Assembly: GCF_947489565.1 (NCBI RefSeq)
Contig: NZ_CANLEA010000008.1
Span: forward strand, 62,001-126,000
Length of the DNA: 64,000 bases
From: an uncultured Kordia sp.
Lineage (GTDB): Bacteria; Bacteroidota; Bacteroidia; Flavobacteriales; Flavobacteriaceae
Direction of reading: 5' to 3'
The notes below the pieces were generated by a model that made no database searches, was not told the origin of the DNA, and saw nothing but the letters and a program-made list of their open reading frames with translations. A program made the position numbers and the translations under genes. Of the stretch, positions 1-64,000 are shown piece after piece. Positions within the stretch are counted from its first letter, which is position 1, and each line of letters opens with the position of its first letter.

Positions 1-3000
1 ATCTGCAATAGTCAGTTTCGCTAAAGCTGGAAGCAGCATCAATAGTGGTCCAGTTGGTCGTACTGTATGCTGCGTCATCTACTGAAATACAAGTAAGTGC
101 TGCATTTCCTGTCGTATTAAAGATTGAAATGCTCGTATTTGTTCCGTTTCGAATACTCAATGTTTCCAAAGTATTGTTGGATAGATTGATGAAGTCTAAC
201 GCAGTAGCGCCATCAAGATTTAAGGAAACTAATGCATTATTTTGGACTTCAAAATCTCTAAGTGTCGAATTCATTCCAACCGTTAAGGTTTCCAAACCAT
301 TATCTGTAATAGAAAGATTTAAAAGCGATGTATTGGTTGTCAAGTCTAAGCTTGTAATCGAATTGTTATCTGCTGCAATTTGGGTAAGCAATGTATTGGT
401 ACTTACATCTAAACTTTCTAAGTTATTTGCATCAATTTCTAAATCTTCAAGAGCGGTATTGTTGCTTAGATCGATGGTTGTGAGTTGATTGTCTCGTACA
501 TTTAATAATTCTAATAGTGTATTTTGTGTTACATCTAAAGTTGTGAGTGAATTGTTGCTTGCATTCAGTGTTTGAAGTGCTGTAAAATCTTCAATTCCTG
601 TTAAATCGGCTATGTTTTGATTGTTGATGGAAAGATTTGTAACGCCTTCAATTAATGCTGTAGGTACTTGTCCGTCGTCTGAAATATCATCATAGCCTAA
701 AGTTTCCAGCGCAGCTTCAAAATTAGCATCTGGAATTGCAGTATAGCGACAATAGGTTGTACTAAATGAAATTTGAGCATCAATATTCGTCCAATTGGTA
801 GTACTATATGCAATATCATCTACCAAAATACAGAACAAGTTGGCATTATTTGTCGCGTCAAAAGTGTTAATATCTGTGTTGTTCCCATTTTGCATGTTAA
901 AGAATTCTAAGGGCGTATTGCTAATTGCAAGTTCTCTTATGGAAGCATTTGATGATACATCTAATGAAGTTAGCGACGTGTTATTTAAGAAAATATTTCT
1001 CAGTCGTGTCAATGAACTTACATTTATGCTTGTCAACCCAGAATTATTTGCTTCTATTGTAGCCAGGAAAGTACTATTACCAAAGGTGATGATTTCTAAA
1101 TTGGTACAACCACTAGCCATAAGTGCTCTCAAACTCGTATTCGTAGTTATATCCAGACTTGCAAGATTCGAGTTATTGTCAAGTGTCAGTACTTCCAGTG
1201 CTGTATTCGTACTCACATCAATAGTAGACAGATTATTATTTTCTAATTGTAAATCTATCAAACTCGTCAATCCGTTTAGGTTGATGCTTGTAATGCTATT
1301 ATCTTCTAAATCTATATTTACGAGTAAAGTATTTGCACTCAAATCAAGTGTTGTGATATTATTATCTTTGGCTCTTAAAAGTCTCAACCTTGGAAAGTCT
1401 TCAATTCCTGTTAAATCAGCTATATTTTCTCCGCTGATGTTTAGTAGTGTTTCGGTAGCTAATAATATTGTAGGTACTTGGTTATCGCCAGAAACATCGT
1501 CTAAACCTTCATTTCCGAGTACTGTTTCAAAGTTGTCATCCGGAATGGCAGTATATTCACAATAATCGCCATCTCTAAAGATCATTTGCGCATCAATATT
1601 GGTCCAGTTAATGGTGCTATATGTAGCATCGTCTACAAAAAGACATTCCAATTCGCTATTTCCAGTAATTGAAAAAGTTACAATATTGGTATTGTTGCCA
1701 TTTTTAAAGGTAGCATCGGTTAAGCTGTTGTTATCAAGTTGAATACTACTAAGTGCAGTATTTGCTATCAAATCAATACTTTCTAGTTGGTTGTTTTGTG
1801 CATTTAAATCTTCCAAGTATGCATTGTTGGAAAGATTCAATTGCGAAATAGAATTTCCGCTGATGTCTAATATTTGTAAGTTTCCAAGCATCGTTGGGAC
1901 AAAATTCGATAGCGAATTGTCACTTACGGAAAGTTCTGTAAGTTGTGATATATTATCTGTATTCAAACTCGTCAAACTATTGTTGTCTGCATGTAAACTT
2001 TCCAACAATGAGTTTGAGCTTAAATCAAGAGCTGTTAGCTGATTATTATCTGCATATAAATGCACCAATTGCGTCAAATTTGAAAGATCAATACTAGTGA
2101 TGCTGTTGTCGGAAATATTGAGTGTTTGCAGACTTGTAAAATCTTCGATTCCTGATAAGTCTGAAATGGATTTATTAATTACATCTAGAGATGTGATGCT
2201 ATCAATCGCTGCTGTAAGGACTTGTCCATCAGCCGAGATGCCATCATATCCTAAAGCGCCCAATGCAGCTTCAAAGTTTGTATCTGGAATTTGAGTATAA
2301 CAACTCGTATTTACAAAATTAACTTGTGCGTCTACAGCTGTCCAGTTGGCTGTACTATACGCAATATCATCTACCAAAACACAGAACAAGTTGGCATTAT
2401 TCGTCGCGTCAAAATTGTTAACATCCGTGTTGTTGCCATTTTGTATGTTAAGGAATTCTATGGGCGTATTGCTAATTGCAAGTGCTCTTATGGAAGCATT
2501 TGATGATACATCCAATGAAAGTAGCGACGTATTACTGAGGGAAAGATTTTGTAGTTGTGTCAGTGAACTTGTATTCAAGCTTGTTAAACCTGCATTCTCT
2601 GCTTCTATGGTATTTAGAAAAGAATTATTGCCAAAGGTAATGCTTTGTAAATTCCCACAATTATTGACCAACAATGATCTCAAACTTGTATTTGTACTCA
2701 AATCAATAGCAAGAAGGCTGTTATTTTCTAGATTTAGTTCTTCCAAACTGGTTAAGCCGTTTACGTTAATGCTTGTAAGGCTGTTATTATTCACAATTAC
2801 AGTTCGCAATGCTGTATTTGAGCTTAGATCTAATGTAGCAATACTATTATTTGTAGCGCGTAATGTTCGCAATGCTGTAAATCCTTCTATTCCTGTTAAA
2901 TCTGAAATATTATCATTCGTTACACTTAATGCAGTTCTAGTAGCTATTAACGCTGTAGGTACTTGTCCGTCATCTGGAATATCATCAAAACTAGATAATT

Positions 3001-4590
3001 GTGCTTCAAAATTAGGATCAGGAACGGCAGTATATTTACAATAATCACCATCTCTAAAGATTGTTTGTGCATCAATATTAGTCCAGTTGGTTTCGCTATA
3101 CATAACATCGTCTACAAGAACACATTCCAATTCGCTATTTCCAGTAATTGAAAAAGTTACAATATTGGTATTGTTGCCATTTTTAAAGGTCGCATCGGTT
3201 AAACTGTTTGTGTCGAGTTGAATGCTTGTTAGTGCAGTATTATTTGTCAAATCAATACTTTCTAGTTGATTGTTTTGTGCATTCAAATCTTCCAAATTGG
3301 TATTGTAAGAAAGATTTATTTGCGAAATGGAATTGCCACTGATGTCTAATGTGACTAAATCAACTAGCATCGTTGGCAAAAAACTCGATAGCGAATTATT
3401 ACTTGCATCTACAGTTTCTATGAGCGCATTTTGGGTAAAATCTAATGCGTTTATCGAATTGTCACTTATGGAAAGTTCTGTAAGTTGTGATATATTATCT
3501 GTATTCAGACTTGTCAAACTGTTATTATTTGCATGAACAAGTTCTAATAGAGTGTTGGTACTCAAGTCAAGTGCCATCAATTGATTGTTATTTGCATATA
3601 AATTCACCAATTGCGTTAAGTTTGAAAGATCAATACTAGTGATGCTGTTGTCGGAAATGCTGAGTGTTTGCAGACTTGTAAAAGCTTCAATTCCTGATAA
3701 GTCTGAAATGGATTTGTTAATTACATTTAGCGATGTAATGCTATCAATCGCTGCAGTAAGAATTTGTCCATCAGTCGAGATGTTATCATATCCTAAAGCG
3801 TCTAATGCAGCTTCAAAGTTTGTATCTGGAATTTGAGTATAACAGCTCGTATCTACAAAATTAACTTGTGCGTCTATACTTGTCCAGTTGGCAGTACTAT
3901 AAGCGATATCATCAACCGCAACACAGGTTAGGTTTGGATTATTTGCAGCCGCAAAGGTTGTAACATTTGTATTGTTTCCATTCTTTATATTCAGAGTTCT
4001 CAATGCATTATTATTCACTCCTATAATGCGAATACTTGGACTGTTGCTTAAATCGATTTCTGTAATGGAATTGCCACTGGCATATAATTGTTCTAAGGCA
4101 ATGCTGTTTGTTAAATCTAAAGTTGTCAAGTTACTATTGGTGATTCCAATAGCGCGTAACAGCGGATTATTGGTGACATTGAAAGTGTTGAAATTATTGT
4201 TTTGTGCCCAAACACGTGTTAAGATTGTATTATTGGTCAAATCTAAACTAGTCAGGTTGTTATTTTCTAATAGCAATAAACCCATATCTGGACATCCAGT
4301 GATATCTAAAGAAGTTAAACCATTATTTCGCGCATTTACAAAGGTTAAATCCGTATTATGAATTAAGTTTAAACTACTGATGGAATTATCATTTACTGAC
4401 AAGCCAGTTAGCGCCGTAAAGTCCTCAATACCTGTCAAATCTGAAATATTGCTATTACCTACATTTAAATCTGTAAGCTCTTTTATGAGATAGGTTGGCA
4501 CTTGTCCGTCATCAGAAATATTATCGTAGCCTAAATTTTCTAAGGCAGTTTCAAAATTGCTATCGGGAATCGTTGTATAGTCCAAAATAG
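1..4590 (-). repeat. Tandem LRR modules with two-module higher-order period
   Basis: Module headers (the IPDxNFE segment) fall near 4570, 3832, 3025, 2290, 1545 and 735, so module lengths alternate between roughly 735-745 and 807-810 bp. Modules starting at 3832 and 2290 resemble each other closely, as do those at 3025 and 1545. Long stretches are nearly identical at a spacing of about 1480-1550 bp, for example 795-960 against 2346-2511, and 1642-1710 against 3122-3190. This implies recent duplication of a two-module unit within the gene. Confidence 0.8.
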
Positions 4591-4981
4591 TGACCAAAGC
4601 AGTGTCAGAGTATATTGAATCTCCACCAGAATCTGTTACTAAAGCTCTAAACAAATAACCAGCAGTGACTTCCATATCCAATACAATGGAAATTGTGGTT
4701 GTGTTACTTCCTGAAAAACTTCCGCCATCAATGGCAGGAATCCAAGTGGTACCATTATTAATAGAAAATTCCCAAGCAACTGTATCCAGATTTGTAGCAG
4801 CAACGGTTAGCTGTCCGGTTTCATTAGTGGCAATGGTAATATCTGTAGGTTGTTGCGTAATTGTAGGTGCAACAGTTTTAACTATTGCTCTTTTTTCAGT
4901 TGAATGATCAACAGTATTTTTTGCAGCATAAAAACTGTTCGTTAAGCTCAAAAATACAATGAATAGTAGGTTTTTTTTCAT
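1..4981 (-). CDS. Giant secreted leucine-rich-repeat protein (3' end outside window)
   Basis: The minus strand is open from the ATG at 4981 to the window edge (1660 codons, no stop), so the C-terminus is missing. Residues 1-20 (MKKNLLFIVFLSLTNSFYAA) look like a signal peptide. A short Ig-like region follows, and then long arrays of LxxLxLxxNxL leucine-rich repeats. The arrays are organised in modules of about 735-810 bp, each opening with an IPDxNFExAL..LGYDxISDDGQVPT header and closing with a CxxVDDxxYSxxNWTxIDA segment. Five modules are complete and a sixth runs into the edge. Such LRR proteins in Flavobacteriia usually end in a T9SS sorting domain, which would lie outside the window. The likely role is a cell-surface or secreted binding protein; its ligand is unknown. 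The many + strand ORFs here are antisense shadows. Confidence 0.9.
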   Translation of the reverse strand, partial: MKKNLLFIVFLSLTNSFYAAKNTVDHSTEKRAIVKTVAPTITQQPTDITIATNETGQLTVAATNLDTVAWEFSINNGTTWIPAIDGGSFSGSNTTTISIVLDMEVTAGYLFRALVTDSGGDSIYSDTALVTILDYTTIPDSNFETALENLGYDNISDDGQVPTYLIKELTDLNVGNSNISDLTGIEDFTALTGLSVNDNSISSLNLIHNTDLTFVNARNNGLTSLDITGCPDMGLLLLENNNLTSLDLTNNTILTRVWAQNNNFNTFNVTNNPLLRAIGITNSNLTTLDLTNSIALEQLYASGNSITEIDLSNSPSIRIIGVNNNALRTLNIKNGNNTNVTTFAAANNPNLTCVAVDDIAYSTANWTSIDAQVNFVDTSCYTQIPDTNFEAALDALGYDNISTDGQILTAAIDSITSLNVINKSISDLSGIEAFTSLQTLSISDNSITSIDLSNLTQLVNLYANNNQLMALDLSTNTLLELVHANNNSLTSLNTDNISQLTELSISDNSINALDFTQNALIETVDASNNSLSSFLPTMLVDLVTLDISGNSISQINLSYNTNLEDLNAQNNQLESIDLTNNTALTSIQLDTNSLTDATFKNGNNTNIVTFSITGNSELECVLVDDVMYSETNWTNIDAQTIFRDGDYCKYTAVPDPNFEAQLSSFDDIPDDGQVPTALIATRTALSVTNDNISDLTGIEGFTALRTLRATNNSIATLDLSSNTALRTVIVNNNSLTSINVNGLTSLEELNLENNSLLAIDLSTNTSLRSLLVNNCGNLQSITFGNNSFLNTIEAENAGLTSLNTSSLTQLQNLSLSNTSLLSLDVSSNASIRALAISNTPIEFLNIQNGNNTDVNNFDATNNANLFCVLVDDIAYSTANWTAVDAQVNFVNTSCYTQIPDTNFEAALGALGYDGISADGQVLTAAIDSITSLDVINKSISDLSGIEDFTSLQTLNISDNSITSIDLSNLTQLVHLYADNNQLTALDLSSNSLLESLHADNNSLTSLNTDNISQLTELSVSDNSLSNFVPTMLGNLQILDISGNSISQLNLSNNAYLEDLNAQNNQLESIDLIANTALSSIQLDNNSLTDATFKNGNNTNIVTFSITGNSELECLFVDDATYSTINWTNIDAQMIFRDGDYCEYTAIPDDNFETVLGNEGLDDVSGDNQVPTILLATETLLNISGENIADLTGIEDFPRLRLLRAKDNNITTLDLSANTLLVNIDLEDNSITSINLNGLTSLIDLQLENNNLSTIDVSTNTALEVLTLDNNSNLASLDITTNTSLRALMASGCTNLEIITFGNSTFLATIEANNSGLTSINVSSLTRLRNIFLNNTSLTSLDVSSNASIRELAISNTPLEFFNMQNGNNTDINTFDATNNANLFCILVDDIAYSTTNWTNIDAQISFSTTYCRYTAIPDANFEAALETLGYDDISDDGQVPTALIEGVTNLSINNQNIADLTGIEDFTALQTLNASNNSLTTLDVTQNTLLELLNVRDNQLTTIDLSNNTALEDLEIDANNLESLDVSTNTLLTQIAADNNSITSLDLTTNTSLLNLSITDNGLETLTVGMNSTLRDFEVQNNALVSLNLDGATALDFINLSNNTLETLSIRNGTNTSISIFNTTGNAALTCISVDDAAYSTTNWTTIDAASSFSETDYCR

Positions 4982-5220
4982 GTATATAGTAGATTAGTTT
5001 ATATTATTTATGGTTAAAAAAACTGCTTTATAGATGACACTAAAGCATTTGTAAGTAGTGCTCTGCAATTTTTTTTGTCAAATATTGATAAACCGCATCA
5101 ATAGAGAAAAAAAAGCAAGTTGACAAAGTATTAACAACTTGTTAAAACTTAAGTGAATTAAGTGTTTGAAGTGTTTTTTGAAGTTTAAAACGTTTGTTGG
5201 GAAGTGTTGTAAGTGTAGGC

Positions 5221-6306
5221 TTACAGGGATTTTAAATAGTCAGAAACCGTCATATCTGGAGCAAGATTTAATTTTTTTCGAAGTCGCGTTTTGGTAACGT
5301 TCACCGAATTGACCGTTGTGTTTCTAATGATTGCAATTTCTTTAGAGGAAAGTCCCATCTTTATATACGAGCAAAGTTCTTTATCTACCCGAGTCATGTT
5401 TGGATGTGCTTCTAGTAATGTATCCAAGAAACCTGTGTTTACCACATTTAGGTTTTCTTCAATAAGCTTCATGCGTGTATTAATTTCGTTTTGATGAAGA
5501 AGTTCAACAATGACTTTATTTATATTTTTTTCAAGATCTCCTTCTTTCTGTGCTAGTTTCAGCTTGTCGATAATATTATCGTTAAGTTGAGTACGCACCT
5601 TATTATTTGCTAAAACCATTTCCATATCCTTTTGTTTCAGCAATAATTCCTGTTGATACTTTTCTTTTTCTAACTGCAATAATTGTTGGGATTTCGTTTT
5701 AATGATTTCATTCTGATTTTTCAATGTTTCATTCTGCGTCAAGATTGTTTTTTCGTTCTTATTACGCATCGTATTCACAAATCGTAATCCGATAGAAAAA
5801 ATAAGTAAAACCACTAAAGTCAATACATAGCCTACAATTCCAAATTCTCGTTGTGTCATTTGAATATGATGAAGAATGGCAAAAGTGATGAAAGAATATG
5901 TAAAACTAATAATCCGCCAAGTTTTATTTTTCAATAAAAAAATGCTATAAACTCCTATAGAAAGCGCTATAAATGGTACTTCGAGTTGTTCCGTATCGAG
6001 CGCTACAGCAACGGAACATAATGTATTGGTACTAAAGAAAAAGGTAAGGCAAGCAATTTGATTTTTTCCAATAGAATTTAGATAAATCACAATGAAAAAC
6101 ATTGTTTCTGCTAATAAAAGGATCAGTATTGTTATATAATGTTCGTCTATAACTTTTTTTATAAAAACTACAGGAACAATAAGTACGGCTCCATAAAGGC
6201 ATATTAAGTTTAAGAGTTTTAAAGCACGTCTATCAAATTCTATAGACATATAGTTGACGCCTTTATTTATGATTGTATTGTGATATGATTTAACGGTTTT
6301 AAACAA
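5221..6306 (-). CDS. Membrane-anchored LuxR-type transcriptional regulator
   Basis: The 361-residue protein has about six hydrophobic segments in residues 30-185. A long charged coiled coil follows (about 190-270, rich in K, E and Q), and then a C-terminal LuxR/GerE-like helix-turn-helix (about 300-361) containing LSSKEIAIIRNTTVNSVNVTK. This order, membrane sensor to coiled coil to HTH, is common for Bacteroidota one-component regulators. The signal and target genes are unknown. An internal ATG at 6249 (MSIEFDRRALK) is an alternative start just before the first membrane segment. The gene stands alone, 240 bp from the LRR gene start on the same strand, so it could control that neighbour, but nothing in the sequence proves this. 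Confidence 0.8.
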   Translation of the reverse strand: MFKTVKSYHNTIINKGVNYMSIEFDRRALKLLNLICLYGAVLIVPVVFIKKVIDEHYITILILLLAETMFFIVIYLNSIGKNQIACLTFFFSTNTLCSVAVALDTEQLEVPFIALSIGVYSIFLLKNKTWRIISFTYSFITFAILHHIQMTQREFGIVGYVLTLVVLLIFSIGLRFVNTMRNKNEKTILTQNETLKNQNEIIKTKSQQLLQLEKEKYQQELLLKQKDMEMVLANNKVRTQLNDNIIDKLKLAQKEGDLEKNINKVIVELLHQNEINTRMKLIEENLNVVNTGFLDTLLEAHPNMTRVDKELCSYIKMGLSSKEIAIIRNTTVNSVNVTKTRLRKKLNLAPDMTVSDYLKSL

Positions 6307-6784
6307 GCCTACTTTTCTGATTAATTAGTAAAATTACGATATTACTAAGATTCAATAGTACAAATAAATTTTCTGAACTTTTTAGTAACTTCAAAATTTA
6401 ATTATCATTTTATAAGAAGTGATCTTAAACTTTAACCATTATCATATCAAACCTATTTAATAATATTGATTACACTTAATTTCGGAATTCCTGATTGTGC
6501 AACTATACCTTTATCTTAATTTAAAAAGTAAAATTTAACTTCTTTACATGTAACTATATAGTAAAACTAATAAAAACGGAACTCAATATTTTGCGTATAA
6601 ACGACAAGAAAATCTAAGAATACACAAACGAATACGATTAACCTGTTTGTAATTAATTCTTTAAATTCTGAGAGTTTAAAAGTTAGATGTATACATTTTA
6701 AGGTTTACAGAGAAAAAACTGAAAGCCTGACCGCAAAAGTACACTGAGCAGCATCGAAGTGAATTTTGTGGAAATGCCCATAAA
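6307..6784. other. Non-coding interval without recognised content
   Basis: About 480 bp of very AT-rich sequence lie between the LuxR-type regulator (start at 6306) and the peptidase terminator. It probably holds the regulator's promoter: on the minus strand a TAATTTTA box sits near 6330. I found no ORF with a GG-type leader, no RNA fold and no repeat that I can support. Confidence 0.5.
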
Positions 6785-6810
6785 AAAATCCGCTACTGAG
6801 AGCGGATTTT
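6785..6810 (-). terminator. Rho-independent terminator of the M20 peptidase
   Basis: A perfect 10-bp inverted repeat (AAAATCCGCT / AGCGGATTTT) with a 6-nt loop is followed on the minus strand by a T run. It begins 14 bp after the stop codon of the peptidase gene. Confidence 0.9.
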
Positions 6811-6823
6811 GAAGTATATGTTT

Positions 6824-8212
6824 TTACTTAGAAAGTTCTGTAAAATATTTATAGAATAGTGGAATGGTTTCAATTCCTTTGAGATAATTAAAAATTCCGA
6901 AATGCTCATTTGGCGAGTGAATTGCATCGCTATTGAGTCCGAATCCCATTAAAATGGTTTTGCTTTTCAATTCTTTTTCGAATAAAGAAACAATCGGTAT
7001 ACTTCCTCCAGAACGTTGCGGAATTGGTGTGACTCCAAACGTATCTTCATAAGCTTTGCTTGCGGCTTTATATCCAATATTGTCAATAGGAGTTACATAT
7101 CCTTGTCCGCCATGATGCGGTGTTACTTTTACTGTGACACCAGCAGGAGCGATGTTTTCAAAATGTGTTTTAAACAATTCTGTAATTTCTTTCCATTCTT
7201 GATTTGGAACCAAACGCATGGAAATTTTAGCATACGCTTTACTAGCAATCACCGTTTTTGCTCCTTCACCAGTATATCCGCCCCAAATTCCGTTTACATC
7301 TAAGGTTGGACGAATAGAATTGCGTTCGTTGGTGGTATAACCCGTTTCTCCGTATACTGCATCAATATCTAAGGCATTTTTATACTCTTCTAAAGAAAAA
7401 GGTGCCTTTGCCATTTCTGCTCGTTCTTCTTTTGATAATTCTTCTACTTTATCATAAAATCCAGGAATTGTGATATGATTGTTTTCATCATGTAAAGAAG
7501 CAATCATTTTTGCTAAAATGTTGATTGGATTTGCCACAGCACCACCATATAATCCTGAATGTAAATCACGATTTGGACCTGTAACTTCAACTTCTACATA
7601 GCTCAATCCGCGTAATCCTGTTGTGATAGATGGTTGTGTATTACTAATCATTCCAGTATCGGAAATCAAAATCACATCATTTGCTAGTTTTTCTTGATTG
7701 CGTTCTACAAACCAAGCCAAACTCTCAGAACCTACTTCTTCTTCACCTTCGATCATGAATTTTACGTTGCAAGGCAATTGATTCGTTTCATTCATTAACT
7801 CCAATGCTTTTACATGCATGTACATTTGCCCTTTGTCATCACAAGAACCACGGGCGAAAATAGCGCCATCAGGATGAATTTTTGTTTTTTTGATGATAGG
7901 TTCAAAAGGACCACTTTCCCAGAGTTCTAATGGATCTGGCGGCTGTACATCATAATGTCCATAAACAAGCACTGTTGGCAAATCGTCAGAAATATGTTTG
8001 TGTCCATATACAATAGGATATCCTGGCGTTTCGCAAATCTCTACATGATCGCAGCCTGCTTTTTCCAGACTTTCTTTAATAGCGACTGAGGTATCAATAA
8101 CATCTTGCGTATACGCAGGATCAGCACTGATTGAAGGAATTTTTAAAAGTTCGATGAGTTCATCTATGAAACGATTTTTATGCGTTTCAATATAAGATTT
8201 TATAGTATTCAT
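6824..8212 (-). CDS. M20 family dipeptidase (metallopeptidase)
   Basis: The 462 residues match the CNDP/carnosinase-like branch of M20 zinc peptidases, which hydrolyse dipeptides in the cytoplasm. Visible signatures are GHYDVQPPDP (H86 and D88: metal ligand and catalytic Asp), ARGSCDDKGQ (about 120-129, bridging Asp), EGEEEVGSES (about 155-164, general base and metal ligand Glu), the dimerisation-domain segment DLHSGLYGG, and near the end QRSGGSIPIV and HSPNEHFG (metal His). The length is normal for the family. There is no signal peptide. The gene is monocistronic with its own terminator. The exact substrate cannot be read from the sequence. Confidence 0.93.
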   Translation of the reverse strand: MNTIKSYIETHKNRFIDELIELLKIPSISADPAYTQDVIDTSVAIKESLEKAGCDHVEICETPGYPIVYGHKHISDDLPTVLVYGHYDVQPPDPLELWESGPFEPIIKKTKIHPDGAIFARGSCDDKGQMYMHVKALELMNETNQLPCNVKFMIEGEEEVGSESLAWFVERNQEKLANDVILISDTGMISNTQPSITTGLRGLSYVEVEVTGPNRDLHSGLYGGAVANPINILAKMIASLHDENNHITIPGFYDKVEELSKEERAEMAKAPFSLEEYKNALDIDAVYGETGYTTNERNSIRPTLDVNGIWGGYTGEGAKTVIASKAYAKISMRLVPNQEWKEITELFKTHFENIAPAGVTVKVTPHHGGQGYVTPIDNIGYKAASKAYEDTFGVTPIPQRSGGSIPIVSLFEKELKSKTILMGFGLNSDAIHSPNEHFGIFNYLKGIETIPLFYKYFTELSK

Positions 8213-8280
8213 GAAGTATGTTGAATTTTCTAGATACTCAAAAGTACTAAAAAAGAGGGAAAAAATACGTTTGAGTTCCT

Positions 8281-8309
8281 TTGAATATTAAAAATGTTCT
8301 TTATATTTG
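8281..8309 (+). promoter_or_regulatory. Bacteroidota-type promoter of tRNA-Leu
   Basis: TTG at 8281-8283 and TATATTTG at 8302-8309 (consensus TAnnTTTG) are separated by 18 bp. The -7 box ends 12 bp before the first base of the tRNA. This is a textbook -33/-7 pair for the primary sigma factor of this phylum. Confidence 0.7.
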
Positions 8310-8320
8310 CAGCCACATTT

Positions 8321-8402
8321 GCGGGTGTGGTGAAATTGGTAGACACGCTAGACTTAGGATCTAGTGCCTCACGGTGTGAAGGTTCGAGTCCTTTCACCCG
8401 CA
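8321..8402 (+). tRNA. tRNA-Leu (anticodon UAG)
   Basis: The acceptor stem GCGGGTG (8321-8327) pairs with CACCCGC (8395-8401), with discriminator A at 8402. The anticodon stem CTAGA/TCTAG encloses loop CTTAGGA with anticodon TAG at 8355-8357. A long variable arm and the GGTTCGAGTCC T-arm identify a class II tRNA, as expected for Leu. CCA is not encoded. It reads CUA and other CUN codons. Confidence 0.97.
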
Positions 8403-8410
8403 CAACATAC

Positions 8411-8443
8411 AAAAGCTGAAGTTGAAAAACTTCGGCTTTTTTT
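8411..8443 (+). terminator. Terminator after tRNA-Leu
   Basis: AAGCTGAAGTT pairs with AACTTCGGCTT (one G-T pair) around a GAAA loop and is followed by a T run. It closely resembles the terminators after the first two fibre genes. Confidence 0.85.
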
Positions 8444-8576
8444 ATTAGGTAAAACTAAAGTCGCAACTTTATATTATCTTTTTAATACACAATTCTGGTA
8501 TTTAAATTTTGTAACTACTTAGCGTAAATCGTTGTTTTTTTTTGATATTCTTTACAGAAGGATTCTTAGTTTTTTT

Positions 8577-8589
8577 ATGGTGTTCCCGT
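8577..8589 (+). promoter_or_regulatory. Shared upstream motif, copy 1 (fibre gene 1)
   Basis: ATGGTGTTCCCGT ends 59 bp before the ATG of the first fibre gene. It is one of six similar quasi-palindromic 13-mers (gene-oriented consensus AYGGTNNTCCCRT) at nearly the same distance from six start codons in this window. It is a candidate operator or promoter element; the binding factor is unknown. Confidence 0.55.
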
Positions 8590-8647
8590 AATAGATTTTG
8601 GTTTTAAACACTTAATTTATAGGTTCTTAACCAATAAATTTAAAAAC

Positions 8648-10225
8648 ATGAAAAAAATTACATTTGTTTTCGCATTACTCTTTAGTGTACTTTGCTTTTC
8701 GCAAAACCAATCATTTGGTAGCGTGCAACCTTCAATCTTCAACCCAATACCTCAACAATTTACTGGGCAAGAAATTTTCAGGTTTAGACCTGGTTTAGTA
8801 ACTCAATTACAAAAAGGAAACGCTTTTGATTTTAACAATAGTCGATGGTTTTCTATTGGTAGTTTAAGTACAGGTAGTCAAAATGTATATGGCTTACGTT
8901 TTCAATTGGAAAGCAAAGCAATTACGATGGGTTATCAAGATTTGACTGATATAAACCCTAGAATTCAATGGATTGGCGCAGGTGCTGCTTCAACAAGTTC
9001 TTTAGAGTTTAGAGCTGCAAATAGTTTTACATCTACTAATTCTACGCTGGTAGCAACGATGACCAATGATGGAAGGACTTATTTTGGAGATCCATTAGCC
9101 GCATTTGATACAAAAGTTAGTATCGATTATACAGAAGTTAGTGGTGCTTCTTCGCGTGTGGGCTTAACTTTAGAAACTGATGCTAGTCAAAATGGTGTTT
9201 TTACCACTGCAATAAGATCAGTAAATAATGCTGGAGGTTTTATTAAAACTGGTTTGGATATTGAAAGTACTACTGGTTCAAGCTTCGAAAATACAGGTAT
9301 TAATGTTCGTTTAAATGGAGGAACTCAAAATACTGGAGTAAGAGCATTTGTAACAGATAATGGTAGTGATGGTCCAACCTATGGTATTTTTGGATCAATA
9401 GCTAGTAGTGCTGATGTAAGAGTTCCTGCTTTTGGAGCAGCTATTTATGGTATTTCATCAACAGACTCAAATCGATTTGCAGGGTATTTTAATGGAAATG
9501 TATTTGTAACAGGAACATTTACGGTATCTGACAAAAAATTAAAAGAAAACATTAAATCGGAAGAAAATATATTAGACAAATTAACACAATTAGATGCCGT
9601 TACGTACACATTTAAAGCAAACGAGCATTTAAACTTACCTGCAGAATTACAACATGGATTTTTAGCGCAAAACATAGAAGAAGTTTTTCCTGAATTGATC
9701 ACGACAATCAATAAGCCTATTTTTGATAAAGAGAATAAACAAACAGGTACATATGAATATAAAGCGGTAAATTATGTGGGAATGATTTCAATTTTAACGT
9801 CAAGCTTGAAAGAGTTAAAAGAAGAATCAACAGCTAATATGGAAAAGTTGAAGGAGGAATCGGAAGCTAGTATTAATAAGTTGAATGAAAAAGTAGCTTA
9901 TTTAGAAAGTAAGATAGAAGCAATTACTAACGGGGAAACTAAATTAGGTAGTCAGAATGATACGAATGATTTAGGATTTTCAATGGAGCAAAACAAACCA
10001 AATCCTTTTACAAATCAAACAGTTGTAAACTATACGTTGCCAAGTAATGTGAAAGCTACAATTTCTGTTGTTGATTTATCAGGAAAATTTATCAAAGAGT
10101 ACGATTTAGTAAATGAGAAAGGACAATTAACTATCAATTCAAGCGAAATTGGAAAAGGTATCTTTGTATATGCACTTATTTCAAATAATGAAGTAATACT
10201 GACAAAAAAGATGATCATCAAATAA
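8648..10225 (+). CDS. Secreted fibre-like protein 1 with S74 chaperone domain and T9SS tail
   Basis: The 525-residue protein begins with a signal peptide (MKKITFVFALLFSVLCFSQ). A beta-rich body follows, and then a peptidase S74 intramolecular-chaperone domain starting near residue 293 (SDKKLKENIKS, then LPAELQHGFLAQ and YKAVNYVGMI). Next come a coiled coil (about 375-425) and a T9SS type A sorting domain (from about 440, NKPNPFTNQTVVNYTLP to KKMIIK). S74 domains fold trimeric phage tail fibres and cut themselves off at the conserved Ser of the SD motif, which is S294 or nearby here. The sorting tail predicts outer-membrane transport and surface display. It is the first of three paralogues in tandem. 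The function of the body is unknown. Confidence 0.9.
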   Translation: MKKITFVFALLFSVLCFSQNQSFGSVQPSIFNPIPQQFTGQEIFRFRPGLVTQLQKGNAFDFNNSRWFSIGSLSTGSQNVYGLRFQLESKAITMGYQDLTDINPRIQWIGAGAASTSSLEFRAANSFTSTNSTLVATMTNDGRTYFGDPLAAFDTKVSIDYTEVSGASSRVGLTLETDASQNGVFTTAIRSVNNAGGFIKTGLDIESTTGSSFENTGINVRLNGGTQNTGVRAFVTDNGSDGPTYGIFGSIASSADVRVPAFGAAIYGISSTDSNRFAGYFNGNVFVTGTFTVSDKKLKENIKSEENILDKLTQLDAVTYTFKANEHLNLPAELQHGFLAQNIEEVFPELITTINKPIFDKENKQTGTYEYKAVNYVGMISILTSSLKELKEESTANMEKLKEESEASINKLNEKVAYLESKIEAITNGETKLGSQNDTNDLGFSMEQNKPNPFTNQTVVNYTLPSNVKATISVVDLSGKFIKEYDLVNEKGQLTINSSEIGKGIFVYALISNNEVILTKKMIIK

Positions 10226-10254
10226 ATCCCGTAAAATTTAGAAATAATAAAATG

Positions 10255-10286
10255 AAAGCCGAAGTTGAAAGACTTCGGCTTTTTTG
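10255..10286 (+). terminator. Terminator of fibre gene 1
   Basis: AAAGCCGAAGT and ACTTCGGCTTT form a hairpin with a short TGAAAG loop, followed by T residues. A near-identical hairpin follows fibre gene 2. Confidence 0.88.
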
Positions 10287-10400
10287 TTTGCATGCTTCTG
10301 ATTAGATTTTATGATTTTCTTAACATATGATTAGAGACAGTTTGATCAATAAAATAAGAATATATTTTATAAATAGCTGGTTTTTAATGCTTTTAATTTT

Positions 10401-10413
10401 ATGGTTATCCCGT
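10401..10413 (+). promoter_or_regulatory. Shared upstream motif, copy 2 (fibre gene 2)
   Basis: ATGGTTATCCCGT ends 59 bp before the start codon. Its last T begins a TAATTTTG sequence (10413-10420) that fits the TAnnTTTG -7 box, so the motif abuts or overlaps the probable promoter. Confidence 0.6.
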
Positions 10414-10471
10414 AATTTTGTTTAATGTTTTGTGAATATCTTTAAACAAAACTAATTAAAACAATGTAACC

Positions 10472-12025
10472 ATGAAAAAAATTACTTTATTACTAGCGTT
10501 ATTGTTTACAACATTTTCTTTTTCACAAAATGAATCTTCCGGTGCTGTAGCAACTTCGATTACAACTCCCGGACCAATACCTGGGGAAACATTCCGATTC
10601 GGTCCTGGCTTAGTCACACAATTAGATGTAGGAAGTGGCTTTGGATTTTCGAGTGATCGTTGGTTCTCTATGGGACGATTAAATACAGGTAGTCAAACAG
10701 TGTATGGTTTGCGTTTTCAATTGCCAAACAGAGCAATTACAATGGGATACCAAGATGTAAATGACGTGAATCCACGACTTCAATGGATTGGGGCTGGTTC
10801 TTCGGCAAGTACTGACTTTGAATTCAGAGCAGCAAATAGTTTTACTTCTACAAGTTCGACACTCGTGGCAACGATGACGAATGATGGAAAAACATTTTTT
10901 GGAAATCCATTAGCTTCCAGTAGCACTACTACGAAAGTTGGAGTTGACTATGGAGATTTGGGAAGTATTCGTACTGGAGTGACAGCAGAAAATGTTTCTA
11001 CAGTAAATGCATATATCGCAACCGGATTTAAATCAATTAATAATACTGGCGGTTATAGAAAAATTGGGTTGGATGTCTCAGGAACTAGCGCAACTGGCGC
11101 GGCTTATGATAATATAGGTGTAAATATTCGTTTAAACGGAGCAGCCATTAATAGAGGTGTGCTTGCATCTGTAACAGGTAGTAGCACGGGAACTACATAT
11201 GGTGTTTTTGGATCAGTTTCTGGACCAAGTGGAACAACACCAACTGGTTTAGGAGCAGCTATTTATGGTAGTTCTGCAACAACTTCAAACCGATATGCAG
11301 GTTATTTTAATGGAAATGTTTTTACGACTGGGATGTATTTGCCTTCCGATGAGAAATTAAAAACTAGCGTCACCGCGGAAGAAAATATGTTAGACAAATT
11401 ATCGCAATTAAATGCTGTAACCTATACATTTAACGAAAACGAGCACTTAAATTTACCAGCAGAATTGCAACACGGATTTTTAGCGCAAAACTTAGAAGAA
11501 GTGTTTCCTGAATTATTAACTACAATCAATAAGCCTATTTTTGATAAAGAGAATAAAGAAATAGGTACTTATGAATATAAAGCTGTTAATTATATAGGAA
11601 TGATTTCAATTTTGACGTCTAGTTTAAAAGAACTCAATGAAGAAGCGACAGCAAACATCAAAGAGCTCAATGAAAAAGTAGCCTACTTAGAAAGTCAGAT
11701 CGAAGAAATGAAAAGAGGAGCTGAATCTAATGGAGAGACTAAGTTTGAAGATTCAAGTACCACTGGAAATTTAGGATTTTCTATGGAACAAAATAGACCA
11801 AATCCTTTTACAAATCAAACAGTTGTAAACTATACATTACCAAATAATGCGAAAGCTACAATTTCGGTTGTTGATTTATCTGGAAAGTTTATCAAAGAGT
11901 ATAATTTATCTAGTGAAAAAGGACAATTGACCATTAATTCAAGTGAAATTGGGAAAGGTATTTTTGTATACGCTTTAATTTCGGACAATGAAGTAATTCT
12001 TTCTAAGAAAATGATCATACGATAA
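10472..12025 (+). CDS. Secreted fibre-like protein 2 with S74 chaperone domain and T9SS tail
   Basis: This 517-residue paralogue has the same layout as its neighbours: signal peptide (MKKITLLLALLFTTFSFSQ), beta-rich body with TFRFGPGLVTQLD and TMTNDGKTFFG, and S74 domain from about residue 290 (SDEKLKTSVTAEEN, LPAELQHGFLAQNLEE). A coiled coil with KELNEKVAYLESQIEEMK follows, and then a T9SS type A tail (NRPNPFTNQTVVNYTLP to KKMIIR). The region after the SD motif is KTSV rather than the KENI of its siblings, a departure from the usual S74 consensus. The central part (residues about 150-270) diverges most between paralogues, as expected for a variable binding region. Confidence 0.9.
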   Translation: MKKITLLLALLFTTFSFSQNESSGAVATSITTPGPIPGETFRFGPGLVTQLDVGSGFGFSSDRWFSMGRLNTGSQTVYGLRFQLPNRAITMGYQDVNDVNPRLQWIGAGSSASTDFEFRAANSFTSTSSTLVATMTNDGKTFFGNPLASSSTTTKVGVDYGDLGSIRTGVTAENVSTVNAYIATGFKSINNTGGYRKIGLDVSGTSATGAAYDNIGVNIRLNGAAINRGVLASVTGSSTGTTYGVFGSVSGPSGTTPTGLGAAIYGSSATTSNRYAGYFNGNVFTTGMYLPSDEKLKTSVTAEENMLDKLSQLNAVTYTFNENEHLNLPAELQHGFLAQNLEEVFPELLTTINKPIFDKENKEIGTYEYKAVNYIGMISILTSSLKELNEEATANIKELNEKVAYLESQIEEMKRGAESNGETKFEDSSTTGNLGFSMEQNRPNPFTNQTVVNYTLPNNAKATISVVDLSGKFIKEYNLSSEKGQLTINSSEIGKGIFVYALISDNEVILSKKMIIR

Positions 12026-12105
12026 CTAACTTAAATTTTAAGACTTTTTATAAAGTACAGAATCGATTGTTATTCTGTTTAAAAAATTGTGAAATTGAAA
12101 AAGTG

Positions 12106-12138
12106 AAAGCCGAAGTTGAAAGACTTCGGCTTTTTTTG
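12106..12138 (+). terminator. Terminator of fibre gene 2
   Basis: AAAGCCGAAGT and ACTTCGGCTTT form a hairpin with a TGAAAG loop, followed by a seven-T run. It is a copy of the hairpin after fibre gene 1. Confidence 0.88.
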
Positions 12139-12251
12139 TTTGTAGGTTACTGATTAGATTTTATGATTTTCTTAACATATCATTAGAGATAATTTGATAG
12201 TTAAAATAAGAATATATTTTATAAATAACTGGTTTTTAATGTTTTAATTTT

Positions 12252-12264
12252 ACGGTTATACCGT
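12252..12264 (+). promoter_or_regulatory. Shared upstream motif, copy 3 (fibre gene 3)
   Basis: ACGGTTATACCGT is a perfect palindrome (ACGGT-TAT-ACCGT outer arms) ending 59 bp before the start codon. It runs directly into TAATTTTG, a TAnnTTTG-type -7 box. This is the most symmetric copy of the motif. Confidence 0.6.
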
Positions 12265-12322
12265 AATTTTGTTTAATCTTTTGTGAATATCTTTAAACAA
12301 AACTAATTAAAACGATTTAATC

Positions 12323-13798
12323 ATGAAAAAAATTACCTTATTATTAGCGTTACTATTTGTAACATTTTCTTTTTCACAAAATGAATCTTCTGGTGGAATA
12401 GCAACTTCAATTACAACTCCTGGGCCACTACCTGGAGAAACATTCCGATTTGGTCCTGGCTTAGTGACACAATTAGATGCAGGAACTGCTTTTGACTTCA
12501 ATGCAAGTCAATGGTTTTCTATGGGAAGATTAAGTACAGGAAGTCAAACTGTATATGGTCTACGTTTTCAATTAAAAAATAGAGCGATAACAATGGGATA
12601 TCAAGACCTTGGAGATATCAATCCTAGAGTTCAATGGATTGGAGATTCTTTTGCTTCTGGAACTGATTTAGAATTTAGAGTGGCAGACAGTTTTACGTCT
12701 ACAGGTTCAACACTAGTAAGCACAATGACTAATGATGGGAAAACATATTTTGGTACTCCTTTAACTTCAAATGAACCTAAAGTAGGAATTGATTATAGTG
12801 ACAGTCCAACGAGTACTAAAACAGGACTTATCGTACAAAACAACTCAACTTCAGGATTGTATTTTACAGGAATTAAAGCAATTAACAACTTATCTGGATA
12901 CATCAAAACTGGTATAGAAGTTCAAAGTGCTGGTTCTTCTTATCTTTCTACAGGAATTAACGTAAGAACAAGCGGAACATATCAAAATACAGGAGTTGCA
13001 GCATCTATCACAGGAACAAGTAATGGTGGCTCGTACGCTATTCGCGGATCTATTCCTACTACAGGAACTGGCTTTGGAGCAGCTATTTATGGAAGCTCGG
13101 CAGCAAATACAAATAGATATGCAGGATATTTTAACGGAAATGTAGTAGTTACAGGAACATTTACAGCTTCCGATAGAAAACTAAAGGAAAATATAAGTTC
13201 AGAAGAAAATATTTTAGAAAAACTATCACAAATAGAAGCAGTGACTTATACATTTAAAGAAAATGAGCAACTCAACTTACCAAGTGAATTACAGCACGGG
13301 TTTATTGCGCAAAATGTTGAAGAGGTTTTCCCTGAGTTAGTAACTACAGTTAATAAGCCTATTGTAGATAAAGAAAACAAAGAAGTAGGTTCATACGAAT
13401 ACAAAGCTGTCAATTACGTTGGAATGATTTCAGTATTAACTTCAAGCCTAAAAGAAATGAACGAGAAAGTTACTTCTTTAGAAAGCGAAATTGCTGAGCT
13501 TAAAAGAGAAAATTTAGCTAAAAACGAAAAAGACATAAAGGAAATCGGTTTCTCTATGGATCAAAACAGACCAAATCCTTTTACCAATCAAACTACAATA
13601 AACTATACACTTCCAAGCAATGCAAAAGCAACGATCTCTGTTTTTGACATGTCAGGAAAGTTTATAAGAGATTATAATGTATCAAATGAAAAAGGACAAG
13701 TAGTAATTCGTTCTAGTGAAATAGGTAAAGGAATGTTTATTTACAGCTTAGTTTCCAATGGAGAAATTATGATTTCTAAAAAGATGATTGTTAAGTAA
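12323..13798 (+). CDS. Secreted fibre-like protein 3 with S74 chaperone domain and T9SS tail
   Basis: This 491-residue third paralogue has a signal peptide (MKKITLLLALLFVTFSFSQ), a beta-rich body, an S74 domain from about residue 281 (SDRKLKENISSEEN, LPSELQHGFIAQNVEE), a short coiled coil and a T9SS type A tail (NRPNPFTNQTTINYTLP to KKMIVK). Unlike copies 1 and 2, no terminator follows it. Only 52 bp without a hairpin separate it from the GG-leader peptide gene at 13851, so the two are probably co-transcribed. The predicted role is a surface fibre or adhesin-like appendage, but the ligand is unknown. Confidence 0.9.
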   Translation: MKKITLLLALLFVTFSFSQNESSGGIATSITTPGPLPGETFRFGPGLVTQLDAGTAFDFNASQWFSMGRLSTGSQTVYGLRFQLKNRAITMGYQDLGDINPRVQWIGDSFASGTDLEFRVADSFTSTGSTLVSTMTNDGKTYFGTPLTSNEPKVGIDYSDSPTSTKTGLIVQNNSTSGLYFTGIKAINNLSGYIKTGIEVQSAGSSYLSTGINVRTSGTYQNTGVAASITGTSNGGSYAIRGSIPTTGTGFGAAIYGSSAANTNRYAGYFNGNVVVTGTFTASDRKLKENISSEENILEKLSQIEAVTYTFKENEQLNLPSELQHGFIAQNVEEVFPELVTTVNKPIVDKENKEVGSYEYKAVNYVGMISVLTSSLKEMNEKVTSLESEIAELKRENLAKNEKDIKEIGFSMDQNRPNPFTNQTTINYTLPSNAKATISVFDMSGKFIRDYNVSNEKGQVVIRSSEIGKGMFIYSLVSNGEIMISKKMIVK

Positions 13799-13850
13799 GC
13801 ATCTATCCTTAAAAATTAAAATCAAATATTAACTTTAATAAATCAAAATC

Positions 13851-14039
13851 ATGAAAAAAAGAGGAGTCAGAAAAATCACGTTCAAAAAAAGTGTTGTATC
13901 AAATTTAACTGCTGGTGAGTTAAAAGGAGGAACAAGTAGAACTTCTAACCTTTGTTCTGTAGTGTGTACACAACAATGTCCACCTATGACAGATGGTTGC
14001 TTTACATTAAACAATGCTAGTGCTTGTAAATGTCAATAA
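13851..14039 (+). CDS. GG-leader Cys-rich peptide (class I lanthipeptide-like precursor)
   Basis: The 62-residue product has a basic leader (MKKRGVRKITFKKSVVSNL) ending in LKGG at about residue 26, the usual cleavage site of C39-type exporter peptidases. The core is rich in Cys, Ser and Thr (CSVVCTQQCPPMTDGCF and a CKCQ terminus, six Cys). Leaders of the form KKxxxxKxxIxNL...GG are typical of Bacteroidota class I lanthipeptide-like precursors. It probably shares a transcript with the third fibre gene upstream. No modification enzyme is adjacent, so the actual modification is unknown. Confidence 0.8.
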   Translation: MKKRGVRKITFKKSVVSNLTAGELKGGTSRTSNLCSVVCTQQCPPMTDGCFTLNNASACKCQ

Positions 14040-14072
14040 TACCAGAAATTTAGGACTAAAATCCTACTATGA

Positions 14073-14103
14073 AAAGCATCTTCAGAACAGGAGATGCTTT
14101 TTT
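14073..14103 (+). terminator. Terminator after the GG-leader peptide at 13851
   Basis: AAAGCATCT pairs with AGATGCTTT around a TCAGAACAGG loop and is followed by T residues. It closes the fibre 3 / peptide transcript. Confidence 0.85.
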
Positions 14104-14137
14104 CTTTAATAATTTAACAGCGAATAAAACGTTAAAT

Positions 14138-14150
14138 AAGGTAAATCCGT
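14138..14150 (+). promoter_or_regulatory. Shared upstream motif, weaker copy (peptide at 14205)
   Basis: AAGGTAAATCCGT ends 55 bp before the ATG of the next GG-leader peptide. It keeps the GGT...CCGT arms of the motif seen before the fibre genes but departs at positions 2, 8 and 9, so it is the least certain member. Confidence 0.4.
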
Positions 14151-14204
14151 ACTGCAAACAAACGAAAGTTTCTTACTTTAAGAATTCATCAAAAAACATG
14201 TATC

Positions 14205-14441
14205 ATGAAAAAAAAGAGTATCAAAAATTTATCGTTAAACAAAAAATCAATTTCTAACTTACATGCAAGTCAAGGAATTGTTGGAGGAACTCAAAATTCA
14301 ATTAAAATTTGTATTCGTACAATCGTAGATCAAAATGGAAATAACATTTGTTTACGAACAGTTTTTAACTGCGATCGTACTTGGCAACCAGGTTGTGTAA
14401 ATACCAATGAAGTAGATACAAATACCTATCCAATTTGTTAG
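14205..14441 (+). CDS. GG-leader Cys-containing peptide (class I lanthipeptide-like precursor)
   Basis: The 78-residue product has leader MKKKSIKNLSLNKKSISNL and a VVGG-like site (GIVGG, about residues 24-28). The core has four Cys spaced along a Thr/Asn-rich stretch and ends in PIC. The leader matches the KKLSLNKxxISNL type. It has its own terminator and probably its own promoter. No modifying enzyme lies beside it. Confidence 0.8.
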   Translation: MKKKSIKNLSLNKKSISNLHASQGIVGGTQNSIKICIRTIVDQNGNNICLRTVFNCDRTWQPGCVNTNEVDTNTYPIC

Positions 14442-14467
14442 AATTTTATAAAAATAAAGAGTACAAA

Positions 14468-14496
14468 AAAAGCTTCTCCAATGGAGAAGCTTTTCT
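14468..14496 (+). terminator. Terminator of the peptide gene at 14205
   Basis: AAAAGCTTCTCC and GGAGAAGCTTTT form a 12-bp stem with a 3-nt loop; T and A runs flank it. It could also serve the convergent lipoprotein gene. Confidence 0.85.
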
Positions 14497-14521
14497 ATTT
14501 CTATACTAGAAAATAAATTTC

Positions 14522-14956
14522 TTAGTTTCCAGTAGCTTTGTTTATTTTATCGGTAGCTGCTTTCTTAGCATCATCCATTTTCTTATTTGCTGCGTCTTTA
14601 GCTGCGTCCATTTTACTTTTAGCCGCATCTTTAGCTTCGTCTACTTTACCTTTGGCAGCATCTTTTACGTCTTGAACTGCTTTTTCAGCTCCTTCTTTAA
14701 CGTCGTTTGCCATGTCTTTAACACCTTCTTTTGCATTTTCAACTGCATTTTCAGCACCTTCTTTTACATCATTTGCCATGTCAGTAGCAGTCTCTTTTGC
14801 ATCATTTGCTACTTCTTTAACAGTGTTTTTTGCGTCATTTACTACTTCTTTTGCAGTTTCTTTAGCTTTGTCTCCTTCTTTTTTTACTTCTTCACAAGAA
14901 GTCATTCCGATCATTAAAGCTACTACTAATGAAGCTTTTAAAACTAATTTTTTCAT
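14522..14956 (-). CDS. Lys/Ala/Asp-rich repeat lipoprotein, LEA-like
   Basis: The 144-residue protein has a lipoprotein signal with the lipobox MTSC (Cys about residue 21). The rest is almost entirely low-complexity, in repeats of roughly 11 residues such as VKEGAENAVENAK and MDAAKDAANKK, alternating Lys/Glu/Asp with Ala. The periodicity predicts one long amphipathic helix or coiled coil, like late-embryogenesis-abundant or YtxH-type stress proteins. It would be anchored to a membrane by its lipid. A function in desiccation or envelope stress is only a guess by resemblance. Confidence 0.8.
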   Translation of the reverse strand: MKKLVLKASLVVALMIGMTSCEEVKKEGDKAKETAKEVVNDAKNTVKEVANDAKETATDMANDVKEGAENAVENAKEGVKDMANDVKEGAEKAVQDVKDAAKGKVDEAKDAAKSKMDAAKDAANKKMDDAKKAATDKINKATGN

Positions 14957-15083
14957 CTGTTTATCTATTTATTGTTAATTGTACAACAATGTTAAGATTT
15001 CTTTTACTCATTCACAAAGAATACGTTAACATATTTTTAACATTTTGTAGAATTAACGATTTGGTAATGAGAAGTCTCCTTGG

Positions 15084-16367
15084 TTAAACTTCATTTATAT
15101 TGGAGAGATACGCTAGAATTTTTTCACTTGCATTTCCATTCGCATGCACATATTTATGGTTAATGGTACCAATCTTAGCACGATATTCAATATCTGTAAT
15201 CAAACGCTGCAAGAGTTGTTGAAATGACACTTTAGAATTCACGGAAAGTACGCCGCCAAGTGCTACTAAATCTTCCGCTTCCTTAAAGCCTGTGAAGTTT
15301 TTTCCAATAATAACAGGAATTCCAAAAACAGCAGGTTCTAAGGTATTGTGCAAACCTGTATTGCCCATGCCGCCACCAACGTACGCAATATCTGCATAAC
15401 TATATACTTTGGTCAAAATTCCAATAGTATCTATGATAAAAACATCAAATTGACTTAAATCTTTGTGTTGCTCTTTTTCAGAGAATAAAACCGTAGATTT
15501 TGTGATACTATTTTTTAGCTTCTGAATTTCAGGTTGTTTGATGTTGTGAGGCGCAATGATATACTTGCAATTTTCTGTTGAATTATTAATAAACGGAATA
15601 AAAATCGCTTCATCTTCAGCCCAACTACTTCCAATGATCACGGTAGTGGTATTATTTTTAAATGCTTCTATGAATGAAAGAGAATTATCGCGTTCCAAAA
15701 TTTCTAAAACTCTATCAAAACGTGTGTCGCCACTTATAGTTACAGCTGTATAGTTGATATTTTGAAGTAGTTTTTGAGATGTTTCATCCTGTACAAAAAT
15801 ATGATGAAAAGCACGCAATGACTTTCGCATCCATCCGCCGTAAAACTTAAAAAATATTTGAGAAGGTCTAAAAATAGTCGAAATGGAAATGGTGTGAATC
15901 TGTTGTTTTTTCAGCGCAGCTAAATAATTTGGCCAAAACTCATACTTTACAAAAACGACCAATTCTGGATGTGTCAATTCGAGAAACTTCCTAGCATTTG
16001 CTTTGGTGTCTAAAGGTAAATACGTAATGACATCTGCAACATTGCTATCTTTTTTTACTTCATATCCCGAAGGAGAAAAAAACGTCAATACAAATTTGTG
16101 ATTCGGATACTTTTTCTTCAAAGCTTCCAATACAGGCAAACCTTGTTCGTACTCACCTAAAGAAGCTGTATGAAACCAAATTACTTTATCGGTAGCTGAA
16201 ATTTGATTGGCTAAAGTCTGAAAAACAGTTTTTCTGCCTTGTACAAAAAGTCCAAGTTTGGTATTAAATTTTGCAATAATTCTAAGAAAGAAACCCGCAA
16301 TATAGACCAATATGTTGTAGATAAAATACAAAAGCAATGAGTTTGCTGCTAAAATACATTCTTTCAC
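15084..16367 (-). CDS. waaA: 3-deoxy-D-manno-octulosonic acid transferase (Kdo transferase)
   Basis: The 427 residues match WaaA/KdtA, the GT30 glycosyltransferase that adds Kdo to lipid A precursor at the inner membrane. The N-terminus has a hydrophobic anchor (about residues 9-35). Visible motifs are HTASLGEYEQGLP (about 66-78), LTFFSPSGYE, the LPLDTKANARKFL segment, HNIKQPE and YVGGGMGNTGLHNTLEPAVFGIPVIIG near the C-terminus. The length is normal. It is transcribed away from the aminotransferase operon; the 62-bp gap must hold both promoters. Confidence 0.95.
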   Translation of the reverse strand: MKECILAANSLLLYFIYNILVYIAGFFLRIIAKFNTKLGLFVQGRKTVFQTLANQISATDKVIWFHTASLGEYEQGLPVLEALKKKYPNHKFVLTFFSPSGYEVKKDSNVADVITYLPLDTKANARKFLELTHPELVVFVKYEFWPNYLAALKKQQIHTISISTIFRPSQIFFKFYGGWMRKSLRAFHHIFVQDETSQKLLQNINYTAVTISGDTRFDRVLEILERDNSLSFIEAFKNNTTTVIIGSSWAEDEAIFIPFINNSTENCKYIIAPHNIKQPEIQKLKNSITKSTVLFSEKEQHKDLSQFDVFIIDTIGILTKVYSYADIAYVGGGMGNTGLHNTLEPAVFGIPVIIGKNFTGFKEAEDLVALGGVLSVNSKVSFQQLLQRLITDIEYRAKIGTINHKYVHANGNASEKILAYLSNINEV

Positions 16368-16429
16368 TTAAATTCATTGGGTATCGTTGTACAATTTTGT
16401 AATATTGTTAGAACAAAAGAAAGATACGA

Positions 16430-17587
16430 ATGAAGAAAATCCAAATGGTCGATCTTAAAGGTCAATACGCACAAATTAAAGACCGAGTTGATCAATCCGT
16501 ATTAGATGTTATTGCTTCTTCAGCATTCATAAACGGACCCGAAGTACACGCATTTCAAAAAGAATTAGAAGAATATTTAGACGTAAAACACGTAATTCCT
16601 TGTGCCAATGGTACAGATGCATTGCAAATTGCCATGATGGGACTTGGTTTGAAACCAGGTGACGAAGTGATTACTGCCGATTTTACATTTGCAGCCACTG
16701 TTGAGGTAATCGCATTATTACAATTAACTCCAGTTTTGGTCGATGTGGAAAAAGATTCATTCAATATCGATCCAGAAGCAGTTCGAAAAGCAATTACACC
16801 AAAAACAAAAGCTATTGTTCCTGTACACTTATTTGGACAATGTGCCAATATGGACGCAATTTTAGAAATTGCCAATGAACATGATTTATATGTCATAGAA
16901 GACAATGCGCAAGCTATTGGAGCAGATTATACATTTGCAGACGGAAGTGTGAAAAAAGCAGGCGGAATTGGCCATGTAGCTTCGACTTCTTTCTTTCCTT
17001 CAAAAAATTTAGGTTGCTATGGTGACGGAGGTGCAATTTTTACCAACGATGACGACTTAGCACATACGATCAGAGGAATTGTAAATCACGGAATGTACAA
17101 GCGTTATCATCATGATGTAGTAGGTGTAAATTCCCGATTAGATTCTATTCAAGCAACAGTTTTAAGAGCAAAACTGCCAAACTTAGATGCATACAACGCT
17201 GCACGCCAAAACGCAGCACAAAAATACAATGCAGCATTTCATGGAAATGATAAAATCATAACGCCACAAATTACCAAATCATGCGAAAATCCAATTTGCG
17301 CAGGTTGTAATTGTCATGTATTCCACCAATATACTTTACGTGTGGTAGGTGTTGACAGAGACGCGTTGGCAAAACACTTAAACGAAAACGAAATTCCTTG
17401 TGGTGTATATTATCCAATTCCATTGCATTTGCAAAAAGCATACAAGGATGAGCGCTACAATGAAGCAGATTTCCCTGTGACAAATCAGTTGGTAAAAGAA
17501 GTGATTTCATTACCAATGCACACGGAATTAGATGATGAGCAAATCGCGTTTATCACAAAAACAGTCTTGGATTTTGTAAATACCTAA
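16430..17587 (+). CDS. DegT/DnrJ/EryC1/StrS family sugar aminotransferase
   Basis: The 385-residue PLP enzyme has the family signatures CANGTDALQIAM (about 58-69), VIEDNAQAIG (D158, which binds the pyridine nitrogen) and SFFPSKNLGCYGDGGA with the Schiff-base lysine K192. It most resembles WbpE-like enzymes that make amino sugars for surface polysaccharide. It is the first gene of a probable operon with the GalE homologue (31 bp downstream) and the amidohydrolase. The exact sugar nucleotide cannot be told. A cluster CENPICAGCNCHVFH near residues 285-299 is an insertion that is unusual for its Cys content. Confidence 0.92.
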   Translation: MKKIQMVDLKGQYAQIKDRVDQSVLDVIASSAFINGPEVHAFQKELEEYLDVKHVIPCANGTDALQIAMMGLGLKPGDEVITADFTFAATVEVIALLQLTPVLVDVEKDSFNIDPEAVRKAITPKTKAIVPVHLFGQCANMDAILEIANEHDLYVIEDNAQAIGADYTFADGSVKKAGGIGHVASTSFFPSKNLGCYGDGGAIFTNDDDLAHTIRGIVNHGMYKRYHHDVVGVNSRLDSIQATVLRAKLPNLDAYNAARQNAAQKYNAAFHGNDKIITPQITKSCENPICAGCNCHVFHQYTLRVVGVDRDALAKHLNENEIPCGVYYPIPLHLQKAYKDERYNEADFPVTNQLVKEVISLPMHTELDDEQIAFITKTVLDFVNT

Positions 17588-17618
17588 CACCTAAGACCCA
17601 AAACCCAAAATCAACATT

Positions 17619-18647
17619 TTGAAAAAAATACTAGTAACTGGCGGATTAGGTTATATTGGCTCTCACACTGTGGTAGAGTTGCAATTGGCAGGATTTGAAG
17701 TTGTGATCATAGACAATCTTTCGAACGCTTCCAAAGACGTTTTGCAAGGAATTGAACGAATTACTGGCATATTGCCTGCGTTTGAAGAGCTAGATTTACG
17801 CGATAAGCAAGCGACTATTTCATTCTTTCAAAAGTATGATGATATTAGCGGGATTATTCACTTTGCCGCAAGTAAAGCCGTTGGAGAAAGTGTGTCGAAT
17901 CCGTTGTTGTATTATGAGAATAACGTATCGACGTTAATTACGGTTTTACAGCAAATTCAACATAAAAAGAAAATCTCTTTTATTTTCAGTTCTTCATGTA
18001 CCGTTTACGGTCAGGCCAAAACCATGCCTATTTCTGAGAATGCTCCTATACAACAAGCGTTTTCTCCGTATGGAAATACGAAACAAATTGGCGAAGAAAT
18101 ATTACTAGATACGGCCAAAATTGCGAGTGGTTTACACGTGATATCGTTGCGTTATTTCAATCCAATTGGAGCGCATCCAAGTACTGAAATAGGGGAATTG
18201 CCAGATGGTGTTCCACAAAATTTAGTGCCTTTTATCACACAAACGGCTATCGGATTGCGTAAAGAATTGTCTGTTTTTGGAAATGATTATCCTACGGAAG
18301 ATGGCACTTGCATTCGTGATTATATTCATGTGGTCGATCTCGCAAAAGCGCACGTAACAGCTTTAAAAAGACTTTTGGATGATACACATGAAGCTTCGTT
18401 TGAAGTATTCAATATTGGAACCGGAAGAGGAAGTTCTGTCTTAGAAGTTATTGAAAGTTTTGAACGTGTAAGCAAACAACAATTGCAGTATGAAATTGTA
18501 GCTAGGAGAGAAGGCGATGTAATTTCTGCCTATGCTGATACGACCAAAGCAAATACCGTTCTTGGATGGAAAGCAACATCAACACTTGATGAAGCAATGC
18601 TTTCTGCTTGGAAATGGGAACAAAAAATTAGAAAACCTAATAACTAA
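17619..18647 (+). CDS. galE: UDP-glucose 4-epimerase
   Basis: This 342-residue extended short-chain dehydrogenase has the NAD-binding TGGLGYIGSHT at its N-terminus, SSSCTVYG (about 124-131), and the YxxxK catalytic pair Y151/K155. RYFNPIGAHPS and the DYIHVVDLAKAH segment match GalE. The start codon is TTG at 17619; no ATG lies near the conserved N-terminus. It would interconvert UDP-glucose and UDP-galactose for surface polysaccharide, which fits the aminotransferase before it. Confidence 0.93.
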   Translation: MKKILVTGGLGYIGSHTVVELQLAGFEVVIIDNLSNASKDVLQGIERITGILPAFEELDLRDKQATISFFQKYDDISGIIHFAASKAVGESVSNPLLYYENNVSTLITVLQQIQHKKKISFIFSSSCTVYGQAKTMPISENAPIQQAFSPYGNTKQIGEEILLDTAKIASGLHVISLRYFNPIGAHPSTEIGELPDGVPQNLVPFITQTAIGLRKELSVFGNDYPTEDGTCIRDYIHVVDLAKAHVTALKRLLDDTHEASFEVFNIGTGRGSSVLEVIESFERVSKQQLQYEIVARREGDVISAYADTTKANTVLGWKATSTLDEAMLSAWKWEQKIRKPNN

Positions 18648-18651
18648 CCAA

Positions 18652-19932
18652 ATGAAAAAACTACTCATTCTATGCTTGAGTATGTTTTGTGCAACCATGA
18701 TGATGGCACAAGATAGCTACTTGCATTGCGGAAAAATCATTGATACCAAAAGTGGAAAGATACAAACACAAAAAACCATAATTGTTTCTGGAAATAAAAT
18801 CAAAAGCATTGAAAATGGTTATGTGCAACCTAAGACGGCGAAAGATGTTGCAATTGATTTAAAATCAAAAGTAGTCATGCCTGGATTGATAGATATGCAC
18901 GTACATATTGAAAGCGAAACGAACCCGAATGCATATTTGGAAAAATATACATTAAACGATGCCGATGTTGCATTTCGTTCTGTAGGTTTTGCCGATGTAA
19001 CGCTTCAAGCTGGATTTACAACGGTTCGTGATTTAGGAGGAACTGGTGTAAATATTTCTTTAAGAAATGCTATCAAACAAGGAAAAATTGAAGGTCCACG
19101 AATTTTTACGGCAGGAAAAGCATTGGCAACTACTGGTGGTCATGCAGATCCGACAAACGGAAATCGTAAAGAAATTATTGGCGATCCAGGACCAAAAGAA
19201 GGTGTAGTGAACAATGTAAACGATGCAAAAAAAGCAGTGCGTCAGCGTTATAAAAATGGCGCAGATGTTATTAAAATTACTGCAACAGGTGGAGTGTTAA
19301 GTGTTGCTAAAAGCGGAAGCAATCCACAGTTTACGGTAGAAGAAGTCAAAGTTATTTGCGAAACAGCCAAAGACTACGGAATGCACGTTGCAGCGCACGC
19401 ACATGGTGACGAAGGAATGCAGCGCGCTATTATTGGTGGTGTAAAAACCATTGAACACGGAACATACATGAGTGATGAAACTATGGAACTCATGAAAAAA
19501 CATGATGCATACTTAGTGCCAACAATTACCGCAGGAAAAGAAGTAGAAGCTAAAGCAAAAATTGAAGGATATTATCCAGCGATTATTGTTCCAAAAGCAT
19601 TGGCAGTTGGTCCAAAAATTCAAGGAACATTCGCGAGAGCTTATAAAAAAGGAGTTGGAATTGCTTTTGGAACCGATGCAGGAGTTTTTCAACATGGACT
19701 TAACGGAAAAGAATTCGGATTCATGGTAGAAGGCGGCATGCCAGCAATGGAAACCATTCAAGCAGCTACCGTAACCAACGCCAAAATTTTAGGAATGGAA
19801 GATCAATTAGGACAATTAAAAGCTGGATTCCTAGCAGATATTGTTGCAGTTGATGAAGATCCTACAAAAAATATCAATACCATGGAAAACGTTACGTTTG
19901 TAATGAAAAATGGAAAGATATACAAGCAGTAA
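18652..19932 (+). CDS. Secreted metal-dependent amidohydrolase (imidazolonepropionase/prolidase-like)
   Basis: The chosen start at 18652 gives 426 residues with a clear signal peptide (MKKLLILCLSMFCATMMMAQ); a longer in-frame reading from 18532 would overlap galE and hide that signal. The amidohydrolase fold shows the metal ligands HVH (H83, H85), the likely carboxylated lysine K208 (VIKITATGG), H249/H251 (AHAHGDEG), H269 (EHGT) and D342 (GTDAG). It probably acts in the periplasm on cyclic amides or dipeptides; the substrate is unknown. It lies 4 bp after galE, so it is transcribed with it, though the functional link is unclear. Confidence 0.9.
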   Translation: MKKLLILCLSMFCATMMMAQDSYLHCGKIIDTKSGKIQTQKTIIVSGNKIKSIENGYVQPKTAKDVAIDLKSKVVMPGLIDMHVHIESETNPNAYLEKYTLNDADVAFRSVGFADVTLQAGFTTVRDLGGTGVNISLRNAIKQGKIEGPRIFTAGKALATTGGHADPTNGNRKEIIGDPGPKEGVVNNVNDAKKAVRQRYKNGADVIKITATGGVLSVAKSGSNPQFTVEEVKVICETAKDYGMHVAAHAHGDEGMQRAIIGGVKTIEHGTYMSDETMELMKKHDAYLVPTITAGKEVEAKAKIEGYYPAIIVPKALAVGPKIQGTFARAYKKGVGIAFGTDAGVFQHGLNGKEFGFMVEGGMPAMETIQAATVTNAKILGMEDQLGQLKAGFLADIVAVDEDPTKNINTMENVTFVMKNGKIYKQ

Positions 19933-20008
19933 CTTACTTCTTGTAACCTTTGTGTTGCAGGAATAAATAAAATTTATATCAACGTATTTCAAGACATGGT
20001 CAAAACAG

Positions 20009-20037
20009 AAAGCGAACCCGAAAAGGTTCGCTTTTTT
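20009..20037 (+). terminator. Terminator of the galE operon
   Basis: AGCGAACC and GGTTCGCT form the stem, with a CGAAAA loop and a T run. Very similar hairpins occur at 20726 and 47963. Confidence 0.88.
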
Positions 20038-20066
20038 ACTATTAGAAAATGAAAATCAATTAATGC

Positions 20067-20255
20067 TTAAATACAAGTCTCATTATTAGCACTAATCAAT
20101 CTAGGGTTTTCATCTATTGGATTTGGATTTGGAACTTCTGTTGGTTCATGAAATGCACTAGATTTATTAGAATCTTCTTCATTACCTCCATAGATTTTAT
20201 ATGTTGATATTGTAATTTTTTTGAGGGATAATTTTTTGTGAAATTTACTTTTCAT
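20067..20255 (-). CDS. GG-leader peptide with single C-terminal Cys (SSAFHEPTEVP type)
   Basis: The 62-residue peptide has leader MKSKFHKKLSLKKITIS followed by KIYGG (about residues 20-24), then SSAFHEPTEVPNPNP and a tail LISANNETCI. The only Cys is next to last. The peptide at 20778-20996 has the same leader, the same SSAFHEPTEVP block and a similar LISGNQQSCM tail, so they are paralogues. It may be a RiPP precursor or a secreted signal peptide; which one is not settled by sequence. A TPR-AraC regulator lies 830 bp away on the same strand. Confidence 0.75.
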   Translation of the reverse strand: MKSKFHKKLSLKKITISTYKIYGGNEEDSNKSSAFHEPTEVPNPNPIDENPRLISANNETCI

Positions 20256-20437
20256 GCGATAAAGTTTTTAGAATTAATAATGATATGAAGAACGCTAAAT
20301 CCTAAATACATTCCCAATATTTGTTATCTATTTTTATAAAAATCGTGATAGATTTTCATAAAAACCGTAGATGTAGCCTTGTACTGGCGTAGAATACACA
20401 CTAGTTTTGAAGTATTATTAACCGAAAATTTATTATC

Positions 20438-20713
20438 ATGAAAAAAAAGAATGTAAACTTGAAATTAAGTTTAAAGAAAAATCGTGTATCTAATTTACAA
20501 TCGTATGGTGTTACAGGTGGAGCTAATGTGACAAAAGAATCTCCATGTCCAGTAAAATCGGAACGTGGACCTTGTTATTCAGAAGATTGTATCGTTACAG
20601 GACCTTCAATAGTTGCCACATGTGCAGCTGGTTGTACGAGAGCAACCATAGAGCTTTCGTATTGTAACAATGGAATTCCAAACCCTTGTTTATCAGTGCA
20701 AGTTTGTGCGTAA
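20438..20713 (+). CDS. GG-leader Cys-rich peptide (class I lanthipeptide-like precursor)
   Basis: The 91-residue peptide has leader MKKKNVNLKLSLKKNRVSNL and VTGG (about residues 25-28). The core has nine Cys with many Ser and Thr, ending CLSVQVCA. It is divergent from the peptide at 20067 and convergent with the peptide at 20778. No modification genes are adjacent. Confidence 0.8.
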   Translation: MKKKNVNLKLSLKKNRVSNLQSYGVTGGANVTKESPCPVKSERGPCYSEDCIVTGPSIVATCAAGCTRATIELSYCNNGIPNPCLSVQVCA

Positions 20714-20725
20714 TTTAAACATAAG

Positions 20726-20754
20726 AAAAGCGAACCTTTTTAGGTTCGCTTTTT
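20726..20754 (+). terminator. Terminator of the peptide gene at 20438
   Basis: AGCGAACCT pairs with AGGTTCGCT around a short T-rich loop and is followed by TTTT. It may also end the convergent peptide gene at 20778. Confidence 0.85.
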
Positions 20755-20777
20755 AACTTTCTACATTGTGAAATCTA

Positions 20778-20996
20778 TTACATGCACGATTGTTGATTAC
20801 CGCTAATCAAGGTTGTATTTTGTGATTGATCGGTTTCATCAAGTGCAGGGAAATCTGTTGGGACTTCTGTAGGTTCGTGAAAAGCACTCGATTGTGTAGG
20901 AACAGATTCCGTATTGGGATCGGCACTTCCTCCGTATAGATTGTAAACAATGGTAACTTTTTTTAAAGCTAATTTTTTGTGAAATGTACGTTTCAT
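20778..20996 (-). CDS. GG-leader peptide with single C-terminal Cys (SSAFHEPTEVP type)
   Basis: The ATG at 20996 gives 72 residues starting MKRTFHKKLALKKVTIVYNL with YGG at about 21-23. A longer in-frame reading from 21101 would put 35 unrelated residues before the leader and overlap the regulator gene. The block SSAFHEPTEVP and the tail LISGNQQSCM match the peptide at 20067. The gene lies 91 bp downstream of the TPR-AraC regulator on the same strand, so the two may share a transcript. Confidence 0.75.
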   Translation of the reverse strand: MKRTFHKKLALKKVTIVYNLYGGSADPNTESVPTQSSAFHEPTEVPTDFPALDETDQSQNTTLISGNQQSCM

Positions 20997-21087
20997 ACGA
21001 TTCGATTTTAAGATTAATGATAGTAGTAAGTACGTCATTTTCAGGTAAGAATCCGAATCTTTATAATCGATTTTTATAAAAATAGCT

Positions 21088-22788
21088 TTACATATTGTCA
21101 AGGTTTTTTATATAATAAGAAGGATTGAATCCAGTACGTTTCTTAAAAGCTTTTGCAAACGATTCGGACTTTTTAAAACCAATTTCTTCTGCGATAGATT
21201 GAATCGTATACGAACGTAACTTTTTATCATTCTTCAATGCGCTCAAAACATAGGTAATACGCATCTCAGTCATATATTCTGAAAATGTTTTCCCTTTATA
21301 TTTATTGATCACTTGAGACAGATAAGTAGAATTGGTATGGCATTTTTTGGCTAGTGTAGAAAGGCTGTACTTCTTATCAAGAAAAAACAATTTGGCTTCA
21401 AGCTTTGTCAAATCATCTAATATTTTTGAAGCTTTTTCATCAGATAATACATAGCCTTTTGATGACGGTTCATTTGGCGTGAATTCTTTTGTTTTTAATT
21501 CATCAATAAGTGTATGAAACTTTGCTAATTTCTGTTTTTGCTTATTCCTATTATATACAAAAAAGCTAATAGTAACGATGAGCAGCAGTACAATTACTAA
21601 AATGGCTTGCGAAAAATAACTTTTAAAAAGGTTCGATTCTTTGGTCGCTTTCTCAGCGCGATATTCTACATTCTTTAAATCATATCCTTCAAAAATAGTT
21701 TTGTACAGCTCAAAACGCTTATCCGTACTTAAATTTTTACGTTCAATATACTGATCGTACACTTCAGTTGCTTTTTCATGTTTTCCTAATTGCGCATAGG
21801 TTTTTGCTAAGAATTGATAAGTTTCATCCAAACCAATAAATTTCAAATTTTTCTGCTGTATAATTTGATCAGTTTCTTTAAAATTATTCAAAGCATCTTC
21901 AAACTTTTTCAATCCAAACATACATTTTCCTTTATCGAGCAATAAAAAAGGAGTAATTAACTGAAGTTCATTGTGACTTCTAGAAATCGCCAACGCTTGA
22001 TTCAATACAATCAACGCTTTATCGTACTCTTTCTTGGCTGTATACACATTGCCTTTTCCGCCAATAGCGATACATTTCCCAGAAAGATAATTGGTTGTTT
22101 CATTCAGTAGAAGACTCTTGGAATACAATTCAATTGCTTTATCATACATAGCTTCGTCGGTATAAGACTTGGCAGTATTATTGAGCATTTTTATACAACG
22201 AACCTTTAAAAACTGGGAATCAGGTTTGGTGTGCAACAACGAATCATAGGAATGAATTATTTTATCAAACTCACGCAATGCTTCTTTAGTTTTTCCAACT
22301 TTAAGTTTGATGGTGGCAATATCAAACTCTAAAGTCAATTGATTCTCAATAGCACCTTTTGTTCGCATCAAATCATAAGCTTGTATATAATAATCTAAAG
22401 CATTTTCGTAATTAGATTGAATATAAAAAGTAGCACCTTTTGCATGAAAAAATGAAGCTACTAGTGAATCTTGTTTATTACTTTGGGCAAACAAAATAGC
22501 TTTGTCAATGGCTAAATGTGCTTCGGTATAGGCTTTTGATTTTCTATGAATTCGATGTTTAAAATAATAGGATTGCGCAATATAATTAGTATCTTTTTGA
22601 ACAGTTGCTTTTGTTGAAAATGCTGCAATATATCTTTCAATATCTTTAGTAGTGTTCAAATGTTCTTTAAGGTATACATATTGTTGTGAAAGATTCTTCT
22701 CTTTAAAAACTACAAGGGAATCTTGATTATTGGCTACAATCCAAAACGGAAAAAAAAGCAATAACAAGAAAAGTTTAGAAATACGCAT
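21088..22788 (-). CDS. TPR-containing membrane-anchored AraC-family regulator (paralogue 1)
   Basis: The ATG at 22788 gives 566 residues beginning with a signal sequence (MRISKLFLLLLFFPFWIVA); the upstream ATG at 22824 would bury it. Residues about 30-385 form tetratricopeptide repeats. One membrane helix follows near 393-415 (AILVIVLLLIVTISFFVY), and then a cytoplasmic AraC-type DNA-binding domain ending FKKRTGFNPSYYIKNLDNM. The predicted layout is a periplasmic TPR sensor with a cytoplasmic HTH. Paralogues lie at 27071 and 29555. All three have GG-leader peptide genes beside them, which makes those peptides candidate ligands or targets. The signal is not known. Confidence 0.88.
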   Translation of the reverse strand: MRISKLFLLLLFFPFWIVANNQDSLVVFKEKNLSQQYVYLKEHLNTTKDIERYIAAFSTKATVQKDTNYIAQSYYFKHRIHRKSKAYTEAHLAIDKAILFAQSNKQDSLVASFFHAKGATFYIQSNYENALDYYIQAYDLMRTKGAIENQLTLEFDIATIKLKVGKTKEALREFDKIIHSYDSLLHTKPDSQFLKVRCIKMLNNTAKSYTDEAMYDKAIELYSKSLLLNETTNYLSGKCIAIGGKGNVYTAKKEYDKALIVLNQALAISRSHNELQLITPFLLLDKGKCMFGLKKFEDALNNFKETDQIIQQKNLKFIGLDETYQFLAKTYAQLGKHEKATEVYDQYIERKNLSTDKRFELYKTIFEGYDLKNVEYRAEKATKESNLFKSYFSQAILVIVLLLIVTISFFVYNRNKQKQKLAKFHTLIDELKTKEFTPNEPSSKGYVLSDEKASKILDDLTKLEAKLFFLDKKYSLSTLAKKCHTNSTYLSQVINKYKGKTFSEYMTEMRITYVLSALKNDKKLRSYTIQSIAEEIGFKKSESFAKAFKKRTGFNPSYYIKNLDNM

Positions 22789-22944
22789 CAATGGTAGTTT
22801 GGTTTCACAATTAAAAAAATACAATATATAATATCTATTTTTTTATACATGTAAAAACTATCATAATTTCTAAAATATACGAGCTGTAAATGTTAGTAAA
22901 TCATCACATTTCTTACGATATTAGCACTCTCAATATATGTCGAT

Positions 22945-24105
22945 ATGATGCATGATTGTATTTCTATAACAGGCTTAGGCTCAGTATCTCCTTTGGGAAT
23001 TGCGCAAGCTGAAATTTGGAAACACTACACCGAAAACACACATGGTTTTCACGCAAACACAATTCACAATAAAAACGTGTATACAGCGCCACTTTCTGAG
23101 AAGGCTGCTGCTGCTGTAACTGCTTTAAGAAATTCGAATTCAAAATATAAAAACCTTGACAATAGTGTTTTATATGCAATACTAGCTTCGCGAATTGCTA
23201 TTGAAAATGCAGGTTGGGATACTGAAAAAGACTTCGGAATCAACATAGGTTCATCAAGAGGTGCTACATCACTGTTTGAAAAATATCACCAAGATTTCTT
23301 GCAAAATGAACATGCACAAACTTTAAGTTCGCCAACAACAACATTGGGAAATATTTCTTCTTGGGTTGCACACGATTTGCAAACTACAGGACCACAAATA
23401 TCACACTCCATTACCTGTTCTACAGCGTTGCATGCATTGTTAAACGGAATTGCTTGGTTGCAGTCAGGAATGGCTTCAACGTTTTTGGTTGGCGGAAGTG
23501 AAGCACCACTGACTCCTTTTACCATTGCACAAATGCAAGCGTTGCATATTTACGCCAAAAAGGAAACAGAATATCCGTGTTTGTCGTTAGATTTAGAAAA
23601 AAAGCGAAACACTATGATTTTGGGTGAAGGCGCTGCTTCTATCTGTTTAGAAAAAGGAGAAAAGCAACACGCATTGGCAAAAATTAGAGGAATTGGCTAT
23701 GCTACAGAAATCTTAAAACACAATACGTCTATCTCGGCAGAAGGCATCTGTTTTGAAAAATCGATGCGCATGGCATTGCAAGGACATTCGCCCGAAGAAG
23801 TAGATGCTATTGTATTGCACGCACCAGGAACGATAAAAGGTGATTTGGCAGAATATCAAGCAATCAAAAAAATATTTTGTAACAAAATGCCAAGTTTAAC
23901 TACGAATAAATGGAAAATAGGTCACACTTTTGGAGCTTCAGGAATGTTAAGTGTAGAACTAGCAATTCTCATGATACAGCAACAACAATTCATATCAATT
24001 CCGTATCTTGAAAAAGAAAACACACCACAACAACTAAAGAAAATACTAGTCAATGCTGTTGGGTTTGGAGGAAACGCTGTTTCAGTATTGCTATGCAAAG
24101 ACTAA
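22945..24105 (+). CDS. Stand-alone beta-ketoacyl synthase (FabF-like)
   Basis: The 386-residue thiolase-fold protein has an N-terminus typical of condensing enzymes (ISITGLGSVSPLG). The likely triad is Cys in SITCSTALHAL, His in LHAPGTIKGD and His in KIGHTFGASGML. All three catalytic positions are kept, so it is probably active. Its sequence departs from housekeeping FabF, and it has no acyl carrier protein or other fatty-acid gene beside it. Such lone enzymes often serve secondary lipid or aryl-polyene/flexirubin-type pathways, but nothing here proves that. MM at the start leaves 22945 or 22948 as the true start. Confidence 0.85.
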   Translation: MMHDCISITGLGSVSPLGIAQAEIWKHYTENTHGFHANTIHNKNVYTAPLSEKAAAAVTALRNSNSKYKNLDNSVLYAILASRIAIENAGWDTEKDFGINIGSSRGATSLFEKYHQDFLQNEHAQTLSSPTTTLGNISSWVAHDLQTTGPQISHSITCSTALHALLNGIAWLQSGMASTFLVGGSEAPLTPFTIAQMQALHIYAKKETEYPCLSLDLEKKRNTMILGEGAASICLEKGEKQHALAKIRGIGYATEILKHNTSISAEGICFEKSMRMALQGHSPEEVDAIVLHAPGTIKGDLAEYQAIKKIFCNKMPSLTTNKWKIGHTFGASGMLSVELAILMIQQQQFISIPYLEKENTPQQLKKILVNAVGFGGNAVSVLLCKD

Positions 24106-24144
24106 AATTCAAAAAAATAAAATAACACATTAAAACCGTATACT

Positions 24145-24726
24145 ATGGGAGATTGGTTTTCAGCATTAACAGCTTTTGAAAAAACATATTGGATGATTGC
24201 AGCGGTATCATCAACGATTTTCGTATTTGTACTCATCACTACATTTTTAGTAGGTGATGCAGATGGCGTAGATGGTGATGTAGATGCAGATATAGAAGCT
24301 GATACAGGAATTGGTTTTCAGTTTTTTACATTCAAAAACCTAGTGGCATTCTTCACTATATTCAGTTGGGCAGGAATTTCTTGCATCAATGCAGGTTACG
24401 GAAAAGGTGTGACTATTTTAATATCAACACTAGCAGGATTGGCAATGATGGTTGTGATGGCAACACTTATTTACTATATAAATAAATTAGTAAGTAGTGG
24501 AACGCTGAAACTAGAAAATGCCATAGGAAATGTGGGTGAAGTCTATTTAACTATAGGAGCCAATCGTTCCAAAATAGGAAAAGTTCATGTCAACGTTCAA
24601 GGAGCTTTGCGTGAATTAGACGCACTGGCAGATAGTGAAGAAAATTTAAAAACAGGAACTGTAGTAGAAGTAAAAGAAATTACAGGAACTGGAATCTTAA
24701 TTGTTCAACCAATAAATAAACAATAA
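24145..24726 (+). CDS. NfeD/YuaF-like membrane protein with OB-fold
   Basis: The 193-residue protein has a first membrane segment (about 14-36), an acidic DGVDGDVDADIEAD loop, two more membrane segments (about 65-115) and a C-terminal soluble beta-barrel (about 125-190, IGNVGEVYLTIGANRSKIGKVHVNV) typical of NfeD-like OB domains. It lies 2 bp before the flotillin gene, the same pairing as yuaF-yuaG in Bacillus and yqiJ-yqiK in Escherichia coli. It probably works with flotillin in membrane microdomains. Confidence 0.85.
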   Translation: MGDWFSALTAFEKTYWMIAAVSSTIFVFVLITTFLVGDADGVDGDVDADIEADTGIGFQFFTFKNLVAFFTIFSWAGISCINAGYGKGVTILISTLAGLAMMVVMATLIYYINKLVSSGTLKLENAIGNVGEVYLTIGANRSKIGKVHVNVQGALRELDALADSEENLKTGTVVEVKEITGTGILIVQPINKQ

Positions 24727-24728
24727 TT

Positions 24729-26186
24729 ATGACAAAAGCACTTCTCTTATTGCAGACGCAAAATGGCGGTGAAGAAGCAAGCATTCTTGAAAATATGCCT
24801 ATGCTGATTTTAGTGGCGGCTATAGTACTCTTTATTTTTTTAATAATTACCGTATTTATCCGCAGATACAAACGTTGTCCTTCAGATAGAATTCTTGTAG
24901 TTTATGGAAAAGTTGGTGGTGGAAAATCAGCTAAATGTATTCATGGTGGCGCGGCGTTTATAATGCCAGTTATTCAAGATTACGAATATTTAGATTTAAC
25001 ACCAATTTCTATAGAAGTAAACTTAGTAAACGCTTTAAGTAAGCAGAATATTCGTGTCAATGTACCTTCACGATTTACCATTGGTATTTCAACAGAACCA
25101 GGCGTAATGCAAAACGCAGCAGAACGTTTGTTAGGTTTAGGTCAAAACGAAATTCAAGAACTTGCACAGGAAATTATCTTTGGTCAGTTACGTTTGGTAG
25201 TAGCTTCCATGGATATCGAAGAAATCAACTCCGACAGAGATAAATTCTTATCAAACATTTCTGAAAGTGTTGAATCTGAATTAAAGAAAGTAGGTTTAAA
25301 ACTGATCAACGTAAACATTACAGATATCGTTGACGAATCAGGATATATCGAAGCACTTGGTAAAGAAGCTGCTGCACATGCAATCAACGCAGCACGTAAA
25401 TCGGTTGCTGAGAAAAACAGAGATGGTTCTATTGGTGAAGCAAATGCATTACAGGATGAACGTACACAAGTAGCCGCAGCCAACGCAAAAGCGGTTGATG
25501 GAGAAAACACTGCAAAAATTGAAGTAGCAAATTCAGATTCGTTACGTAGACAGCGTGAAGCAGAAGCAGAACGTGTGGCAATTGCGTCAGAAAAAGTACA
25601 AGCAGCAAAAGCATTGGAAGAATCGTATGCTGCAGAACGTGAAGCCGAAGTAGCAAGAGCAGAAAGAGAACGTTCGTCGCAACAAGCAGATATTATTGTA
25701 CCTGCAGAAATTGACAAGCGAAAAGTAGAAATTGATGCCGAAGCAGAAGCAGAACGTATTCGTAGAAGAGCAAAAGGTGAAGCAGATGCAATTTTATTCA
25801 AAGCGCAAGCAGAAGCACAAGGTTTGTATGAAGTTTTAACGAAACAAGCACAAGGTTTAGATCAAATCGTAAAAGCAGCTGGCGACGACGCAAAAGATGC
25901 TGTATTATTATTGATTGCTGATAAATTGCCTGAATTGGTAAAAACACAAGCAGAAGCTATTAAGAATATCAAAATTGATAAAGTAACCGTTTGGGAAAAT
26001 GGCGGCGGCGGAAAAGATGGTAAAACATCAACGTCCAACTTTATCTCTGGAATGTATAAAGCAGTTCCTCCATTGCAAGAAATGTTCAACATGGCAGGAA
26101 TGGAATTGCCAGAATATTTGAAAGGAAAAGATATTCCAGAAGCTGGAACAATTTCAGAAACAACAACTTCTGAAACTCCAGAATAG
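24729..26186 (+). CDS. Flotillin-like SPFH-domain protein
   Basis: The 485-residue protein has an N-terminal membrane anchor (about 20-43), an SPFH/band-7 domain (about 55-220, with VNVTSRFTIG-like strand content and NVNITDIVDE) and a long Ala/Glu/Arg-rich coiled coil (about 230-370). The C-terminal tail is rich in Thr and Glu. Length and order match YuaG/FloT/YqiK. Flotillins scaffold lipid microdomains. It is the second gene of a two-gene operon ending at a strong hairpin. Confidence 0.93.
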   Translation: MTKALLLLQTQNGGEEASILENMPMLILVAAIVLFIFLIITVFIRRYKRCPSDRILVVYGKVGGGKSAKCIHGGAAFIMPVIQDYEYLDLTPISIEVNLVNALSKQNIRVNVPSRFTIGISTEPGVMQNAAERLLGLGQNEIQELAQEIIFGQLRLVVASMDIEEINSDRDKFLSNISESVESELKKVGLKLINVNITDIVDESGYIEALGKEAAAHAINAARKSVAEKNRDGSIGEANALQDERTQVAAANAKAVDGENTAKIEVANSDSLRRQREAEAERVAIASEKVQAAKALEESYAAEREAEVARAERERSSQQADIIVPAEIDKRKVEIDAEAEAERIRRRAKGEADAILFKAQAEAQGLYEVLTKQAQGLDQIVKAAGDDAKDAVLLLIADKLPELVKTQAEAIKNIKIDKVTVWENGGGGKDGKTSTSNFISGMYKAVPPLQEMFNMAGMELPEYLKGKDIPEAGTISETTTSETPE

Positions 26187-26208
26187 AAATTAACATACAT
26201 ATCATCTT

Positions 26209-26235
26209 AAAATCCGCCATTGTGCGGATTTTTTT
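26209..26235 (+). terminator. Terminator of the NfeD/flotillin operon
   Basis: AAAATCCGC and GCGGATTTT form the stem around CATTGT, followed by a T run, 23 bp after the flotillin stop codon. Confidence 0.9.
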
Positions 26236-26271
26236 ATGACCAATAATTTATCCTTTTGACTCAAAAAAAGG

Positions 26272-26299
26272 AAACCCGATTTTGCATGAAATCGGGTTT
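26272..26299. other. Perfect inverted repeat of unknown role
   Basis: AAACCCGATT and AATCGGGTTT are perfect 10-bp arms around an 8-nt spacer. No T run follows on the plus strand. It may be a second, backup terminator or a protein-binding palindrome. Confidence 0.5.
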
Positions 26300-26693
26300 G
26301 GGAATTATATTGGAATTTTCCCTGCTAACAATAGCTTCAAACGGTATCAATAATAAATTCTGAATTCAATAATTTAATATTTAAAACACTGAAAAATAGA
26401 CATTTAAAAATTAAATGTGTATTTCGAAATAAAGTTTATCTGTTACTTTTTTCATTAAAACTTCATGTCTAATTGTATTCAGAAATTAACCTAAAAAAGA
26501 CGTGTTTTATCGTTCTTACCATCACAAGTTTTCGTCTTGCCCTATTTTGTTTAAAGTCGTGATATGTCTCTTTTTTTTGATTTTTAAAAGCTAGACATTC
26601 GTATCAGAAATCAAAAACAATTGTGATCAATTTCGAGTACGGGGAAGCTGAAAACCTTTAATAGAGTAAGCATTATTTTAATAACATAAAACG
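26300..26693. other. Long leader region before the GG-leader peptide
   Basis: About 390 bp carry no convincing ORF. The last 60 bp (26640-26693, with GAAAACCTTTAATAGAGTA) resemble the leader before the peptide at 29160 (GAAAACCTTTAAAAGAGTA), so these two peptide genes probably share promoter or leader elements. Nothing else was recognised. Confidence 0.45.
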
Positions 26694-26858
26694 ATGAAAA
26701 AGTCATTAAAAAAGTTACAGATTAACAGAGAAGTGATCTCCAATTTTCATGCAGATAAGGTAAAAGGAGGAAGTATATTTAATACGGTTACTGAATGTAT
26801 AACAGGAGAGCCACCAACAGATCTTTTTTGTGCAACAGGTGCCATAGTTTGTGGATAA
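26694..26858 (+). CDS. Small GG-leader peptide upstream of TPR-AraC regulator
   Basis: The ATG at 26694 and TAA at 26856-26858 enclose 54 residues. The leader MKKSLKKLQINREVISNF ends at VKGG (about 23-26). The short core has three Cys (TECITGE, LFCATGA, IVCG). The leader matches that of the peptide at 29160 almost residue for residue at its start. It lies 212 bp before a TPR-AraC regulator on the same strand, with a long inverted repeat between them. Confidence 0.72.
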   Translation: MKKSLKKLQINREVISNFHADKVKGGSIFNTVTECITGEPPTDLFCATGAIVCG

Positions 26859-26948
26859 TAACAACAAGCCATACGCTATAGTTTTTATATTGAAAGGTGT
26901 GTATAAATGAATTCAAAAATTATTGCAAACACTATTTCAATACACAGA

Positions 26949-27006
26949 AAATTACGTTACATAAGAAAAGGCTGTACACACAAATTTTTTCTTTAGTAAC
27001 GTAATT
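26949..27006 (+). promoter_or_regulatory. Inverted repeat AATTACGTTAC / GTAACGTAATT before TPR-AraC gene
   Basis: Perfect 11-bp arms at 26950-26960 and 26996-27006 are separated by 35 nt. The right arm continues into CTTATTTGTCA. A similar pair precedes the regulator at 29555, and a lone right arm precedes the hydrolase at 31623. It could be an operator or a terminator/attenuator of the peptide transcript. Confidence 0.5.
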
Positions 27007-27070
27007 CTTATTTGTCACTACTCTATAGTTAATTACTATATTTACGAAGTAAACAAAGTTCTTTTAGTTT

Positions 27071-28687
27071 ATGGAGTATAAAAAACAGCTGACAATAATA
27101 GCTATTATAGCATTAAAAACCTTTTTCCTTTTAACTTGCACAATTGCATATTCACAACAAAAATCACTGGCAGGCAATCAAAAAACGACCTTACAACAGT
27201 ATATGGATGTAGGGAATGAATTGCAAAAAAAAGAAAACTACATTCATAGCATATCGTATTTTTTAAAAGCGACTAAAATTGCCGAGGAAATAGAAGATAC
27301 CAATCTATTGTTTAAAGCATATATGAAGCTTGGAAACTCGTATTACTATAGTTGGAAAAATGAAAAAGCAATTGAAGCATATTACAATGCACTCACGGTT
27401 GCCAAAAAAAATAAAAGTATTGATCAGGAATTGATTGCCTATTCTGGATTGATTGCTTTTTTGCCCTTTATAAACAAAGAAGATAAAGCTGTAGACTTCT
27501 CCATATATGCATTAAGTCTTATTGATAAAGCTTCGTTTAAAGGAAAGGAAAATCATGTGCGGGTTTTGACAACAATCTGTGATGCGTATATGGCGCAGGG
27601 AAACTATAAAGCAATGTATCCGCATGTGGTAGCAGGTATAAAAATAGCAGATACTTTACATTTTCAAGAAGGACTTGTGGATTTGTATATTAAAAAAGGA
27701 AAGTTTTACAGGCATGAAAAAAACTATGATAAAGCTTTTGAATGTTTGTTTAACGCAAAAAAAATCATCACGGAACACAACTTAGCAAATCCTTTTTTTC
27801 CAACCGTTAATACCAATTATGCAATAGGACTTTGCTATTATGATTTGGAAAAATATGAAGAAGCCATTACCTATTTATCAAGTTCAATTCCGATCATAAA
27901 AGAAGATGATTTAGAAAAAGACAATGTAATTAACACCTACAATTTGTTAGCACAATGCTATTCAAAAAAAGAAAATTACAAAAAAGCGACGTCTTTATTA
28001 AACAAAGTAATTGCCATAAAAAATACAGCAAGTCGTAAAAAAAATATCGCAACGAATACATTTCACGATCAGGATAGTGAAAAGTTTTTAACTCAAATAA
28101 TTGCGCTACAAAATAAAGGGAAAGAAGATCGGCAAACCATGAGTTATATGTTTTGGGCAATTATAGCAGCTACTTCGGCATTTTTGATCACATTACTATT
28201 GTATGTAAAAAAGCAAAAAACGAATCGGGCAACATTTAAAGACTTGCTCAAAAAAATTTCAGCTTTAGAAGAAGAAGAAAAAGTAGCATTACAAAAAACA
28301 TCTAAAAAAGAAAGTAAAAATATTTTGGTAGACGATTCTACTATTAAAGTAATCATAGGACGATTAAACAAATTAGAAGCACAAAAATATTTCTTAAAAC
28401 CAAACTGCACATTAACGTCAATTGCCAAAAAAACAAAAACCAATGTTACCTACTTATCACAAATCATCAATAGTGAAAAAGGGAAGACCTTTAGCGAATA
28501 TATCAACGATTTACGAATTGAATATGTACTAAAAAGATTGAAAAATGATAAAAAATTTAGATCATTCTCTATCAAAGGCATCGCAACAGAAATTGGTTAC
28601 AAAACAGATGATTCTTTTGTAAAACATTTTAAAAAGAAAACAGGGCTAAACCCATCTTACTATATAAAAGAGCTGAATAAGATTTAA
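27071..28687 (+). CDS. TPR-containing membrane-anchored AraC-family regulator (paralogue 2)
   Basis: The 538-residue protein starts with a hydrophobic signal (about 8-28), then TPR repeats to about residue 340, one membrane helix near 357-378 (FWAIIAATSAFLITLLLYV) and a C-terminal AraC-type HTH domain (about 430-535, ending KKKTGLNPSYYIKELNKI). It is closely similar to the regulator at 29555 over its whole length, for example in SWKNEKAIEAYYNAL and DKASFKGK. A GG-leader peptide precedes it and another follows, a repeated arrangement in this region. The predicted topology suits sensing an extracytoplasmic ligand. Confidence 0.88.
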   Translation: MEYKKQLTIIAIIALKTFFLLTCTIAYSQQKSLAGNQKTTLQQYMDVGNELQKKENYIHSISYFLKATKIAEEIEDTNLLFKAYMKLGNSYYYSWKNEKAIEAYYNALTVAKKNKSIDQELIAYSGLIAFLPFINKEDKAVDFSIYALSLIDKASFKGKENHVRVLTTICDAYMAQGNYKAMYPHVVAGIKIADTLHFQEGLVDLYIKKGKFYRHEKNYDKAFECLFNAKKIITEHNLANPFFPTVNTNYAIGLCYYDLEKYEEAITYLSSSIPIIKEDDLEKDNVINTYNLLAQCYSKKENYKKATSLLNKVIAIKNTASRKKNIATNTFHDQDSEKFLTQIIALQNKGKEDRQTMSYMFWAIIAATSAFLITLLLYVKKQKTNRATFKDLLKKISALEEEEKVALQKTSKKESKNILVDDSTIKVIIGRLNKLEAQKYFLKPNCTLTSIAKKTKTNVTYLSQIINSEKGKTFSEYINDLRIEYVLKRLKNDKKFRSFSIKGIATEIGYKTDDSFVKHFKKKTGLNPSYYIKELNKI

Positions 28688-28708
28688 TCTTTTAAAAGTT
28701 AAAAACGA

Positions 28709-28735
28709 ACCCTATTTTAAAGAAAATAGGGTATT
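28709..28735 (+). terminator. Hairpin after TPR-AraC gene 2
   Basis: ACCCTATTTT and AAAATAGGGT form a perfect 10-bp stem with a 4-nt loop, though only a weak T tract follows. A related hairpin (CCCATTT...AAATAGGG) follows the regulator at 29555. Confidence 0.6.
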
Positions 28736-28796
28736 ATATTTTCGCTAGTTTTCAATGAGCATCTATATTTAGACACGAAAACAAAACCTTATAACA

Positions 28797-28949
28797 ATGA
28801 AGAAAAATTTAAAAACAATTAACTTAAAGAAAATTACCATTGCAACAATAAACCCAGAAACTGCGGAGCAAATCAAAGGAGGATCAAGCCTTCCAACCGA
28901 GTTTGAGGAAAGAACATTTCAAGGTGATTGTCCTTCGCTTTCACATTAA
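28797..28949 (+). CDS. Small GG-leader peptide with one Cys
   Basis: The ATG at 28797 and TAA at 28947 enclose 50 residues. The leader MKKNLKTINLKKITIATI ends at IKGG (about 26-29), and the core ends GDCPSLSH with a single Cys. It lies between the two closely related TPR-AraC regulators. The leader pattern KKxTIxxI...IKGGSS is close to the peptide at 31275. It has its own terminator. Confidence 0.7.
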   Translation: MKKNLKTINLKKITIATINPETAEQIKGGSSLPTEFEERTFQGDCPSLSH

Positions 28950-28973
28950 AATTTCACAAATACAGTAACTTCT

Positions 28974-29002
28974 AAGTCTTGTTTTTACACAAGACTTTTT
29001 TT
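28974..29002 (+). terminator. Terminator of the peptide gene at 28797
   Basis: AAGTCTTGT and ACAAGACTT form the stem around TTTTAC and are followed by a long T run. Confidence 0.85.
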
Positions 29003-29159
29003 GAACCCGAATTTTTTTAATCTCGCGATACAACTATTTTTTTAAAGGCGTTAAAAACAGAAATTAGTTTCCAGAATAAAGCAGAGCTAGCATGTTTTTA
29101 TTCATAAGGGAAAACCGAAAACCTTTAAAAGAGTAGGTGATATTGAAACCAACAAGAAA

Positions 29160-29306
29160 ATGAAAAAATCATTAAAAAACTTAGCATTAAAAAAAGAAGT
29201 AATCACAAATTTTGATCTTAAAAAAGTTAATGGCGGTGGACCAACAGCACTTATGTGTAACTCTGTGCCTAGAGCGCAAGGAGGAATTGGTTGTCACCTA
29301 AAATAA
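29160..29306 (+). CDS. Small GG-leader peptide upstream of TPR-AraC regulator
   Basis: The ATG at 29160 and TAA at 29304 enclose 48 residues. The leader MKKSLKNLALKKEVITNF ends at VNGGG (about 23-27), and the short core has two Cys (LMCNS and IGCHLK). The leader and the DNA before the start resemble the peptide gene at 26694, so the peptide-regulator unit seems duplicated. It lies 248 bp before the regulator at 29555. Confidence 0.7.
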   Translation: MKKSLKNLALKKEVITNFDLKKVNGGGPTALMCNSVPRAQGGIGCHLK

Positions 29307-29346
29307 TGATACCATATTTTTGATAAGCTAAAACTCATCAAAACTT

Positions 29347-29396
29347 TAAAATTACGTTACAGCAATTAAAGTCCTTTTTTTACTGTAGCGTAATTT
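29347..29396 (+). promoter_or_regulatory. Inverted repeat AAATTACGTTACAG / CTGTAGCGTAATTT
   Basis: The arms at about 29348-29361 and 29382-29395 pair with one G-T and enclose a T-rich loop. The right arm leads into TTTTATTTTA. It matches the inverted repeat at 26949. As with that copy, it may be the terminator of the preceding peptide gene or an operator for the regulator. Confidence 0.5.
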
Positions 29397-29554
29397 TTAT
29401 TTTATACTAACAGGCAGTTTCTTCCATACACTTTCACACACCTAAAAACATATAGCTACGTTAAATTCAAATTAAAATTTTATACGATTGATGGTTGTAA
29501 GATTAATATAGTTACTTTGTAGTCAATATTAAGTTTTCTTTTTCCATTTAGTAT

Positions 29555-31180
29555 ATGAATATAAAAAAAGTCCGAATTATTCTCTTGGGAATTATTTTCT
29601 TTTTAGTAGGATATAACTCATTTTCACAACAGACGCACAATACCAACGAAACCAAAGAGCAAACAATACAACGGTATATAAATCTTGGTTACGAACGACA
29701 AAAGAAAGAAGAATATCGAAAAAGTATTGCGCTGTTATCAGAAGCAATAGTACTTGCAAAAGAGATTGAGAACGATAGTTTGCTATTCCGTTCGTATATG
29801 AAACTCGGAAAATCGTACTTGTACAGTTGGAAGAATGAAAAATCAATTGAAGCGTATTACAATGCATTGAAACTTGCAAAAGACAACGGAGATATTGATC
29901 GAGAACTAGCTGCCTATTCTGGATTAATTGCTTTGCTACCTTTGATTAATAAAAAAGACAAAGCTGTCGACTACTCTTTGTATGCACTTACTTTAATTGA
30001 CAAAGCCTCTTTCAAGGGAAAGAAAAATCATGTCAATGTACTCACAACGGTTTGCGATGCTTTTATGGCAAAAGGTGAGTATGATGCGATGCTTCCTCAT
30101 TTGAATGAAGGAATTCAGTTGGCTGAAAAACTAAACTACTATGCAGGTCTTGTGGATCTATATATCAAAAAAGGAAAGTACTATCGTCACAAGAAAAACT
30201 GGGAAAAAGCTTTCTATTATTTAAATAAATGCAAAGACATTCTAAAAGAAGGTAAGGTATCAAGTCCTTTTTTTCCGACTATAAATGCTAGTAATGCCAT
30301 TGCAAGATGTTATTTCGATCAAGAAAAATACGATGAAGCCATTCAGGAATTATTGAATGCAACTTCAATTATACAAAAAGAGGATTTGGAAAAAGATAAT
30401 GTTATTGAAACGTATCTGTTTTTAGCAAATTGTTATTTGAAAAAAGAAAATTTCGAAGCAGCAGCTCCATTATTCAAAAAAGTAATAGGCTTAAAAGATA
30501 CCGCTCGATCTCGTAAAGATGCGGCCGTAAATAAATTTCATGAGGAAGATAGTAATAATCTTTTGTCAGATATCGAAAAACTCCAGCATCAGGAGAAAGA
30601 ACACAAACAAACCATTAACTATATGTTATGGGGAATTCTATTCATCGCAATCGCCTTTCTTCTAATTTCATTCGTGTTCATCAAGAAACAAAGAGCCAAC
30701 AAAGCTACGTTTAATGCGCTTATTGAAAAAATATCAACATTAGAAGCAGACAAAAAAAGCATCAGTTCTCAAAAGCCCAAAAGCACGACAAAAGGTACGC
30801 GTTTAGATGACGACATTGTAAAAACCATACTTGCACGATTAGAGAAATTAGAAGAACAAGAATATTTTTTAAAACCTACGTGCAATTTGCGTTCTGTAGC
30901 TAAGAAAACCAAAACGAATAGTACGTATATCTCTCAAATCATCAATAAATACAAAGAGAAAAAATTTAATGACTATATCAATGATTTGCGAATTGAATAT
31001 GTTTTAAAAAGATTGAAAAATGATGAAAGATTTAGAATGTTTTCCATCAAAGGAATTGCTACAGAAATAGGATACAGAAGTGCCGATTCGTTTGTAAAAC
31101 ACTTTAAAAAGAAAACGGGACTAAATCCATCATATTATATCAAACAACTCAATAAAATGGAGGCTTCCGAAGGTGAATAG
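29555..31180 (+). CDS. TPR-containing membrane-anchored AraC-family regulator (paralogue 3)
   Basis: The 541-residue protein has a signal sequence (about 7-25), TPR repeats through about residue 335, one membrane helix near 355-378 (LWGILFIAIAFLLISFVFI) and a C-terminal AraC-type HTH domain (about 430-533) containing FSIKGIATEIGYRSADSFVK. It is the close paralogue of the regulator at 27071. Peptide genes flank it at 29160 and 31275. Its targets are unknown, but the neighbouring peptide and hydrolase genes are the obvious candidates. Confidence 0.88.
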   Translation: MNIKKVRIILLGIIFFLVGYNSFSQQTHNTNETKEQTIQRYINLGYERQKKEEYRKSIALLSEAIVLAKEIENDSLLFRSYMKLGKSYLYSWKNEKSIEAYYNALKLAKDNGDIDRELAAYSGLIALLPLINKKDKAVDYSLYALTLIDKASFKGKKNHVNVLTTVCDAFMAKGEYDAMLPHLNEGIQLAEKLNYYAGLVDLYIKKGKYYRHKKNWEKAFYYLNKCKDILKEGKVSSPFFPTINASNAIARCYFDQEKYDEAIQELLNATSIIQKEDLEKDNVIETYLFLANCYLKKENFEAAAPLFKKVIGLKDTARSRKDAAVNKFHEEDSNNLLSDIEKLQHQEKEHKQTINYMLWGILFIAIAFLLISFVFIKKQRANKATFNALIEKISTLEADKKSISSQKPKSTTKGTRLDDDIVKTILARLEKLEEQEYFLKPTCNLRSVAKKTKTNSTYISQIINKYKEKKFNDYINDLRIEYVLKRLKNDERFRMFSIKGIATEIGYRSADSFVKHFKKKTGLNPSYYIKQLNKMEASEGE

Positions 31181-31274
31181 ACGCCCCATTTTAATCGAAA
31201 TAGGGCACGATGTTTTCGTTAATTTCAAATCTAAACATATCTTAGATTCATTAACATTATAAAACAGTTACATT

Positions 31275-31463
31275 ATGAAAAAGCAAACAAGAAAAATCAG
31301 TCTAAGAAAAGTAGTAATTTCAAAAATAGACACCTTAGATATGCATAATATCAAAGGAGGATCAAGTATTCCTACAGATTCTGTAAATGGAGAAACAAAA
31401 CGTTTAAGCGATCCAGGTGATCCAGATTTAACACATAACAATTGTGACTCAAACGGATACTAA
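31275..31463 (+). CDS. GG-leader peptide with one Cys near the C-terminus
   Basis: The 62-residue peptide has leader MKKQTRKISLRKVVISKI and IKGG (about 26-29), followed by a Ser/Asp/Thr-rich core ending NNCDSNGY with a single Cys. Its core start GGSSIPT resembles the GGSSLPT of the peptide at 28797. It lies 94 bp after a TPR-AraC regulator on the same strand and ends at a strong terminator. Confidence 0.75.
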   Translation: MKKQTRKISLRKVVISKIDTLDMHNIKGGSSIPTDSVNGETKRLSDPGDPDLTHNNCDSNGY

Positions 31464-31484
31464 AATAAGACGTATCATAACCGT

Positions 31485-31515
31485 AAAAAGCCTTGAATGT
31501 TCAAGGCTTTTTTTA
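31485..31515 (+). terminator. Terminator of the peptide gene at 31275
   Basis: AAAAAGCCTTGA pairs with TCAAGGCTTTTT around a 4-nt loop and is followed by T residues. Confidence 0.9.
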
Positions 31516-31567
31516 TACACCATTTTTAAATTTAACACTTCAAAATAGTGCTATTATTTTCTTTACT

Positions 31568-31578
31568 GTAACGTAATT
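31568..31578 (+). promoter_or_regulatory. Single GTAACGTAATT half-site before the hydrolase gene
   Basis: GTAACGTAATT is identical to the right arm of the inverted repeat before the regulator at 27071, and is likewise followed by a T-rich TCTATTTTGTA. No left arm is present. It lies 45 bp before the start codon. Confidence 0.4.
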
Positions 31579-31622
31579 TCTATTTTGTAGTCAAATAACT
31601 ATATTTACAATAAATCATTTAC

Positions 31623-32588
31623 ATGAAATTACTAGTACGCGTGTTTAGTCTCTTGTTATTTGTGCATTCTACGTTAACTTTAGCACAACAAGATCCCAAC
31701 ATTTATGACAAATTCGAATCAAAATTCTACACAATTGATGGCTACAAAATCAATGTAGAAGTCAAGGGAACTGGAGACCCAATTTTCTTTTTGCCTGGCG
31801 GACCAGGAAACTCGCACGATTATATGCAAGGAAATTTTGGACAGTATTACAAAACAAATACGGTTGTATTTTTTGATTTTTTGGGAAGAGGAAAAAGTGA
31901 CAATGCTAAAAACATATCGGAATATTCGGTAGAAAATGATGTCGAACTCATTGAAAAACTCCGCAAACTATTAAAGTTCAAAAAAATCTCTTTAGTAGGA
32001 CATTCCTATGGAACAGTTCCGGCGCAAGCCTACGCCATCAAATATAAAGACAATGTAGACAAAATGGTATTGATCAATGGTTTTCATAGTGGCGCTATGT
32101 GGCAAGCAAACTGCGATAGTTACAATCAATATGCAAAAACACACTTTCCTGAAAAATGGAAAAAAGTAGATTCGTTACGTGCGTTAGGATATGTTTCAAG
32201 CGATCCTGAATTTATGAAAGTCTACGGAAGCTTTCCAACCAAATATGTATACTATCACAACACAAAACTCAAGCAGAATACACCTAAATATAAACATAGA
32301 GGTTGGGCAAATGATGTCTATGTAGCAATCATTGGAAAAGATGGTGATTTTGACGTTTCTGGAAGTATGATCTATCAAGATTACAGAAAAGAATTGAAAA
32401 ATATAAAAGCAAAAACATTAATAGTTGCGGGACGATATGACGGAGTTTCTACTCCAGAATTTGCCGTGCAATACCAACAATTCATGCCACAAGCAACATT
32501 TGTAATGTTTGAGCAAAGTGCGCACAATCCGTATTTAGAAGAGCCTGAAAAGTTTTACAAACTATTTACAGACTTTATGAATGAGTAA
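31623..32588 (+). CDS. Secreted alpha/beta hydrolase, proline iminopeptidase-like
   Basis: The 321-residue protein has a signal peptide (MKLLVRVFSLLLFVHSTLTLA). The alpha/beta hydrolase fold shows the oxyanion segment GGPGNSHD (about 59-66), the nucleophile elbow GHSYG with S128, and a late His in SAHNPYLEEPEKF. The HGGPG-type motif and spacing resemble the proline iminopeptidase branch of S33 peptidases. It probably acts in the periplasm. It overlaps the next small gene by 8 bp and carries the same upstream half-site as the TPR-AraC genes. Confidence 0.88.
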   Translation: MKLLVRVFSLLLFVHSTLTLAQQDPNIYDKFESKFYTIDGYKINVEVKGTGDPIFFLPGGPGNSHDYMQGNFGQYYKTNTVVFFDFLGRGKSDNAKNISEYSVENDVELIEKLRKLLKFKKISLVGHSYGTVPAQAYAIKYKDNVDKMVLINGFHSGAMWQANCDSYNQYAKTHFPEKWKKVDSLRALGYVSSDPEFMKVYGSFPTKYVYYHNTKLKQNTPKYKHRGWANDVYVAIIGKDGDFDVSGSMIYQDYRKELKNIKAKTLIVAGRYDGVSTPEFAVQYQQFMPQATFVMFEQSAHNPYLEEPEKFYKLFTDFMNE

Positions 32589-33063
32589 CACAAAATTAGT
32601 TTTTAAAGAAGATGTCTTAATTATAAAAACGCTTGTAGGAGTAGTTTCGCTTGCATGCGGAATCATCGTACTCATTACGGGTTCTCTGTATGGTTTTATC
32701 CTCTGTGGATTATCTTTTTTCTATCTTTATCTAGATGGATCTGAAATTGATTTTGAAACAAATAAATACCGAACTTTCACAGAAGTATTTGGAATTCGAT
32801 ATGGGAAATGGAAAGAATTACCTGAAATAGACTATGTTTCCGTGTTTAGTACGACAGAATCAGTCATAGTACGTTCTCGTTCCGCAGAAGCGAAAGTCCG
32901 AACAAATGTAGTTGTTGTAAATTTATTTTACCATGGAAATCATCGCATCAAAGCATATACTGCAAAAAAGAAAGAAAAGGCATTTCAAATAGCAAAACAA
33001 ATCGCAGAAATATTAAAAATTGATATTTTAGACGCTACAGAAGCAGAATCTAAATGGATATAA
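32581..33063 (+). CDS. Two-helix membrane protein of unknown function
   Basis: The 160-residue protein has two adjacent hydrophobic segments (about 14-56, VVSLACGIIVLITGSLYGFILCGLSFFYLYL), followed by a soluble region that looks like a PH-like/bacterial-PH domain (KYRTFTEVFGIRYGKWKELPEIDYVSVF). Its ATG overlaps the stop region of the hydrolase gene, so the two are translationally coupled. No function is assigned. Confidence 0.75.
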   Translation: MSNTKLVFKEDVLIIKTLVGVVSLACGIIVLITGSLYGFILCGLSFFYLYLDGSEIDFETNKYRTFTEVFGIRYGKWKELPEIDYVSVFSTTESVIVRSRSAEAKVRTNVVVVNLFYHGNHRIKAYTAKKKEKAFQIAKQIAEILKIDILDATEAESKWI

Positions 33064-33091
33064 CTATTTTTGTCACCAAATTAACTTTTTT

Positions 33092-34201
33092 ATGAGCATT
33101 ACACGACACAATTGGACGAAAGAAGAAATCATTGCGATTTACAATAAACCCATGATGGAACTGCTTTATGAAGCAGCAACGGTACACAGAGTTCATCACG
33201 ATCCAAATACCGTACAAGTGTCTACACTACTATCTATAAAAACTGGTGGTTGCCCAGAAGACTGCGGATATTGTCCACAAGCGGCACGTTACCATACCGA
33301 TATTGAAGGAAATGATTTAATGACCGTTTCACATGTAAAAGCACAAGCATTACGCGCCAAAGCTTCAGGAAGCTCACGTGTGTGTATGGGAGCAGCATGG
33401 AGAAATGTAAAAGACGGACCAGAATTCGATCAAGTATTAGAAATGGTGCGTACCATCAATAAACTAGATATGGAAGTTTGTTGTACGTTAGGAATGGTGA
33501 CAGAAAACCAAGCACAACGTTTGGCAGAAGCCGGATTATACGCATACAATCATAACTTAGACTCTTCGGAAGAATATTACAAAGAAGTTATATCAACACG
33601 TGGATACGAAGATCGTTTGGAAACAATTGACAATGTTCGTAAAACCAATGTAACGGTTTGTAGTGGAGGAATTATTGGAATGGGAGAATCGGTAGAAGAT
33701 CGTGCAGGAATGTTAGTCGCTTTAGCAACACTAAATCCACAACCAGAATCTGTACCAATCAACGCTTTAGTCGCTGTTGATGGAACGCCGTTAGAAAATG
33801 AAAAACCTGTTGAAATCTGGGATATGATTCGAATGGTAGCTACCACAAGAATCGTAATGCCAGAAACGCAAGTACGTTTATCTGCTGGAAGAACGAATAT
33901 GAGTAGAGAAGGACAAGCGATGTGTTTCTTTGCAGGTGCAAACTCTATTTTTGCAGGCGATAAATTGTTGACAACTCCGAATCCAGATGTAAATGAAGAC
34001 ATGAAAATGTTTGAAATGTTAGGATTAAATCCTCAAAAACCATTTACAAAAAAGGTACAACCAAAAACGGTTGAAGCCGAAGATTCTCAATATCATTCAT
34101 TAGGAGAAAAGCCAAAATGGTCTCGACCAGAGCATAAAATTGAGAGAAATGAGGAAGCGAAAGAAAAAAAGAAAGCAGCTGTATTAGAAAAGAAACAGTA
34201 G
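33092..34201 (+). CDS. bioB: Biotin synthase
   Basis: The 369-residue radical SAM enzyme inserts sulfur into dethiobiotin. The cluster motif CPEDCGYC is at C54, C58 and C61. YNHNLDSSEEYYKEV, GGIIGMGESVEDR and the RLSAGRTNMSREGQAMCFFAGANSIF segment are all typical of BioB, including the Arg and Cys residues that hold the [2Fe-2S] cluster. A charged C-terminal extension (last about 30 residues, Lys/Glu-rich) is longer than in E. coli BioB. No other biotin genes are next to it. Confidence 0.97.
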   Translation: MSITRHNWTKEEIIAIYNKPMMELLYEAATVHRVHHDPNTVQVSTLLSIKTGGCPEDCGYCPQAARYHTDIEGNDLMTVSHVKAQALRAKASGSSRVCMGAAWRNVKDGPEFDQVLEMVRTINKLDMEVCCTLGMVTENQAQRLAEAGLYAYNHNLDSSEEYYKEVISTRGYEDRLETIDNVRKTNVTVCSGGIIGMGESVEDRAGMLVALATLNPQPESVPINALVAVDGTPLENEKPVEIWDMIRMVATTRIVMPETQVRLSAGRTNMSREGQAMCFFAGANSIFAGDKLLTTPNPDVNEDMKMFEMLGLNPQKPFTKKVQPKTVEAEDSQYHSLGEKPKWSRPEHKIERNEEAKEKKKAAVLEKKQ

Positions 34202-34221
34202 TGAGTATCAAAAAATATTCT

Positions 34222-34249
34222 AAAAGAGCTCATAACCGAGCTCTTTTTT
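34222..34249 (+). terminator. Terminator of bioB
   Basis: AAGAGCTC and GAGCTCTT form the stem around ATAACC and are followed by T residues, about 20 bp after the bioB stop. Confidence 0.88.
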
Positions 34250-34310
34250 AGCTTAAAAAAATATACTTTCATAACAATTTATTAACTTAGCTAGAATAAA
34301 CGTTAGAATT

Positions 34311-35183
34311 TTGAAATTGAATCTGCAAGAAATTCCAAGGGTTAAAACAATTACCAAAGAAGACTTTATAAAAAATTACTTCAAGCCACAAAAACCTGTG
34401 GTGATAGAAAATTTTATAGAAGATTGGCCTGCGTATACCAAATGGAGTTTGGACTATATGAAAGAAATAGCGGGCGATAAAGAAGTGCCGTTGTATGACG
34501 ACAGACCAGTAGATTATAAAGATGGTTTCAACGAGCCACACGCCAAAATGAAAATGGCGGAATATGTAGACTTACTCAAACGTGAACCTACAAAATACCG
34601 AATCTTTCTATGGAACATTCTAAAAGAAATTCCATCCTTGCAAGACGATTTTAACTATCCTGATTTTGGCTTAAAATTGATGAAATCGTTACCGATGTTA
34701 TTCTTTGGAGGAACCGATTCGCATACGTTTATGCACTATGATATTGACTTAGCCAATATTTTTCACTTTCACTTTGAAGGAAAAAAACAGTGTATTTTAT
34801 TCGATCAAAAACAAAGTGATTATCTTTATAAAATTCCACATTCTTTAATTGTTCGAGAAGATATTGACTTTTCTAATCCTGACTTTGAAAAATGGCCAGC
34901 GTTGCAAAAAGCACAAGGACATATTGCCGAATTAGAACACGGAAACATTCTCTACATGCCAGAAGGTTGGTGGCATTATATGAAATATATAACACCAGGA
35001 TTTTCTATGAGTTTACGCGCTATTGCTAGAAAACCAAAAAACTTTGGGCAAGCCGTATACAACCTTTTTATCATGAGAAATTATGATAATTTCATGCGTA
35101 AAATGAAAGGTCAGAAATGGATTGATTGGAAAAATGAAGAAGCGATTGCAAGAACACATCGCAAGAATAATATCGCTTTATAA
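34311..35183 (+). CDS. Cupin/JmjC-like iron-dependent dioxygenase
   Basis: The 290-residue protein starts at TTG. It has the cupin-8 opening PVVIENFIEDWPAYTKWSLDY (about 29-49). The jelly roll shows the likely iron ligands HYD (H142, D144) in SHTFMHYDIDLANIFHFHFEGKK and a later His in EGWWHYMKY (about 222). The family hydroxylates proteins using 2-oxoglutarate and Fe(II). The substrate is unknown. It runs convergently into recX with a 3-bp gap. Confidence 0.85.
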   Translation: MKLNLQEIPRVKTITKEDFIKNYFKPQKPVVIENFIEDWPAYTKWSLDYMKEIAGDKEVPLYDDRPVDYKDGFNEPHAKMKMAEYVDLLKREPTKYRIFLWNILKEIPSLQDDFNYPDFGLKLMKSLPMLFFGGTDSHTFMHYDIDLANIFHFHFEGKKQCILFDQKQSDYLYKIPHSLIVREDIDFSNPDFEKWPALQKAQGHIAELEHGNILYMPEGWWHYMKYITPGFSMSLRAIARKPKNFGQAVYNLFIMRNYDNFMRKMKGQKWIDWKNEEAIARTHRKNNIAL

Positions 35184-35186
35184 AAC

Positions 35187-35657
35187 TTATTTCACCAACT
35201 CATTGATCTTTTCATAAACCAAATGCGATTCCCAACCGCGGTACAATAAATAATCTGCAATTTTCTTTTTTCGCTTCAGCGGATTGGTCTCTTTGACAGC
35301 TTTTGCACGTTTTACAGCCAATTCGTTAAGTGTACTAACATATGCATCTTCTGCTATTTCTTTGAGAGCCGTATCAATATTATATTTTGAAATATTTCGA
35401 AACTTAAGTTCTCTTACAATGCGCAAACGTCCCCATTTTTTAATTCTGAATTTACCTCTGGCAAAACTTTTAGCAAAACGTTCTTCATTCAAAAAATTAT
35501 CCTGAATCAATTCACTGACAATCAGGTCAATTGCTTCTGGAATCATGTTCATTTTTTGTAATTTTTCTACAACTTCCTTGTGACAACGATCTTGATATGC
35601 ACAAAACTGTTGGAGTTTTATTTTGGCTTCGGTAATAGAATAGGAGTCATTTTTCAT
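35187..35657 (-). CDS. recX: Regulatory protein RecX
   Basis: The 156-residue basic, helical protein has tandem three-helix repeats, with motifs RCHKEVVEKLQ, DNFLNEERFAKSFARGKFRIKKWGRLRIVRELKFRNIS and a C-terminal LLYRGWESHLVYEKI, all typical of RecX. RecX binds RecA filaments and inhibits them. recA is not adjacent. The length is normal. Confidence 0.93.
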   Translation of the reverse strand: MKNDSYSITEAKIKLQQFCAYQDRCHKEVVEKLQKMNMIPEAIDLIVSELIQDNFLNEERFAKSFARGKFRIKKWGRLRIVRELKFRNISKYNIDTALKEIAEDAYVSTLNELAVKRAKAVKETNPLKRKKKIADYLLYRGWESHLVYEKINELVK

Positions 35658-35763
35658 ACGAGTTTACAAAAGAATAACTATTTATTTACAGAAACAAATT
35701 TTTACACTTTTGATAATTAGCCATATATCTAGTATCTTAGTAGGGTAACTAAAATGTAGCGGT

Positions 35764-38700
35764 ATGAAAAAAAAAATAGCCCCCGTTTTCTTTTTTCTAA
35801 TGTGTTTTATTGGACAGGCTCAAATTTTAACATTTGACTTCAATGGATTATCAGGAAATGAAGCTTCAGCAAATTCAAACTCAAATGATGCAAACCTATC
35901 TAGTTCCACAATAACAAGAGGTAGCGGACTTACAGCATCCAATAACGCAAACAGATTTAATGCGCAATCTTGGGCAACAACAAGCATTGCAAACGCAGTC
36001 TCAGGAAACGATTATATGGAATTTACAATCACGCCAAATAGTGGTTTTGAATTTGATGTAACGACTATGGTATTCAATGTACAACGCTCAGGAACTGGAC
36101 TAAGAGGAATTGCGCTGCGAAGCTCAGTAGATAGCTATGCCGCGAATATTGATACAGAAATGGCAATTGCCGATAATACAAGTGTACAAACGGTAACTTT
36201 TACTGTAAATCAAACAGGAAATAGTGCTGCAGTGACCTACAGAATTTATGGTTGGGCAGAAGCAACAGGAGGTTCTGGAGGATTTGAAGGTTCTGGCGAC
36301 GATATTGTCGTGAATGGAACAGTGAGTTCGTCCTGTACAGATGCTATGGATTTCACCAACGTACAATTTCCAATAACCTCACAAACCATTACTGTAGGCG
36401 ACAGTTTTACAGTTTTTGCACAAGGTTATGAAGCTGGAGTTACAGAAGCAGCAGGCGCTGGTGTAGGTGTAGAAGCTTGGATTGGTTATAATACTACCAA
36501 CAATGATCCGAGTGTAGGAAGTGGTTGGACTTGGGTAGCTGCAACATTCAATGTACAAGCAGGAAATAATGATGAATTCAGCGCTGAAATTGGCTCAGGA
36601 TTAGCTACAGGAACCTATTACTATGCAAGTCGCTTCAGATTGAACAGTTGTAATTTTACCTATGGAGGTTCTGGCGGAGTTTGGAGTAATGATTCTGTTC
36701 AATTAACCGTTGATCCTGATATTGCAGATTTTTGTAATGTCGATTTCCCAAAAACTGCCACCATTACCGAAGGAAATACTTTCAATGTATATGCACAAGT
36801 ATATGAACCAGGAATTACAGACGCAGCCGGACAAGGAGCAAATGTAGAAGCTTGGATTGGATACAATACCACAGATAACGATCCAAGAGTTGATGCTGGT
36901 TGGACTTGGGTTGCCGCAACATACGATACAGATGTTGGTAACAATGATCAATACACAGCCGAAATAGGATCTCCATTAACAGCAGGAACGTATTACTATG
37001 CGAGTCGTTTTAGAATTAACAGTAGCGATTTTACGTATGGAGGAATTTTGGCAGACAATATGGGGAACTTTTGGGATCCTGTAACCTATAATTCAGGAAT
37101 CTTAACCATAAATACGCCGCCAACAGCTGATGTAGTCATAACAGAAATTATGTATAATACCTCAGGTACAGATGACGAATGGATAGAAATTTGTAATGTA
37201 TCAGGAAGTACGCAAAATCTAAGTTCGTATATTATTGATGTTGGTGGAACTACAGAACATACATTTGGCGCAGGAACTATGTTAGCAGATGGCGCTTGTA
37301 TTACTATTTCACTTGGAAGTAATGGTGATGGAACGTACAATCCAGGATGTAATTTTACACCAGATGAAGGTGAAGACGCAAGTACAAATAGTACCAACAA
37401 TTTGTCAAATTCTACAGATACAATTACATTATTTGCCGCAGATGGAACAACTGTTGCCGATATTGTTACTTATGATGATGCAGATGGTGCTGATGGTAAT
37501 GATGCATCTTTACATGTGATTGATGCTACGTTAGATAATTCTGACACTGGAACCAACTGGCAAGAAGTTACTATTGGAGGTTCTCCAGGAACAAATGCGT
37601 TAATTTCTCCATGTGCAAGCACACAAGTCGAATTTGTAGCAACGACTTCTACACTAGCAGAAGATGGATTATTCATAGATGTTTGCGTGTCTATTGCAAA
37701 TCCAAGTGGAGGAACAGCAACGACTGTTGAAGTAGCTCTTGACGGAGGAAGTACAGCAACCAACGGAACAGATTATGATGATGGAGCTGGAAGTCCAGCT
37801 GCAATCTCGTTCCCAGTAACACTTACCTTTCCAGCAGGATCTTCGGTAAATCAATGTGTAACTATCTATATTTCAAATGATGATGCGGTTGTAGAACCAA
37901 GTGAAACGGTTATTCTAAATCTACAAAATGTTTCAGGAGGAACAACACCTTCCATAGGAACAAATTCAACACATACACTTACCATTACAGACAATGATGG
38001 TGCTGGCTCTAGTGACATTATGATTACACAATATTATGAAGGTTCTGTAACAAACAAATGGATAGAAGTAAAAAATATAAGCGGCGGAATTATTCCTGCA
38101 AACACCTATTATATTGTTGTTCTTAACAATGCAGACGCAGATGCTCCAGCTTCAGCAGATCCTTCAGATTCAAGTTCACCATCATTCAATAATAATGTAT
38201 TAATATCCACAGATATGGCAGTTGGAGAAATACGTCGTTACAAACATGATACAGCGGTATTACCAGCGTATGCTTCTCCTGGAGAAGTTGGTTATGACGG
38301 TAATCCTACGTTCGAATTTCCTGCGGGAGCAAGCCTATTTAGTGGAGATGATTTGGTAATCATTACCACAAGTATTGATAGTAATTCATGGTCAAATAGA
38401 GTAGATGTTATTGGTGATGGAACACTTTGGGGCGATCGCAGATGCTTTGTGCGAAACTCATGTGTGGCTTCTGGACCTTCTACAACTTTTGATGTAAACG
38501 ATTGGGTAGAATTTACGGATACGGAAGTGGAAAATCCAGTCTCTGGTACAAATCCGTATTTAGGAGAACATGAAGAAGGAAGTACAACTTGGAATGGTTC
38601 TGCTTGGAGTAATGGAACTCCAGATAGATCAAGGATAGTTACTTTAGCAGGAAATTACAATGCATCAACCAATGGAGATTTAATTGTGTGTTCGTTAACT

Positions 38701-40266
38701 GTGGATAGTGGCGTTACGACAACAATTCCAGCGGGAACCTATATTGATATTCAAAATGATTTAACGGTAAATACAACAGGAATTTTAAATATAGAACACG
38801 AAGGTTCGTTGATTATGGTAGATGATTCTGGATCCGTAACACTGAATGGAACTGGAATAGTGAATGTTCAAAAAACAACAACTTCTTTTGAGCAATACGA
38901 TTATACCTATTGGTCTTCGCCAGTAGCAAGTACTACTTTTGGAACCGCTTTAGGAACTTGGCGTTTGGATAGAACCTATACGTATGTGCCTGCCAATTTT
39001 GAAGATTTAGACGATGATGAAATTGATGATAATGATGATGTTTGGGCACATATATTATCAGGAGATACCATGACGCCAGGAATTGGATATGCTGCTATGG
39101 GACCTACTACAGGAAGTTTCCCAAGAACGGAAAATGTTACGTTTAGCGGCGCTGTAAATAATGGAGTTATTACATCCTCGGTAAGTTTAAGTGCAGATGC
39201 TACCGATACAGATGACGATTGGAACTTTGTTGGAAATCCATATCCATCAGCAATAAGTGCGGACGATTTTGTGACTTTGAATACAAATATTACTGGAACA
39301 CTTTATTTTTGGACACATGTAGACGATGCTTCGATGTCCAATCCTGGGCCAGATTTATATAATTATAGCACAGACGATTATGCAATGTATAATGCTTCTG
39401 GTGGTGTTGGTACAAGTTCCGTCAGTGGAAGTACTGCGCCTACAGGATTTATTGCGTCTGGACAAGGTTTCTTTATCGAAGCAATCACTGCGGGAACGGT
39501 TACTTTTAACAACAGCATGCGAAGCAACACGTATAGTAATAATGATTTTTTTAGATCAAATACTGCTGAAAACTCAGATGAAACTTCGCAAGAACGCGAT
39601 CGAATTTGGTTGAACCTTACCAATGCAGATGGTGCATTTAGTCAATTGTTAATTGGTTTCTTTGAAAATGCTACTTTGCAAAAAGACCGTTTGTATGATG
39701 GAATTCGATTGAATGGTTTCAATTACTTGCGATTCTATTCCAAAGATGATACACATCAGTACGGAATTCAAGGACGACCAGCATTTGTGGATACGGATGT
39801 AGTTCCGTTAGGATACGATTCAGCGGTTTTAGGAGATATTACAATAAGTATCGATCAAATAGAAGGCGTATTAAACACAACAGATGTTGAGGTGTATTTG
39901 CAAGATTTACAATTAAACATCACACACAATTTAAAACTAGCGCCATACACATTTACAACGACTGACGGTTTGTTTCCTAACAGATTTCAATTGCAATTTA
40001 TCAATAACGCCGTTTTAAATGTGGAAGAAGCAACTTTAGCAGAAAATGCACTGGCAGTTTATGTAAACAATGACAAAGAAATAGAAATCAAACAACGCAC
40101 GCGGACAGTCATTAATAGTGTAAACGTATATTCAATGCTGGGACAATTGGTGGGAACGACTTCAGATCTGAATCAGAAAATTTCTTTACGAGCACAAGCT
40201 TCTGGTGTCTATGTAGTGGTGATTGATACTGAAAAAGGGACGTTGACGAAGAAGATTACGCGATGA
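35764..40266 (+). CDS. Large secreted multidomain protein with lamin-tail, Calx-beta and T9SS domains
   Basis: The 1500-residue protein has a signal peptide (about 1-19) and an N-terminal beta domain (20-188). Two homologous domains of about 125 residues follow (about 193-320 and 321-448), both with VEAWIGYNTT.NDP, GWTWVAAT and GTYYYASRFR. A lamin-tail domain (about 450-610, VVITEIMYNTSGTDDEWIEI), a Calx-beta domain (about 620-745, ending HTLTITDND) and a second lamin-tail-like region (from about 750) come next. A long beta-rich region precedes a T9SS type A sorting tail (last about 80). Some Flavobacteriia extracellular nucleases share such domains, but I see no nuclease motif. Acidic DDDEIDDNDD near 1085 may bind calcium. 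Confidence 0.9.
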   Translation: MKKKIAPVFFFLMCFIGQAQILTFDFNGLSGNEASANSNSNDANLSSSTITRGSGLTASNNANRFNAQSWATTSIANAVSGNDYMEFTITPNSGFEFDVTTMVFNVQRSGTGLRGIALRSSVDSYAANIDTEMAIADNTSVQTVTFTVNQTGNSAAVTYRIYGWAEATGGSGGFEGSGDDIVVNGTVSSSCTDAMDFTNVQFPITSQTITVGDSFTVFAQGYEAGVTEAAGAGVGVEAWIGYNTTNNDPSVGSGWTWVAATFNVQAGNNDEFSAEIGSGLATGTYYYASRFRLNSCNFTYGGSGGVWSNDSVQLTVDPDIADFCNVDFPKTATITEGNTFNVYAQVYEPGITDAAGQGANVEAWIGYNTTDNDPRVDAGWTWVAATYDTDVGNNDQYTAEIGSPLTAGTYYYASRFRINSSDFTYGGILADNMGNFWDPVTYNSGILTINTPPTADVVITEIMYNTSGTDDEWIEICNVSGSTQNLSSYIIDVGGTTEHTFGAGTMLADGACITISLGSNGDGTYNPGCNFTPDEGEDASTNSTNNLSNSTDTITLFAADGTTVADIVTYDDADGADGNDASLHVIDATLDNSDTGTNWQEVTIGGSPGTNALISPCASTQVEFVATTSTLAEDGLFIDVCVSIANPSGGTATTVEVALDGGSTATNGTDYDDGAGSPAAISFPVTLTFPAGSSVNQCVTIYISNDDAVVEPSETVILNLQNVSGGTTPSIGTNSTHTLTITDNDGAGSSDIMITQYYEGSVTNKWIEVKNISGGIIPANTYYIVVLNNADADAPASADPSDSSSPSFNNNVLISTDMAVGEIRRYKHDTAVLPAYASPGEVGYDGNPTFEFPAGASLFSGDDLVIITTSIDSNSWSNRVDVIGDGTLWGDRRCFVRNSCVASGPSTTFDVNDWVEFTDTEVENPVSGTNPYLGEHEEGSTTWNGSAWSNGTPDRSRIVTLAGNYNASTNGDLIVCSLTVDSGVTTTIPAGTYIDIQNDLTVNTTGILNIEHEGSLIMVDDSGSVTLNGTGIVNVQKTTTSFEQYDYTYWSSPVASTTFGTALGTWRLDRTYTYVPANFEDLDDDEIDDNDDVWAHILSGDTMTPGIGYAAMGPTTGSFPRTENVTFSGAVNNGVITSSVSLSADATDTDDDWNFVGNPYPSAISADDFVTLNTNITGTLYFWTHVDDASMSNPGPDLYNYSTDDYAMYNASGGVGTSSVSGSTAPTGFIASGQGFFIEAITAGTVTFNNSMRSNTYSNNDFFRSNTAENSDETSQERDRIWLNLTNADGAFSQLLIGFFENATLQKDRLYDGIRLNGFNYLRFYSKDDTHQYGIQGRPAFVDTDVVPLGYDSAVLGDITISIDQIEGVLNTTDVEVYLQDLQLNITHNLKLAPYTFTTTDGLFPNRFQLQFINNAVLNVEEATLAENALAVYVNNDKEIEIKQRTRTVINSVNVYSMLGQLVGTTSDLNQKISLRAQASGVYVVVIDTEKGTLTKKITR

Positions 40267-40272
40267 GTAATT

Positions 40273-40827
40273 TTATAAACCAAATACGCTTAAAATTGAA
40301 GCAAAACAACCTTTGGCTTCTACCTTTTCTTGTTTTTGAATAGTATCAATTTTGATGTAATCACTCAAATATTGAATTGGTTGTGTATAATTTAGTTGCG
40401 TTTGTTTTACTGTTTTATAAGTTCCATCCATTCCAAAATGAATTTCAACGCCAGTTTCAATGATTCCATATTGATGAAAATTTTCTTTTTCATCTCCATT
40501 TGGTGTTATCATGATACGTTTAGAGAATAAATGACTTTTGAATTTGCCAAAATCATCACCTTTTGCATTGGGTTTTGTGAGATCGTCATTCGCAAAAAAC
40601 CAACCTAAAAGATCCTTTGAGTTTGCTAAATCGGGTGCCATAAGTGCACAATAAAAAAAGATGAACAACTCATTAGTAATACCTTTTGGGAAAGTTATGA
40701 TGAAATCTGAATTTTTAGGATTCTTATAAATTTCAGCAACATCAATTTGCATTTCATTGACAAGGAATGTTACCGATTTTTGTAAATTTTCTTGAGTAAC
40801 ATCTTTTAATAAAATATAATCTTTCAT
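40273..40827 (-). CDS. Hypothetical cytoplasmic protein
   Basis: The 184-residue protein has no signal peptide or membrane segment and no family that I recognise. It carries a plausible mixed alpha/beta fold, with a short motif GWFFANDDLTKPNAKGDDFG in the middle and a Cys-containing tail. It sits 3 bp downstream of the ATP pyrophosphatase gene on the same strand, so both share a transcript. No function is assigned. Confidence 0.65.
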   Translation of the reverse strand: MKDYILLKDVTQENLQKSVTFLVNEMQIDVAEIYKNPKNSDFIITFPKGITNELFIFFYCALMAPDLANSKDLLGWFFANDDLTKPNAKGDDFGKFKSHLFSKRIMITPNGDEKENFHQYGIIETGVEIHFGMDGTYKTVKQTQLNYTQPIQYLSDYIKIDTIQKQEKVEAKGCFASILSVFGL

Positions 40828-40830
40828 AAG

Positions 40831-41475
40831 TTAATTTTTAAGAGACAATTCCAAAAAGTGATAGCCAGTTTCATTCACTAATTTTGCTCCTTGAACGACT
40901 TCTACAGGTTTGTTGAACAACGGACAATCTAACACAACGGTATGAAATTCGCCATTTTCACCACAAACATCCACGCCTTTAGCATCTAAAAGTGCTACAG
41001 TTTCTTGATTGATGATTCTGCCCAAAAAGTCTTTTCCTAAATGATCATTACAGGAAACAATCATGGCAATAATTCCTGCGTCAATCATTTCTGTGACAAG
41101 TGTTCTACGATCTTGTTGCCAAAGCGGTAAATTACAGTTGATGTTGGCGGCTTTGCAGACTTTTTCTTCCCATTCGCGATGCGATTCTATGTCAATATCA
41201 CCAAAAACAGCATCCGTCAATTCATATTGATTTGCAAGTGTTGTAAGCTTTTCAATAAACTTATTGGTATAATCACTCCACGTTGCCGAAATATAATGCA
41301 TAGAAGTATTTAAAGCATCAGCCTGCGCTTGTAATATAACTTTGGAAAGTCCGTGTGAACGACTAATTTCACCATTTTCATTCAGTGCATTTAAAAGTGC
41401 GGTTGGCTGTTGTTGCATTTGCATCAATGCGTAGCAGGAATCTTTTCCGCCAGACCAAGAACAAAGTAGTTTCAT
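40831..41475 (-). CDS. Dph6-like ATP pyrophosphatase (adenine nucleotide alpha hydrolase)
   Basis: The 214-residue protein opens with the PP-loop SWSGGKDSCYAL (about 7-18), the ATP-binding motif of PP-loop ATPases. The remainder (DAVFGDIDIESHREWEEKVC and a GENGEFHT motif near 180) matches the diphthine-ammonia ligase (Dph6/MJ0570) family. Bacteria do not make diphthamide, so the real substrate is another, unknown carboxylate or tRNA-like target. It is first in a two-gene operon. Confidence 0.88.
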   Translation of the reverse strand: MKLLCSWSGGKDSCYALMQMQQQPTALLNALNENGEISRSHGLSKVILQAQADALNTSMHYISATWSDYTNKFIEKLTTLANQYELTDAVFGDIDIESHREWEEKVCKAANINCNLPLWQQDRRTLVTEMIDAGIIAMIVSCNDHLGKDFLGRIINQETVALLDAKGVDVCGENGEFHTVVLDCPLFNKPVEVVQGAKLVNETGYHFLELSLKN

Positions 41476-41583
41476 GAGTTTTTAATTACATCAAATTCAA
41501 TGTAAAAATAGAAAGTCATACGTTCTTTCAACTAATTAATTTGTGTTTTTATAAAGAAGCTATTTTTTGAAGTGTATTTCTTT

Positions 41584-42069
41584 CTAATGGTTTGTCGAAT
41601 TATTGGCAATTACTTGATCCATCTCATCTAATAAAAAATCTATCAAAACAAAGATATTTGAAAGGCTTTTATGATCTTTTGAGCGAATTGTTCCAGAGAA
41701 AATCACAAAAAAGTCTCTAAGTTCAATGAATGGCCTTTTAGTCTCCATCAAAGGAACTGTAGTTTTACTTTTGAGTATGGTTTCAGAAAAAATACTTTTT
41801 TTGCCTTTAAAAGTATAGGCTTCGGTTCGTCCGTACTTTGTGTATGAAACTAGTGTTAGAAATGGATCTCTGAACAGTTTACAATTAGGAAAATGTTTAA
41901 CTGAATCTACATTTCTCGCTTTGATCGTTAGTCTATTAATTCGCTTGTTCCAAACGGCATAAATATCAAAAGACCATTTTCCTTTCGATTGTTGAAAATG
42001 AAGATTCCCTCTTTGAGTGGTTTCCTTAGCATTAATGATTGATTGACTGAATATATGTGGCGAGTTCAT
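41584..42069 (-). CDS. Hypothetical protein
   Basis: The 161-residue protein has no signal peptide, membrane segment or recognised motif; it looks like a basic alpha/beta protein. It lies 10 bp after the ATP-grasp gene on the same strand, which suggests a shared transcript and perhaps a link to that enzyme. Confidence 0.6.
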   Translation of the reverse strand: MNSPHIFSQSIINAKETTQRGNLHFQQSKGKWSFDIYAVWNKRINRLTIKARNVDSVKHFPNCKLFRDPFLTLVSYTKYGRTEAYTFKGKKSIFSETILKSKTTVPLMETKRPFIELRDFFVIFSGTIRSKDHKSLSNIFVLIDFLLDEMDQVIANNSTNH

Positions 42070-42079
42070 TTTTTAAGAT

Positions 42080-42859
42080 TTAATTTGAAAAATAAATATC
42101 CAACGCTTTTACCAAACTATGTACGTTGAGGTTTGGATAAAATCCTGCACTATTGATACAATTGATTTCCACAATTTTCCATCCGTAATTCGTTAAGCAA
42201 ATATCCATCACAAAAGCTTCGTCGACTTCGTAGATTTGAATCATTTTTTTAGCAAAAACAATTCCTTCTTCAGCAACTTCAGCTTCGAATACAACATCAC
42301 CATTAAACTTGTAATAGACTGCTGCTACAATTTGTCCGCCAACAATCCACAAACGCGCTTCCTTGTATATTTCTTTTGGAATGGACGCTTGCACTAATGA
42401 TTTGGCGTGTAGTAATGGTGTTTTTGGATTTTCTAGTGAATTCTCAACAAAATCAGTCCATTTGGTTTTTGTAAACACTTTTCCTGTGAAAATTTTAGCG
42501 TCTTTATACGGTTTGATAAACTTTTGCTCGTTCGGTTTCCAATCAATAGGATCTTCAAATTGAAAGACTTCTACATCGTAATTCAGTAAATTCTCTTGAT
42601 AGTATGTTGAATAGATTTCATACTGATGATTTCCGCCATAAAACGAACCTGGATTCCAGTGTGTATTTGATTTTGCAAGTCGCGCCAATTTCACCGAACC
42701 ATACACGAAAACATCAGTTCGGTCAGCTTCTACGGTAATTTCCTGAGTTTCTGAGTTTAATTGAATTTTTTCAAACGGAATATTCAAATCGTGCAACGCA
42801 TCAAAAATGCGATTGTGATCTGGATCAGAGTAAATATTAGATTGTACTAAGAAAAGCAT
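42080..42859 (-). CDS. ATP-grasp domain protein (R2K-like)
   Basis: The 259-residue protein resembles the short ATP-grasp proteins common beside peptide-maturation genes. The ATP-grasp core shows a KAREW-free form with EVFQFEDPIDWKPNEQKFIKPYKDAKIFTG split by a lid, and the metal-binding MDICLTNYGWKIVEINCINSAGFY near residues 220-245. ATP-grasp enzymes ligate a carboxylate to an amine through an acyl phosphate. No precursor lies directly next to it, so the partner is unknown. Confidence 0.75.
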   Translation of the reverse strand: MLFLVQSNIYSDPDHNRIFDALHDLNIPFEKIQLNSETQEITVEADRTDVFVYGSVKLARLAKSNTHWNPGSFYGGNHQYEIYSTYYQENLLNYDVEVFQFEDPIDWKPNEQKFIKPYKDAKIFTGKVFTKTKWTDFVENSLENPKTPLLHAKSLVQASIPKEIYKEARLWIVGGQIVAAVYYKFNGDVVFEAEVAEEGIVFAKKMIQIYEVDEAFVMDICLTNYGWKIVEINCINSAGFYPNLNVHSLVKALDIYFSN

Positions 42860-42891
42860 AAAATGCAGCTTGTGGTTTTAATAAAGATTGC

Positions 42892-43377
42892 TTACGATTT
42901 CTTTTTAAATCGCTCACAATCATAAGTGTCTTTTAGTTTTTGAAGTCGATTAGAATCTTCACAGTGTTTTCCGTTGTGTGTAGTACAACAAAATTTCCCT
43001 TGAAACATCTCTAATGAAAGGTTGATAGCTTCTATGGCATTTTTTTTATCTTGTTCAGAATCGTATGTGTATGTATTTTCCATTTCATAGCGTTGCTTCT
43101 TGATTTCATTAGTCATGTGTTTTAGCGTTTCAATGTCAAAACTCATTTCTATTTTTCCGCTGTCAGTGGTTTCTATTTGGAGATTTTTCCCATCAATAGC
43201 AACTTCTTCTAATTCTTTTTCAAAAGCGATATCTTCTGCCGTTTCTGTACTTGAATCTTCTTTGGTAAATGTATTCAATTGATTCGCTGGATCTGCTTCT
43301 TGAATCACCATTTTTTCTTTTTTAGGATTACAAGAAATGATAAAAATGACACAGAAAATTGCAAAAATGTTTTTCAT
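42892..43377 (-). CDS. Putative lipoprotein of unknown function
   Basis: The 161-residue protein has a lipoprotein signal (MKNIFAIFCVIFIISC, lipidated Cys about residue 16). The acidic middle ETAEDIAFEKELEEV leads to a Cys-rich C-terminus (FCCTTHNGKHCEDSN, then YDCERFKKKS) that could hold disulfides or metal. No family is recognised. Confidence 0.7.
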   Translation of the reverse strand: MKNIFAIFCVIFIISCNPKKEKMVIQEADPANQLNTFTKEDSSTETAEDIAFEKELEEVAIDGKNLQIETTDSGKIEMSFDIETLKHMTNEIKKQRYEMENTYTYDSEQDKKNAIEAINLSLEMFQGKFCCTTHNGKHCEDSNRLQKLKDTYDCERFKKKS

Positions 43378-43428
43378 GAAATTAAAAATTATTGAATATG
43401 AAAGATAATATATTTTGAATTGAAATGT

Positions 43429-44295
43429 TTACTTCTCGTCCCACTTGCTTTCAAAATAATCGATGAATTGCGCATAGCGAGAGCCTTCTTTGGCATACTT
43501 TCGGGTTAATTTTGCCCATTCGTCAAACTTAGTTCTGTTGCGAAGTTGAAAATAGGTTTGCGCCATATTTACCGCCATCTCGCTTTTTTCAAAATCATTA
43601 TCTGAGATTGAAATTCCTTTTTTATAAATACGTTCTGCATCTTCAACACGATTCAAATTTTTATATGCATAGCCCAACTCGCGGAAGAAATAATAATTAT
43701 TTGGGTTGTTATGAATGGCTTTTTCTAAAACTGTAATAGCTTTTTTAAATTGTTTTAATGCGTTGTATGCATACGATAATTCAAATTCCAAACCATTGAA
43801 ATGTGGTTCTTTTTCATATGCTTTCAACAAAGGTTTTAATGCCAATTTGCTTGCACCCACATGATTGTAGTGAAATCCAATATTTTTTAGATAGGAAACT
43901 GTTCCCGCATTTTGCTTATAACTCTTTAACCAATCTGGTTGCTCGGGCAATCCAAGTTGTTTGATTTGCTCAGGTGATAAGACAGCAAAATCAATGGTAT
44001 TATTACTCAATCGTGCTTTAAGACTTACATTGTCCAACTCCGACTTTACTTTTTTTAATCCGTTTGCGGTGACTGAAAATTTAGTTTCAAAATTCTCTGT
44101 AAATCCTGCTTGTTCATCTATGTAAATAAAACTTAGCGCATACGTAGTATCTGTTGCTTTTTTTTGGGAAACAACCCATGTATCAACGACTTCGTAATAC
44201 TTTTTGTCAAATGTAAAAGGAGTTTTTTGATCGGTTTGTGCAAGACTTGCATTCACCATGAAGAGTACACATATACAAGTAATTATTTTTTTCAT
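43429..44295 (-). CDS. Secreted TPR protein
   Basis: The ATG at 44295 gives 288 residues with signal peptide MKKIITCICVLFMVNASLAQ; the upstream ATG at 44316 adds seven residues in front of it. Residues about 135-270 hold at least three TPR repeats (ELSYAYNALKQFKKAITVLEKAI and ELGYAYKNLNRVEDAERIYKKGI). The N-terminal half is not recognised. A periplasmic scaffold is likely. Confidence 0.8.
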   Translation of the reverse strand: MKKIITCICVLFMVNASLAQTDQKTPFTFDKKYYEVVDTWVVSQKKATDTTYALSFIYIDEQAGFTENFETKFSVTANGLKKVKSELDNVSLKARLSNNTIDFAVLSPEQIKQLGLPEQPDWLKSYKQNAGTVSYLKNIGFHYNHVGASKLALKPLLKAYEKEPHFNGLEFELSYAYNALKQFKKAITVLEKAIHNNPNNYYFFRELGYAYKNLNRVEDAERIYKKGISISDNDFEKSEMAVNMAQTYFQLRNRTKFDEWAKLTRKYAKEGSRYAQFIDYFESKWDEK

Positions 44296-44403
44296 GAGTA
44301 TTGGTTTTGGTAACATTTATGCTTAAAAGTAATGCAAATCATGCTTCAATGAAAACTTAAATGAGTCAAAACGACTTTTTGATGCGTAAACAAGTGCCGT
44401 ATA

Positions 44404-45732
44404 TTAGTGAAGTTTTTTTAATTCCACACGGCGATTTTTATCTCTTCCAGAAGCAGTTTTGTTGTCACCAATTGGCTTGGTTTCTCCAAATCCCTTGTGT
44501 TGCAATTGACTTGCTGAAACTTTGTATTTTTCTATCAATAAGGTAGCTACAGCCGCAGCGCGTTTTTCCGATAAAGTTTGATTGTATGCATCATTTCCCT
44601 GTGTATCGGTATGACCTTCAATCTGAATTTTTACAGACGCATCAGCATTCAACATTTTTGCAATTTCTTCAATAAGCGGATACGATTCTGATTTAATGAC
44701 GCTTTTATCGGTATCAAAGTAAATTCCGTATAAAGTAACTTTCCCTTTCGTATCTAAGGTCTTTCGCAACGATTTGTCATCTAAGGAATTGGAAACTTCA
44801 AAAGGAACAGCATCGAGCAATTGCGGACCTGTTTCGGCATAAAACATTCGGAATTTATAATTGCCTTTCGTAGTTGGCGCTTTAAAAGTTAAGATACCTT
44901 TCAATTTGGGTTTTAAATAAAAATAGCTAAGGTAACCATCGTAGCTATCTTCTTTTGCATCGGCTTTATACATGCCAATCCAAGCAGTTTCTGTTAAATT
45001 CTCGTGTCCCGTATACTGTACTGTAATTTCTTCGGTTGCTTTATATACTTTTTTGTCGATACTGAATCCAATGCCTGGTACATCCGGACTTCCTACTCTA
45101 AAAGGAATTTGGTGTATCAATGCTCCCGGATCTGAAGAATAAAAACGCAGCGTATAATCTCCCGGATTGCTCGGAGCTGTCAATTCAATAGTCGCTTTTT
45201 TTGTGTTAGAAACATATTTGTATGACATATATGTTGCGATATCTTTTGGAATTTCCTTTTTAAAAATACCAATCCATGCATTTTGATCGGTCTCAAAATC
45301 AGTGTCAATCTGAACTTGAAATGGACTTGACGGATTTATCTTTTCTGTTAATACTGTAATTGTATATTCATGAGGTTGTGTAGCAATCACAGTTATTTTT
45401 TTTCGTTGAATCACTTTTCCGGGATCTGAATCGTACAATTTCAACTCATAAGTTCCCGCAACTACAGGCGCTTTAAGCTTTATAATACCGTTTTGGTTAT
45501 TTTCTATATATTCATACGTTTTATAACGATCGCCAGCATTCAGATCAAAAATACCTACCCAAGCTTTCGAATCTAATGTTCCGTCTACAATTACTTTTAT
45601 TTCTATGTCAACACCTTGTCTAATATTTTTGGTTAGGACTTCTATGGAAGCATTTTGCTGTGCTAGAACTGTTGTGGAAAACGATAATGAAATTCCTATG
45701 CATAGGAAGTAGTGTAGTAAACGTAATTTCAT
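44404..45732 (-). CDS. OmpA-family protein with three internal repeats
   Basis: The 442-residue protein has a signal peptide (about 1-25). Three repeats of about 95 residues follow (about 27-120, 122-215, 222-315), each with the pattern AWxGxF/Y and ...LRFYSSDPG.. or its variant. A C-terminal OmpA peptidoglycan-binding domain (about 330-442) has IYFDTDKSVI, IQIEGHTDTQGND and SGRDKNRRVE. It probably links the outer membrane or periplasm to peptidoglycan. What the repeats bind is unknown. Confidence 0.88.
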   Translation of the reverse strand: MKLRLLHYFLCIGISLSFSTTVLAQQNASIEVLTKNIRQGVDIEIKVIVDGTLDSKAWVGIFDLNAGDRYKTYEYIENNQNGIIKLKAPVVAGTYELKLYDSDPGKVIQRKKITVIATQPHEYTITVLTEKINPSSPFQVQIDTDFETDQNAWIGIFKKEIPKDIATYMSYKYVSNTKKATIELTAPSNPGDYTLRFYSSDPGALIHQIPFRVGSPDVPGIGFSIDKKVYKATEEITVQYTGHENLTETAWIGMYKADAKEDSYDGYLSYFYLKPKLKGILTFKAPTTKGNYKFRMFYAETGPQLLDAVPFEVSNSLDDKSLRKTLDTKGKVTLYGIYFDTDKSVIKSESYPLIEEIAKMLNADASVKIQIEGHTDTQGNDAYNQTLSEKRAAAVATLLIEKYKVSASQLQHKGFGETKPIGDNKTASGRDKNRRVELKKLH

Positions 45733-45861
45733 GTTTTAAGTAAAGTATTTAGTATTGGTATTTCACAAATATATTGATAGAATTCAATGGATAAGTAGCC
45801 ATAAGTCCTAATTGTTACATTAAAAAACTGTAAAATTAGTACGGTTTTAGGGATCAATACT

Positions 45862-45888
45862 AAAAAGCGACCTAATTAGGCCGCTTTC
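45862..45888 (-). terminator. Terminator of the AhpD-like gene
   Basis: AAAGCGGCCTAATTAGGTCGCTTT on the minus strand folds into a long stem with a mismatch and ends in T residues, just after the stop at 45891. Confidence 0.8.
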
Positions 45889-45890
45889 TG

Positions 45891-46340
45891 TTATGTTGCT
45901 ACATAATTCCCTGGTGTAAATAAAAATACTTTCATCAGTCGGTTCCATGAATTGATCTGAGTAATTACGAGCGAGAGTATACAGATTTCTTCTTTCGTAA
46001 AGAACTTTAATAATGGATTGTACACTTCATCAGGAAAAGGTGTTCTTCTCAATTTAGTTAAAGCATCAGCAAAAGCTAGTGCAGTCCTTTCTTTTTCAGT
46101 GAAATAAGGTGTTTCTTCCCAAACACATAAAGAGGATAGACGCAATTCTGTTTCGCCTAATTTTTTAAGTTCTTTATGATGCATATCTACACAATACGCG
46201 CAACCATTTTTTTGAGAAACACGCAATTTAATAAGTTCTAAAAGCTGATTTTCTATAGAAGATTCTTTAATATATACTTCTATCTTTTGTAAATGTTCAA
46301 ACATTCCTTTGGGAATATCTGCGTATGAAATTCGTTCCAT
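45891..46340 (-). CDS. Carboxymuconolactone decarboxylase/AhpD-like protein
   Basis: The 149-residue protein has the AhpD-type redox motif CAYCVDMH (CxxC plus His, about 52-59) and the surrounding ELIKLRVSQKNG helix. The family includes alkylhydroperoxidase D and related peroxidase or thiol enzymes. It lies 80 bp after the Crp-like regulator on the same strand and may be under its control. Confidence 0.88.
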   Translation of the reverse strand: MERISYADIPKGMFEHLQKIEVYIKESSIENQLLELIKLRVSQKNGCAYCVDMHHKELKKLGETELRLSSLCVWEETPYFTEKERTALAFADALTKLRRTPFPDEVYNPLLKFFTKEEICILSLVITQINSWNRLMKVFLFTPGNYVAT

Positions 46341-46420
46341 GTCGTATGATTTATAGTTTCTACAAAACTACCTTGGAACATGCTTGAAACTTCTTAAGGT
46401 ATCTTAAGAAAGTAATGAAT

Positions 46421-46990
46421 TTACCTGTTTTTTCGGATTTCACTTAAATATTCTGGAGTAATATCTAAATACGAAGCAATCATATATTGTGGGACACGTT
46501 GCGCAAAGTTGGGAATGGTATCAACAAGATTGTAATAACGTTCTTTGCTATGTTGTTTCATGTAAATTTCGTCTTTACGCTGAATAGCAATGAGTGTTTT
46601 TTCTGTGATGATTCGAAAAGCACGTTCTAGTTTTGGAACTTTTGTATACAATACTTCTAGATCGTTTTTTGAAATGGATAAAACGGTTGTTTTTTCAACT
46701 GCTTGAATGGCGTTTTGTGAAGGAGTTTCATTGATAAAACTGTCCAAATTAGTAATCCACCAATTTTCAATTCCGAAAAGGCTAATATTTTCATTTCCGT
46801 TACTATCGGTTCTAAAAGAACGTATGAGACCTTCTATAATAAAATAGCGATGTTTGCAGACTTGATACTGTTCTAATAAGAATTCTTTTTTCTGGAAAGT
46901 TTCTGTAGAAAGTGCATCAAAAATCAAATCGATTTCTTCGGTTTCAAAAGCTACATACCGATTCAAATAATTTGCTAATTGTAATTTCAT
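46421..46990 (-). CDS. Crp/Fnr-family transcriptional regulator
   Basis: The 189-residue protein has an N-terminal cyclic-nucleotide-binding beta-roll (about 20-115, KHRYFIIEGLIRSF) and a C-terminal HTH (about 160-185, VPQYMIASYLDITPEYLSEIRK). It ends soon after the recognition helix, as is usual for the short Bacteroidota Crp members. The effector is unknown. The start codon is 3 bp from the stop of the upstream hydrolase gene, and the AhpD-like gene follows, so the three form an operon. Confidence 0.88.
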   Translation of the reverse strand: MKLQLANYLNRYVAFETEEIDLIFDALSTETFQKKEFLLEQYQVCKHRYFIIEGLIRSFRTDSNGNENISLFGIENWWITNLDSFINETPSQNAIQAVEKTTVLSISKNDLEVLYTKVPKLERAFRIITEKTLIAIQRKDEIYMKQHSKERYYNLVDTIPNFAQRVPQYMIASYLDITPEYLSEIRKNR

Positions 46991-46992
46991 AC

Positions 46993-47682
46993 TTACGCAA
47001 TAAAATCTCGAATGACAGTTGTCAATACGTTTATGTCTACTTTCTCAATAGGATGTTTCACTTCGTCAATGACTTTGAGAGTTGCGTTCGGTAATTGTGT
47101 AGCTGCGTTTTCAGATTCTGCTACAGTAACCATATTGTCTAAAGCGCCAATTCCGACCAATACTTTATGTGGAATTTGTTGTAAATCAGCATTTGTTAGT
47201 TTTTTACCATTTGCCAAAGCCAGCATCATTGCTGCTGTTTTATGCATCACTTCTTTCCAGTCATTTGGCTGATGCAATTCATGCAATCGTTTTGCAAACG
47301 CAGGAATTTTTTCTTCAATCTTCTCTGGATTCAACATTTTGACTTCTTGTTGAGCACTTTCCAAACTCCAATTGAATTTTGTGCCAAGTGTTATAATAGC
47401 ATCCACCATTTCAGGACGTTTCTTTGCAAGTGTTAAGGCAACATAGCCGCCCATGCTATACCCGAAAATATGTGTTTTGGAAATTCCTAAGCTTTGAAGC
47501 TTCTCAATGACATTATCTGCAAATCGTTCCATTTCAAACTCATGATCAGAAGTGCGTCCGCCGTGACCTTCAAAGTTGAGCGTATGCACATTAAAATCGG
47601 TTGCCAAAAGTTTTTGCAATGATTGCAGTTGCACTTCACTTCCTAAAGCGCCGTGAAGTAGGAGTAGGTTGGTGTTTTTCAT
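46993..47682 (-). CDS. Alpha/beta hydrolase
   Basis: The 229-residue cytoplasmic protein has an HGALGS oxyanion turn (about 10-15), the nucleophile elbow GYSMGG with Ser near residue 75, and a late EVKHPIEKV His (about 209). It is first in an operon with a Crp-like regulator and an AhpD-like protein. The substrate is unknown. Confidence 0.88.
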   Translation of the reverse strand: MKNTNLLLLHGALGSEVQLQSLQKLLATDFNVHTLNFEGHGGRTSDHEFEMERFADNVIEKLQSLGISKTHIFGYSMGGYVALTLAKKRPEMVDAIITLGTKFNWSLESAQQEVKMLNPEKIEEKIPAFAKRLHELHQPNDWKEVMHKTAAMMLALANGKKLTNADLQQIPHKVLVGIGALDNMVTVAESENAATQLPNATLKVIDEVKHPIEKVDINVLTTVIRDFIA

Positions 47683-47784
47683 GGTATAAATATAGCTGTT
47701 AGTAATGAGATATTAGAATTGAGATTTTTTTTCAAAACGTTTTACTTCTATCTTTAAGTACTATTAATTCATAAAATTTTTATC

Positions 47785-47946
47785 ATGAAGAAGAAAAAAA
47801 TAAAAAAAGTAGTATTAGGGAAGTTAAAGATTGCTAAAATTGATTCCTCTGAAAAAGTATTTGGAGGCTCAAGAATATTTGCATGTTTTTCTGTTGGAGA
47901 TCCTATTGAATGTGTAACAGTTTTAGAGCCTAGATGTATAGGTTAA
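47785..47946 (+). CDS. Small GG-leader peptide with three Cys
   Basis: The ATG at 47785 and TAA at 47944-47946 enclose 53 residues. A very basic leader (MKKKKIKKVVLGKLKIAKI) ends at VFGG (about 25-28). The core has three Cys (FACFSV, IECVTV, PRCIG). It belongs to the GG-leader family, though its leader is less like the KKLSLNK type. A terminator follows and two tandem peptide genes lie downstream on the other strand. Confidence 0.68.
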   Translation: MKKKKIKKVVLGKLKIAKIDSSEKVFGGSRIFACFSVGDPIECVTVLEPRCIG

Positions 47947-47962
47947 TGCAGTATACAGTAAC

Positions 47963-47996
47963 AAAAAAGCGAACCTTTTCGAGTTCGCTTTTTTAA
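47963..47996 (+). terminator. Terminator of the peptide gene at 47785
   Basis: AAAAGCGAAC and GTTCGCTTTT form the stem with a CTTTTCGA loop, followed by T residues. It matches the hairpins at 20009 and 20726. It may also end the convergent peptide gene at 48009. Confidence 0.85.
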
Positions 47997-48008
47997 TTTT
48001 GCTCTTTC

Positions 48009-48188
48009 TTAAAATGGTAAAGGACAATCCCAAGGTAATTGTGTAGGACATATCCAAGCGGATGGACAATCATCAATAATAGATGTACAGGTGAATGTTA
48101 TTTGAATTCCTCCTTTTAATTGTCTGTTCTCTAAGTTCGAAATTGAATTTTTGCGAAGCTTTAATGATTTTGCATTCTTTTTTTTCAT
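48009..48188 (-). CDS. GG-leader Cys-rich peptide, tandem copy A
   Basis: The ATG at 48188 and stop at 48009 enclose 59 residues. The leader MKKKNAKSLKLRKNSISNL ends at LKGG (about 24-27). The core carries CTSIIDDCPSAWICP and ends WDCPLPF (four Cys). It is clearly paralogous to the next peptide gene, which has CTSVIDACPSAWVCP and ends ECPFPI. The shared upstream motif lies 60 bp before its start. Confidence 0.75.
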   Translation of the reverse strand: MKKKNAKSLKLRKNSISNLENRQLKGGIQITFTCTSIIDDCPSAWICPTQLPWDCPLPF

Positions 48189-48247
48189 GACTTTACTTTT
48201 TTGGTTAAGAATGGACTGAAATTATAAAAATGAGATAGTTTTTGGGT

Positions 48248-48260
48248 ATGGGAATACCGT
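48248..48260 (-). promoter_or_regulatory. Shared upstream motif before peptide copy A
   Basis: On the minus strand it reads ACGGTATTCCCAT and lies 60 bp before the ATG at 48188. It fits the motif AYGGTNNTCCCRT seen before the fibre genes. Confidence 0.55.
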
Positions 48261-48290
48261 AGTTAACATTTAGTTACACTGAGATATAAT

Positions 48291-48325
48291 AAAAGAGAAA
48301 CGTATATCAACCGTTTCTCTTTTTA
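48291..48325 (-). terminator. Terminator of peptide copy B
   Basis: AAAGAGAAACG pairs with CGTTTCTCTTT around GTATATCAAC-like loop sequence, between the two tandem peptide genes; T runs flank it. Each copy therefore has its own transcript. Confidence 0.8.
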
Positions 48326-48342
48326 CATTTGTTAGCTAATTC

Positions 48343-48552
48343 CTATATAGGAAAAGGACATTCTCTAGGGTTTTCAGTTAGTGGACAAACCCAAGCAGAT
48401 GGACAAGCATCTATGACAGATGTACACGGATAATTTGGGAATGTTGGACAGTTGAATTTTGTGTAATACGTTCCGCCTTTTACCGTTTCATTTGTCAAAT
48501 TTGAAATAGAACTCTTGTGGAGTTTTAATGATTTTACATCTCTTTTTTTCAT
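48343..48552 (-). CDS. GG-leader Cys-rich peptide, tandem copy B
   Basis: The 69-residue peptide has leader MKKRDVKSLKLHKSSISNL and VKGG (about 24-27). The core contains CTSVIDACPSAWVCP and ends RECPFPI (five Cys, many Pro). It is paralogous to copy A; the segment between leader and core is longer here. The shared upstream motif lies 62 bp before its start. Confidence 0.8.
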   Translation of the reverse strand: MKKRDVKSLKLHKSSISNLTNETVKGGTYYTKFNCPTFPNYPCTSVIDACPSAWVCPLTENPRECPFPI

Positions 48553-48613
48553 GACTTATAAGTTTTTTGGTTAAGAATACTTTTAAGTTATAAAAATTAG
48601 ATAGGTTTTTGGT

Positions 48614-48626
48614 ATGGGATTACCGT
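48614..48626 (-). promoter_or_regulatory. Shared upstream motif before peptide copy B
   Basis: On the minus strand it reads ACGGTAATCCCAT and lies 62 bp before the ATG at 48552. The sequence around it (GTTAACTACGGT on the minus strand) is also shared with copy A. Confidence 0.55.
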
Positions 48627-48760
48627 AGTTAACATTTATACTTTGCTTGATATGAGTGTTTTACATTATTAAATATTGATGAATTTCTATGCTTCTAACT
48701 GATGTGAATATTTTGTTGGAACTTGATATATACTTATATTTATATAAAAACGTATCATAA

Positions 48761-49135
48761 ATGAAACGAAAAAACATATTCATAATCTGCGGAATTATAG
48801 TGGCATTTTATTTTGCAATTGCCAATATGCCTATGACAAAATCATCGGTTGTGGGAACTTATGTAAATACAAACTATCATCAAGAACCATTTATAGCTGA
48901 TATTCCGTATGTGGCAGATACATTAGTTCTTAAAGAAAATGGTACTTTTTCAAGCGGATATTATGGCAATGGAACTTATAAAGTTAGTTATGGAATTTTT
49001 AAAACAGAAATTAGTTTGGAGTATGATTATGAAATGGGAAAAGCAGGTTTCAGTAGCTCGTTTCTCAATAAAATATACAGCACAACAAAAATTATTTTAA
49101 ATGTAGATTCGAATCAATATTATGAAAAATTATAA
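48761..49135 (+). CDS. Hypothetical membrane-anchored protein
   Basis: The 124-residue protein has one N-terminal membrane segment (about 5-23, IFIICGIIVAFYFAIANMP), and the remaining 100 residues would lie outside the cytoplasm with a lipocalin-like pattern (TLVLKENGTFSSGYYGNGTYKVSYG). No family is recognised. A terminator follows. Confidence 0.65.
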   Translation: MKRKNIFIICGIIVAFYFAIANMPMTKSSVVGTYVNTNYHQEPFIADIPYVADTLVLKENGTFSSGYYGNGTYKVSYGIFKTEISLEYDYEMGKAGFSSSFLNKIYSTTKIILNVDSNQYYEKL

Positions 49136-49145
49136 GTTGTAGATA

Positions 49146-49177
49146 TAAAAAAAACCTAGCATTTGCTAGGTTTTTTT
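49146..49177 (+). terminator. Bidirectional terminator between 48761 gene and lspA
   Basis: AAACCTAGC and GCTAGGTTT form the stem around ATTT, with A and T runs on the two sides, so it can end both convergent transcripts. Confidence 0.88.
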
Positions 49178-49179
49178 GT

Positions 49180-49704
49180 TTATGATAAAGAAACTTCTTT
49201 TCGTTTTATAAAGGAGACAATCAGTAATCCTGTTCCAAGCATCACCGAAACGTCAGCCATGTTGAAAATGCCTGTTTTAAAGATTCCGCCTAAGTCAATA
49301 TGCATAAAATCGGTTACGGAACGATATAAGATACGATCGTATAAGTTTCCAATTCCACCACCAATAATGCAGCACAAACCAACAATCATAAAGCGATCTA
49401 AATCGGTATTGACAATAATCATTCGAAGAATAAAAAATAATACTGCAACTGGAAGAACGATTAAAAAGATACTTTTTAAAATAGAACTTTCCATAGAAGA
49501 TAGAAATCCTAAAAACGCACCTTTGTTTTCAGTCTTCATCAGTACGAGATATTCACCAATCACTGAAATACGCTCTGTGTCATTAATATGAGTTCTTGCT
49601 ACTGACTTTGAAACTTGGTCGCAACCAACGTTTATCAAAATCAGTCCAAAAATAAGGAGCATTCGCAATGATCTGGACATTTTCATAGTTTTCGTATTAT
49701 TCAT
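49180..49704 (-). CDS. lspA: Lipoprotein signal peptidase (signal peptidase II)
   Basis: The ATG at 49704 gives 174 residues; it overlaps the end of fabD in the ATGAATAA arrangement, which suggests coupled translation. The A8 family has two catalytic Asp residues, here in GGIGNLYDRILY and in FNMADVSVMLG. Four membrane segments are seen. It removes signal peptides from prolipoproteins such as those encoded nearby at 14522 and 42892. Confidence 0.93.
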   Translation of the reverse strand: MNNTKTMKMSRSLRMLLIFGLILINVGCDQVSKSVARTHINDTERISVIGEYLVLMKTENKGAFLGFLSSMESSILKSIFLIVLPVAVLFFILRMIIVNTDLDRFMIVGLCCIIGGGIGNLYDRILYRSVTDFMHIDLGGIFKTGIFNMADVSVMLGTGLLIVSFIKRKEVSLS

Positions 49705-50587
49705 TTCCAAAAGTTGCACTTTCAGAAGTTACAGAACGATCAATTTTACGTAACAATCCTTGCAATACTTTTCCTGGACCAACTTCTGTAAAATGTGTAG
49801 CACCGTCAGCAATCATTTGTTGAACAGACTGTGTCCACTTTACCGGAGCTGTTAACTGAGAAATTAAGTTCTTTTTAATTTCACTTGGATCCGTTACCGC
49901 AGTTGTTGTTACATTTTGATAAATAGGACAATTTGGAGTATTGAAGGTAGTATTTTCAATAGCTGCAGCCAATTCTTCACGCGCAGGTTCCATCAAAGGA
50001 GAATGGAAAGCTCCACCAACAGGTAAAACCAATGCACGTCTTGCACCAGCTTCTTTTAAAGTTTCACAAGCAGTGTTGATGGCTTCTACTTCTCCAGAAA
50101 TCACAATTTGTCCTGGACAGTTATAATTTGCCGCCACTACAATTCCTGCAGTTTCTGTACATACTTTTTCCACCACTTCATTATCTAATCCTAAAACGGC
50201 AGCCATTGTACTTGGTTGAATTTCACAAGCTTTTTGCATTGCTAAAGCTCTTTGAGAAACTAATTTTAAACCATCTTCAAAGTTTAATGTTCCATTGGCT
50301 ACCAAAGCAGAAAGTTCTCCTAGTGAATGTCCTGCAACCATTTCTGGTTGAAATTTGTCTCCAAGAACTTTGCTTAAGATGACAGAATGTAAAAAGATAG
50401 CAGGTTGTGTTACTTTCGTTTCCTTTAAAGCCTCCGCTGAACCTTCAAACATTACATCGGTAATGTGAAATCCTAAAATACGATTGGCATCTTCAAAAAG
50501 ATGTTGTGCTACATCAGAATTCTCATAAAGGTCTAATCCCATTCCTGTAAATTGAGCACCTTGCCCTGGAAATATGTATGCTTTCAT
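49697..50587 (-). CDS. fabD: Malonyl-CoA:acyl carrier protein transacylase
   Basis: The 296-residue enzyme has FPGQGAQFTGM at the N-terminus, the catalytic serine S88 in GHSLGELSA, and the catalytic His in GGAFHSPLM (about 197). It supplies malonyl-ACP for fatty acid synthesis. It is the first gene of an operon with lspA. Confidence 0.96.
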   Translation of the reverse strand: MKAYIFPGQGAQFTGMGLDLYENSDVAQHLFEDANRILGFHITDVMFEGSAEALKETKVTQPAIFLHSVILSKVLGDKFQPEMVAGHSLGELSALVANGTLNFEDGLKLVSQRALAMQKACEIQPSTMAAVLGLDNEVVEKVCTETAGIVVAANYNCPGQIVISGEVEAINTACETLKEAGARRALVLPVGGAFHSPLMEPAREELAAAIENTTFNTPNCPIYQNVTTTAVTDPSEIKKNLISQLTAPVKWTQSVQQMIADGATHFTEVGPGKVLQGLLRKIDRSVTSESATFGNE

Positions 50588-50708
50588 TATTTAAGTCTTT
50601 AAAACCTTCTATAGATTAAACAAGAAGGGTTTGTTTCTAATTGTTTGGCAAAAGTAAAGAATTTTGAGAGAATCGAAATTTCTTACCAAACTTTCTATAA
50701 AGAAGTGA

Positions 50709-51860
50709 TCAATCTATTTTCTTTTTCTCCTTCAACTTCATATTGGGTTCAGGAGGAATTCTTTTCTTAAGGAATAATATTTGTCCTAAATGGCTGGATT
50801 GATGTTCCATTACATGAAACCAATAGTAGTGATTATTGTATTCTCTGGTTGGATTGGTTTTTTTTAGCCAAGAATCGTCTCTCTTTTTTAGTTCTTTTAA
50901 AGTAACAGCTCTAACTTCTTTATAAATATTTAAATAATATTCCACATCATGTCCTTTGTAGGTTTCTCTTCCTGCATCATCTAAATTAAGTGCTGGTCCC
51001 CAAAATGCTCTTTCTTCATCATTAAAACCTCTATTTTCAAACGTGTATAGTTGATAGATTTTTTCAGCAGCGGCTAAATGCATGATAAGTGCGCCAATTG
51101 AATTTGCTTTTTCATCATGTAAGTGATCTAATTCTCTTTGATTTAGATTTTTAACATGAGCTTCCACACGTTCGCTAAGATTATTAAGCATTGAGACTAA
51201 AGTTCCCATTTGCGGAGTGTATTCTTCGCGTTCTCCAATGAGATAAGAGTCATAAATTTTTATATTTTTCCCAATAATGACTATAGAATGATTTTTTTCA
51301 GGATCATCTTTTACAAGATTAAAAGCATATCCTTTTGTAAAGTCTGCATTTATTCTCTGAAAATTAGTTCGCCATCCAGATAATTTTGGAGCATCTATAT
51401 TTTTTTCGAAATCACTATTGTTAATAGTCGTTTTTTCTAATTCTCCTGTATCTATATTTTCGATGTAAAGCTTGAAATCATCAAAATAAAACTTTCCATT
51501 GGAGCTACAAATACCTCCAAAAACCAGATATTCTGAATTTTCATCTATATATCCATTGATTTCATAAGTTTTCCATGTATCTGATAATACAGGACGATTC
51601 CCCATATTATCAAAAAAGCCATCTTCATCATTTTTATTATCTACTCGAGCCCAAATGGATCCCCAAGTTACTTTTCCAATGTCTTCAACTTTTACGGAAG
51701 CAGAAAGTTTAAATTTTAATTTTTTATTGGTTGTTATTTTTATACTCTGAGTGAAAGAGGTCCAATCATCCTGACTATATAATTCAGTTGTATAAGAAAT
51801 GAAATAAAATAGAAAGAGCAAAAGCATACTCTTTCTTGAAAATAATTTAGAAATATTCAT
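50709..51860 (-). CDS. Secreted DinB-like protein with N-terminal beta domain
   Basis: The 383-residue protein has a signal peptide (about 1-29). The N-terminal domain is carbohydrate-binding-like (about 32-150, with SDTWKTYEINGYIDENSEYLVFGGI and FYFDDFKLYIEN). The C-terminal DinB-like four-helix bundle (about 215-370) has its metal-binding His pattern in HLAAAEKIYQLY and in HVMEHQSSHLGQI. DinB proteins are usually small cytoplasmic thiol-transfer enzymes, so a secreted form fused to a beta-sandwich is unusual. The reaction is unknown. Confidence 0.8.
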   Translation of the reverse strand: MNISKLFSRKSMLLLFLFYFISYTTELYSQDDWTSFTQSIKITTNKKLKFKLSASVKVEDIGKVTWGSIWARVDNKNDEDGFFDNMGNRPVLSDTWKTYEINGYIDENSEYLVFGGICSSNGKFYFDDFKLYIENIDTGELEKTTINNSDFEKNIDAPKLSGWRTNFQRINADFTKGYAFNLVKDDPEKNHSIVIIGKNIKIYDSYLIGEREEYTPQMGTLVSMLNNLSERVEAHVKNLNQRELDHLHDEKANSIGALIMHLAAAEKIYQLYTFENRGFNDEERAFWGPALNLDDAGRETYKGHDVEYYLNIYKEVRAVTLKELKKRDDSWLKKTNPTREYNNHYYWFHVMEHQSSHLGQILFLKKRIPPEPNMKLKEKKKID

Positions 51861-51872
51861 TAATTACATATT

Positions 51873-52805
51873 TTAAACTCTTTCATAGGTAATAAAAGAG
51901 AATTCGTAGTCGTGCTTGTCGTCTTTTTTATGGAACTTGTTTTTGATTTCTTTCCAATCTTTCATCTCAATTTCTGGAAAGTAGGTATCGCCTTCAAATT
52001 CGTGATGCACACGTGTCAACTCAATTTTTGTAGCAAATGGAATCGCTTGCTTGTAAATTTCGCCACCACCAATTACATACGGTTCTGCATCCGCAATTGT
52101 AGCAACACTTACTGCTTCTTTCATGGTGTGAACCACAATAACGCCTCGTGGTGCTTTGTAGTTTTTTTGTCGTGTAATGACAATATGTGTTCTGTTTGGA
52201 AGTGGTTTTGGGAAGCTTTCAAAGGTTTTGCGTCCCATGATAATATGATGTCCTGAGGTGAGTTTTTTAAAGCGTTTTAAATCGTTACTTAAGTGCCAAA
52301 TCAATTGATTGTCTTTTCCAATCACGTTATTTTCTGCGGCAGCGACAATAATCGTCAAACAACTACGATCAATAACTTCAGGCTCAGGCTCATTTGCCAA
52401 CTCAGCTTTCGCTTGCACTTCGGCAACCTTTGTTTCCTGATCTATAAATTTTTGTTTTAGAGTCGAGATGCGTTCTTCTTGTTGTGCCACTAAAGTTTCT
52501 AGCTGTTTGGCTTCCCATTCTTTCCCCATGAATTTATTCGTAACAAATACATCAAATACATGAAAAAGAAAGGCAAATAGCCATAAAAATACAGCCCAAA
52601 CAAACCATTTTGTGCCAAATAGTGTTACATCTTCTCCTAAACCTAATACCACATTGATAAGTACAAGCAATGCAGAGCCAATTACGAAAATCACAAAGTG
52701 GTAATACAGACGTTTTTTTTGCCTGATACGTTTTTGTGCAGTTTCAATAAGCGCTAATTGATCTTGATCGATTTGTGTAGTAGGTTGCTTTTTTTTACCG
52801 AACAT
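51873..52805 (-). CDS. folA: Dihydrofolate reductase with N-terminal 2TM membrane domain
   Basis: The 310-residue protein has two membrane helices (about 36-55 and 66-86), a coiled coil (about 95-135) and a complete dihydrofolate reductase domain from about residue 148 (LTIIVAAAENNVIGKDNQLIWHLSND with catalytic D175, IIMGRKTFESF, VIGGGEIYKQ). No Met lies at the domain border, so this is a true fusion rather than a wrong start. DHFR regenerates tetrahydrofolate, and thyA lies 2.3 kb away in the same direction. The membrane part resembles the 2TM domain found in Bacteroidota sensor proteins. Confidence 0.85.
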   Translation of the reverse strand: MFGKKKQPTTQIDQDQLALIETAQKRIRQKKRLYYHFVIFVIGSALLVLINVVLGLGEDVTLFGTKWFVWAVFLWLFAFLFHVFDVFVTNKFMGKEWEAKQLETLVAQQEERISTLKQKFIDQETKVAEVQAKAELANEPEPEVIDRSCLTIIVAAAENNVIGKDNQLIWHLSNDLKRFKKLTSGHHIIMGRKTFESFPKPLPNRTHIVITRQKNYKAPRGVIVVHTMKEAVSVATIADAEPYVIGGGEIYKQAIPFATKIELTRVHHEFEGDTYFPEIEMKDWKEIKNKFHKKDDKHDYEFSFITYERV

Positions 52806-52822
52806 GTATGTAGGTTTGTTTA

Positions 52823-53305
52823 CTAGTTTTTAACGGCGTTTCTAAGCAATCTATCCGCTTGAAGCGTTACTGCATATGAAACATCAACATTGGTTCCTTT
52901 GTGTGTGCCACGAGAAAAAGAAGGTAATGTTTTTACAATTTTTACAATTTCTTTTTTCAAAGTTGCATTGTTGGTACGAACACCTACATTTTCTACAGCT
53001 CCTTGTTTGTTTACTATGAAACGAATATATACACTGTTATCTTTAGTATCATTAGGAATAGTACGTGCGATATCTTTGTTAAAAGCATTTTGGATGAATG
53101 CTTCAATCTTATCTGAAGTACATTTATTTTTTTGTTGAACTGAACCTGCATTTTCACAACCTGATAGTTGTGGAGCATTGTCCATTACTGAAAAGTTAAT
53201 TGTCCCATTTGGAGAAACTTTTGGCGTAGACATATCAGTAGCATTTTGAGCAAAACCAAATTGAACAGCTAAGCAAACGAATGCAGGAATAATAAATTTT
53301 TTCAT
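52823..53305 (-). CDS. Secreted TonB C-terminal-like domain protein
   Basis: The ATG at 53305 gives 160 residues with signal peptide MKKFIIPAFVCLAVQFGFAQ. The ATG at 53398 would add 31 residues ahead of that signal and is unlikely. The C-terminal half (VYIRFIVNKQGAVENVGVRTNNATLKKEIVKIVKTLPSF) matches TonB-like C-terminal domains, which in Bacteroidota often occur without the membrane anchor. There is no proline-rich spanning region, so it is not a classical TonB. Confidence 0.75.
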   Translation of the reverse strand: MKKFIIPAFVCLAVQFGFAQNATDMSTPKVSPNGTINFSVMDNAPQLSGCENAGSVQQKNKCTSDKIEAFIQNAFNKDIARTIPNDTKDNSVYIRFIVNKQGAVENVGVRTNNATLKKEIVKIVKTLPSFSRGTHKGTNVDVSYAVTLQADRLLRNAVKN

Positions 53306-53653
53306 TTTGACATTTTTTTGATGATATAAATATACTTTTCTTTTTTGAATAGTACATTCTGTTCGTATGAAAAGATGCAGATTTACCATGAAATGCACTT
53401 TTTTTAGACGAATGAAATTGATAGTGTGCCTGAAAGACTCAAAAAATTACGCAATCGATATCGTTGAAAACCAGTAGAAAAGAGTGTTAAAAAAGGGTTG
53501 TCAATCTTTTAATTTAAAGCTGTATTTTTTTCATTTTGTATGATTTTAAAAGGCTTTTTTTAATAAAATGATAATTCTTACATCTTTGTGAATTCTTTCA
53601 TTTGTTTCCCAAAAATTCTTATATACATTTGAGTTTATTAAACACTTGAAATT

Positions 53654-53950
53654 ATGGCAATTAAAAAACAATATTTAAAAAGTAAACCACTTTGTAAAGT
53701 GACGTTTAGTGTGGCTGCTAAAGAAGCAGAAACAGTTTCTGTAGTAGGAAATTTTAATGAATGGAATTCAGAAGCAACTAGCTTAAAGAAATTAAAAAAC
53801 GGAACGTTTAAAGGAACTGTCGATTTAGCAAAAGATGCTGAATATGAGTTTCGTTATGTCGTAGATGGAATTTACACAAACGATGAAGCAGCAGACGCCT
53901 ATAAATGGAATGATTTTGCAGCTGCAGAAAACGGAGTTTTGAGTTTATAA
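53654..53950 (+). CDS. Small glycogen-binding (CBM48/E-set) protein
   Basis: The 98-residue protein is essentially one isoamylase-early-set/AMPK glycogen-binding domain: VTFSVAAKEAETVSVVGNFNEWNSEATSLKKLKNGTFKG, FRYVVDG and a terminal WNDF. Such domains bind glycogen or starch. Standing alone it may be a regulatory or carrier protein for storage polysaccharide. Confidence 0.85.
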   Translation: MAIKKQYLKSKPLCKVTFSVAAKEAETVSVVGNFNEWNSEATSLKKLKNGTFKGTVDLAKDAEYEFRYVVDGIYTNDEAADAYKWNDFAAAENGVLSL

Positions 53951-53968
53951 TTAGGATTTAACTTTATA

Positions 53969-54004
53969 AAAAAGCTTTCTATATTTGGTAGAGAGCTTTT
54001 TTGT
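53969..54004 (+). terminator. Terminator between the CBM48 gene and the GNAT gene
   Basis: AAAGCTTTCT pairs with AGAGAGCTTT (one mismatch) around TATTTGGT and is followed by T residues. The convergent GNAT gene ends at 54008. Confidence 0.75.
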
Positions 54005-54007
54005 TTT

Positions 54008-54601
54008 TTACAACTTCTTCAACAACTCACGTTTTACACGGCTAAACCATTCGTATCGAAGAATACTCAGTACAATGCTATCACGTCTGCCATCAGGAGA
54101 AGCGCAATTGCTTCGTAATACACCTTCTTCGGTACAACCAATACTTTTCATTGCAGCAATGCTTCGTTTATTTTTATTATCGGCTCTGAATTCTACACGC
54201 TGTACTTTCATGTGTTCGAAAGCAAATTGAAGCATCAAAAATTTACTGTTTTTATTCAAGCCTGTACCTTGAAAATCTTTTCCGTACCAAGTGTATCCTA
54301 ACGAAACTGTTTGATGTTTTTGCTGAAAATCATAAAATCGTGTGGCACCTGCAATGGTATTAAAACGCTTGTCATATACTATAAATGGATAGGCTTCTTC
54401 TTCCGCTCTTGCTTCTATTGCCATGGTGATATATTTTCGCAAACCATCTTCTCCATGCGCTGGAGTTAACGAATATTTCCACAATTCAGGTTCGTTGATC
54501 GAATAGGCTAATAAATGCTTAAAATCGTCTGCTTGTAACGGTCGTAATTGCACAAAACCGTTGTCTAATATGTAATTTTTTTTGAAGTCTAGTAAAATCA
54601 T
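54008..54601 (-). CDS. GNAT-family N-acetyltransferase (RimJ/RimL-like)
   Basis: The 197-residue protein has the RimL-type N-terminus (LRPLQADDFKHLLAYSINEPELWKYSL), the acetyl-CoA-binding LGYTWYGKDFQGTGLNKN (Q/RxxGxG/A-like loop) and the ADNKNKRSIAAMKSIGC segment. The substrate is unknown. Its ATG overlaps the stop of the hydrolase gene by 4 bp (ATGA). Confidence 0.88.
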   Translation of the reverse strand: MILLDFKKNYILDNGFVQLRPLQADDFKHLLAYSINEPELWKYSLTPAHGEDGLRKYITMAIEARAEEEAYPFIVYDKRFNTIAGATRFYDFQQKHQTVSLGYTWYGKDFQGTGLNKNSKFLMLQFAFEHMKVQRVEFRADNKNKRSIAAMKSIGCTEEGVLRSNCASPDGRRDSIVLSILRYEWFSRVKRELLKKL

Positions 54602-55134
54602 GAATATTGAATTCTCTGGATTATTTTTTTGCAGACTACATCTGCAATTTTTTCTTTCCGATACATTTCATGTGCTTCATTATTGCATAACTGAATGTTT
54701 TCGCTTCCTATTAAAGTATTCCAGCCTTGTGATGGTTTATAGCGATCATTCATTCCAAAATATAATTGAATTGGAATCGCTAGAATTGTGTTTTCATAAC
54801 GTAAGCGTGTAGCAGAAACAGCGTGAAATGATATTAAAGGTAACCCTAGTAATGCAGCTTTCCAAGCAATTATTCCTCCAATACTAAAAGAAAGTACGTG
54901 AAAAGGTTGTTTTTCTAATTGAATTAGTTTTTGAACAGCTGTTTCAATTCCAAAAGTGATGAATTGTCGATGTAAATCTTCTTGAGAATAGGTGCTAATA
55001 TCTATATTTCCTAGGTCACAACAGTCATAATATTGAATGTCAAAAATGCCCGTTAGTTTATCTTCATATAAGCGAACCCAATCCGATTTTTGTTTTCCCC
55101 ATAAATCAGATAATATGATGAGTCGTGGAAGCAT
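54598..55134 (-). CDS. Alpha/beta hydrolase fold protein
   Basis: The 178-residue protein is short for the fold. The nucleophile elbow is FSIGG (Ser near residue 104), a late Asp is in YFGMNDRYKPS and a His in EAHEMYRK. These fit a small hydrolase. It lies between thyA and the GNAT gene with 5-bp and overlapping junctions, so all three are one transcript. The substrate is unknown. Confidence 0.75.
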   Translation of the reverse strand: MLPRLIILSDLWGKQKSDWVRLYEDKLTGIFDIQYYDCCDLGNIDISTYSQEDLHRQFITFGIETAVQKLIQLEKQPFHVLSFSIGGIIAWKAALLGLPLISFHAVSATRLRYENTILAIPIQLYFGMNDRYKPSQGWNTLIGSENIQLCNNEAHEMYRKEKIADVVCKKIIQRIQYS

Positions 55135-55139
55135 ACAAA

Positions 55140-55964
55140 TTAAATCGCTACAGCACCTTTAATATGTGGATGATGTTGATAATTCACCAATTCGAAATCT
55201 TCAAAAGTAAAGTCAAAAATACTGTTGATTTCCGGATTTATTTTCATGGTTGGAAGCGGATATGGTTCACGCGTTAATTGCAATTCTACTTGCTCAAAAT
55301 GATTGCTGTAAATATGTGCATCACCAAAAGTATGAACAAAATCTCCGTATTCGTAACCACAAACTTGCGCCATCATCATAGTTAATAATGCATACGAAGC
55401 AATATTAAAAGGAACACCTAAAAAGACATCGGCACTTCGTTGGTATAACTGACATGATAATTTTCCATCGGCTACATAAAACTGAAAAAATGCATGACAT
55501 GGAGGTAAGGCAGCTTTTCCATTGGCTACATTTTCACTAAATGAAACTTTAGTGTTAGGTAACACACTTGGATTCCATGCAGAAACCAACATACGTCTAC
55601 TGTTCGGATTGTTTTTTAAAGTTTCAATCACTTCTGAGAGTTGATCAATACTTTCGCTATTCCAATTGCGCCATTGATGTCCGTATACAGGACCTAAATC
55701 GCCATTTTCGTCCGCCCATTCATTCCAAATGCGCACACCGTTTTCTTGTAAATACTTAACATTCGTATCTCCTTTAATAAACCACAACAATTCATGTACA
55801 ATTGATTTTAAGTGTAGTTTTTTAGTCGTCACCATCGGAAAACCTTCGCTGAGATCAAAACGCATTTGATAACCAAACACACTTTTTGTTCCAGTTCCTG
55901 TACGATCTCCTTTTTCATTTCCGTGTTCTAATACATGTTTTACAAGATCTAAATACTGTCTCAT
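55140..55964 (-). CDS. thyA: Thymidylate synthase
   Basis: The 274-residue enzyme has the catalytic Cys C156 in [22 protein letters not shown] near the N-terminus, the phosphate-binding [12 protein letters not shown] and the folate-site [10 protein letters not shown]. It converts dUMP to dTMP and yields dihydrofolate, which the folA-like product at 51873 recycles. The length is normal. Confidence 0.97.
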
Positions 55965-56081
55965 GATGATTTCTGTTTTATAGTGATGCGATACAATTTT
56001 GTAGTGAACTAATCTTGACTTTTTCTATTTCCTAAAAAAATGACACAAAAGTCAAGATTAGTTCGGCTCGTAAAAATAAAA

Positions 56082-56112
56082 AAAACGCTTCGATTCTACA
56101 CCAAAGCGTTTG
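56082..56112 (-). terminator. Terminator of the nucleoside transporter gene
   Basis: AAACGCTT and AAGCGTTT form the stem on the minus strand and are followed by a long T run, starting about 30 bp after the stop at 56141. Confidence 0.8.
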
Positions 56113-56140
56113 TATTTTATCAATATGTTATTAACTATAA

Positions 56141-57859
56141 TTAGCCAATTAACATTCCTGCAATTGTTGCTGATATTAAAGAAGCTATTGTTCCTCCAAT
56201 TAAGGCTTTCATTCCAAATTCAGACAAGGTTTTACGCTTTCCTGGTGCTAAGGAACCAATTCCTCCAATTTGTATTCCAATTGAAGCAAAATTGGCAAAT
56301 CCACACAACATATACGTCGCCATGATAATAGATTTATCATATGTTAAATGAGAAGCATTAGCGGCGTCTTTTAAATCTGCTAATTGAATATAACCGATGA
56401 ATTCACTGGCGGCTAATTTTACTCCTAATAGTTGTCCCATTTGCATAATATCTTCATAAGCAACACCAATTAACCACATTAAAGGAGCGAAAATTGTTCC
56501 CAATATAGCTTCAAGTGAGAATTTAGAATATACTGTATTAGCTTCCATCCAAGCATTCAGTGTTGTTACATCGCCAACCCAGCCTAGAATACCATTAATC
56601 ATTGCAATAAATGCTACAAAAACTAATAACATGGCACCCACATTTACAGCAAGTTTCAATCCTTCCGTCGTACCATTAGCAATGGCATCTAAAATATTAG
56701 AACCAATTTTTTCTTGTGATACTTTAACATCATTATTGATTTTTTCTGTTTGTGGATATAATATTTTAGAAATAACAATTGCTCCAGGCGCTGCCATTAC
56801 AGAAGCTGCTAATAAATGTTTTGCATATACAAGTTGTAAGTCAGGATCATCGCCACCTAAAAAGCCAATATAAGCAGCCAATACTGCTCCAGCAACGGTA
56901 GCCATTCCACCAACCATGACAAGTAAAATTTCTGAACGTGTCATTTTCTCTAAGTATGCTTTTATCAATAAGGGAGCTTCGGTTTGTCCTAAAAAGATAT
57001 TTCCTGCAACAGATAAACTTTCTGCTCCAGAAATTCCTAAAACTTTAGTCAATACCCAAGCCATTCCTTTTACAATTTTTTGAATAATTCCTAAGTAGAA
57101 TAAAACAGAAGTTAAGGCGGAGAAGAAGATGATGGTTGGTAATACTTGAAACGCAAATATGAACCCGAAAGAATCAACATTCATCATACCTCCAAATAAG
57201 AATTCACTTCCTGCTTGTGTATAGTTAAGTATTTCAATAAAAAGTTTACCAATGGCTTCAAAAGCATTTTTGACAGCATCAACTTTTAAAACGCCAATAG
57301 CAATTATCAATTGCAAAGCAAGACCTATTCCGACAGTTTTCCAATTGATAGCTTTTCGATTACTACTAAATAAAAATGCAATGATTATTAAGACTAACAT
57401 TCCTATGATTCCACGAATCAAACTGTTAGTACTAAATCCTTCACTAGGTTTTATTTCACTTTTCTGTACGTTAGTAGTTGCAACTACTTCTTCTTTTTCT
57501 TTTCTTTTTGTAAAATGATAAGAAACTTCTTTTTCTTTAAAAACTAAGGTAGAATCTGTAAGCGAAGTAATTTTATATTTACGAATGGTATCATTGGGTT
57601 GATTGTAATAAAAAACCAATAAGTTATTCTGATAAATATAATCTCCGCTAGCTTTTAAGTTGTTCTTTGCTGCAAGTTGATAGTGAAATTCTCCTGCTTG
57701 CAAGGTAAGTTTGTCGGCATCGCTTATTGGAATGTTATTTTCAGTTTGAGCGTTTTGTATGCTGCTAAAATTCCATGTTCCATCGATTGCAGTATCTTGG
57801 GCGCTTACATTAAAAAGCACACAAAACACTGTAATAATACTTGCTACAAATTTCTGCAT
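56141..57859 (-). CDS. NupC-type nucleoside transporter with N-terminal secreted domain
   Basis: The 572-residue protein has a concentrative nucleoside transporter core (from about residue 145, with FAFQVLPTIIFFSALTSVLFYLGIIQKI, GQTEAPLLIKAYL and an NFASIGIQIGGIGSLAP segment). In front is an extra domain of about 120 residues with a signal peptide (MQKFVASIITVFCVLFNVSA) and a lipocalin-like barrel pattern (GTWNFSSIQNAQ, GDYIYQNNLLVFYY). The extra domain would face the periplasm. Such transporters import nucleosides with Na+ or H+. The fusion is uncommon outside the phylum. Confidence 0.88.
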   Translation of the reverse strand: MQKFVASIITVFCVLFNVSAQDTAIDGTWNFSSIQNAQTENNIPISDADKLTLQAGEFHYQLAAKNNLKASGDYIYQNNLLVFYYNQPNDTIRKYKITSLTDSTLVFKEKEVSYHFTKRKEKEEVVATTNVQKSEIKPSEGFSTNSLIRGIIGMLVLIIIAFLFSSNRKAINWKTVGIGLALQLIIAIGVLKVDAVKNAFEAIGKLFIEILNYTQAGSEFLFGGMMNVDSFGFIFAFQVLPTIIFFSALTSVLFYLGIIQKIVKGMAWVLTKVLGISGAESLSVAGNIFLGQTEAPLLIKAYLEKMTRSEILLVMVGGMATVAGAVLAAYIGFLGGDDPDLQLVYAKHLLAASVMAAPGAIVISKILYPQTEKINNDVKVSQEKIGSNILDAIANGTTEGLKLAVNVGAMLLVFVAFIAMINGILGWVGDVTTLNAWMEANTVYSKFSLEAILGTIFAPLMWLIGVAYEDIMQMGQLLGVKLAASEFIGYIQLADLKDAANASHLTYDKSIIMATYMLCGFANFASIGIQIGGIGSLAPGKRKTLSEFGMKALIGGTIASLISATIAGMLIG

Positions 57860-57871
57860 TGAATAGGTGTT

Positions 57872-58537
57872 TTATTTTTTGTCTTCTCTGTTAGAGATTT
57901 CATCTCGAAGTCTGGCTGCCTTTTCATAATCCTCATCCGCCACAGCGCCATCTAACATATTATATAACTCTTGAAGCGATAATGTTTTTAAGGTATTATC
58001 TGTTGAGGTTTCTACTGTATCCAAATCTTCATCATCGTCTGTAAACAATTCGTCTACTACGATGCTTTCTTTTTCGTTTTCTTCATCCTCTTCCTTTGAG
58101 GTTAATTTTAAGAAGATTCCCGCTTTGTCTAAGATGGTTTTGTATGTAAAAATGGGTGCGTCAAAGCGAAGTGCCAAAGCAATAGCATCGGAAGTACGTG
58201 CATCGATAATTTCTTCAATTTTATCACGTTCACAAATAATGCTTGAATAAAATACACCGTCTACAAGTTTGTGAATAATAACTTGCTTGACAACCACGTC
58301 AAATCGATCTGCAAAATTTTTGAAAAGATCGTGTGTTAGTGGTCGTGGTGGTTTGATCTCTTTTTCAAGAGCTATGGCAATTGATTGTGCTTCAAAAGCG
58401 CCAATTACAATTGGTAGTTTTCGGTCTCCATCAACTTCATTCAAGATTAACGCGTAGGCTCCGTTCTGCGTTTGGCTGTATGAAATTCCTTTTATATTTA
58501 GTTTTACTAAACTCATTTGTCTCTGAAATGCATTCAC
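57872..58537 (-). CDS. Bifunctional nuclease domain (DUF151) protein with UVR motif
   Basis: The 221-residue protein has the bifunctional nuclease domain (about 8-140, IVIGAFEAQSIAIALEKEIKPPRPLTHDLF and RTSDAIALALRFDAPIF) followed by an acidic linker and a C-terminal UvrB/UvrC motif (about 185-220, ELYNMLDGAVADEDYEKAARLRDEI). Members cut DNA or RNA in vitro; the cellular role is unclear. The gene is 12 bp upstream of the transporter on the same strand. Confidence 0.9.
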   Translation of the reverse strand: MNAFQRQMSLVKLNIKGISYSQTQNGAYALILNEVDGDRKLPIVIGAFEAQSIAIALEKEIKPPRPLTHDLFKNFADRFDVVVKQVIIHKLVDGVFYSSIICERDKIEEIIDARTSDAIALALRFDAPIFTYKTILDKAGIFLKLTSKEEDEENEKESIVVDELFTDDDEDLDTVETSTDNTLKTLSLQELYNMLDGAVADEDYEKAARLRDEISNREDKK

Positions 58538-58542
58538 ATAAA

Positions 58543-58583
58543 AAAAGGCTGTCTAAAAAGGGATTCCCAATTTTAGACAGCCC
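58543..58583 (-). terminator. Terminator of the etfBA operon
   Basis: GGCTGTCTAAAA and TTTTAGACAGCC form a perfect 12-bp stem on the minus strand, followed by a seven-T run. It separates etfA from the next gene. Confidence 0.92.
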
Positions 58584-58608
58584 TTAGTTGGGCACAATTT
58601 AACAAAAA

Positions 58609-59577
58609 TTATGCGTTATTCGCTTTAAATTCTTTCAATTTTTCAATTAGCTGTGGAACTACTTCAAAAGCATCTCCTACAACACCGTAATCAGCAGCTT
58701 TAAAGAAAGGAGCTTCTGGATCTGTGTTGATGACAACTTTTACTTTAGAAGCGTTGATTCCAGCTAAATGCTGAATAGCTCCAGAGATTCCAATAGCAAT
58801 GTACAAGTTAGATGCAACAGGCTTTCCTGTTTGTCCAACGTGCTCACCATGAGGTCTCCATCCTAAGTCAGAAACTGGTTTTGAACATGCGGTTGCAGCG
58901 CCTAAAACGTCTGCTAATTCTTCCACCATTCCCCAGTTTTCAGGACCTTTTAATCCTCTACCAGCAGAAACAACAACATCTGCATCTGCAATAGTTACTT
59001 TTCCAGTTACTTTATCAACTGAATCTACTTTTACACCAAATAATGAATCGTCTAAATTTGGAGCGAAAGCTTCCGCAGCAGCGGCACCTGAATTTTCAAC
59101 CAATCCGAATGCATTGTTAGAAACACCCACAACTTTTACATCAGAGTTAATTTCTGTCATGTTGAATGCTTTGTTTGTAAAAGCAGTTCTTTTTACGGTA
59201 AATGGACTTGTACTTGTTGGAGCGGCAACTACGTTAGAAGCGTATCCTGCTTCTAAGTTTACGGCTAAAATTGGTGCTAATGTTTTGCTATCTGCACTTG
59301 AACTCACGATGACTACTTTTGCATCTTCGTTGGCAGCAGCTTGGTGTAAAGTAGCAGCATAAGCTTTAGCGTTAAAATCTTTAAGTGCATCGGCAGATAC
59401 ATTTAATACTTTATCAACTCCATAATTTCCTAACTCAGCAGTATTGTCTGCATTAATGGCAACAGCCGTTACGGTTGTACCTAATTGATTTGCAACTTCT
59501 TTTGCATATGAAGCAACTTCAAAAGCTGCTTTTTTAAATTTTCCTTGATCTGATTCTGTATATACTAAAACTGACAT
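58609..59577 (-). CDS. etfA: Electron transfer flavoprotein alpha subunit
   Basis: The 322-residue protein has an N-terminal Rossmann-like half and a C-terminal FAD-binding half with SAGRGLKGPENWG, GATRPV-like ACSKPVSDLGWRPHGEHVGQTGKPV, and YIAIGISGAIQHLAGI. It carries electrons from acyl-CoA and other dehydrogenases to ETF:quinone oxidoreductase. It follows etfB by 45 bp. Confidence 0.96.
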   Translation of the reverse strand: MSVLVYTESDQGKFKKAAFEVASYAKEVANQLGTTVTAVAINADNTAELGNYGVDKVLNVSADALKDFNAKAYAATLHQAAANEDAKVVIVSSSADSKTLAPILAVNLEAGYASNVVAAPTSTSPFTVKRTAFTNKAFNMTEINSDVKVVGVSNNAFGLVENSGAAAAEAFAPNLDDSLFGVKVDSVDKVTGKVTIADADVVVSAGRGLKGPENWGMVEELADVLGAATACSKPVSDLGWRPHGEHVGQTGKPVASNLYIAIGISGAIQHLAGINASKVKVVINTDPEAPFFKAADYGVVGDAFEVVPQLIEKLKEFKANNA

Positions 59578-59622
59578 AATTTTTTCTTTAAAAGATTAAA
59601 TAATTGAAACACTAAAAGATGA

Positions 59623-60369
59623 TTAAATTACTTTTGCTTCGTTGTGCAATAAGTCTATTAATTCATCAATGTTTCCTGCATCTACTAACTTTACAGCTCC
59701 TTTTGGTGCAGGTTTTTCAAATTTTACAGCCGAAGTTTCTTGAGCTGTATCAATAGCGTCAATTACAGTTAATGGTTTTTTACGAGCCATCATAATTCCT
59801 CTCATATTTGGAATACGAAGGTCGCTTTCTTCCACCAATCCTTTTTGTCCAGCAATTACTAATGGAAGTGCTGTTTTAGAAGTTTCTTTTCCACCATCAA
59901 TTTCACGCATTGCCGTTGCAGCAGTTCCTTCTACTTCAAGACTAATACAGTTATTAATAAAATTAGCGCTTGTTAATTCTGCTAACATTCCAGGAACCAT
60001 TCCTCCATTATAATCAATAGATTCTCTTCCTGCAATTACTAAATCGTATCCACCATCTTTTACTACGGCTGCTAATTGTTTTGCAACAAAAAATCCGTCA
60101 GTTGCTTCTGCATTTACACGGATTGCTTTGTCAGCTCCAATAGCTAAGGCTTTACGTAATGTTGGTTCAGTTTCTGCGCCTCCTACATTTACAACATCTA
60201 CAGATGCACCTTGTTTTTCTTTAAACCACATTGCACGCGTTAAACCAAACTCGTCATTTGGGTTAATTACAAATTGCACACCATTGGTATCAAATTTAGT
60301 ATCTCCTTCAGTAAAATTGATCTTTGAAGTGGTATCTGGTACATGACTAATACATACTAATATTTTCAT
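59623..60369 (-). CDS. etfB: Electron transfer flavoprotein beta subunit
   Basis: The 248-residue protein shows the ETF-beta features VDVVNVGG and ALAIGADKAIRV (AMP site), DLVIAGRESIDYNGGMVPGMLAE and a C-terminal RGIMMARKKPLTVID segment. It pairs with the etfA product. The two genes form the operon etfBA. Confidence 0.96.
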   Translation of the reverse strand: MKILVCISHVPDTTSKINFTEGDTKFDTNGVQFVINPNDEFGLTRAMWFKEKQGASVDVVNVGGAETEPTLRKALAIGADKAIRVNAEATDGFFVAKQLAAVVKDGGYDLVIAGRESIDYNGGMVPGMLAELTSANFINNCISLEVEGTAATAMREIDGGKETSKTALPLVIAGQKGLVEESDLRIPNMRGIMMARKKPLTVIDAIDTAQETSAVKFEKPAPKGAVKLVDAGNIDELIDLLHNEAKVI

Positions 60370-60563
60370 GGAATTTATATGTTTTGATTTGAAATTTAAA
60401 TTTTCGACGAATATACAGAATATTTCTCTAAAAATACTATGCGTGCATAATAAATTTTCATTATTGATGGTTTTTCTTCAATTTTTTTTAACTATCAATA
60501 ATTTTAAAGCGCTTTTGAGTATAATTTTTTATATTTTGTAATAAAAAACGCTAGTCTTCTTTT

Positions 60564-61448
60564 ATGAAAATTGTACACAGTTATTGGTCAAAACCTAGTT
60601 TACGTTCTGGTAATGCAACTGCTAAATATTTTGGAGGTTGGTTAATGCCCAAGTATTATTATTACAGTTGGGCGTATAGCTGTTTGCGCTTTCGAGAATA
60701 TTATGATGAGGTAGAACTTGTGACCGATAAAAACGGATACCATTTACTTATTGAAAAACTAAATTTGCCTTATACCAATGTGCGAGTGGTTTTGGATGAT
60801 TTGAATGAGTATTCAGGAAAATTGTGGGCAATAGGGAAATTACATACTTACAAGCTACAAGAAAAACCTTTTATTCATGCTGATGGCGATGTTTTTGTAT
60901 GGAAACGTTTTGAAGACGAATTGCTTTCCGCACCTTTAATTTCTCAAAATGAAGAGTTGAATTTTGTACAATATCAACGTGGCATTGAACAATTGAAAAC
61001 CTACTTTCAGCATATTCCGGAAATTATTTTAGAAGATATAGAGCAATATGAAGATACCATTGCTGCTAATGCAGGTATTTTTGGTGGTAATGATGTAGCT
61101 CTTTTTCATGAGTTTGTAGATATTGCTTTTGAATTTTTGGATAAAAATAAAGGAGTTGTTGATCATCCTGAGATTCACAGTTCAGCTTTTGCTATTATTT
61201 ATGAACAGTATTTATTTTCTTGTTTGGCGCGAAAAAAAAATGTAGAAGTTCAGTATTTGTTAAAGGGAGAAGAAACCGATTATAATTATATGAGTGCTAT
61301 TCAAAACAAACATAAAAACGTAAAGTACGCGCACATTATTGATATTCGAAAAAAGTTGTATTCGCATGTGCTAGAACTCGAACAGATGTTTAGAAATGAA
61401 TATCCTGAGTTTTATTTTCAAATAAATAGACGTCTTCGAAGTTTATAA
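60564..61448 (+). CDS. Glycosyltransferase-like protein
   Basis: The 294-residue protein has no signal peptide. It resembles a GT-A fold: a KIVHSYWSKP start, KLWAIGKLHTYKL and a DxD-type motif in HADGDVFVWKRF (D107 and D109). Similar proteins in Bacteroidota are mostly of unknown function and I recall them near natural-product genes, but cannot verify that here. It lies 39 bp from the end of a GG-leader peptide gene that runs toward it, and close to the LanC-like gene, so a role in decorating the peptide is possible. Confidence 0.65.
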   Translation: MKIVHSYWSKPSLRSGNATAKYFGGWLMPKYYYYSWAYSCLRFREYYDEVELVTDKNGYHLLIEKLNLPYTNVRVVLDDLNEYSGKLWAIGKLHTYKLQEKPFIHADGDVFVWKRFEDELLSAPLISQNEELNFVQYQRGIEQLKTYFQHIPEIILEDIEQYEDTIAANAGIFGGNDVALFHEFVDIAFEFLDKNKGVVDHPEIHSSAFAIIYEQYLFSCLARKKNVEVQYLLKGEETDYNYMSAIQNKHKNVKYAHIIDIRKKLYSHVLELEQMFRNEYPEFYFQINRRLRSL

Positions 61449-61449
61449 A

Positions 61450-61478
61450 TAAAAAAAGCTTCCTAAAAAGGAAGCTCT
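61450..61478 (-). terminator. Terminator of the GG-leader peptide at 61487
   Basis: AGCTTCC and GGAAGCT form a stem around TAAAAA and on the minus strand end in a T run, 10 bp after the peptide stop codon. Confidence 0.8.
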
Positions 61479-61486
61479 AATAGTTT

Positions 61487-61759
61487 CTAGCCATACACGC
61501 AATCCCACCAATATGTTGGATTTGGATATGTATATGTATAACATGTAAGCTGTGTTTGTGGCGGACATGTGTTTGTTTGACAGTTTCCTGTAGCAGGCGG
61601 ACAATTTCTTGTTGGTGCAGGACCCGATCCAGAACCACCAGTTCCACCAGTACAGTTACCTCCGTAACTTCCTCCTCTAATGCGCTCTTGCGTTTGCTGG
61701 TCAAGGCTACTTACACTTCGCTTGTTTAATTTTAATTGAATACTTACCTTTTTTTTCAT
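61487..61759 (-). CDS. GG-leader Gly/Cys-rich peptide (RiPP precursor candidate)
   Basis: The 90-residue peptide has leader MKKKVSIQLKLNKRSVSSL and a RIRGG site (about 26-30). The core is Gly-, Thr-, Pro- and Cys-rich (seven Cys, e.g. RNCPPATGNCQTN and a WWDCVYG tail). The adjacent divergent gene at 61864 encodes a LanC-like protein with a PqqD-like tail; a glycosyltransferase-like gene lies downstream. This is the only GG-leader peptide here with a plausible enzyme next door. Confidence 0.8.
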   Translation of the reverse strand: MKKKVSIQLKLNKRSVSSLDQQTQERIRGGSYGGNCTGGTGGSGSGPAPTRNCPPATGNCQTNTCPPQTQLTCYTYTYPNPTYWWDCVYG

Positions 61760-61863
61760 AATAATTGTATTTTTAAATGGTTAAACATCACTCATAATTT
61801 AAAAGAAATTATTTTACAAATAGTAAGGTTTTTACTTAATTAACATACGGTTAAAAATATAAA

Positions 61864-63468
61864 ATGATAAACTATCCATTTGATATACAAATAAATACTA
61901 CTGATTTTGATGAAACGCTTCAATGGTGTGATGCTTTTTTGGAAACAGCAACTTTTGAAAAGAAAATAGAAGTGTTGGCTTTTTTGTTACAGCATCATGC
62001 GGAATTTGAACAAAATCGTTTGTTTCCAGTGTTGAAAAAACACTATTCTGCGGCTTATTTCACGAATTTAGTATACAATACATCAATAGAAAACTATTTC
62101 TTTGAAGGAAAAGTAGGTGTGTTATTTTTAGTATTCAAGTTGGAGCAACTACTTCCTGAAACATCTTTTTCTGAAGTGATTGATAATTTTTTGAAAGCAA
62201 TCATGTTTCAATTGCGCTTTTCGCCTTTATTGTGTCATCATGATGGAAATCAGCAACAATCACCTGTAGGGTTTTCAAAAGGAAATTCAGGAATTGCCTA
62301 CGGATTAATGTTGCTTTCAGAATATTTTGGGAATAAAGATATTGCGCTCTTAAGCAAAGGATTGTTAGCCTACGAAGATACAATGTTGTCACAGCACAAT
62401 TATCATACATACCAGTCGCCTGTACAAGATGTTTCAACACTTGAACAATTCAAAGAAAAGCATCTTCAAAAAAACACAACTTTCTTTTCAGATAGAGAAG
62501 AAAAATTGACGCCAAAAGAAGCATTGAAAATGTTTTACATACGCACAGAATTGATCCGCATCTTAGATGAAATTCCAAACATCTCTATTTTAGAAATGCT
62601 TGTTGATCAAATAGTTGTCGACAAAAAACTAGAAGCAGAATATGCATGGTGTAAAGAAGTAATACACATTTTAGCAAGTGACGAAAGTTATAAAGAACTT
62701 CCTGAGAAAGCATCTTTCATAAAAATTACACCATCCGCTACAAGCGATTTTACATTCAATGCTTTTGTATTGCAGCAGTTTACTTTCACATTTAGAAGAA
62801 CCGTTATATTGTTGAATATTTTGGAAGTTTCGGTTTTAGATGCTTATGAAGCCACGTATTTGCCTTCGAAACATCCGCTTTCTGATTTCTTTAAACAGTT
62901 TTATGAGCATTGCAAATCCGTTATTAAAACACAAAAAGAACATCATCAAGCTTGTCTGTTCGAAATTTTAGATTTTGAATATGAAACCGTATTGATGCAG
63001 CAAAACATCTCCAATTATTTAGGATTGCAACTAGAAGATATTATCAATGTAAGTCAGCGCGAAAAACTACTCGCTCAAGAAGAAGCTGTTTTTTTGAAGA
63101 CTGAATTGCGAATGAATCCTACTGGGAAATTGGTAAAAACTTCTTGGAATTGGGTGACGGAAGAAATTTTTGAACGAATTTTTAAAGCGAAAGTAAATTT
63201 AGAAGCAGAATCGAGTGAGTTTTATTGTTATAAAATTCCTTTAGGTGTCATCAATTTAGAGAAGAAAATGAACATCAAAGAGATTGCATTAACCGAATAT
63301 GAATACATTTTGTTGGACTTATTTGAATTTTCGGTCACGGTGGAAGATGTGATAAAAGAATTTTCTACGATTTTTGACGTCGAAAATCAAGAAGATTTTC
63401 AAAGAGTTACCAGTTTTGCTAAAGAAATCATAAAAACGTTGATCTTTAAGAAATGTTTGATTCTGTAA
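61864..63468 (+). CDS. LanC-like protein with C-terminal PqqD-like (RRE) region
   Basis: The 534-residue protein has helical repeats. Residues about 75-200 resemble a lanthionine cyclase: the segment SPVGFSKGNSGIAYGLMLL (about 132-150) matches the GxxHGxxGIAYAL helix of LanC proteins. The usual C-terminal zinc ligands of LanC (a Cys and a Cys-His pair) are not evident; the nearest is CHHDG. Residues about 466-532 (ALTEYEYILLDLFEFSVTVEDVIKEF, then FAKEIIKTLIFKKCLI) follow the PqqD/RRE pattern that binds RiPP leaders. It starts 105 bp from the divergent precursor gene at 61487. An inactive or altered cyclase is the likeliest reading; this is inferred from motif shape alone. Confidence 0.6.
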   Translation: MINYPFDIQINTTDFDETLQWCDAFLETATFEKKIEVLAFLLQHHAEFEQNRLFPVLKKHYSAAYFTNLVYNTSIENYFFEGKVGVLFLVFKLEQLLPETSFSEVIDNFLKAIMFQLRFSPLLCHHDGNQQQSPVGFSKGNSGIAYGLMLLSEYFGNKDIALLSKGLLAYEDTMLSQHNYHTYQSPVQDVSTLEQFKEKHLQKNTTFFSDREEKLTPKEALKMFYIRTELIRILDEIPNISILEMLVDQIVVDKKLEAEYAWCKEVIHILASDESYKELPEKASFIKITPSATSDFTFNAFVLQQFTFTFRRTVILLNILEVSVLDAYEATYLPSKHPLSDFFKQFYEHCKSVIKTQKEHHQACLFEILDFEYETVLMQQNISNYLGLQLEDIINVSQREKLLAQEEAVFLKTELRMNPTGKLVKTSWNWVTEEIFERIFKAKVNLEAESSEFYCYKIPLGVINLEKKMNIKEIALTEYEYILLDLFEFSVTVEDVIKEFSTIFDVENQEDFQRVTSFAKEIIKTLIFKKCLIL

Positions 63469-63530
63469 TTCCCATTTTTGGAATTAATTGTTATTTTTGT
63501 TTTTCACTTTTTTAAAATAATAATAATTGT

Positions 63531-64000
63531 ATGAGAACAATACAGTTTAGAGAAGCGGTAGCTGAAGCTATGAGCGAAGAAATGCGAACAGACGATAGCA
63601 TTTACTTAATGGGAGAAGAAGTTGCCGAATATAACGGAGCATACAAAGCTTCTAAAGGTATGCTTGACGAGTTTGGAGCAGATAGAGTGATTGATACACC
63701 TATTGCAGAACTTGGTTTTGCTGGAATTGGTGTGGGTTCAGCAATGAACGGAAACCGTCCAATTATAGAATTCATGACGTTCAATTTTTCACTAGTTGGA
63801 ATTGATCAAATCATAAATAATGCTGCAAAAATGCGTCAAATGTCTGGCGGACAATTAAATATCCCAATTGTTTTCCGTGGACCTACAGCTTCTGCGGGAC
63901 AATTAGCAGCAACACATTCACAAGCTTTTGAAAGTTGGTACGCAAACTGTCCAGGACTTAAAGTTGTTGTTCCATCAAATCCATATGATGCCAAAGGATT
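63531..64000 (+). CDS. pdhB: Pyruvate dehydrogenase E1 component beta subunit (5' part)
   Basis: The first 156 codons are present and the gene runs past the window edge. [55 protein letters not shown] and the [22 protein letters not shown] stretch match the E1-beta/transketolase pyrimidine-binding domain of 2-oxo-acid dehydrogenases, in the pyruvate form. It is 62 bp after the LanC-like gene on the same strand, but it is a housekeeping gene and probably independent. Confidence 0.9.

Follow-up and report, generated by a model that had tools for sequence, protein, structure and literature searches.

TPR-AraC membrane regulators with downstream GG-leader peptides in Kordia: a candidate peptide communication system of Flavobacteriaceae

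Regulator loci and their peptides

The window, i.e., the whole 64,000-nucleotide stretch of Kordia DNA analysed, carries three genes for regulators in which a TPR domain is joined through a predicted membrane segment to an AraC-type HTH domain (TPR-TM-AraC). These regulators and five GG-leader peptide ORFs were found where an earlier note, made from the sequence alone, had placed them; both domains that it had assigned were detected, together with a membrane segment predicted by hydropathy at about residues 350-430. Regulator 1 (21088..22824, minus strand, start probably at 22788) has TPR_12 (67.6 bits) and HTH_18 (51.3 bits) domains and a membrane segment predicted by hydropathy at approx. 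398-427. Its adjacent GG-leader peptide (20778..20993, minus strand; leader HMM E 1.2e-4; 13.6 bits against the lanthipeptide leader model NF038153, under the cut-off) is 71 aa long if read from its likeliest start, the ATG at 20993. A second GG-leader peptide lies downstream of this regulator (20067..20255, minus strand; NF038153 16.3 bits), and a Cys-rich lanthipeptide-type peptide occupies the opposite strand (20438..20713, plus strand; 17.3 bits), both under the cut-off.

Regulators 2 (27071..28687; TPR_12 74 bits, HTH_18 50.3 bits; AlphaFold2 model with pLDDT 88.8) and 3 (29555..31180) are encoded on the plus strand, as are the features that surround them. They are 58% identical, and a peptide-regulator unit was thus duplicated, as had been proposed. 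The stop of regulator 2 is followed by a perfect, terminator-like 10-bp stem-loop (28709..28732), the counterpart of which behind regulator 3 (31183..31206) is imperfect, its pairing being judged by eye. Next come the regulator-adjacent peptides, here termed type A: 28797..28949 (core SSLPTEFEERTFQGDCPSLSH; leader HMM E 5.1e-10; NF038153 21.4 bits, just under the cut-off of 22) and 31275..31463 (core SSIPTDSVNGETKRLSDPGDPDLTHNNCDSNGY; 22.6 bits, above the cut-off of 22). The type A peptides begin 92, 110, and 95 bp past the stops of regulators 1, 2, and 3, respectively. All seven window peptides scanned match NF038153 weakly, one of them above the cut-off of 22. The gene next after the third type A peptide encodes an alpha/beta hydrolase of the proline iminopeptidase type (31623..32588, plus strand; TIGR01250 139.3 bits, under the cut-off of 167.65; Abhydrolase_1 98.8 bits), whose N-terminus looks signal-like by eye.

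Regulators 2 and 3 are each preceded by a product-like GG-leader precursor, termed type B: 26694..26858 (3 Cys in the core; NF038153 16 bits) and 29160..29306 (core GPTALMCNSVPRAQGGIGCHLK, with similar core ends occurring in Aquimarina; 12 bits), both under the cut-off and ending 213 and 249 bp 5' of their regulators, respectively. The likeness of the DNA upstream of these two genes, pointed out earlier, is due to the DUF805b structured RNA (Rfam RF02914), which scores above the gathering threshold of 35.6 bits at 26638..26672 (36.5 bits) and 29105..29139 (44.6 bits), 21 and 20 nt 5' of the respective ATGs. A reading of this block as a new pseudoknot RNA was dropped, since the Rfam match identifies it as DUF805b. 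Among the 47 DUF805b matches listed for this genome, none begins in the 200 nt that follow the HTH in any of the 48 TPR-size regulators, and in the two window units the regions upstream of the type A and type B genes share no DNA beyond what shuffles give. In loci L104 and L217, however, sub-threshold matches (30.1 and 30.9 bits) stand before type A-like genes. A link between DUF805b and RiPP precursor genes was not found in the literature searched by name. The two window matches tie this orphan RNA to such genes.

Pairing in the Kordia genome

The source genome encodes 45 TPR-TM-AraC proteins, with TPR_12 in 44, HTH_18 in all 45, and a membrane segment predicted by hydropathy between the two in all 45; an N-terminal hydrophobic segment is predicted in 29 of the 45 (hydropathy, equal threshold). 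Because matches to NF038153 are weak, a local leader profile was built. With this profile, seeded with 13 own peptides picked at the downstream position (a choice that bears on the pairing counts), a GG-leader peptide was found downstream on the same strand within 250 bp of 42/45 regulators (E 0.01), or 43 when one borderline case is counted, at 76-151 bp from the regulator stop. At the same thresholds, no leader peptide lies downstream on the opposite strand (0/45), and upstream peptides occur on the same strand in 7/45 and on the opposite strand in 6/45. Control loci gave 1/28 (other AraC genes, downstream on the same strand; E 0.01, 250 bp) and 6/286 (other ORFs, of 180 aa or more, in the regulator loci, downstream). 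NF038153 alone, in a scan that scored 150 of 289 candidates, places a leader within 300 bp of 12/48 TPR-size regulators vs. 2/50 others.

Pairing of the regulator with a downstream peptide is therefore far above chance. The earlier note had seen GG peptides on both sides of regulators 2 and 3; the downstream pairing stands, whereas the symmetric picture does not, as the regular partner of the receptor is the downstream peptide and the peptides in front form a second class. The earlier reading also missed the lanthipeptide-like leaders and the link to LanB described below. In the literature searched on TPR-AraC/peptide pairing, with few subscription journals among it, no description of it was recognised.

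The regulator-peptide gaps bear terminator-like and promoter-like signals: stems of at least 8 bp occur in 17/82 gaps vs. 1.75, and the motif TAnnTTTG in 19/82 vs. 7.9, whereas the looser TAnnTTT shows no enrichment (57 vs. 49.6). In a fold search, the receptor model matches peptide-binding TPR proteins, including the NprR-NprX and Rap-CSF complexes; LGN ranks above NprR and Rap, and the match is thus generic.

Pairing in relatives

Enrichment of GG-leader genes beside homologous regulators, proposed earlier as a check, is strongly positive in the genome, the genus, and some other genera: 13/13 regulators are paired in other Kordia, 12/20 in other named relatives, and 17/78 in other genera of the family Flavobacteriaceae. 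The leader profile detected no peptide at the remaining 61 of these 78, where the ancestral ligand may differ or the peptides may have diverged too far to be detected. The paired state clusters on the regulator tree (16 changes vs. a shuffled mean of 51.2; 0/500 shuffles as low).

Tandem arrays and duplicated units exist, and the pairs could in principle be by-products of duplication, with peptide genes lingering beside regulators and no functional coupling. We regard this as highly improbable, given the lack of leader peptides on the opposite strand within 250 bp downstream of the 45 Kordia regulators, the fixed strand and spacing (a peptide 66-200 bp behind 84/156 regulators, two loci being counted twice), the survival of pairs where TPR identity averages about 0.22, and the single pairs carried by small genomes.

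LanB is strongly associated with pairing: the dehydratase is present in 12/12 paired genomes from outside Kordia vs. 3/28 of those examined that lack a pair (p 8e-8), and C39 in 12/12 vs. 11/28. The Kordia source genome has LanB, LanC, and a C39 transporter; one Kordia cluster unites LanC, a split LanB, a C39 transporter, and HlyD. No LanC match was found in 7 of the 12 non-Kordia genomes with pairs, all seven of which have the gene order LanB-LanB'-receptor-peptide; two pair-less genomes (G137 and G204) likewise have LanB but no LanC. Nine genomes carry LanB-LanB' immediately upstream of a paired receptor. No further leader peptide (E 0.1) was found in six of the seven LanC-less operon genomes.

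In some units, secreted-looking peptidases come after the peptide. Of the LanC-less operons, 6/6 readable ones have an S8 or S9 peptidase as the next gene (one a 302-aa fragment), and so do 4/8 units of the Kordia genome in which this position was scanned (both raw counts). An S8/S9 peptidase adjoins the peptide in genome G120, where a C39 match begins 23 bp past it, and, judged by sequence, in G154. At two LanB-free loci, the receptor is followed by a short GG peptide that has no Cys and by a prolyl oligopeptidase.

Peptide cores: signals or products?

The leaders are similar to those of class I lanthipeptides (NF038153), 77/83 adjacent cores contain Cys, and many are Thr/Cys-rich and could thus be mere lanthipeptide products. 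Together with the placement of paired regulators in LanB operons, this fits a bacteriocin-like product encoded beside a cluster regulator with a different cue, such as envelope stress, nutrients, or competitors. We consider such an arrangement possible but rather doubtful. Six of the 83 adjacent cores lack Cys; no LanC match was found for seven of the LanB systems; in two LanB-free genomes, the receptor still has a short GG peptide without Cys at its side; and the receptor has multiplied along with the peptide, instead of a single regulator being in charge of all. Cores with 0-1 Cys are also commoner among adjacent peptides (26/83) than among other precursors (2/76; p 7e-7), as they are in the Kordia genome taken alone (6/43 vs. 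2/76; p 0.025).

TPR identity follows core similarity even once HTH identity is accounted for (partial r 0.19 in the Kordia genome and 0.30 overall; 0/1000 permutations). The correlation drops to r 0.11 for pairs below 33% TPR identity (40/1000 permutations), and an HTH-core correlation of r 0.09 remains when TPR is given (3/1000 permutations); co-duplication can account for the TPR-core correlation.

The same gene anatomy would fit a receptor that monitors a modified periplasmic product, toxic to others, and triggers immunity or lowers production, with the neighbouring peptidases as immunity proteins that destroy the peptide. This self-protective role appears unlikely, as a look by eye at the surroundings of the units brought up no recognisable immunity gene and several adjacent cores seem, also by eye, acidic and small.

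Comparison with known systems

RRNPP quorum sensing is described as a system of intracellular receptors in Firmicutes (PMC10075063). As with Rap, NprR, and Rgg, the gene of a small, presumably exported propeptide adjoins that of a TPR receptor/regulator (42/45 here), and Rap and NprR are among the profile and fold matches of the Kordia receptor. However, RRNPP receptors are cytoplasmic and have no membrane helix, whereas the Kordia TPR domain is predicted to lie outside, with a membrane helix joining it to the C-terminal AraC HTH, and the Kordia-type peptide carries a GG leader and is usually accompanied by a LanB. The class I lanthipeptide clusters of Bacteroidota (LanB/LanC, NF038153) have similar leaders; here, in contrast, the receptor-peptide pair is the constant element, seven genomes with a pair have no LanC match, and some adjacent peptides have one Cys or none.

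In nisin/NisRK lantibiotics and ComC-ComD GG pheromones, an exported peptide induces its own genes. A GG-leader/lanthionine peptide would, we infer, do so here as well, and the GG leader is likewise accompanied by a C39 exporter in the genome (the Kordia source and 12/12 other genomes with pairs). Those systems use a histidine kinase and a response regulator, whereas here a single membrane protein in a Gram-negative host would take their place.

Proposed mechanism and significance

On balance, we lean towards a one-component transmembrane receptor whose adjacent, exported, and usually LanB-modified peptide is its ligand and autoinduces RiPP genes. The earlier suggestion of peptide signalling gains from the LanB-LanB'-receptor-peptide-peptidase operons and the two LanB-free loci and loses from the 61/78 family-level regulators with no detectable peptide. 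In the proposed scheme, the TPR domain would lie outside the cytoplasm, one helix would cross the inner membrane, and the AraC domain would bind DNA. The GG-leader peptide would be modified by a single LanB (in most genomes with pairs), cut at GG, and exported by the C39 transporter, and in some units the neighbouring peptidase may trim or remove it. The mature peptide would then bind the TPR groove of its own receptor, which would act on the peptide's promoter in the approx. 100-bp gap and on RiPP genes. Action on the promoter of its own peptide would close an autoinduction loop, the sign of control being taken as positive. In Kordia, the unit has expanded to some 45 copies, with one LanB and a large set of lanthipeptide-type precursors.

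The use of dedicated receptors in peptide signalling has been amply documented among Gram-positive bacteria; to our knowledge, little is known of it in Bacteroidota. More tentatively, the pairs might represent a form of peptide communication peculiar to Flavobacteriaceae, with a one-component TPR-AraC receptor in the inner membrane, an adjacent GG peptide that is often LanB-dehydrated (in some genomes with no LanC at all), and, in some units, a secreted peptidase for maturation or clearance; Kordia would then have about 45 channels, each with its own core, served by one shared modification and export machine. The LanC-less pair operons pose the question of what LanB does without LanC. The fixed receptor-peptide pair, with LanB and in some units a peptidase, constitutes a directly testable autoinduction circuit and suggests a route to switching on silent RiPP clusters.

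Regulator-peptide pairing in the Kordia genome

The three regulators (21088, minus strand; 27071 and 29555, plus strand) and five peptide ORFs reported for the window in an earlier note are all present. The window, positions 62001-126000 of contig C8 in a 6.4-Mb genome, is assigned to Kordia, a marine genus of Flavobacteriaceae, because one regulator of this genome shares 91% identity with that of a Kordia MAG. The TPR-TM-AraC architecture proposed there is predicted, on the basis of hydropathy and TPR_12 and HTH_18 matches, for 45 proteins of the same genome. HTH_18 gave 98 matches, 48 of them in frames of 500-700 aa, and in 45 of these TPR-size frames a membrane segment is predicted to separate a long N-terminal portion from the HTH; the other three, of different architecture, were left out. 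A Pfam scan recovered HTH_18 in 45/45 and TPR_12 in 44/45, and an N-terminal hydrophobic segment exceeds the same hydropathy threshold in 29/45.

A leader profile seeded from 13 peptides located behind regulators was iterated, without position information, over 5115 small ORFs from the loci of the 45 regulators and of 28 control AraC genes (out of the 50 other HTH_18 matches). Enrichment of GG-leader ORFs beside regulators, the test suggested earlier, was evident in this genome: a leader peptide lies within 250 bp downstream on the same strand of 42 of the 45 regulators at E 0.01 (43 at E 0.1), whereas only 1 of the 28 controls has one downstream on either strand (Fisher p = 1.4e-15 for 42/45 vs 1/28). 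The gap between regulator stop and peptide is 76-151 bp. On the opposite strand, no leader peptide was found within 250 bp downstream of any of the 45 regulators; upstream, 7/45 have one on the same strand and 6/45 on the opposite strand, and other ORFs of at least 180 aa in these loci are followed by one in 6 of 286 cases. The two regulators without a peptide at E 0.1 are those of loci L009 and L030, the latter directly in front of its peptide-bearing paralogue, L029. Just past the window (C8:129-140 kb), four more receptor-peptide units (L025-L028) form a tandem array on one strand.

Distribution in other genomes

In each of the 11 Kordia genomes examined, the regulator profile finds 15-49 matches (E 1e-40). 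From named genomes, 36 loci were taken, of which 33 remained after L112 (broken frame), L127 (truncated) and L128 (other family) were left out. Among these held-out loci, a peptide occurs in 25/33, i.e., 13/13 from Kordia and 12/20 from others; the eight lacking one comprise three from Flavobacterium, three from Aquimarina, one from Chryseobacterium, and L102. Of 199 genomes of the family, nearly one per genus, 49 match the regulator profile at E 1e-60 (up to six candidates scored in each), and a peptide lies beside 17 of 78 regulators; these 78 are the ones with a usable frame among the first 80 of the 89 non-Kordia matches listed. Outside the original genome, the enrichment is also strong in the rest of Kordia and in some other genera.

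When all regulators are pooled, 84/156 are paired, or 82/154 distinct loci, because two of the named loci recur unchanged in the family-level set. In a FastTree phylogeny of the 154 regulators, the paired/unpaired label changes 16 times, compared with a mean of 51.2 for shuffled labels (0/500 as low), and two window regulators belong to a 15-row clade, all paired, together with Aquimarina, Lacinutrix and others. Behind four peptide-free regulators (L167, L168, L174 and L181) comes a 129-138-aa protein that has a hydrophobic stretch at its N-terminus and carries an NCxC or HCxC motif; it may be an alternative partner.

Peptide classes and signals in the gap

Peptides directly downstream of regulators (type A) differ in cysteine content from the other leader peptides of the Kordia loci (type B, such as 26694 and 29160). 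Among 83 distinct type A cores, six have no Cys and 20 have one, vs none and two, respectively, of 76 type B cores (p 7e-7); within the Kordia genome alone the difference is weaker (0-1 Cys in 6/43 vs 2/76, p 0.025), and the split at L036 is doubtful. As read by eye in the window clade, type A cores often start with S-S-x-P-T-E/D, and type B cores often end in CNSVPxAxGGIGCHxK or NxCPPPGxQC forms.

Perfect stems of at least 8 bp occur in the first 60 nt of 17/82 gaps (mean 1.75 in 20 mononucleotide shuffles). TAnnTTTG, the Bacteroidota -7 element, is present in 19/82 gaps vs a mean of 7.9 and a maximum of 15 in 200 dinucleotide shuffles; in 14 of the 19 it occurs 32-41 nt upstream of the ATG and in the other five at 57-62 nt; the looser TAnnTTT is not enriched in the 82 gaps (57 vs 49.6). 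For some units at least, the stems and the motif fit a terminator behind the receptor and a promoter dedicated to the peptide.

The likeness of the DNA upstream of 26694 and 29160, remarked on earlier, is explained by a common element, the DUF805b RNA, which scores over the gathering threshold at no fewer than 31 places in the genome (150 of 4021 candidates scored), including 26638 and 29105. In the window clade, sorted by leader type, its exact GAAAACC block lies upstream of 16/19 type B genes (a variant in one more) and of 0/18 type A genes; two weak, sub-threshold DUF805b matches precede type A-like genes. By eye, a GG-leader ORF starts 17-26 nt after DUF805b in 10/16 listed matches with downstream DNA available, a sample biased to RiPP loci. 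Copies of this orphan RNA are found immediately ahead of the start codons of GG-leader precursors with various leader types and of some larger, unrelated genes.

Across the genome, which has one LanB, 150 lanthipeptide-type leader candidates were scored, most of them below cut-off. Many are in arrays (e.g., L085, L087, L088, L089 and L092), with no RiPP enzyme recognised within the stretch examined. Two further window matches to NF038153, a class I lanthipeptide leader family, are over cut-off: 14205-14273 (plus strand, 27.7 bits) and 61670-61759 (minus strand, 28.4 bits).

Association with LanB, C39 and peptidases

LanB (PF04738) was found in 18/199 family genomes. In 40 of the 47 non-Kordia genomes with regulators, it accompanies 12/12 genomes with a pair vs 3/28 without (G049, G137 and G204; p 8e-8), and it occurs in none of the remaining seven; C39 is found in 12/12 vs 11/28. 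The single LanB of the Kordia genome (G000) is clustered with LanC, a LanB C-terminal half (LanB'), the paired regulator L007 and three GG peptides, with HlyD and a C39 transporter on the other strand. In G000, G005, G020, G036, G055, G060, G095, G133 and G141, a paired receptor has LanB-LanB' immediately upstream on its own strand, and LanB and receptor share one cluster in G158 and G187 (the latter receptor in two pieces); the LanB stretches examined in G087, G112 and G148 contain no receptor. The main rival to peptide sensing by the receptor is an ordinary cluster regulator adjoining its product gene.

ATP-grasp genes of the grasp-with-spasm type are found close to LanB-receptor operons, or to a receptor, in L210, L212, L213 and L010 (TIGR04192 over cut-off in L210 and L010, TIGR04193 below it in L210; L212 and L213 recognised by sequence). 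Elsewhere in the Kordia genome, three modules (L081 4220-6679, L082 4800-8062 and L083 5449-7495) combine LanC-like, nucleotidyltransferase-like (MntA-type, below cut-off) and GG-leader peptide genes with no LanB beside them, possibly an undescribed RiPP type. L080 (4181-7972) holds a class V lanthipeptide-like set: an LxmK-like APH protein (below cut-off), a HopA1 protein, LanC and a GG-leader peptide.

A LanB-LanB'-receptor-peptide operon occurs with no LanC match in the genome in G020, G036, G055, G060, G095, G133 and G141; LanB without LanC is also found in pair-free G137 and G204. Apart from G036, these seven genomes have a single leader match at E 0.1, namely the peptide behind the receptor, although the profile included these leaders, so their recovery is by construction, and others may have escaped it. 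In raw counts, the peptide is followed by a subtilase (S8) gene in G055, G060, G095 and G141; G036 has a 302-aa piece of an S8 gene there and G133 a prolyl oligopeptidase (S9), while the G020 contig stops behind the peptide. In LanB-free G120 and G154, a short GG peptide with no Cys (spotted by eye, both missed by the profile) stands behind the receptor, and after it comes a prolyl oligopeptidase (Pfam-confirmed in G120, recognised from sequence in G154), 23 bp behind which a C39 match begins in G120. Among eight Kordia units whose next gene was scanned, chosen partly by size, S9 was found in L008, L016 and L035 and S8 in L038; in the window, the third unit is followed by a proline iminopeptidase type hydrolase (match below cut-off). 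The G043 tandem array includes an S9 gene and no recognisable peptide. Signal peptides of the unit peptidases were read by eye. In G154 (L187), a 782-aa protein directly before the receptor resembles, by eye, alpha-oxoamine synthases.

Receptor structure and interpretation

The AlphaFold2 model of 27071 (pLDDT 88.8, pTM 0.62, 36 sequences) consists of a TPR superhelix, a long helix with the membrane segment, and the HTH. Foldseek ranked LGN first, with NprR (5dbk, 4gpk) and the Rap-CSF complex (4gyo) at 34, 37 and 40; the modelled TPR fold is of the peptide-binding type, but the match is generic. Beyond HTH identity, TPR identity correlates with similarity of the peptide cores (partial r 0.19 for 42 Kordia pairs and 0.30 for 82; 0/1000 permutations), and HTH identity does so given TPR with r 0.09 (40 and 3 of 1000 permutations); among pairs with less than 33% TPR identity, TPR and core correlate at r 0.11. 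Shared ancestry can play a part in both the TPR-core and the HTH-core correlations.

RiPP or lanthipeptide clusters have been described in Kordia or its family (PMC10734526, PMC7477175), and neither paper mentions "AraC" or "tetratricopeptide" as far as the accessible portions go. TPR genes have been noted in Bacteroidales RiPP clusters and likened to Rgg pheromone binding (PMC10352776).

The pairing of receptor and peptide is genuine and conserved as a gene unit. For its fixed adjacency, its multiplication as a unit, the diverged TPR beside a conserved HTH, the Cys-poor adjacent peptides and the neighbouring peptidases, the simplest account is a proposed sensing of the peptide by the receptor.
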